26,379 bases of DNA from a virus: positions 1-26,379 of the IMG/VR virus record IMGVR_UViG_3300020465_000081; one strand, given 5' to 3'. This document shows positions 1-26,379 of the stretch, piece after piece. Position numbers and translations under genes: made by a program. The notes under the pieces were generated by a model. That model had not been told where the DNA came from and made no database searches. It saw only the letters and a program-made list of their open reading frames with translations. How positions within the stretch are numbered: position 1 is the first letter of the stretch; each line of letters starts with the position of its first letter.

Positions 1-1446
1 TAGTTGTTGTATGCTTACTTCTAAATCAGGTTGGAACATAACATCATGTGGTAGTCCTAACTGATTAATATAGTAGCTCAGTCTGTTGTTTAAGAATATC
101 AAGTTCTGTTCAATAATACGTTTTCTAACAAAACTATCCTTGTTTGTCAACAGTTTATATAGAAAGTCTTGATGTTCACGTACTTTTACCAATTGATTCA
201 TTGTGTCCCAATTGACTTCTTGTAATCCTTCGTTACGCATTTGATCTATTTGTTCACCATATGGATCACTTGTATCTTGCAGTTTAACTATTTCTGCACG
301 TAAAGTTGTTAGTGTGTTCTGATGTTGTAGAGCCTCTGCTAACGTGTTATAGTGTGTTACTGGCATTTGTCCTAACGTGCCAATATTTGTGATAACAGTA
401 TTGTGTTCTTGTTGCTGTGTTTGGTTTTCAATTATATTAGTTCTAGCATCGCCGAGTTGCTCTTCTTTGTTACGCAATATTTGTTCTTGACTGTCATCAT
501 GCAGATCCTGTCCACAAGCATGACACTTGTGATCCTTTAACAGTTTGATTTCATTTTCTAGTTTGGTTATTGTTCTATCATACTTTTTGTGATCTTTTAC
601 AATGCTATCCAGCCAACGTTGTGTTTCTGTGAGTTTGTTATTGTTTGTGTTCCATTCTTCGAGTGCTGAATGTTTAGCAACTTCATCATCGATATCCAGT
701 TTTTCCATCACTGATATTTCTTTTTCAATGTCAACTATGTCATCATCACGTTTTTTAATCCACATACGTTGTCGACGTTCTATATCAGCAATGCTTTTTT
801 CAAAACGTTCATTGGCTTCTTTGACAGCTGATATTTTTATTTCTTCTTCTTTGATGCTGTCACGTATAGTTTTTTGTTGTTCTTTTAATCGTTCTGCTTT
901 TTCTGTAAGCATTGTGATACCCAACAACTGTTCAATGATATCTCGTTGATCGTTGTTCTTCATGCTTAGGAAAGGCTCTGTGTATGTGTTGAGTGCCACA
1001 ATATGTTTGAACATGTCATGACTCATTCCTAACAGTTTGTCAATGACTTTCTGTGTTTCTCTACCTTCGCCTTGTTGTTCATCAGTAGCTTCATCACCTG
1101 ATTGTTGATTCTGTACATAGAATCTAAAGAAACGTGGGCTACGACCTCGTTCTACTCTGTATTCAACACCGTCTTTTTCAAACTCAACAGTAACAACCAT
1201 GTGTTTACTGTTTGTTTTATTAATGAGATTGTCTTTCTTAATGTTGTACAGAGCCAGTCCATACAGACTGTAGCTGAGTGCATTGATAATAGTGGTTTTA
1301 CCAGTACCATTACGAGAGCCATCTCCTCCCAAGTCCAAATTGTTGCCCAACACTAATGTAAGGCCACTACGATCTATATGAACAGCCTGAGTGACATTGC
1401 CGACACTCATGAAGTTCTTCATTGTGATAGTTTTTAATTTAAGCAT
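1..1446 (-). CDS. 46: Recombination endonuclease subunit gp46 (Rad50/SMC-like ATPase), C-terminus cut by window edge
   Basis: This is the ATPase subunit of the phage SbcCD/Mre11-Rad50-type nuclease, which with gp47 resects DNA ends for recombination-dependent replication. The 482 visible codons start at the ATG at 1446, which overlaps the end of gene 47 by 8 bases. The N-terminal lobe contains a Walker A loop, SRNGTGKTT (residues 44-52); its first position is Ser instead of the usual Gly. A long charged coiled-coil stretch follows, broken at residues 308-311 by the zinc-hook motif CHAC (bases 514-525). A second coiled-coil arm leads out of the window. T4 gp46 is about 560 residues, so roughly the last 80-100 residues, with the signature and Walker B motifs, should lie beyond base 1. 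It is the last gene of the leftward 55-47-46 unit. The identification is secure. Confidence 0.93.
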   Translation of the reverse strand, partial: MLKLKTITMKNFMSVGNVTQAVHIDRSGLTLVLGNNLDLGGDGSRNGTGKTTIINALSYSLYGLALYNIKKDNLINKTNSKHMVVTVEFEKDGVEYRVERGRSPRFFRFYVQNQQSGDEATDEQQGEGRETQKVIDKLLGMSHDMFKHIVALNTYTEPFLSMKNNDQRDIIEQLLGITMLTEKAERLKEQQKTIRDSIKEEEIKISAVKEANERFEKSIADIERRQRMWIKKRDDDIVDIEKEISVMEKLDIDDEVAKHSALEEWNTNNNKLTETQRWLDSIVKDHKKYDRTITKLENEIKLLKDHKCHACGQDLHDDSQEQILRNKEEQLGDARTNIIENQTQQQEHNTVITNIGTLGQMPVTHYNTLAEALQHQNTLTTLRAEIVKLQDTSDPYGEQIDQMRNEGLQEVNWDTMNQLVKVREHQDFLYKLLTNKDSFVRKRIIEQNLIFLNNRLSYYINQLGLPHDVMFQPDLEVSIQQL

Positions 1447-2461
1447 TCAATCCTTGATATATATCTACTAATAGTTTCTTGTCAATAAACTCACTGTCAA
1501 CCTGTTGTAATTGATTATACACTATTTGGTCAACACTTTCAACCTCTATATTTGCCTCTTCTGCCCAGTCTACAGCATGATCATCACGTTTAACTGGTAC
1601 TAGACTGAATTCACGCAGGTTATAATCCTTTGTGAGTGTTTCTTTAAGAAAGTTTGCTTCTTCGTAACTTACATTAACGTCCATGGACACACGAGCATAT
1701 ACATTGCTATCCAAGTATTGTTCTGGTTTATCTACTAATTGACTCAATGGAATAGTAATATACTTGGGTCCGTCATAGTTTACATACTCAGGCTCACTAC
1801 CCCAATCTAAAAACATAGCACCACGATCATGATCCCAAGCATCTGCATAGTTGTGTCCAAATGGTGAACCCAAATAGTGTACATTCTTTTTGCTTTGTCT
1901 TTTATGAAAGTGTCCTGAAAACACATATTCAGGATGTGCAAAATCATCTGCTTTCAATTCTCCATGATCAGGCATGTCTACCATAGCATTCATTTTAAAG
2001 TAGGGCAACTCAAAATGTCCAAACACATAGCGTGATTTGATCTTCTTCATGTTTTTCCATTCATCGCCTACTAACCACGGAACTAATGCAACACCGTTTT
2101 CTTCCAGCATTACATCATTTACCATGTGTACATTATGATGCAGACCTGCGTAAGGCATACTATTAATTTCACGTTTTTCTCTGTAATACAAATCATGGTT
2201 ACCCATAATCATGTATACATTTTCAAACGTTTCTGCTAAAAAGCCTACGTTGCTCACACTATAATTTAATGTGCTTGTGTTTAGTGTAGCTCTATGGTGA
2301 TGCCAATCACCTAAGAATATACAAGTTTCTGCCCCACGTTTTTTACTTTCTGCACAAAACCATTTAACAAATGCTTCACAATCGTTGTTGTAAGTTCTAT
2401 TGTTATTTTTTTGGCCAAAGTGAATATCCGTGAAGCACGCCACTTTATTAAAAAATTGCAT
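1439..2461 (-). CDS. 47: Recombination endonuclease subunit gp47 (Mre11/SbcD-like nuclease)
   Basis: This is the metallophosphoesterase nuclease partner of gp46. All family metal-binding motifs can be read in the 340 residues: TDIHFG (D12, H14), GDWHHH (D52 and following histidines), GNHD (residues 87-90), FGHFE (147-151) and SGHFHKR (182-188). T4 gp47 is about 339 residues, so this is full length. The ATG at 2461 lies one base past the gene 55 stop and is preceded by AAGGG (2467-2471, minus strand), a reasonable ribosome site. The stop overlaps the start of gene 46, which suggests translational coupling and matched amounts of the two subunits. Nothing in the sequence suggests loss of activity. 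Confidence 0.95.
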   Translation of the reverse strand: MQFFNKVACFTDIHFGQKNNNRTYNNDCEAFVKWFCAESKKRGAETCIFLGDWHHHRATLNTSTLNYSVSNVGFLAETFENVYMIMGNHDLYYREKREINSMPYAGLHHNVHMVNDVMLEENGVALVPWLVGDEWKNMKKIKSRYVFGHFELPYFKMNAMVDMPDHGELKADDFAHPEYVFSGHFHKRQSKKNVHYLGSPFGHNYADAWDHDRGAMFLDWGSEPEYVNYDGPKYITIPLSQLVDKPEQYLDSNVYARVSMDVNVSYEEANFLKETLTKDYNLREFSLVPVKRDDHAVDWAEEANIEVESVDQIVYNQLQQVDSEFIDKKLLVDIYQGLNA

Positions 2462-2462
2462 A

Positions 2463-3317
2463 CTAACCCTTTGCGTTTAACTTTGTGTGATCATCTAGTT
2501 CTTTCATTTTCATTTCGTGTTCAATTTGTCTTGTCCAGCTAGGGTTTTGCCCAGCTTCAATTAACAAGTCATCTCTTATGTTTTGATTACGTTTTTCTAA
2601 ATTTAGAACTCTTGTAAAGCTATTTGTAATGGCGGCTGTATAATATGCAAATGGATTCTGTGATTTGCTTTCATCAAACTGCAATCCTATCTGAGATAGT
2701 TGCAATAGTGCCTGTGAACGCATTTCATCTACATAAGTGTATCCACGCCAGTTACTTCGCATACTGTAACGGTGACACAACATCATAAACATCTTTGCTA
2801 GTTTAGGTGTTATAGTTCCATGATCTACACTAAAATGTCCATTGCCCAAGCCACCTTCCCAGTGACTACGCAACACTTCGTCCCATTCTCCGTCATTAAG
2901 TTTAACATGTTTAAATGGAGGATAGTTACATCTTGAATGATGATCAGCTACAGTTTTTGGTTTGTTTTTTCTTTGTTCCAGTGGTATATGATCAAACGTC
3001 ATAACTCGTAAAACTAGATCTTCGTCTTTGATTGACTTTGGATCTACATTGAATTGATTTTGTTTAGGCCTTTGACTGCGTTTACCATTGTTTATTTCCC
3101 AGTCTAACATGGCTTCTTCATACATACGTTTCTCTTGCCTCGTAGCACGATTCTGCCTTGCTTCTTTCAAAACACTTTTGGTAATCTTATCGTCTTTGCC
3201 TATGATGAGATCATATACTGTATTTTCTTCATCTTGAAACCAACAAAAACTCAATTTGCTTTTGTGAATCTCTGCTAATAGGTCTTTGTTGTTTAAATAA
3301 TTTACTCTTTTTGCCAT
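2463..3317 (-). CDS. 55: Late-transcription sigma factor gp55, with long N-terminal extension
   Basis: In T4, gp55 is the small sigma factor that directs host RNA polymerase to TATAAATA late promoters, with sliding-clamp help. The family core is seen at residues 172-255: RGYTYVDEM (191-199) followed by NPFAYYTAAITNSF (221-234) and a basic helix, matching sigma region 2. At 284 residues it is about 100 longer than T4 gp55 (185). The first 170 residues are not sigma-like by eye; they include YLNNKDLLAEIHKSK (7-21) and a basic stretch around 50-85. The ATG at 3317 follows AAAGAGG (3322-3328) and a strong sigma70-type promoter, consistent with expression by unmodified host polymerase before late genes are read. 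The C-terminal tail is charged (KELDDHTKLNAKG); I cannot identify a clamp-binding motif in it. Confidence 0.85.
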   Translation of the reverse strand: MAKRVNYLNNKDLLAEIHKSKLSFCWFQDEENTVYDLIIGKDDKITKSVLKEARQNRATRQEKRMYEEAMLDWEINNGKRSQRPKQNQFNVDPKSIKDEDLVLRVMTFDHIPLEQRKNKPKTVADHHSRCNYPPFKHVKLNDGEWDEVLRSHWEGGLGNGHFSVDHGTITPKLAKMFMMLCHRYSMRSNWRGYTYVDEMRSQALLQLSQIGLQFDESKSQNPFAYYTAAITNSFTRVLNLEKRNQNIRDDLLIEAGQNPSWTRQIEHEMKMKELDDHTKLNAKG

Positions 3318-3340
3318 TGAACCTCTTTCGGATTTATGTT

Positions 3341-3369
3341 AGTATAGTATGTCTGCGAACAAAAGTCAA
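3341..3369 (-). promoter_or_regulatory. Sigma70-type promoter for 55-47-46
   Basis: On the minus strand, TTGACT (3369-3364) and TATACT (3346-3341) are separated by exactly 17 bases, near the Escherichia coli-type consensus. Predicted start is near 3334, giving a leader of about 17 bases to the gene 55 ATG at 3317, with an AAAGAGG ribosome site in it. It would let host polymerase transcribe the late sigma factor gene early. No phage middle-promoter motif was recognised nearby. Confidence 0.75.
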
Positions 3370-3384
3370 TGGTTTTTCTGCAGG

Positions 3385-3392
3385 CTAAATAC
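3385..3392 (+). promoter_or_regulatory. T4-type late promoter box upstream of the baseplate operon
   Basis: CTAAATAC differs from the T4 late consensus TATAAATA at three positions (1, 2 and 8) and keeps the TAAATA core. It sits 18 bases upstream of the ATG at 3411. With the box at -13 to -6, transcription would start near 3398, just upstream of the AGAGG ribosome site (3400-3404). The placement in the only divergent intergenic gap supports function; the short degenerate motif limits certainty. Confidence 0.5.
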
Positions 3393-3410
3393 AAGTAACA
3401 GAGGTTTTGT

Positions 3411-4019
3411 ATGAGATTTAGTGAAATAACAGAAGCAGTAGCAGACAACATCGCAGTTTTTTACGGTGGTCGTTTTCAACCTATGCATATAGCACACCAA
3501 CAAGTTTATGATCATCTAGTATCTAAGTTTGGGACCGCTAATGTATTTATCGCTACAACTTTCAGTCAAAAAGCACAAAAGGCCCATGCTATGAAAGACT
3601 TTAGCAGTGATCCTTTTACATTTGATGAGAAGAAATCAATCATGTCCAAAATGCATGGTATACCTGCAGACAAGATCATTGACACCAATCCATACAGGCC
3701 AGAACTAGCAAAAATAGGCAGAGATCCAAACAACACGGCAGTGGTTGTGGTGTATAGTGCAAAAGATGCCGGAAGGCTAGGCACTGGTGGTGTGTTGCAA
3801 CCATACAAAGACGGCGAATTACAACCAGCCAGTGATGACAGAGCATATGTTTATGTTGCTCCTGAAATGCAGGGTGGCATGAGTGCTAGTGATTTTAGAT
3901 CAGCAATGAGCGATCCAAACAACACAGATCAAGCAAAAGCACAGGTGTTTAAGAAATTCTTTGGCAAATTTGATGATGGTGTTTACAAATTTATAGATGG
4001 AAGATTAAATGCAAACTGA
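3411..4019 (+). CDS. Nucleotidyltransferase of the HxGH/NadM-like superfamily
   Basis: This 202-residue protein resembles nicotinamide-mononucleotide or cytidylyl transferases, which move an NMP from NTP to a small substrate. The nucleotide-binding motif is GGRFQPMHIAH (residues 19-29; His26 and His29 replace the HxGH pair as HxxH). DPFTFDEKKSIM (67-78) follows, and MSASDFR (157-163) matches the C-terminal SxTxxR phosphate-binding motif. The substrate cannot be read from sequence; NMN adenylyltransferase (NAD salvage) is the best guess. The N-terminus MRFSEITEA looks like a T4 capsid-targeting peptide with an I-x-E cleavage site (see findings). The start at 3411 has AGAGG 6 bases upstream and is the first gene after the late box, so expression is likely late. 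It overlaps the next gene by 11 bases. Confidence 0.75.
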   Translation: MRFSEITEAVADNIAVFYGGRFQPMHIAHQQVYDHLVSKFGTANVFIATTFSQKAQKAHAMKDFSSDPFTFDEKKSIMSKMHGIPADKIIDTNPYRPELAKIGRDPNNTAVVVVYSAKDAGRLGTGGVLQPYKDGELQPASDDRAYVYVAPEMQGGMSASDFRSAMSDPNNTDQAKAQVFKKFFGKFDDGVYKFIDGRLNAN

Positions 4020-4662
4020 TACCAGACCTACACTTAGACCTAAAGGCTCTGGCGATTTATTATTCCAAGGGCCAGCTGAAGCATTAAAATCTGCCACTGG
4101 TCGAACAGGTTCTATGGTATTTCCATACACGCCAACCATTACATATCAAAGAAGTGCTAACTATGGAACCTATGAACTACCTCATACAAACTATCAACCA
4201 AAATATTATGTAAGCACTGGTTCACCTACCTTACAGGTAACAGGTTTGTTTACCAATCAAACAGAAGATGAAATACGTTACACACAAGGCTGTTTGCATT
4301 TTTTAAGAATGGCAAGTTTAAGTCACTTTGGCGAACAAGATCCACACAGAGGAACACCACCTCCGGTAATGTTGTTTAGTGCCTATGGTGCAAATCAGTT
4401 TAATAATTTTTCTTGTGTGATAGGAAACGTTTCTTATACACTAGACAGCGAAGCAGATTATCTCGAAGCAGGTACTTCTTCTTCGGGTGGTGCTCAAACA
4501 ACTACACTTGGTGGTATTGGCGGAAGCAGTACTGTGATACTGCCTGCACAAATGTTTATTGCTATTGACTTAATACATCAACCAGATCTTCTAGCAACAA
4601 GAAAAGATTTTACTGTTGCTGAAATGGCATCTGGTAATTTACTCACTAGAGGATTTATATAA
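4009..4662 (+). CDS. 48: Baseplate tail-tube cap protein, gp48-like (gp54 possible)
   Basis: In T4, gp48 and gp54 cap the baseplate hub and start tail-tube assembly. This 217-residue protein resembles the C-terminal half of T4 gp48 by eye. It has a strand-rich segment, then TNQTEDEIRYTQGCLHFLR (83-101) where gp48 has a comparable helix, then an MLFSAYG strand, NFSCVIGNVSYTLDSEAD, and a closing strand PAQMFIAIDLIHQ, similar to gp48's final beta sheet and linker. It is much shorter than T4 gp48 (364). Residues 155-173 form a Ser/Gly/Thr-rich loop. The ATG at 4009 overlaps the preceding gene, with GGAAG about 7 bases before it. Its position beside gp53- and hub-type genes supports a baseplate role. 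The gp48 versus gp54 choice is uncertain. Confidence 0.6.
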   Translation: MQTDTRPTLRPKGSGDLLFQGPAEALKSATGRTGSMVFPYTPTITYQRSANYGTYELPHTNYQPKYYVSTGSPTLQVTGLFTNQTEDEIRYTQGCLHFLRMASLSHFGEQDPHRGTPPPVMLFSAYGANQFNNFSCVIGNVSYTLDSEADYLEAGTSSSGGAQTTTLGGIGGSSTVILPAQMFIAIDLIHQPDLLATRKDFTVAEMASGNLLTRGFI

Positions 4663-4964
4663 TGGCATCAGTATATAGAAACGACAGTCATTTAGCAAAC
4701 ACACGAGTTAATTCAAAGTTCACCGAGTTGTATGAACCAGGCAATGAATTTTTTACAGCAGATACCACAGAACATGAAATTGAATCTAAACACAATCAAA
4801 GACCTGACCTGTTAGCATTTGAATTATATGGCAATCAAAGACTGTGGTGGTTGTTCATGCATTTCAATCCAAACATTATAAAAGATCCTATCATGGACTT
4901 CACAGCAGGCAAAACCATAATAGTTCCAGTAGCACAAGGTGGCTCAACTGATATGAGGATGTAG
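4662..4964 (+). CDS. 53: Baseplate wedge protein gp53-like, short form with LysM-like ending
   Basis: This 100-residue protein carries the gp53 hallmark: a leading helix with ELYGNQRLWWLFMHFNPN (54-71), corresponding to T4 gp53's 'IYGNPQLYWVLLMCN'. It ends with IKDPIMDFTAGKTIIVP (72-88), which reads like the end of a LysM or tail-protein-X fold. T4 gp53 is 196 residues, so the protein is about half length and lacks the C-terminal domain. In T4, gp53 locks neighbouring wedges together around the hub. The start overlaps the previous stop by one base (TAATG), with AGAGGA upstream, pointing to coupled translation. A P2 gpX-type protein is the main alternative; such proteins share this fold. Confidence 0.65.
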   Translation: MASVYRNDSHLANTRVNSKFTELYEPGNEFFTADTTEHEIESKHNQRPDLLAFELYGNQRLWWLFMHFNPNIIKDPIMDFTAGKTIIVPVAQGGSTDMRM

Positions 4965-4966
4965 TT

Positions 4967-7900
4967 ATGAGTCACGCATGGTGGCATATATGGGGCGGTA
5001 ACAAATCAAATTCAGGAACAACCGCTGATGCAGATCCCAAAAAGAACATAGGCTATGGTAAAGGCCAATATCATCCTGATACTGGCATGCTTAATACTGG
5101 CATAGCAATAATGGACGATGAGGCGTTTTATAGTGGTGCGGGCAATATGTTTCTTAAAGACCAAAATGAGCTTTCTTTACAAATAAAAGAAGATGCCGCC
5201 CTTCAAACTGGTGGGCTCGATCAAGGATCCAGCACATCTATAGATATGGAAACTTTGTATAAAAACAATCGTGTACTAACAGTTGGCAATGGTGTTGATA
5301 ATATCGCGATAGATCCATACGAGTTTGAAGACGAATTTAAGTCTGATTCACAAATTGCAAACCTTTATGGTGAGAGATTTGACGGCACCCTTGAGACAAT
5401 GAACCAACGAGGATACAGACACAGACAGAAAAAAGCTCCTGCTGAAGAACCATTTATGATAGGCGATTGGGAAACAAATAAACTAAATGATCTAGATAAT
5501 CCAACATACCATTTAACATTGTATATAGATAACAAACAACATGTCAACAGAGAAATGCATGAAAGACAAGGTGTTATCATTGCTGAAACAGGTTCAACCA
5601 CATATTTTCACATTGATAATTTAGAAATCTCAACACCTTGCGGAGGATCACATGCTGTCACAAACATAGCACCAGAATTAACATGGACCATCACAGAACC
5701 CAATGGTGCGGCATTTTTTCCCAAGCTGATGGAAATATGTGAAAAAAAGGGAATACCTACAGTAGCTGAGGCCGGCTATGCACTTGAATTAAGATTTAAA
5801 GGCAGAGATAAAATAACTGGTCAACCCAAAACATCTAATCAAAAATGGGTCTACAAACTTTCAGTCACTGATGTACAAACCAAACATGGCATTGATGGTA
5901 GCACATATAATTTTAGAGCAGTTCATTTATCAGACACCGCGGCAAAGGCCTCATGGAACAATCCAAACGAAACAATTACAGTTACACAATGTTCTACACT
6001 AGGTGAAGCAATGAAAGGACTAGAAGAACAGCTTAACAAATATCACAATAGGCATGCATTAAAAAGTTCTTCTAAACCAGACACAGTAAAAATAACTTTG
6101 ATAGATCGTGGTTGGGCATCATGGAAACTTAAACCACCAACAGGAAGTTCAACCAACACAAACAAACCTGAGAAAAGCGACTGGACATTAGATGCTGGTA
6201 GTTCTGTTAAAGATTTTATAACTAAACTTATTTTACACACACAAGAAATGGAAGATAGATTAGACGAAGCAGGTGTGGATATTAAAATTGACACAAGAGA
6301 CAGAGTTGATCATATTAAAGAGTTTTACATCAAATATTTTAAAGTTAAAACCACTGTAAAAATTGGCAGTCTATGGAATGACTCAATGAAAAAGTTCAAC
6401 GAAGATTGCGAATATATTATATTTCCTTTCAATGAACCTCCACCAGAAAAACAAGCTCGATTTGAACAAATTGCAGAAAGCATAAAATTACAAAGACAAA
6501 AACTTGCAAAAATAAAAGAATTAGATATAATGACAAAACGCTATGATTATGTGCATACAGGATTAAACACAGAAGTAATACAGTTTGATGCAACATTAGA
6601 CATGGCATTTTTTCAACCTGAAGTAGCATATGGTGGTAAGACATCCTACAACGTGAAGGCAAAGAAAGCAGATATACCTGAAGATCCTAGTGATATTGAT
6701 CCTTCATCAGAATCTGCTATACTGGCAAAGCTACAAGAAGACATTGATAGAGCTTTAAAGATAAGAACCAAATATGGCAATCTAGAACAAGAATTAATAG
6801 GAGAACAAAGTAATCCAATGCGGCAGGATCCGGTCCTGCAGGGTCAAATTGCTAAAAAAATTAAAGACGCTCGAAAGAACGTTGAAAAAGCAGACAAACA
6901 ATTAAATGCATTATCTAATATAAAAGCTCAAAGATTACGATTTGCTTATGAAGATGCTTTAGGTGTAACCGAACAGGGTGATACAACCTATCTAGGTGAT
7001 ATTAATGTTGGTGGTGATCAAAATGTTACTAGGAAATATCTTCCTACCTATGCAAAGCGTACCACACAAGTTGATAATGGTGCTTTGATGGAAACAGCAA
7101 AACAAAATTTAGAAAATACCAGTGGTGATATGCTTAACATAGAAATAGGCATTAAAGGAGATCCTTATTGGTTAGGTGCACCAGCAACAGGAACTGGTTG
7201 GGAAAAACAAGAAAGGCCAGATGGTCGCACATTTAAAATTGTAGAACGAGGATTGGTAGATTATGATATTGGTCCTCCTGTATTTTTGTTCAGCATGTTT
7301 TTTCCAGATCCATTACATGGTAACAAGCCATACTTTAATAAATTGTATTCAGGTGTGTATAAAGCCATGACAGTAATACATCAATTTCGCGGAGGACAAT
7401 TTACACAATTTCTTACAGGTGTTAGAGATACAGCTATTACAGAACCAAATGTAATCATGCTAGTAAATGCATTAAAGCCATCAATGGTTGGCAAAGGCGA
7501 TATAGCAAAACCAACAGACGATGGTAATGATGAAGGACTCAATGGTATTGCATCTGATGGAGCCAATGTAGCACCAGCAGGTGAAGTACCTGCTACAGTC
7601 TCTGGCAGAGAACAACAAGTGATGGATAGATTGATCAATCATCATGGACTTACACCTGCTCAGGCGGCAGGTGTTGTGGGCAACCTCAATAAAGAAAGTG
7701 CATTAAAAACTGGTGCTAGAAATCCAGGAGATGGTAACGATGGCAGTGACAGTATTGGTATTGCACAATGGAATAGCACTAGAGCAGATAACCTTAAAGC
7801 GTTTGCGGCCAGTAAAAACGTCAGTCATTTAGATTTAAATACACAAGCAGATTTTATCATGCATGAATTAAACGGCAGTGGTGCATATGGTGGTGGATCA

Positions 7901-8092
7901 GAGTCTGGTGCATGGAATAGATTGAAGAACGCATCCAATGAACAATCGGCGGCAGAAGCATTTACATACTATGAACGATTCAAAGATTATAATGTTGCTG
8001 GTAATCACGAAACAATATCTAGAAAATCACAAGCTAGTAGAATTTTAAATAATTACTATTCAAATCAAAATACCCAACCGGAACTGAGCTAG
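4967..8092 (+). CDS. Baseplate hub protein fused to a C-terminal tail lysozyme
   Basis: This is a 1041-residue multidomain hub protein. Residues 1-150 are Gly/Asp/Asn-rich. About 165-340 is a beta-rich region (with TNIAPELTWTITEPNG near 231) that I take for the gp27-type hub barrel. About 400-545 contains a mixed region ending in KRYDYVHTGLNTEVIQFD. Residues 571-664 are highly charged and probably coiled coil. Residues 885-1030 match the tail lysozyme family (Phage_lysozyme2): GLTPAQAAGVVGNLNKES with candidate catalytic Glu910, then SIGIAQWN, then TQADFIMHEL. This domain would open peptidoglycan during injection. It starts two bases after the gp53-like gene, with AGGA upstream. The spike gene follows directly. 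The hub identity is inferred from position and size; the lysozyme domain is well supported. Confidence 0.8.
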   Translation: MSHAWWHIWGGNKSNSGTTADADPKKNIGYGKGQYHPDTGMLNTGIAIMDDEAFYSGAGNMFLKDQNELSLQIKEDAALQTGGLDQGSSTSIDMETLYKNNRVLTVGNGVDNIAIDPYEFEDEFKSDSQIANLYGERFDGTLETMNQRGYRHRQKKAPAEEPFMIGDWETNKLNDLDNPTYHLTLYIDNKQHVNREMHERQGVIIAETGSTTYFHIDNLEISTPCGGSHAVTNIAPELTWTITEPNGAAFFPKLMEICEKKGIPTVAEAGYALELRFKGRDKITGQPKTSNQKWVYKLSVTDVQTKHGIDGSTYNFRAVHLSDTAAKASWNNPNETITVTQCSTLGEAMKGLEEQLNKYHNRHALKSSSKPDTVKITLIDRGWASWKLKPPTGSSTNTNKPEKSDWTLDAGSSVKDFITKLILHTQEMEDRLDEAGVDIKIDTRDRVDHIKEFYIKYFKVKTTVKIGSLWNDSMKKFNEDCEYIIFPFNEPPPEKQARFEQIAESIKLQRQKLAKIKELDIMTKRYDYVHTGLNTEVIQFDATLDMAFFQPEVAYGGKTSYNVKAKKADIPEDPSDIDPSSESAILAKLQEDIDRALKIRTKYGNLEQELIGEQSNPMRQDPVLQGQIAKKIKDARKNVEKADKQLNALSNIKAQRLRFAYEDALGVTEQGDTTYLGDINVGGDQNVTRKYLPTYAKRTTQVDNGALMETAKQNLENTSGDMLNIEIGIKGDPYWLGAPATGTGWEKQERPDGRTFKIVERGLVDYDIGPPVFLFSMFFPDPLHGNKPYFNKLYSGVYKAMTVIHQFRGGQFTQFLTGVRDTAITEPNVIMLVNALKPSMVGKGDIAKPTDDGNDEGLNGIASDGANVAPAGEVPATVSGREQQVMDRLINHHGLTPAQAAGVVGNLNKESALKTGARNPGDGNDGSDSIGIAQWNSTRADNLKAFAASKNVSHLDLNTQADFIMHELNGSGAYGGGSESGAWNRLKNASNEQSAAEAFTYYERFKDYNVAGNHETISRKSQASRILNNYYSNQNTQPELS

Positions 8093-8101
8093 GATATAAT
8101 A

Positions 8102-9346
8102 ATGAGACAAAAAACAATAAGAACAAGAGATGTATCACAAGGATTTGCTGAAACCAGATTAATGGGTCATATTAATCCTCGTGAAAATGTATTGAATGGT
8201 GTGTATCTGGCAAGAGTTGTACAGAACATAGATGAAGAATACAACGGTCGTTTTAATGTAGAACTGTTAGATGATGCAAATCCTTCTAATGATCAAGGAA
8301 TGAATCCAGAAGATTTAATTGGCATTAAAACTATAATTCCTACATCACCTTTTGGAGGCACAACTCGACCTGGTTCAGATAATAAACAATATACAACTAG
8401 CCAAAATTCATATGGTATGGCACCACAAGCACCTCCTATAGGAGCAACTGTATTAGTAGCATTCATCAAAGAACAAAAAGAAGGATTTCTACTAGGTGCT
8501 ATTTTTGATAAAGATAGAAATTATAGTGTGCCAGGACTAGCACATGCAAAAGTTGATGAAGCAAAGAATATCAGTGCTCCATCGAGTGAACTTAATCCTA
8601 ACACCAAAGACTTTAATAAAAAAATAAGAGCACCTCACCCTATGATGGCTAATATAGTTGAAGCAGGTCTAGGAGGTGATTTTATACGTGGATTGAATAC
8701 CAGTGGTATGCGTAGAGATACTATTAATAATGCATTTGGATTTACAACTGCCTCCGGACACAGTATCACAATGGATGATGGCGGAGCATCAGGCACAGAT
8801 CGTTCTATTAGAATTAGAACAAATGAAGGTGCTCAGATTCTGTTGCATGATGAGGCGAAAACCATATACATTGCGAATGCTGTAGGAAGCGGATACGTTG
8901 AAATTGACAATGCAGGACACATTGACATTTATGGTCATAATACATTTAGTGTACACGCCGAAGCAGGAATTAATTTTAAAACAGATGGTGCTTTTAATGT
9001 AGAAGCAGGCACTATCAATATGAAAAGTATGCAGAGTGGAATTAAAATGGAAAGTGCTACAGGCAAAATTGAAATGCATAGTGCAACTGATGTAACAATC
9101 AGTGCAGATGCAAATGGTAATCTTAATTTTGCAGGCAATCTAAAAGCCACAGCAACAAGAATTGATTGGAATGGACCTACGGCAGACAAGGCAGAAAAAC
9201 CAACACCTGTTGCTCACACACAAAACACAGGCGTTAAAGAAAGTGTATCAGGTAGAGTGCCTGAGCATGAACCATGGCTTGGCAGAGAAACAAAAGCAGG
9301 ACCGTCGAGTAGAGGTGCCGAATCATCCGGAGTAAGACCAAGATGA
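8102..9346 (+). CDS. 5: gp5-like baseplate spike: OB-fold plus beta-helix, no lysozyme domain
   Basis: This is the central puncturing spike, 414 residues. Residues 25-150 fit the gp5/VgrG OB-fold: LNGVYLARVVQNIDEEYNGR near the start and PPIGATVLVAF (111-121) with GFLLGAIFD closing it. Residues 210-345 are short repeating strands with motifs such as GHSITMDDG and IRIRTNEGAQILLHD, then repeated glycine/alanine-rich strands typical of the intertwined beta-helix. The C-terminal 60 residues are hydrophilic and include VSGRVPEHEPW. T4 gp5 (575) has a lysozyme domain between the OB-fold and helix; none is present here, but the adjacent hub protein carries one. The ATG is preceded by AGGA and lies 10 bases after the hub stop. 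The stop overlaps the next start (ATGA). Confidence 0.83.
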   Translation: MRQKTIRTRDVSQGFAETRLMGHINPRENVLNGVYLARVVQNIDEEYNGRFNVELLDDANPSNDQGMNPEDLIGIKTIIPTSPFGGTTRPGSDNKQYTTSQNSYGMAPQAPPIGATVLVAFIKEQKEGFLLGAIFDKDRNYSVPGLAHAKVDEAKNISAPSSELNPNTKDFNKKIRAPHPMMANIVEAGLGGDFIRGLNTSGMRRDTINNAFGFTTASGHSITMDDGGASGTDRSIRIRTNEGAQILLHDEAKTIYIANAVGSGYVEIDNAGHIDIYGHNTFSVHAEAGINFKTDGAFNVEAGTINMKSMQSGIKMESATGKIEMHSATDVTISADANGNLNFAGNLKATATRIDWNGPTADKAEKPTPVAHTQNTGVKESVSGRVPEHEPWLGRETKAGPSSRGAESSGVRPR

Positions 9347-10068
9347 CACGAATAATGTCAACCAGCACAGTTTTTCCTACAAGTTCGTTAATTGAATGGA
9401 GCGAGTTTACGATTCGTAACACACTAGATACAGCCAATGAAGAAGTTATTGAGAACAGAGAGTTGAGTGCAAAAGCTGTTAGCAGACTGTTAATGAAATA
9501 CACATTTAAAATGTACACAGAAAAAGGTGTGCTTGGATACAATACTCTTGACAGCAATGAAGAATATGTGTATGGTATATCTGAAGCTGATGCATTCAGC
9601 GATTGGATTATTGGTATTAAAAGCAAGGAAAAAAGTCTTAAAAATATTTTGCCCAAAGAGTTTTACATCACTCAAGCACAATATGATGCACTAGTAATAT
9701 TTTTTACTTTAACCGGACAAATTAACAAAGTACAAACAGTAGATGGCATATATGATGTCAGAACAGAAATACTTGCTAAAAATTGGGAAAAAGTTGCAAG
9801 TATGATTATCAATGACAAAAGAGATTTTAATTTAAATCAACAAGCTGGCACCATTATGATACTAGGTGATTATGGATATTTGAACAGCAGAGTTTGGTTA
9901 AGGAATCAAGGCATACAAAGATTACGTAGGAAGTATGATTATATTACATCTGGCTATAATAAAAGACAAGCAGAACACAGTTATTATAGAGAAACGCAAA
10001 AGTTTCTACCAAACATGAGCGAAATGCGTCAAAGAGAAGTAGTTAACTATTATCGTGCTAACCCTTAA
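9343..10068 (+). CDS. Unknown baseplate-cluster protein, possible degenerate GH24-type lysozyme fold
   Basis: I do not recognise this 241-residue protein with certainty. The best reading is a remote relative of T4-type (GH24) lysozyme. MYTEKGVLGYNTLD (57-70) resembles the catalytic 'EG-(x)n-Y-x-D' start, with E60 and D70 in roughly the right places but no following Thr-Ile-Gly-x-Gly strand. ITQAQYDALVIFF (109-121) matches the conserved helix of that family. NSRVWLRNQGIQRL near 200 is like its closing helix. The first 45 residues and the Arg/Tyr-rich tail are extra. No signal peptide or membrane segment is seen. The start overlaps the gp5 stop by four bases, so it is probably made with the spike and could be a virion component. 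It is the last gene before the 10087 late box. Confidence 0.6.
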   Translation: MTRIMSTSTVFPTSSLIEWSEFTIRNTLDTANEEVIENRELSAKAVSRLLMKYTFKMYTEKGVLGYNTLDSNEEYVYGISEADAFSDWIIGIKSKEKSLKNILPKEFYITQAQYDALVIFFTLTGQINKVQTVDGIYDVRTEILAKNWEKVASMIINDKRDFNLNQQAGTIMILGDYGYLNSRVWLRNQGIQRLRRKYDYITSGYNKRQAEHSYYRETQKFLPNMSEMRQREVVNYYRANP

Positions 10069-10086
10069 TCCCCTGGTTTTTTAGCT

Positions 10087-10094
10087 CATAAATA
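10087..10094 (+). promoter_or_regulatory. T4-type late promoter box upstream of gene 25
   Basis: CATAAATA matches T4 late TATAAATA at 7 of 8 positions. It lies in the only gap (31 bases) in the plus-strand gene chain between 4964 and the right edge that is longer than 10 bases. With the box at -13 to -6, transcription would begin at or very near 10100, the A of the gene 25 ATG. No Shine-Dalgarno sequence is present in the gap. It would drive 25-6-7. Confidence 0.65.
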
Positions 10095-10099
10095 AATGT

Positions 10100-10456
10100 A
10101 TGAGATTTGTAGGATATACAACCGTTGACCAACCACTGGTACCTAAGATTTTGCATGACAAAGATCTTGCTATTCAGGATCTTAAGAACAATTTCTTTAC
10201 ACGACTAGGTGAACGTGTAATGGATCCTGAATTTGGAAGTATTATTCCAATGATGGTTTTTGAACCAATGGATGATCAAAGCATCAGTGAAATACAAGCA
10301 GATGTAGAACGTATTGTTGGGTTGGATCCTAGATGGCGTTTAATAGATATGAATGTGATTGAAAACAATCACAATTTAACAATTCAATTAAAGCTATCAT
10401 ATTTAGACAGAACAGAAGAGGACCTTAGCCTCGCATATGAAAGAGATATACAGTAA
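10100..10456 (+). CDS. 25: Baseplate wedge protein gp25
   Basis: gp25 is the small wedge subunit that connects to the sheath and is homologous to lysozyme-like GpW/gp25 proteins of other contractile systems. This 118-residue protein is close to T4 gp25 (132) in size and carries the family core: GERVMDPEFGSIIPMMVFEPM (37-57), then a helix with IQADVERIVGLDPRW, then the strand pair LIDMNVIENNHNLTIQLKLSYL. The EFG motif, which in contractile tails initiates sheath assembly, is at residues 44-46. No ribosome site is seen before the ATG at 10100, and the late box at 10087 predicts a leaderless or nearly leaderless transcript. The stop overlaps the gp6 start by one base (TAATG). Confidence 0.9.
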   Translation: MRFVGYTTVDQPLVPKILHDKDLAIQDLKNNFFTRLGERVMDPEFGSIIPMMVFEPMDDQSISEIQADVERIVGLDPRWRLIDMNVIENNHNLTIQLKLSYLDRTEEDLSLAYERDIQ

Positions 10457-13400
10457 TGGCACAAGGAACTAGACAAAACACATTATTTGCGGCAGAGGAT
10501 TTTACAGTAGTTTACGAAAGTTTTGCAAACAGCAATTTTAAAGCGTATGATTTTGATACCATTCGCACAGCAATGGTAAACTATGTGCAGAACACGTATC
10601 CAGAAGAATACAATGACTGGATTCAAAGTTCTGAATTTGTTGCACTAATGGACCTAGTGTCATACTTTGGACATAACCTTGCTTTTAGATTAGATTATGC
10701 TACTAGAGAAAACTTTTTTGGTACAGCTCAAAGAAGAGAAAGTTTAATTAGACAGTCAAATCTAATTAACTATAGAGTCAGACGTAATCTTCCATCATTT
10801 GGTTATGCAAAAATAGTTGACATACAAACCAATGAAATTGTGTATGACATCAATGGTACAAACTTACAGAACAGTAAAGTAAGTTTTGAAAATGCAACAG
10901 AATATGAAAATTTTATCACAATAATGAATGCTGTACTACAGAGTACAACTCCATTTGGTTCTCCTACCAGCAGTAAAACAATCAATGCAGAAAAATTTGA
11001 TTTTTATAGATTGAACAGTAGTGCAGGTCAAACAGTATTTAAATTTAGTGCTACAGCAAACGGACAATCAGATAACTTTGAGTTTGTAGGTTTAGCGTAT
11101 GACAACACTGGTGATTTTATTAAAGAATCAACTCCGTCACCTAGTGCTGGTACTGATATCATTTATAGAAATAACAACACAGGCATAGCAGGTGATAACA
11201 CTGGTTTCTTTATAGGTATGAAACAAGGCACACTTGCATTTGAAGATTATGGAATTACTTCTCCAGTTATTAATAAAATTATTGACATTAACACAGCAAA
11301 CATCAACGACACTGATGTTTGGGTACAAAGTGTTAATACTAATGGCACAGTTTCTGCCAATTGGACAAACGTGAGTGCATTAACTGGTAGCAATGTAATC
11401 TATAACAGTATAACGAATTCAGATAGAAATATTTTTAGCACAGAAAGTAGAAGCGAAAATGCAATAAGCATCAAATTCAGTGATGGTAATTTTGGTAACA
11501 TTCCAAGTGGTACAACTAGAGTTTGGTTTAGAACCAGCAGAAATGAAACATACACAGTACGACCAGTGGACGTAGGCAAACAAACAATTACCATGGACTA
11601 TACTGGTAATGATGGTAACAGTTACACAGCTACTATTGGTATACAACTTAAATCAAATGTTAACACAGCAAGTTCAGGTGAAACCAATGCTGACATCAGA
11701 CTGAATGCACCACAGACATACAATTCACAAGATCGTATGGTAAGTGCAGAAGATTACACAGTATATCCTTATAGCGTCAGTAATAATATTAAAAAGATAA
11801 AAGCACTAAACAGAACACACAGCGGACACAGTAGATTTGTTGACAATATAGATCCAACTGGCAACTATCAAGATGTTACACATTTTGGAAATGACGGTAT
11901 ATTATACAATGAAGGTAAAGTAAAATCCACTGAATTAGCATTGCCTTCTACATTAAATAATATGGGCATAATTGAAAAGTATATCGAACCCTATTTAGGT
12001 GATGCAGAAGTAATAAATTTTTACTATTCAAAGTTCTCAGCAAAAACATTTAACTATACCAAGGCAACCACCAGCAATGGTACAAATGCATTTAAATGGC
12101 AAAAACAAAGTGGCGGTACTGGTTACTTGATTTCAGGTGTTGCTAATAATGTGCAACGAGTATCAACTGGTGCTTCAGGCAACTTGCGTTATTTTAAAAC
12201 TGGCAGTTTGTGTGAATTTATTGTAGACACAAGCACTGACAAAAACTTTGTCGAAGGAGAAGTCAGCAGTATAACCACTGTTAATCAAGGAAGCGGATAC
12301 TCAACTGTAACTGTAAACATAATTGGTGCTGGCACAGGTGCAACTGCATCTGCAACAGTCGTAAGTGGTTCCATTACAGGTATCACAGTAACCAACCCAG
12401 GATCAGGCTATGACGAATTTACAGTAGCACAAATTGTAGATTCAGGATCTGGATCAGGTTGTAGTGTTAAAGTTAATGTAGGCAGTTTAGAAACAATATG
12501 GGCTAGAGTTACAAACATCACTGCCGACGGACTAGGAGCAAATGATACCAATGGTAATAGCACAGGTATCAATGAAAATGGACTAGGAGCAATAGTTTTT
12601 AACAAAGAAATCAGTAACAATGCAAGATTAAAGCAGGTATGGCCTGTATGGAACACAAGATTTAGTTCAGCTGAAAAAACATCAATCAGTTCAGCATTGG
12701 CATTGAATCAAACATTTGGTATACGCTACGACACATTGAACAGCAAATGGGAAGTGGTAACAACCAATAATATACCTAGCAGTACAAAAACAAACAATGC
12801 AGTCAGTAATTGGAGTTTAACCAATGCTGGCGATACCAGTGGTGCAAATTTAGATCAAAGTTGGATATTAAGATGTGATTACAGTTCACTTAGACGTAGA
12901 TTTATGGCAAGAACTGTACAATACATATTTGAAACTGCTGGCAGTACAAAGTTTTATAACAGTAATGAATCATTAAAACTAGATGCAGTCACTGGCAAGC
13001 CAAAAAGAGACAACATTAAAATATTAAAAGTAAACAACAAGTCAGACAACAGCGTTGCAAGACTAGGTGCAGATTATACATTTTACTTTTACGGAAACTT
13101 TATTGAAAAAGATGGACATACAGATCCTAAAAAAGTTAGACTTACTTTAGGTAATCCAGACAATGGCAACTTGCCAGATATTCCAAATTCATTTACTCTT
13201 ATAAATGGCACAGATACAATTACACTAGGCACAGTAAAAGAAGATGGGTATGAGTATACACGCTATCTTTCAACCGGCAGTACTACTGTAAGTGGTCGTA
13301 CAACACTAGATTTTCGTTATCAACATGTTGCAACTACAGATCAAAGAATAGATCCAGCATCTACAAACATAATGGATGTGTTTGTGCTAACACAAACCTA

Positions 13401-14028
13401 TCACAGTGATTTTACAAATTGGATTAATTCACCTAGTCAGTCTGAAACTACAAAACCACTACAACCTAGCATTGATGATTTACGCAGACAATTTTCAAGT
13501 TTAGAAAGCAAAAAAAGTGCCAGTGATACCATAGTGTATAGACCAGTAAAATACAAAGTGTTGTTTGGTGACTATGCAGATTCGGCCTTGAAAGCAACAT
13601 TTCGTATTGTAAAAGTACCAGGAACAAGTGCAACTGATACTGAAATTAGAAGTACAGTAATCAATGCAATCAACATTTACTTTGAACCATCTCGTTGGGA
13701 ATTTGGCGAAACTTTTTATTTTACAGAACTTAGTGCATACATTCACCAAAGACTAGCAGGCACAGTAGCCAGTTTTGTTATTGTACCTCAAGACACAGAA
13801 AGTGTATTTGGTAGTTTGTTCCAAATTACATGTAACAGTGATGAATTGTTTATTAATGGAGCAAACACAGGTCAAGTTGAAATTGTAGACAACTTGTCTA
13901 GATCTAATTTACAAAGTACAACAGGTAGTTTTATTAATAGCTCAGAAACCACTGGCGTGTCAACAGGATTGTATAGTTCAACTTCAGGTGGCAGTGGTCT
14001 AGGCAGTGGTAATAGTGGAGGTTATTAA
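10456..14028 (+). CDS. 6: Baseplate wedge protein gp6 (baseplate J-like), enlarged
   Basis: gp6 forms the ring that joins neighbouring wedges. The N-terminus (DFDTIRTAMVNYVQNTYP, 34-51, then FVALMDLVSYFGHNLAFRLDYATRENF, 62-88) is the typical gp6/baseplate-J helical start. A J-like beta-rich core follows, with FGNIPSGTTRVWFRTSRNE near 350. The C-terminal domain is also typical: INIYFEPSRWEFGETFYFTELSAYIHQ around 1075-1102 and FGSLFQITCNSDELF near 1122-1136. At 1190 residues it is far longer than T4 gp6 (660). Part of the extra length is a GSGY beta-repeat module at 602-679, shared with the next gene. The C-terminal 40 residues are Ser/Gly/Thr-rich. The start overlaps the gp25 stop (TAATG). Confidence 0.88.
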   Translation: MAQGTRQNTLFAAEDFTVVYESFANSNFKAYDFDTIRTAMVNYVQNTYPEEYNDWIQSSEFVALMDLVSYFGHNLAFRLDYATRENFFGTAQRRESLIRQSNLINYRVRRNLPSFGYAKIVDIQTNEIVYDINGTNLQNSKVSFENATEYENFITIMNAVLQSTTPFGSPTSSKTINAEKFDFYRLNSSAGQTVFKFSATANGQSDNFEFVGLAYDNTGDFIKESTPSPSAGTDIIYRNNNTGIAGDNTGFFIGMKQGTLAFEDYGITSPVINKIIDINTANINDTDVWVQSVNTNGTVSANWTNVSALTGSNVIYNSITNSDRNIFSTESRSENAISIKFSDGNFGNIPSGTTRVWFRTSRNETYTVRPVDVGKQTITMDYTGNDGNSYTATIGIQLKSNVNTASSGETNADIRLNAPQTYNSQDRMVSAEDYTVYPYSVSNNIKKIKALNRTHSGHSRFVDNIDPTGNYQDVTHFGNDGILYNEGKVKSTELALPSTLNNMGIIEKYIEPYLGDAEVINFYYSKFSAKTFNYTKATTSNGTNAFKWQKQSGGTGYLISGVANNVQRVSTGASGNLRYFKTGSLCEFIVDTSTDKNFVEGEVSSITTVNQGSGYSTVTVNIIGAGTGATASATVVSGSITGITVTNPGSGYDEFTVAQIVDSGSGSGCSVKVNVGSLETIWARVTNITADGLGANDTNGNSTGINENGLGAIVFNKEISNNARLKQVWPVWNTRFSSAEKTSISSALALNQTFGIRYDTLNSKWEVVTTNNIPSSTKTNNAVSNWSLTNAGDTSGANLDQSWILRCDYSSLRRRFMARTVQYIFETAGSTKFYNSNESLKLDAVTGKPKRDNIKILKVNNKSDNSVARLGADYTFYFYGNFIEKDGHTDPKKVRLTLGNPDNGNLPDIPNSFTLINGTDTITLGTVKEDGYEYTRYLSTGSTTVSGRTTLDFRYQHVATTDQRIDPASTNIMDVFVLTQTYHSDFTNWINSPSQSETTKPLQPSIDDLRRQFSSLESKKSASDTIVYRPVKYKVLFGDYADSALKATFRIVKVPGTSATDTEIRSTVINAINIYFEPSRWEFGETFYFTELSAYIHQRLAGTVASFVIVPQDTESVFGSLFQITCNSDELFINGANTGQVEIVDNLSRSNLQSTTGSFINSSETTGVSTGLYSSTSGGSGLGSGNSGGY
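12261..12490 (+). repeat. GSGY beta-repeat module inside gp6
   Basis: Two related units, VNQGSGYSTVTVNIIGAG and VTNPGSGYDEFTVAQIVDSG, flank a GATASATVVSGSITGI linker (residues 602-679). The pattern is strand, GSGY turn, two strands, Gly-rich turn. The same pattern recurs in the next gene at 18672-18900, so the module has been inserted in both proteins. Its function is unknown; surface-exposed decoration is likely. Confidence 0.7.
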
Positions 14029-17000
14029 TGGCTGAAGACTATAGTGCAAAGTCAGTAAAAGATCAATTGCCTGGCAACCAGCCCGGCAAGATTAAAAAAG
14101 TACAAGAAATCAAAGGTGCTGATTATCTACCACAGTATCTCAACACCACAGTAAATCAAAAACTGTTACAAAGCACACTAGATCAAATGATCAGTAAAGC
14201 ATCATTTGAAACATTAGACAACTGGGTAGGTAAACAAAAAGGTGGTTACTATTCAGATGTTTCAGATCATATGGTAGGTACTGCTGATACATCAAAAAGA
14301 TTTTACAATGGCTCACCTGCATTGGTTGTTAAAAATCCTGCAGATACAGACTCCATCAGTGAAATTTACACATACACAGACATGCTGTCTGATATTAATA
14401 ATTTAAACTACGAAGGTAACAGACCAAACGGATCTAATTTTGGTTATACATATTCACCACCAATTGACTATGATAAATTTGTAAACTACTCAAACTATTA
14501 TTGGTGTAAAGATGATCTACCAGTTATTAACGTAAAGCCAAATGTAAATTTTGATCCAGATGATATGATTGGACAAACTCGCTACAAACTAACCACTAGT
14601 GATATAGGAGATATCGATTTTCTAAACGGAATGAAAATTAAATTTGCTCCACAGGTAACTGAAAATTTCACAAGCACATCAGCTGACAAAACAATATCAG
14701 GTGCCACTGGCGCCAATCCTGTTGTGATTACCACAAGTGCTAACCACGGATTAGCAGATGGTGAACTTATAAACATTACAGGCGTAGTTGGTATGACACA
14801 ACTGAATAACAATGTGTATTACATTGATGTGTTATCTCCTAACACTTTTGCTCTGTATACAGATGCAGGATTAAGCACAAGTGTTAACGGAGCGGCCTAC
14901 ACAGCTTATTCATCAGGCGGTACAGCAAAAACAGGTGGCAAGTTTACACTAGCAACCACAGGTTATTCATTGGTGGTAGTATTAGTTGGTGGAACAAGAA
15001 AAACTGTTACCACTCATTATGCAATTAACAGTACAGCATTAACATTTACACATGGCAACTTTCCAAACACCGGAGACATTGTGGAAGTGTTACACTTTAG
15101 AATGACTGATATAAATTACTATGGTAATACTTACATTGTTCACAATGTAGGCGATTCAATTGAATTGATGCAAACACAAGATGAAAATGGAAAAGCAATA
15201 CTCAGCAGAATGATGTTGTATAGTGTGCATCAACCCAGCGGATTTGATATGGATCCACTGGATGACAAACCATATGATTACACAGAGATAGAAAACAGAC
15301 TGCACGAATACGTTTGTATGGAATCAAATGCCATGGATGCCAATGCATGGAGTAGAATTAATCAATGGCAACATTATAATGCTATTGTTGAGTCTTGTCG
15401 TTTAACAGGTGAAGACTTTACAACTTATGCTTCAGATTCTAATAGAGCAAAACGTCCTATCATTGAATTTGAAAAAGATATAATTCTATACAACTATGGT
15501 GGTCATCCAACTGTTGGACAAAAGTATCCTTATCATAAACGCAATGTTGATTTTGTAATCAACAGATTTACAGGCACAGATATTATAGGACAAACAAACT
15601 ATAATTTTTTTACTGGTATAATCAATTGGTCAAACAGTACAACATACAATCAAGGTGATGTAGTAAGAGAGTCAGTGGGCGGAAGTTATTGGTATTTTGA
15701 ATCAAAGGTAGCCAAGAACCTAGACAATGATCCATTGGATGCAGACCTGGTAATAGACACAGCAAACTGGAAAAGGGTGTATGACAAAGGCATTCAAGAC
15801 AACGATACTATACTGTTTTTAAATACAAATAACAGCACCTATGACAACAGAGTTTTTAAAGTAAGTGGTGTAGGTTCAACCATTGCTCTACAGCAGGTAT
15901 TAGATCCTACATACAATGATAAAGTACACACAATAATGGGACCAACATATCCTGAAAATTTCAATGGTCCTGACCTAGTGTATTATGGTGGTGAATGGAC
16001 TAGACCTCAACAAAAATTAAGCAAAGGTCAAGCACCAACATTTGATTTGTTTGATAGTAGCAACAATGAAATTGCCACTCATTATGCAAACAATGATTTT
16101 GAAGGCAGTAAAATATTTAACTACGTAATTTCAACAGCCGCCACAGAAGATAGTGCATTAGGATTTCAAGCCAAATACAACACAACTGCTGGTGCTAGTG
16201 AACTTGTTTTTGAACACCCTCTAGCATCAAAGCGTTATCAATATGATTTAAATTCAAATGCAAAAGATATCAGTGGATTAATGTATTATGCTAAACGCAC
16301 AACTACCAATGATAATACAACCACTTATGCAGAAGGTTTTAGTCGAGCTCAAAACTTAGACAAGACATACTATGCTACAGAAACAGCATTGGTTACTTCT
16401 GATGATGCTGGCACAGCCACTATACCAGTAGGACAAAATCATATACAAAAACATGCTGATAAATTTATTTTTTCATACATGCAAGACAAATGGACTGTGT
16501 TTGAAAAAGATCAAAACACACCAGAAAATTATCACGGCATAACAGGATTCAATCCAAACATATATCTATTTGCAGGAACAACTGTTACCATACGTAAAGA
16601 TTATGATAGCACAGAAACAGATCTATCTTTTGTAAAAGAAACAGACGGTACCACAGCCGCACCTGGTATAACTGTCACTGACAATGGTGCAACACTCAGC
16701 GTAGCCATTGATTCTAATAGTGCAAACTATGACAGAGTGTGCAAATACAAAGCCAGCGGATCTGGTTCGGGTGCAATGGGTAAAGTTTATATTGTAGATG
16801 AAGATACAGGCTATGCCGGAAATGCCGGTAGTTTTATACAGTTCAAACACACAGTATATAGAAATGGTGCAAGAACAGAAGATTATACCTTAGGTGCTGA
16901 CAATACCATTGTAACAAGTTTGGCTGTAGGTGATATCATTGAATTAAGATATGTACCCAATGGTGCTAAACAAACAACCAGTAACTGGGCAACAGGTATT

Positions 17001-20000
17001 AATTTTCAACACAATCCAATTGGTACTGCTTTAGGAGAACATACACACGCTGACCTACGCAGACACTTTGGTGATAAAATCAGCAGTCTACCAGGCGAAC
17101 ATGCAAGTGTGGGTGGTGTAAGCAATTATTATGTGAGCAGTAAACAAACTGATTTTGGTGGAACTATACTACAGGGTAATCCTGCACAGAATATATCACA
17201 ATACATTAAAGAAAATAACAGAAACACAGTACTTGCAATTCGCAATGTAATGAATGATTATGATCGTTTTAAAAATCAATTGGTAAGCAAAGCAAAACAG
17301 GTAGACGACACAGGAACATTTACAACAACTAGAGAACTGTTCAATGAAACAATGAATCAATTGAATGTTGGTAAAGACAATACTTTTAGATATGCAACTT
17401 CAGGCATGTGTTTCTTTTACAACTGTAAAAAACAGGACATCACAGTATCAGACACCACTGTAGAATTTTTTCTAGAAAACACAGAAAATTATGATTACAC
17501 AACTACAAATTGTGAGGATCATATGTATATTTACAAAAAAGATTATGATGCCAGTGTTTCTGCTTATGTAGAAAAACTGCTAGTGAGAGACAAAGATTAT
17601 ACACTAGATGGTAATAAACTTACGCTGTCTTCGGCTGTTAATCTTAATGCAAGTGTACCAGCAGTATTAACCATAGATTATTACAGCAAATATGGAAACA
17701 GTTTTGTTCCGTGGTCGGCATGTAAACTTAACTTTCTAAAACCTATTGAACCAGAAATCACTGGCTTAGTATTAACCGGACACGACGGTGCTCAAAGAGC
17801 TGTTACAACTGCATTAACTGGTAATTTATATAGACCTCAAGAAGCAAACTATGATACCACTACTGCAATACTTTGGGAATTAGAAAAAAGAGTATTTGCT
17901 GGATTCACTGAAGTTAGAACATATAATGATGTAAAAGAATTTGTTCCTAGACATCCAGGTGGTTACTTGCATGGAGAAGGAACACGCACACAATGGGCTA
18001 AACGCTACAGAGCTGTGTTTGAATATTGGTTAGACAGCAACAATAAAATTTATCCAAGTTTAATTAATTCTAGTGCAGTAGCAAATTACAGCAATCAAAA
18101 TGATGCAGACGGCGTTGCATTACCAGGCACAGAAGCAGGTGTAATTGAATATTACTGTGGCACTACAACGCCACTGGATACACCTTGGGAAATGTTAGGC
18201 TATAGAAGTCGACCAACTTGGTGGAATTCAAACTATGATTGGAAAGACACAGCCAATGGTGGTAATGATGCAAAACGGGCCGCATTGTTGGTAGCACTTA
18301 ACAAAGGCAAATACACTAATCCTGCAGGCACAGAAAGAACAGATAGAAAATATGTGGTCAAACAACCAATTGGCAATTTGATCACTGTAGCAGGAGTACA
18401 ACAAGATATTGTTACTGCTGGTTGGGCCACTGCAGGTAACACCAGAAAAGATTTTGAAATTGGTGACGGATTTACAGCAGAAGATGAATTTAAGAAAACA
18501 AGTGCATATAAGTTTGCATTGGTTGAAGCTGGATTTAGAAACGCACCACATACATTTTGGCAACAGTTTCACGATCCAAGTAGTGTGCTTCCTAGCAATA
18601 TTATTAATAATAAAACAAAATCTAGACCAGCAGTTACTGATCCAGTATACGGATCACCTATAAACAAAGGAACATTAGATAAAATTACTATTACTAATGG
18701 CGGTTTAAATTACAGCTCTTCACCTACTGTAACAGTTACAGGAGATGGTGTTGGCGCCGTTGTTGTTGCCATTGTGTCAGGCGGAGTTATTAAAGGATTA
18801 AAAATTACTAATGGTGGTTATGGTTATAATAACGCAGGACTAACAATAACAGATACAACAGGCTCTGGTGCTATTACCACAGTAACAGTTAAAAAAGGCA
18901 GTATATACAAAACAACTGGCCTACTATCGTTGATTTGGCTACAAAATACAACTTCACAATTTACTGTAGACATACATGCTAGAAATCAATTGACAACTGC
19001 ACAACCAGTTATTAATATGGAAGGTTACACAGACAAAAATGTTATACGAGTAAGAACACTAGGTAATAGTGTCAAGGCTCCATTTGTGATGCAAGACAAT
19101 GACATTGATTTGGCTCTGCACAAAAGCTCAGCCAAAGTTAAACTTAATTTTAGTGCAGTTAAAGTAACCAAACTATCAGGTGGTTATCAAGTGTCTGGAT
19201 ATGAACCAGACAAAAAATATTTTGAATATTTTAGTTCTAATCAAGGTAGTTCTACAACTATAACTTATGGAAGTTTATCTGCAGAAATATTTGCTAATTG
19301 GGATAGAAAGGCTGTTCCAAGTCAAGTTAATTACGATTACATTTTTCCTGACTTGAATCAACTCGCTAACTTTTTAGCAGGTAGAACAGAATGGCTTATA
19401 AGCAAAGGGTTACAAACATTTAACTTCCGCGGTGTGGTTAATACATTACTTGAATGGGCCTCAACTGCATCTATCAATGGTGTGCATTTTGCACACGGAG
19501 CCAATGATATATTATTTAAAGACAGCTTAGATAGATTTTTAGACAGCATATTTACAACCAACAAAACTGTTTTGGTTGAAGATAGAACACAAACTTCAAA
19601 TACTGCTGAATCTGAATTAAGCAATATAAAAGCAGTTCGAAATGAATTGGGTTCTAGAATATACACAAATGACGGCAATGCAATTCTTAGATTGAGTGTT
19701 GACTTTGTACAATGGGAACATGTAATTGTACTAGAAAATAAAACTACATTTAATGATGTTGTGTACAGACCAGACATTGGTATGGGGTTTGATGCATACA
19801 AACTAGAGGGTAGAAGAACAATAAATTGGAAAGGTGAACCTAGCACAAAAGGTTACCTAGTAGAAAATAATGGACTAACATCTAACTATGATTCAAGTGT
19901 TAGAGAAGTTGAAGATGATTATTTTGTTATTGATAGTAATGCATTGAATCAACAAAAACGTAAGATTGCACAAACATCAATTGGTTATAATAAACCAGAA

Positions 20001-23000
20001 TGGGCAAACGAATTACCGGTGTCAGAAGATAATTCATTTGATTGGTATCGTAGTGCTATTGCAACCAAAGGCACAAAAGAAAATTTAAAAGCATTGAGTA
20101 GACACAATGATGTAGTCAATTCTGCCACAGATTCTTTTGATATCAATGATCAATGGTTATTAAAGTCCAGTAACTTTGCTGGCAATAATAGAACACATCT
20201 TGAACTAGAATTTAATGATGATTTGGTTATAGGTAATCCACAAGGTGTTAAACTTACAAACGATGGTAATGCAGATACTTTAAATGACGAAATTATTACA
20301 CTACAACAAGATGATAAACGATTGATTACCAAACTAACATCACCTAATCAATTTACTTTAGGCAACAACTACTACTATCAAACTGATAGTACATTTACAG
20401 AATTTGATAGCTGGCTTAAGAATGCAGGCTATCCGCTAATGACTGAGGTAAATGAACAGGCACTAACAATAGATGATATATCAACATTATACGATGAAAC
20501 AAAAGACTATGCAATCATTCTTGCATGGGATAATACAGAAAGTTACAAGCTAGGTGATAAAATTCGTTACCTAGATAAAGTGTATCAATGTAATGTAAGT
20601 GCAACAGGTTTTGATTCAACAAGAAATCCAATTACATGGAACGGTACAGTTAATAATCCTGTTATATTGCCAGGCGGTACATTGGTGATTGACAGTAACA
20701 CAATTAATTTAACAAACTCTGTAACCACTGTAACATATAACAATATTGAAGTTACTTCAAACGCATCACCTGTTGTAAATGGTGGAGACACATTAATATT
20801 AGACGGAATAACAATTACATTTGCAAAATCATCTACAACAACATCTTATCCAGATTTTGCTGTGGCAGGTAGTACAATAAATCCATCCATTGTAGGTAGT
20901 GCTACAAAGACATTGATTATATCCGGCACTACTGTTAACTTCAATGAAACTGAAGCAACCACAGTTAACAGAGACTGGACTTATTGTGTTGGTGATCAAA
21001 TGACCAGTGCAACTGTTTCAAGTGTAACGGCCGCAGATAGAATATCAGCATGGACAAATTTGAGAGCATCATTGCAGAGTGTGTACGGTAATGCAACAAC
21101 TAGAACAAAACTTGACACTTACTTGAATGTTACTGAAGCAGGTTTTGATACAAGTGTGCTGGTTACTGAACACGGAGCAACTGGTAACGCAACTCTGCAA
21201 GGACATATTCTAACATTCTTAACACAAGATGTAACCATAATAAATGAAAAAGCAGGCACCAGTTATGTAACTGCAGATGTTTTAAGTGGCTCAACTCCAG
21301 TAAATGGAGCAGATGAAACAACCACACAAAATGCATTTAACCTTAGCTCATACACAGATGATATACACGCTTGGATAATAAACTCTGCAAATGACAGTAC
21401 AGCAATAGCTGGTGGTATAATTGTTATGTCAGAGTCAGGCACACAATACAAAACATATTCTGCTTCAGAAATAGTCAGCAGAATTACATCAGCAGGCATT
21501 ACAAACGTTACAGCATCTTTGGTAAGCAATCAACTCACAATAACCAGAGGTGGTAGAACAGCTAGTGATAAAGATTTAGTCATTGGAGCGGGTACTGCCA
21601 ATGCAGAAGTTGACAACGCTGGCACTACGTTTCCATCAAGTGGTACATTAACTCACACAGGATCAGATTCAACAACTACATCAACTACCGCGGCATTGAC
21701 TGTGTCTGAAGTGATTGATCAGATTAACTCAGCAAGTATTACCAACGTTGGTGCAGTATTACAAGACACAAACAAAGTTAAAGTTACAAAAACAACATCG
21801 TCGAGTGATCCTAATTTAACCATGTCAGGCACAGCAGTAACAGATTTATCAGGTGGATTTACAACTGGTACACTTACTGCAACAACTACAACATCTACTT
21901 CACAGGCAAGTTTAAGTGTAGGTCTTGTGGCACAAAAAATTAATGATGCTAGTATCACAGGCGTAACTGCAAGTGTGGTTAATAATAGAATAGTAATTAA
22001 AAGCACAAATGCTTCAGGTATAATGTCTAGCACACAGGCCGCATTAGATTTAGGTATCAACAGTAACATCCTAGGCGTTACTAGAAATGCAACAACTTCA
22101 ATATCAACAAATACATTTGATGCAAGTGAATGGACAGTTATCCCAGAACCACTGCTAGAATATATTTGGGTTGCTGATGATACAAACCTAAATTTTACAA
22201 CAATCAATGGTAGTATAACAGGAAAGTTTAACGGCTGGAATGTATTTAAAGTAATGGACATGGATCTATATGCTTCTAAAATATGTGCCGCGGTTACAAC
22301 AGGCACTGGTAATGATGCTGAAGTACAATGTAATAAAGCACACAATCTACAAAAAGGCGACATAGTATTACTACTAAACACAAATTGTAAACCAGCTATA
22401 AACGGATTTCATACTGTTACCAGCACAGACACAGCAAGTACAGCCAAATTTTATATAGATGAATTCATTGATCAAGATGCCAGCTTTGCAAAAGTTTTAA
22501 TTCTCCGTCCTGTACGTTTTACCACTGATGCACAAAGAGATAGTGCATTAAGTTTAACAACACATTATTCATTTGATGAAGGCAACTTTATATGGGTAGA
22601 TGGTACAACACAATTTAAAGTATACAAAAAAGATGCTGATGCTACTTGGATAACTCAACGTACACAAGGCAATAATCATGTTGCACCAACAACTATACAA
22701 AGTTCAATATTGCATGACCAAGCCAATGTGTTATCAGAAGCTGAAGCATATGATCCTTTCAAAGGTATAATACCAGGATTGGCTGACAAAGAAGTTAATT
22801 ACAAAACAATAAATGATCCTGCTATCTATACATCAAGCACAGATACAACTGCACAAATAAATCAACAGCAAGCCTGGGGCAGTAACTATTTAGGTAGTGT
22901 ATGGTGGGATACCAATAAAGCAATTTACATCGATTATGAACAAGATTCAATTGAATATAGAACACAGTATTGGGGTACGTTGTTTAAAGGTGCATCAATT

Positions 23001-26000
23001 GATGTATATGAATGGACAAGATCAGATGTGGCTCCAGATCAATATGCAGAAAGTGTAGCTTCAGGCAAAGTTATAAATGGATTGCCATTAACAGGTGAAG
23101 CATACAAAGTAATAGATTCGTTTGGTAATGATTTATACTACTATACAGAAGTCGATGAATATGATCCAGTTACTGGTGGTGTTATTACATTTTACTATTT
23201 CTGGGTTAAAAATAAAACTAGTATACCATTGAACACAGATAGAACCACTAGTGTTTTAAATATTGCTAATCTTATCAAAAATCCAACTGCACAAAATGTT
23301 AAATGGCTTAATGCTACAGGACAAGATAGTTTTATTGTTGCTAACTTGCGAGATGATACAAATGAGAAAACAGTATTGCAAATAACTAACATCAGCAATG
23401 AAGACAATCAACACACTCATTGGACACCTATTATTGAAAATGATACTGCGGTTCCAGAATATTTTCATAGACGTTTGAAAGACAGTCTAAGAGGCAGTAA
23501 TGAAAATAAAAAAGAAAAAACTTATAAAGCAGAGTGGGTAAACACCACAGCATATTCAAAAGGACAGGTTGTAAGTGTAGATGCTCCTATTCCAACTATT
23601 AAACTTGCCATAGCAACAAAAGCCACCACACAAAGATTTTATAATAGAGGCGATACAAAAACTTTTACTATCAATGGTAACCAAACTGATAGTGGACAAA
23701 TACTAACACTACAGCGTGGGAAAACATATTTGTTTGATCAAAATGATTCAACCAATGATACACCAATTGTGTTTAGTCCAACATTTGATGCATACATTTA
23801 CAACAAGCCACACTATTATCAAGTCAGCGAAGGTGTAACTTATTTCTTAGATGGTGTTGTAACTTCATTGTCTGCATATCAAACAGCAATAGGTACTGGA
23901 TCAAACACACAAGATAAAAAAGTTCAACTTAAAGTATTATCTAACATGCCAGGCACAGTATGGTATGGCGCCAATGGATCCAACATTGCATGTGGTAATC
24001 ATATGCATATTATTAATGAAGAAAAAGATGAGTTACCTTCTTACTATATGAGTTTGATTGACAATAACACAAACGTACAACCACAAACAAACAGAAGTGC
24101 ATGGCGTAGAATATACAATGTGGTTGATGTTGATGAGTTAAATGAAACTATTCAAATACCTGAAGAAAGAATGGTTCCTGATTTAGATTTACATCCGTTT
24201 GATAGGATTGGTGAAAGCATACGACCAAGCAGAAGTTGGTTCACATATAAAAATATCAGCAGAAGAGAAGTTGTTAATAAACTTAACAATCTATTGATTA
24301 ATACAAATCTTGTAGACAAGTGTCCTAATTACAATGTATACTTAGATGTAACAGTAACAGTAGGCTCTAAAGATTATACAGTAAGTGACTATTGGGAAAA
24401 TGTTGATTGGTTTGCAGATACATTTGATAAATTTGTTATACCAAACAGAACAGTTACAGAAATTACGCCTTTGCTCACAAGTGGCGATGCAAATCAATTG
24501 ACCGGCCAATATGAAGGCGAATATGTGTTAGCAAAAGATGTATTACACACAGATGGTATTAAACGTGATAGCATTTTTAGATATAACAGTACAACAGGTA
24601 AATGGGATCCTGTTTGGAAAGAAAAAGGCACAATACAATTAGATGATCGTTTATGGGATCCAGTTACTGGTGCATATGGACTAGATTCAACTGGATTTGA
24701 TAATGCAGGATTTGACCCGGATCCAATACATGAATTCAGTAAAATTATAGATTGTTTCCGTGATAATATTCTAAGTCAAGCAGATTATAATAAAATTTGG
24801 TTTGCTGGTATATATGATGCAATAAAAGAAATGCCAAACACCGAATGGATTAAAAAGACAACATACATAGTTCCAAAACTTAACAAGCAAGTTAACACAA
24901 CAGGACGTATTGGTTATGATGCTGTAAACATATTAGAAACATACATAGACAAAAATAAACCTTACAGTACCAAGTACAAAGTTAATCCTTCATTGTTCCA
25001 AGATGAAAAGACTGTGTTAGATAAAGGATCAGCAATTATCACTGAACAGTCACGTAACATGGCAATTACTGAAAAAGTAGAACAACACACAGACAATCAA
25101 TTTTCAGAAAGACTGGGCGGAACGGCTGTGGTAGCACATGCACCATTAGAATTTGATGATGTTGATATTGTTAAAACTTTTAATTCTGTAGATCACACAG
25201 TTAGAAGAAATCCAATTATTGCAAGTTGGCAACACAGTTCAGGTAATGTGGTTGCACCTGCAGATGCAATAAGCGAAACTGAACATTTAATTAACGTACC
25301 AGCAGATGTAGAAAAAGTATCTTGGCACGATGATTATGTTTACATTAGAACAAGTGGTATAACTGATGCATCAGGTGGTCCTGCAACTACCATAGCACCA
25401 GATACTGAAGGCACAGTAGTAGATCAAAGACCAACGAGTGCAACACAATTTAATTGGAAAATACCAAGAACACCAGTGGCGGCGTCAGCCTGGCCTACAA
25501 GAGATGATGGTCCAATTGGTGTGTTTACAAATGGTGTAGCAATATTTTCACCGCGAGACTTCGAGCCAACCAGTACAGGAAGTATATACTATAGAAACGA
25601 AGCCTACCTAAGAAGAAACAGCATGGATGCAAACAATGGTACTAGTTGGTCAAGCAAAGGCAACTACGAACCTACTGTTAAAGGACTTTACTATCATTAT
25701 GATATGCCAGGTGAATATGCTTCACAAGAAGTAGCAACTAAACACTCTCCTATCATAGGTTGGTCATTGGATGGATATCCAATTTATGGTCCATATGGTT
25801 TTACAAACACAGACGGAACAGGTGCTATACAGAAACAAACCAGTAGTTGGGTGTTAAAATCAGGTACAAGAACCGGACTAGGCGCACCAACAGGTGCGTA
25901 TGATGGATCATACACAGCAGATTATCAGTTCAATGGTTCTGGTACATTAGATAGACACAATGGTAGATTTGCAGTAACACCAGAATTTCCAGATGGTGTG

Positions 26001-26379
26001 TATCATTATCATGCAACCCCAGGAGCATATCCATATTTTATAGGTGACGAATTTTATGGACATAAAAATGGTAGCACAATTTATGATGGAACAACAACTA
26101 TTGATCCATGGCTACCACATCAAACTAAAGCATATGACTCACATGATATTACAGCAAATGGTGGAACGTTTAGTAATGTAGATGCTGATTATACATACTT
26201 TTGGGACGGACAAGGCTTCCTTAACCAATACGAAATACATGGTAATGCACAATACAAAGTAGACTTTAACGAAGCTCTACAAATTGCAGTACAAACAAAT
26301 GCTACTGGAAATACTGTTACAGCAGATACTAGAAGTTTTATATACTTCCAAGATGATGATAACAATGTTTATAGTAGTG
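14028..26379 (+). CDS. 7: Giant modular virion protein in the gene 7 (baseplate wedge) position, open at right edge
   Basis: One frame is open from ATG 14028 to the last base (4117 codons and still open). A near-perfect ribosome site, GGAGG (14017-14021), lies six bases before the ATG, which overlaps the gp6 stop by one base. By order (25-6-7) it fills the slot of gp7, 1032 residues in T4; I see no clear sequence match to T4 gp7, so the name rests on synteny. The N-terminal 160 residues end in a DYDKFVNYSNYYW motif. Seen modules, in order: FCCH-like barrel (about 215-305), W-x5-Y-x2-G modules (534, 2167, 3170), GSGY repeats (1549-1625), 'G-TL-I-G-TI-F' strand repeats (about 2215-2310), hook-IN-like repeats (2477-2680), a second FCCH-like stretch (about 2755-2820), cupredoxin-like (3205-3332) and YHYH (3905-4015). 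The interior is Thr/Asn/Ser/Asp-rich with no signal peptide or membrane segment. It is most likely a peripheral baseplate or adhesion protein. Confidence 0.85.
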   Translation, partial: MAEDYSAKSVKDQLPGNQPGKIKKVQEIKGADYLPQYLNTTVNQKLLQSTLDQMISKASFETLDNWVGKQKGGYYSDVSDHMVGTADTSKRFYNGSPALVVKNPADTDSISEIYTYTDMLSDINNLNYEGNRPNGSNFGYTYSPPIDYDKFVNYSNYYWCKDDLPVINVKPNVNFDPDDMIGQTRYKLTTSDIGDIDFLNGMKIKFAPQVTENFTSTSADKTISGATGANPVVITTSANHGLADGELINITGVVGMTQLNNNVYYIDVLSPNTFALYTDAGLSTSVNGAAYTAYSSGGTAKTGGKFTLATTGYSLVVVLVGGTRKTVTTHYAINSTALTFTHGNFPNTGDIVEVLHFRMTDINYYGNTYIVHNVGDSIELMQTQDENGKAILSRMMLYSVHQPSGFDMDPLDDKPYDYTEIENRLHEYVCMESNAMDANAWSRINQWQHYNAIVESCRLTGEDFTTYASDSNRAKRPIIEFEKDIILYNYGGHPTVGQKYPYHKRNVDFVINRFTGTDIIGQTNYNFFTGIINWSNSTTYNQGDVVRESVGGSYWYFESKVAKNLDNDPLDADLVIDTANWKRVYDKGIQDNDTILFLNTNNSTYDNRVFKVSGVGSTIALQQVLDPTYNDKVHTIMGPTYPENFNGPDLVYYGGEWTRPQQKLSKGQAPTFDLFDSSNNEIATHYANNDFEGSKIFNYVISTAATEDSALGFQAKYNTTAGASELVFEHPLASKRYQYDLNSNAKDISGLMYYAKRTTTNDNTTTYAEGFSRAQNLDKTYYATETALVTSDDAGTATIPVGQNHIQKHADKFIFSYMQDKWTVFEKDQNTPENYHGITGFNPNIYLFAGTTVTIRKDYDSTETDLSFVKETDGTTAAPGITVTDNGATLSVAIDSNSANYDRVCKYKASGSGSGAMGKVYIVDEDTGYAGNAGSFIQFKHTVYRNGARTEDYTLGADNTIVTSLAVGDIIELRYVPNGAKQTTSNWATGINFQHNPIGTALGEHTHADLRRHFGDKISSLPGEHASVGGVSNYYVSSKQTDFGGTILQGNPAQNISQYIKENNRNTVLAIRNVMNDYDRFKNQLVSKAKQVDDTGTFTTTRELFNETMNQLNVGKDNTFRYATSGMCFFYNCKKQDITVSDTTVEFFLENTENYDYTTTNCEDHMYIYKKDYDASVSAYVEKLLVRDKDYTLDGNKLTLSSAVNLNASVPAVLTIDYYSKYGNSFVPWSACKLNFLKPIEPEITGLVLTGHDGAQRAVTTALTGNLYRPQEANYDTTTAILWELEKRVFAGFTEVRTYNDVKEFVPRHPGGYLHGEGTRTQWAKRYRAVFEYWLDSNNKIYPSLINSSAVANYSNQNDADGVALPGTEAGVIEYYCGTTTPLDTPWEMLGYRSRPTWWNSNYDWKDTANGGNDAKRAALLVALNKGKYTNPAGTERTDRKYVVKQPIGNLITVAGVQQDIVTAGWATAGNTRKDFEIGDGFTAEDEFKKTSAYKFALVEAGFRNAPHTFWQQFHDPSSVLPSNIINNKTKSRPAVTDPVYGSPINKGTLDKITITNGGLNYSSSPTVTVTGDGVGAVVVAIVSGGVIKGLKITNGGYGYNNAGLTITDTTGSGAITTVTVKKGSIYKTTGLLSLIWLQNTTSQFTVDIHARNQLTTAQPVINMEGYTDKNVIRVRTLGNSVKAPFVMQDNDIDLALHKSSAKVKLNFSAVKVTKLSGGYQVSGYEPDKKYFEYFSSNQGSSTTITYGSLSAEIFANWDRKAVPSQVNYDYIFPDLNQLANFLAGRTEWLISKGLQTFNFRGVVNTLLEWASTASINGVHFAHGANDILFKDSLDRFLDSIFTTNKTVLVEDRTQTSNTAESELSNIKAVRNELGSRIYTNDGNAILRLSVDFVQWEHVIVLENKTTFNDVVYRPDIGMGFDAYKLEGRRTINWKGEPSTKGYLVENNGLTSNYDSSVREVEDDYFVIDSNALNQQKRKIAQTSIGYNKPEWANELPVSEDNSFDWYRSAIATKGTKENLKALSRHNDVVNSATDSFDINDQWLLKSSNFAGNNRTHLELEFNDDLVIGNPQGVKLTNDGNADTLNDEIITLQQDDKRLITKLTSPNQFTLGNNYYYQTDSTFTEFDSWLKNAGYPLMTEVNEQALTIDDISTLYDETKDYAIILAWDNTESYKLGDKIRYLDKVYQCNVSATGFDSTRNPITWNGTVNNPVILPGGTLVIDSNTINLTNSVTTVTYNNIEVTSNASPVVNGGDTLILDGITITFAKSSTTTSYPDFAVAGSTINPSIVGSATKTLIISGTTVNFNETEATTVNRDWTYCVGDQMTSATVSSVTAADRISAWTNLRASLQSVYGNATTRTKLDTYLNVTEAGFDTSVLVTEHGATGNATLQGHILTFLTQDVTIINEKAGTSYVTADVLSGSTPVNGADETTTQNAFNLSSYTDDIHAWIINSANDSTAIAGGIIVMSESGTQYKTYSASEIVSRITSAGITNVTASLVSNQLTITRGGRTASDKDLVIGAGTANAEVDNAGTTFPSSGTLTHTGSDSTTTSTTAALTVSEVIDQINSASITNVGAVLQDTNKVKVTKTTSSSDPNLTMSGTAVTDLSGGFTTGTLTATTTTSTSQASLSVGLVAQKINDASITGVTASVVNNRIVIKSTNASGIMSSTQAALDLGINSNILGVTRNATTSISTNTFDASEWTVIPEPLLEYIWVADDTNLNFTTINGSITGKFNGWNVFKVMDMDLYASKICAAVTTGTGNDAEVQCNKAHNLQKGDIVLLLNTNCKPAINGFHTVTSTDTASTAKFYIDEFIDQDASFAKVLILRPVRFTTDAQRDSALSLTTHYSFDEGNFIWVDGTTQFKVYKKDADATWITQRTQGNNHVAPTTIQSSILHDQANVLSEAEAYDPFKGIIPGLADKEVNYKTINDPAIYTSSTDTTAQINQQQAWGSNYLGSVWWDTNKAIYIDYEQDSIEYRTQYWGTLFKGASIDVYEWTRSDVAPDQYAESVASGKVINGLPLTGEAYKVIDSFGNDLYYYTEVDEYDPVTGGVITFYYFWVKNKTSIPLNTDRTTSVLNIANLIKNPTAQNVKWLNATGQDSFIVANLRDDTNEKTVLQITNISNEDNQHTHWTPIIENDTAVPEYFHRRLKDSLRGSNENKKEKTYKAEWVNTTAYSKGQVVSVDAPIPTIKLAIATKATTQRFYNRGDTKTFTINGNQTDSGQILTLQRGKTYLFDQNDSTNDTPIVFSPTFDAYIYNKPHYYQVSEGVTYFLDGVVTSLSAYQTAIGTGSNTQDKKVQLKVLSNMPGTVWYGANGSNIACGNHMHIINEEKDELPSYYMSLIDNNTNVQPQTNRSAWRRIYNVVDVDELNETIQIPEERMVPDLDLHPFDRIGESIRPSRSWFTYKNISRREVVNKLNNLLINTNLVDKCPNYNVYLDVTVTVGSKDYTVSDYWENVDWFADTFDKFVIPNRTVTEITPLLTSGDANQLTGQYEGEYVLAKDVLHTDGIKRDSIFRYNSTTGKWDPVWKEKGTIQLDDRLWDPVTGAYGLDSTGFDNAGFDPDPIHEFSKIIDCFRDNILSQADYNKIWFAGIYDAIKEMPNTEWIKKTTYIVPKLNKQVNTTGRIGYDAVNILETYIDKNKPYSTKYKVNPSLFQDEKTVLDKGSAIITEQSRNMAITEKVEQHTDNQFSERLGGTAVVAHAPLEFDDVDIVKTFNSVDHTVRRNPIIASWQHSSGNVVAPADAISETEHLINVPADVEKVSWHDDYVYIRTSGITDASGGPATTIAPDTEGTVVDQRPTSATQFNWKIPRTPVAASAWPTRDDGPIGVFTNGVAIFSPRDFEPTSTGSIYYRNEAYLRRNSMDANNGTSWSSKGNYEPTVKGLYYHYDMPGEYASQEVATKHSPIIGWSLDGYPIYGPYGFTNTDGTGAIQKQTSSWVLKSGTRTGLGAPTGAYDGSYTADYQFNGSGTLDRHNGRFAVTPEFPDGVYHYHATPGAYPYFIGDEFYGHKNGSTIYDGTTTIDPWLPHQTKAYDSHDITANGGTFSNVDADYTYFWDGQGFLNQYEIHGNAQYKVDFNEALQIAVQTNATGNTVTADTRSFIYFQDDDNNVYSS
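14670..14940 (+). other. FCCH-like beta-barrel module in the gene-7-slot protein
   Basis: Residues about 215-305 read PVVITTSANHGLADGELIN, then ITGVVGMTQLNNNVYYIDV, then TFALYTDAG ... SSGG. This is the 'H-G-L-x-x-G-D ... G-M-x-x-L-N ... F-x-L ... Y-x-x-x-G-G' pattern of the small barrels labelled E1 FCCH-like in many phage structural proteins. A diverged second copy may lie at 22290-22490 (KAHNLQKGDIVLL, then INGFHTV). The role in phage proteins is unknown. Confidence 0.5.
15615..15790 (+). other. W-x5-Y-x2-G module 1 (carbohydrate-binding-like)
   Basis: NWSNSTTYNQGDVV contains W534, Y540 and G543-D544, followed by an aromatic YWYF strand and a downstream NWKRV. This resembles the small CBM5/12-type chitin-binding fold (W-x-Y-x-x-G-D-x-V ... 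Y). Identically spaced copies occur at 20526 and 23535. Glycan binding is an inference. Confidence 0.5.
18672..18900 (+). repeat. GSGY-type beta-repeat module in the gene-7-slot protein
   Basis: Residues about 1549-1625 contain ITITNGGLNYSSSPTVTV, then GDGVGAVVVAIVSGGVIKGL and ITNGGYGYNNAGLTITD. Strand order, Gly-rich turns and the central 'GAxxxAxVxxGxIxGxxxTN' spine match the module at 12261-12490 in gp6. The bases differ, so it is not a recent DNA duplication. Confidence 0.65.
20526..20640 (+). other. W-x5-Y-x2-G module 2 (carbohydrate-binding-like)
   Basis: AWDNTESYKLGDKIRYLDKV has W2167, Y2173, G2176-D2177 and then VYQC, the clearest of the three copies and closest to the CBM5/12 pattern W-x5-Y-x2-G-D-x-V-x-Y ... 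Y-x-C/A. It directly precedes the strand-repeat region. Confidence 0.5.
20670..20960 (+). repeat. Three short 'G-TL-I-G-TI-F' strand repeats
   Basis: PGGTLVIDSNTINL, GGDTLILDGITITFA and ATKTLIISGTTVNFN recur at intervals of roughly 110-125 bases (residues about 2215-2310). They look like paired strands of a repetitive beta domain. The whole stretch is Thr/Ser/Asn-rich. The units are diverged in DNA, so this is a protein-level repeat. Confidence 0.55.
21456..22075 (+). repeat. Three flagellin-hook 'IN'-motif-like repeats
   Basis: The units start at residues 2477 (YSASEIVSRITSAGITNVTA), 2557 (LTVSEVIDQINSASITNV) and 2629 (LSVGLVAQKINDASITGVTA), spaced 80 and 72 residues. Each has the form small-strand, S-x-x-(I/V)-x-x-(I)-N/T-x-A-x-I-T-x-V, a strand such as NNRIVIKS, and a loop. 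This matches the hook IN motif known from flagellar hook-associated proteins, at a level I can only judge by eye. Confidence 0.5.
23535..23625 (+). other. W-x5-Y-x2-G module 3 (carbohydrate-binding-like)
   Basis: EWVNTTAYSKGQVVSVDAP has W3170, Y3176 and G3179, with Gln in place of Asp. The spacing is identical to copies at 15627 and 20526. It lies directly before the cupredoxin-like module. Confidence 0.45.
23640..24022 (+). other. Cupredoxin-like module with an incomplete copper site
   Basis: Residues about 3205-3332 follow the pattern common in marine phage virion proteins: KTFTINGNQ, LTLQRGKTYLFDQNDS, then PIVFSPTFD, then VTYFLDG, then VWYG ... CGNHMH (3322-3327). A typical copper-binding version has His-Pro before the FS strand and C-x2-H-x2-M at the end. 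Here the first His is replaced (TPI), Cys3322 and His3325 remain, and the Met is misplaced. It is probably structural rather than redox-active. Confidence 0.5.
25740..26070 (+). other. YHYH domain near the visible end of the gene-7-slot protein
   Basis: Residues about 3905-4015 carry the full motif series of the YHYH domain: SPIIGWSLDGYPIYGPYG (GYPIYGP at 3916-3922), LDRHNGRF (Asn3978-Gly-Arg), and PDGVYHYHATPGAYPYFIG with YHYH at 3992-3995. The family's role is not established; conserved His/Tyr suggest metal binding. Sequence continues for about 100 more codons to the window edge. Confidence 0.8.

Follow-up and report, generated by a model that had tools for sequence, protein, structure and literature searches.

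A predicted early/late transcription boundary at the gp55 late-sigma gene in a large T4-like phage group

The window, the whole stretch of DNA that was analysed, is a virus record of 26,379 bases in which a gap of 93 bases (3318-3410) separates a minus-strand unit headed by gp55 from a plus-strand structural operon. A host-type promoter element and a late promoter box stand head to head in this gap, their arrangement and the gene order are conserved and their spacing varies little among the contigs examined, and the gap is very probably the boundary of early and late transcription units whose order would be set by the availability of sigma factors. The host polymerase with its own sigma would act early at the minus-strand site TTGACT-17-TATACT to express gp55 together with gp47 and gp46. 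The gp55 protein would then steer the polymerase to late boxes throughout the genome, one of them just across the gap in front of the tail/baseplate operon, and the timing of early and late expression would follow from which sigma factor is available. With no more than 63 bp between the predicted starts, a late complex, once activated, would be expected to cover the early -35 and, as a side effect, to reduce the transcription of gp55 in cis at late times.

Such a boundary around the late-sigma gene is conserved in a large T4-like phage group; neither T4 nor any of the four Kyanoviridae examined has it. Should the overlap have a regulatory effect, it would amount to a simple cis feedback on the master late regulator of the phage, and PA5oct, 121Q and GAP32 are cultured relatives in which this could be tested. 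Among the titles and abstract openings that searches of openly licensed papers brought up, none described an early/late junction at gp55, and the paper on phage MIJ3 has no text on promoters.

Genes and promoter elements in the window

The features on which the argument depends are as follows.

1-1446, minus: gp46-like gene, SbcC-type, truncated by the window end (phrog_77, E 1.7e-70)
1439-2461, minus: gp47-like nuclease gene, SbcD-type, in line behind gp55 (phrog_100, E 1.3e-59)
2463-3317, minus: gp55-type late sigma factor of 284 aa with a long N-terminal extension (phrog_12791, E 2e-86 over 1-277; phrog_234, E 2.6e-23 over 168-268)
3341-3369, minus: predicted sigma70-like promoter of gp55, with -35 TTGACT at 3369-3364, a 17-base spacer and -10 TATACT at 3346-3341
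3373-3377, minus: UP-element-like A-tract AAAAA just upstream of the -35, supported by the conserved columns -44 to -40 across 30 distinct gaps
3384-3391, plus: T4-type late promoter box GCTAAATA, at -13 to -6, from alignment to the T4 box TATAAATA
3400-3404, plus: AGAGG, resembling a ribosome-binding site, for the first plus-strand gene, read from the sequence
3411-4019, plus: nucleotidyltransferase (cytidylyltransferase-like), first gene of the late operon (phrog_395, E 1.6e-7)
4009-4662, plus: virion structural gene (phrog_12050, E 1.4e-35)
4662-4964, plus: gp53-type baseplate wedge gene (phrog_7145, E 1.5e-21; PF11246, E 3.1e-5)
4967-8092, plus: structural protein with a tail-lysozyme domain (PF18013, E 2.1e-28; phrog_11190, E 9.5e-41)

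A sigma70-type promoter has -35 and -10 hexamers spaced by 16-18 bases, and the minus-strand site matched these at 10 of 12 positions with a spacing of 17. It lies exactly where an earlier note on this DNA had put a near-consensus sigma70 promoter (3369-3341), and the gene downstream is, as that note had it, a late sigma. The note had also read a late box at 3385-3392; a box is indeed present on the plus strand, and alignment with T4 sets it one base to the left. The operon that it heads was described there as a baseplate operon; it includes a gp53-type gene but does not open with a baseplate gene, the first being nucleotidyltransferase-like. Starts were placed by the usual geometry, with the -10 hexamer at -12 to -7 and the late box at -13 to -6, giving a minus-strand start at about 3334 and a plus-strand start at about 3397, each on an A.

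The window contains two marks of a T4-type late unit, a phage-encoded gp55-type late sigma, recognised by phrog_12791 as well as phrog_234, and a TATAAATA-type box upstream of structural genes. The box departs from TATAAATA at its first two places, where GC replaces TA, a variant reported for phage Aeh1 in a T4 review (PMC2988020). Along the plus-strand run of the window the box at 3384-3391 is the sole TAAATA that stands at an ordinary leader distance ahead of a gene; a TAAATA at 10087 would have its start at about the next gene's ATG, and another at 8044 reads TTTAAATA. A late box serving gp55 itself was considered and rejected, a minus-strand TAAATA being present in only one of 54 distinct gaps. 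Searches of the window for tRNA genes and Rfam families gave no matches, a search for near-identical phages returned none, and no solved structures were found for the nucleotidyltransferase-like first plus-strand gene.

Conservation of the junction

Two scans of a viral contig collection yielded 122 loci, 80 through gp55 and 42 through the first plus-strand gene; removal of 10 loci that repeated a contig and addition of the window gave 113 distinct contigs, of which 110 could be examined. All 110 showed an early site with a TAAATA beyond it, head to head, which bears out the earlier observation of two promoter classes facing in opposite directions; the contigs were found by likeness of their proteins and not by their promoters, and they are mutually related, so the counts are not independent. 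The gp55 identity to the window falls as low as about 59% within this set. The minus-strand site scored at least 9/12 in every one of the 110, the -35 being TTGACA in 75, TTGACT in 31 and TTGACG in four. Nine of 114 loci lacked an ATG by the rule applied and were left out of the set of distinct gaps while being retained in the count of 110 contigs. In the 54 distinct gaps the late box was spelled ATAAATA 43 times and CTAAATA 11 times. These contig scans and aligned gaps dispose of the idea that the junction is unique to the window.

Both elements arose head to head in none of 2000 dinucleotide-preserving shuffles of the window gap, among which 1.2% had a site of at least 10/12 and 5.2% a TAAATA. 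When the 54 distinct gaps were shuffled both elements appeared in 11 of 5400 sequences (0.2%), as against 54 of the 54 real gaps, which share descent and cannot be taken as 54 independent trials. A chance origin of the two motifs is rejected by the shuffles together with the conservation in all 110 contigs. It is also clear that the junction is tied to gp55 and the structural operon and not to the nucleotidyltransferase-like gene, because five contigs (L018, L033, L046, L051 and L052) have no counterpart of that gene and keep the junction; the structural gene comes first in them, the early site scores 11/12 in four and 9/12 in one, and the late box is present in all.

Among annotated phages 364 records matched gp55, 57 of them over at least 80% of its length, and nine jumbo isolates with a long gp55 were examined: Phosso, PA5oct, BF, 121Q, Vibrio 2.275.O, KP13-7, XaC1, Kaldavass and GAP32. 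In all nine gp55 diverges from a gene on the opposite strand and a TAAATA box is present on that side. That first opposite-strand gene is structural in eight, on the strength of its label or of its position ahead of a gp53-type gene, and an adenylyltransferase in Phosso; KP13-7 is annotated solely as hypothetical proteins and its gene order was judged by gene lengths, and for Kaldavass a later start of the structural gene than the annotated one was used, by likeness to BF. GAP32, BF and 121Q resemble the window, with gp55-gp47-gp46 divergent from a structural gene, gp53 and a lysozyme gene behind an ATAAATA box. The gp55 side was less uniform across the nine, with best sigma70 scores of 8-10/12. 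BF, GAP32, Kaldavass and XaC1 differ from the window in having TGGAACG or TGAAACG at the place of the -35, only four bases between -35 and late box, and no nucleotidyltransferase gene in first position. Their -35 resembles, in place of TTGACA, the second of the promoter classes in the excerpted account of phage CBB (PMC5259590), a class that its authors place, as a prediction, in front of DNA-synthesis genes and of gp55. Both kinds of element found in the window are predicted in the same excerpts, where gp55 would be preceded by a promoter and structural genes by an ATAAATA late motif.

T4 likewise uses a gp55-type sigma and a late box, and its gene 55 is not far from gp46 and gp47, but the gene lies within a run of genes on one strand and not at a junction. 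P-SSM7, HTVC008M, Melnitz-3 and OC, all Kyanoviridae, share the order gp55, gp47, gp46 on one strand and differ from the window in that gp55 stands behind genes of its own strand, with no divergent late operon; in Melnitz-3 one hypothetical gene of 96 bases is annotated on the other strand at gp55. As far as the comparison extends, nine jumbo isolates against T4 and four Kyanoviridae, the junction belongs to the group with a long gp55.

The sliding clamp and MotA of T4 were also sought. The sliding-clamp model PF02916 matched T4, and HTVC008M weakly, and gave no match in P-SSM7, in any of five complete jumbo relatives or in any of four long contigs, the model being too narrow to prove absence. 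A search for MotA with T4 as control matched T4 only and none of five jumbo relatives, and clamp and MotA searches that lacked a working control returned nothing in 13 records. According to the excerpts on CBB, its authors detected homologs of neither gp33 nor gp45 (PMC5259590).

Spacing of the two promoters and its possible causes

In 109 of the 110 contigs the distance between the predicted starts is 62-66, 70, 74-77 or 81 bp; the exception, L046, is ambiguous in having two possible late boxes, the second of which would give 74. These four distance classes need six changes on a tree of 75 distinct gp55 proteins, and the 62-66 class is found on both sides of the midpoint root. The classes 63/74 and 70/81 are each separated by about one helical turn; helical phasing is not claimed, the six class changes being too few independent events. 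In the window gap 15 bases separate the -35 from the seven-base box CTAAATA. Parsimony on a tree for the 54 distinct gaps gave nine changes in the -35-to-box distance and five in the sigma70 spacer, against 23 in the gp55 leader and 18 in the late leader. The distance between -35 and late box is more conserved than leaders of similar length, having changed about half as often. Such conservation fits either an interaction of the promoters or an UP-like element that fills the space, and the A-tract data favour the UP-like element.

It is quite possible, if somewhat short of probable, that the early promoter by itself accounts for the conserved distance, through an UP-like element that occupies the bases between -35 and late box and has the AT-rich box at its distal part; no cross-regulation would then be needed. 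The distal part of an UP element takes up positions that would coincide with the place of the AT-rich late box. An A is found at each position from -44 to -40 in 73-96% of the 30 distinct gaps of the 62-66 class. A-rich runs and GG stand ahead of TTGACA at several further early sites of long contigs, and the notion that the A-rich bases are peculiar to the gp55 gap was rejected on that account. An UP-like element ahead of RpoD-like promoters is also described for CBB by its authors, in the excerpts cited (PMC5259590). What fits less well is that another sequence, itself conserved, occupies this place in the 22-base class and that just 2-4 bases are available in several isolates.

The geometry of the gap bears on the claim that polymerase at one promoter would block the other. 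Excerpts on the T4 late complex have gp33 contacting DNA at -39 and -36/-35 and the clamp extending the footprint 13 bp upstream (PMC2988020). Placed on the gap, a T4-like complex would cover the early -35 and reach close to or onto the -10, so that by this analogy the two polymerase complexes would probably overlap. The overlap in that claim is supported by the T4 contacts and starts 63 bp apart, with the blocking itself as a prediction. E. coli has overlapping bidirectional promoters, likewise with opposite starts, at which one polymerase binding event excludes the other; these are pseudo-symmetrical single sequences, whereas the window has two separate sites that would be served by two sigma factors. 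Strong activation of one overlapping divergent promoter in E. coli can repress the other, and at basal strength no competition is seen between the divergent pairs tested (all from the abstract of PMC12825309). Repression of the gp55 promoter by the late complex is plausible at late times, because the geometry on T4 numbers permits it and overlapping promoters in E. coli can compete when strongly activated.

Whether such an overlap was selected is a further matter. That it was, with occupancy of the late promoter shutting off gp55 transcription on the same DNA as a local negative feedback, appears unlikely, even with the narrow range of start distances, the slow change of the -35-to-box distance, the presence of the 62-66 class on both sides of the root and the repression seen with strongly activated E. 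coli promoters in its favour. It is quite unlikely that the late-sigma gene lies at the boundary for this reason, that is, as a switch in which the late complex shuts the gp55 promoter on every copy of the genome, caps the supply of late sigma and holds the -35-to-box distance constant. The nine isolates tell against selection for overlap, since their -35-to-box distances are 2, 4, 13, 22 or, in Phosso, about 72 bases, and the E. coli pairs at basal strength do so as well.

A control within the same phages asked whether closeness goes with opposite timing, in which case divergent genes that share their timing should sit further apart. The gp55 starts were 62-70 bp apart in seven of the eight long contigs used; the gap at 102094 in G004 was excluded, gp55 having been called too long there with the early site cut off, and locus L051 on the same contig shows that site. 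A late/late divergent junction had crossed promoters in six of the eight, with start distances of -3 to -17, and other late/late pairs gave 46, 46, 58, and -26 or 11, from a set with few independent junctions and with only the box to mark a gene as 'late'. These phages thus commonly pack divergent promoters tightly irrespective of timing, late/late pairs sitting even closer than the gp55 pair, and closeness is no mark of opposite timing. The early/late head-to-head arrangement is not confined to gp55 either, because contig G008 has a second such pair, with starts 52 bp apart (L153:3441-3516), lying between a gene of phrog_11903 and one that had no match. The suggestion in the earlier note that closeness makes the gap a switch, early gp55 synthesis handing control to the late side and lowering its own transcription, is not upheld by the late/late pairs and Phosso, and closeness need not be a switch because the availability of sigma factors alone can explain the change from early to late.

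Positive coupling, in which the DNA behind a polymerase moving off the gp55 promoter becomes underwound and the adjacent late promoter is thereby helped to open first, is very improbable: the late box does lie directly behind the early start, and excerpts on T4 report clamp-free late transcription to be more active on supercoiled DNA, but with the clamp it works on relaxed or linear DNA too (PMC2988020), and initiation at the early and the late promoter may fall at different times.

Other promoter-like sites

Late boxes and sigma70 sites also mark the starts of other transcription units in the long relatives of the window. The crossed late/late gap lies at L155:3829-3892 in contig G008, with matching gaps in G001, G002, G003, G005 and G007, and adjoins a gene of about 277 aa that phrog_150 identifies as a baseplate hub in the single case tested; the predicted transcripts there would have overlapping 5' ends, the overlap ranging from a few bases to about 17. 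On the minus strand of the window TTGAAA-17-TATAAT (1514-1542), which scores 11/12, lies within the end of gp47 and upstream of gp46 and, by its sequence, may be an extra early promoter. TAAATA is rarer in the window than a first-order expectation, with 8 and 10 occurrences on the two strands against about 21 and 17, perhaps through avoidance of stray late boxes or of in-frame TAA.
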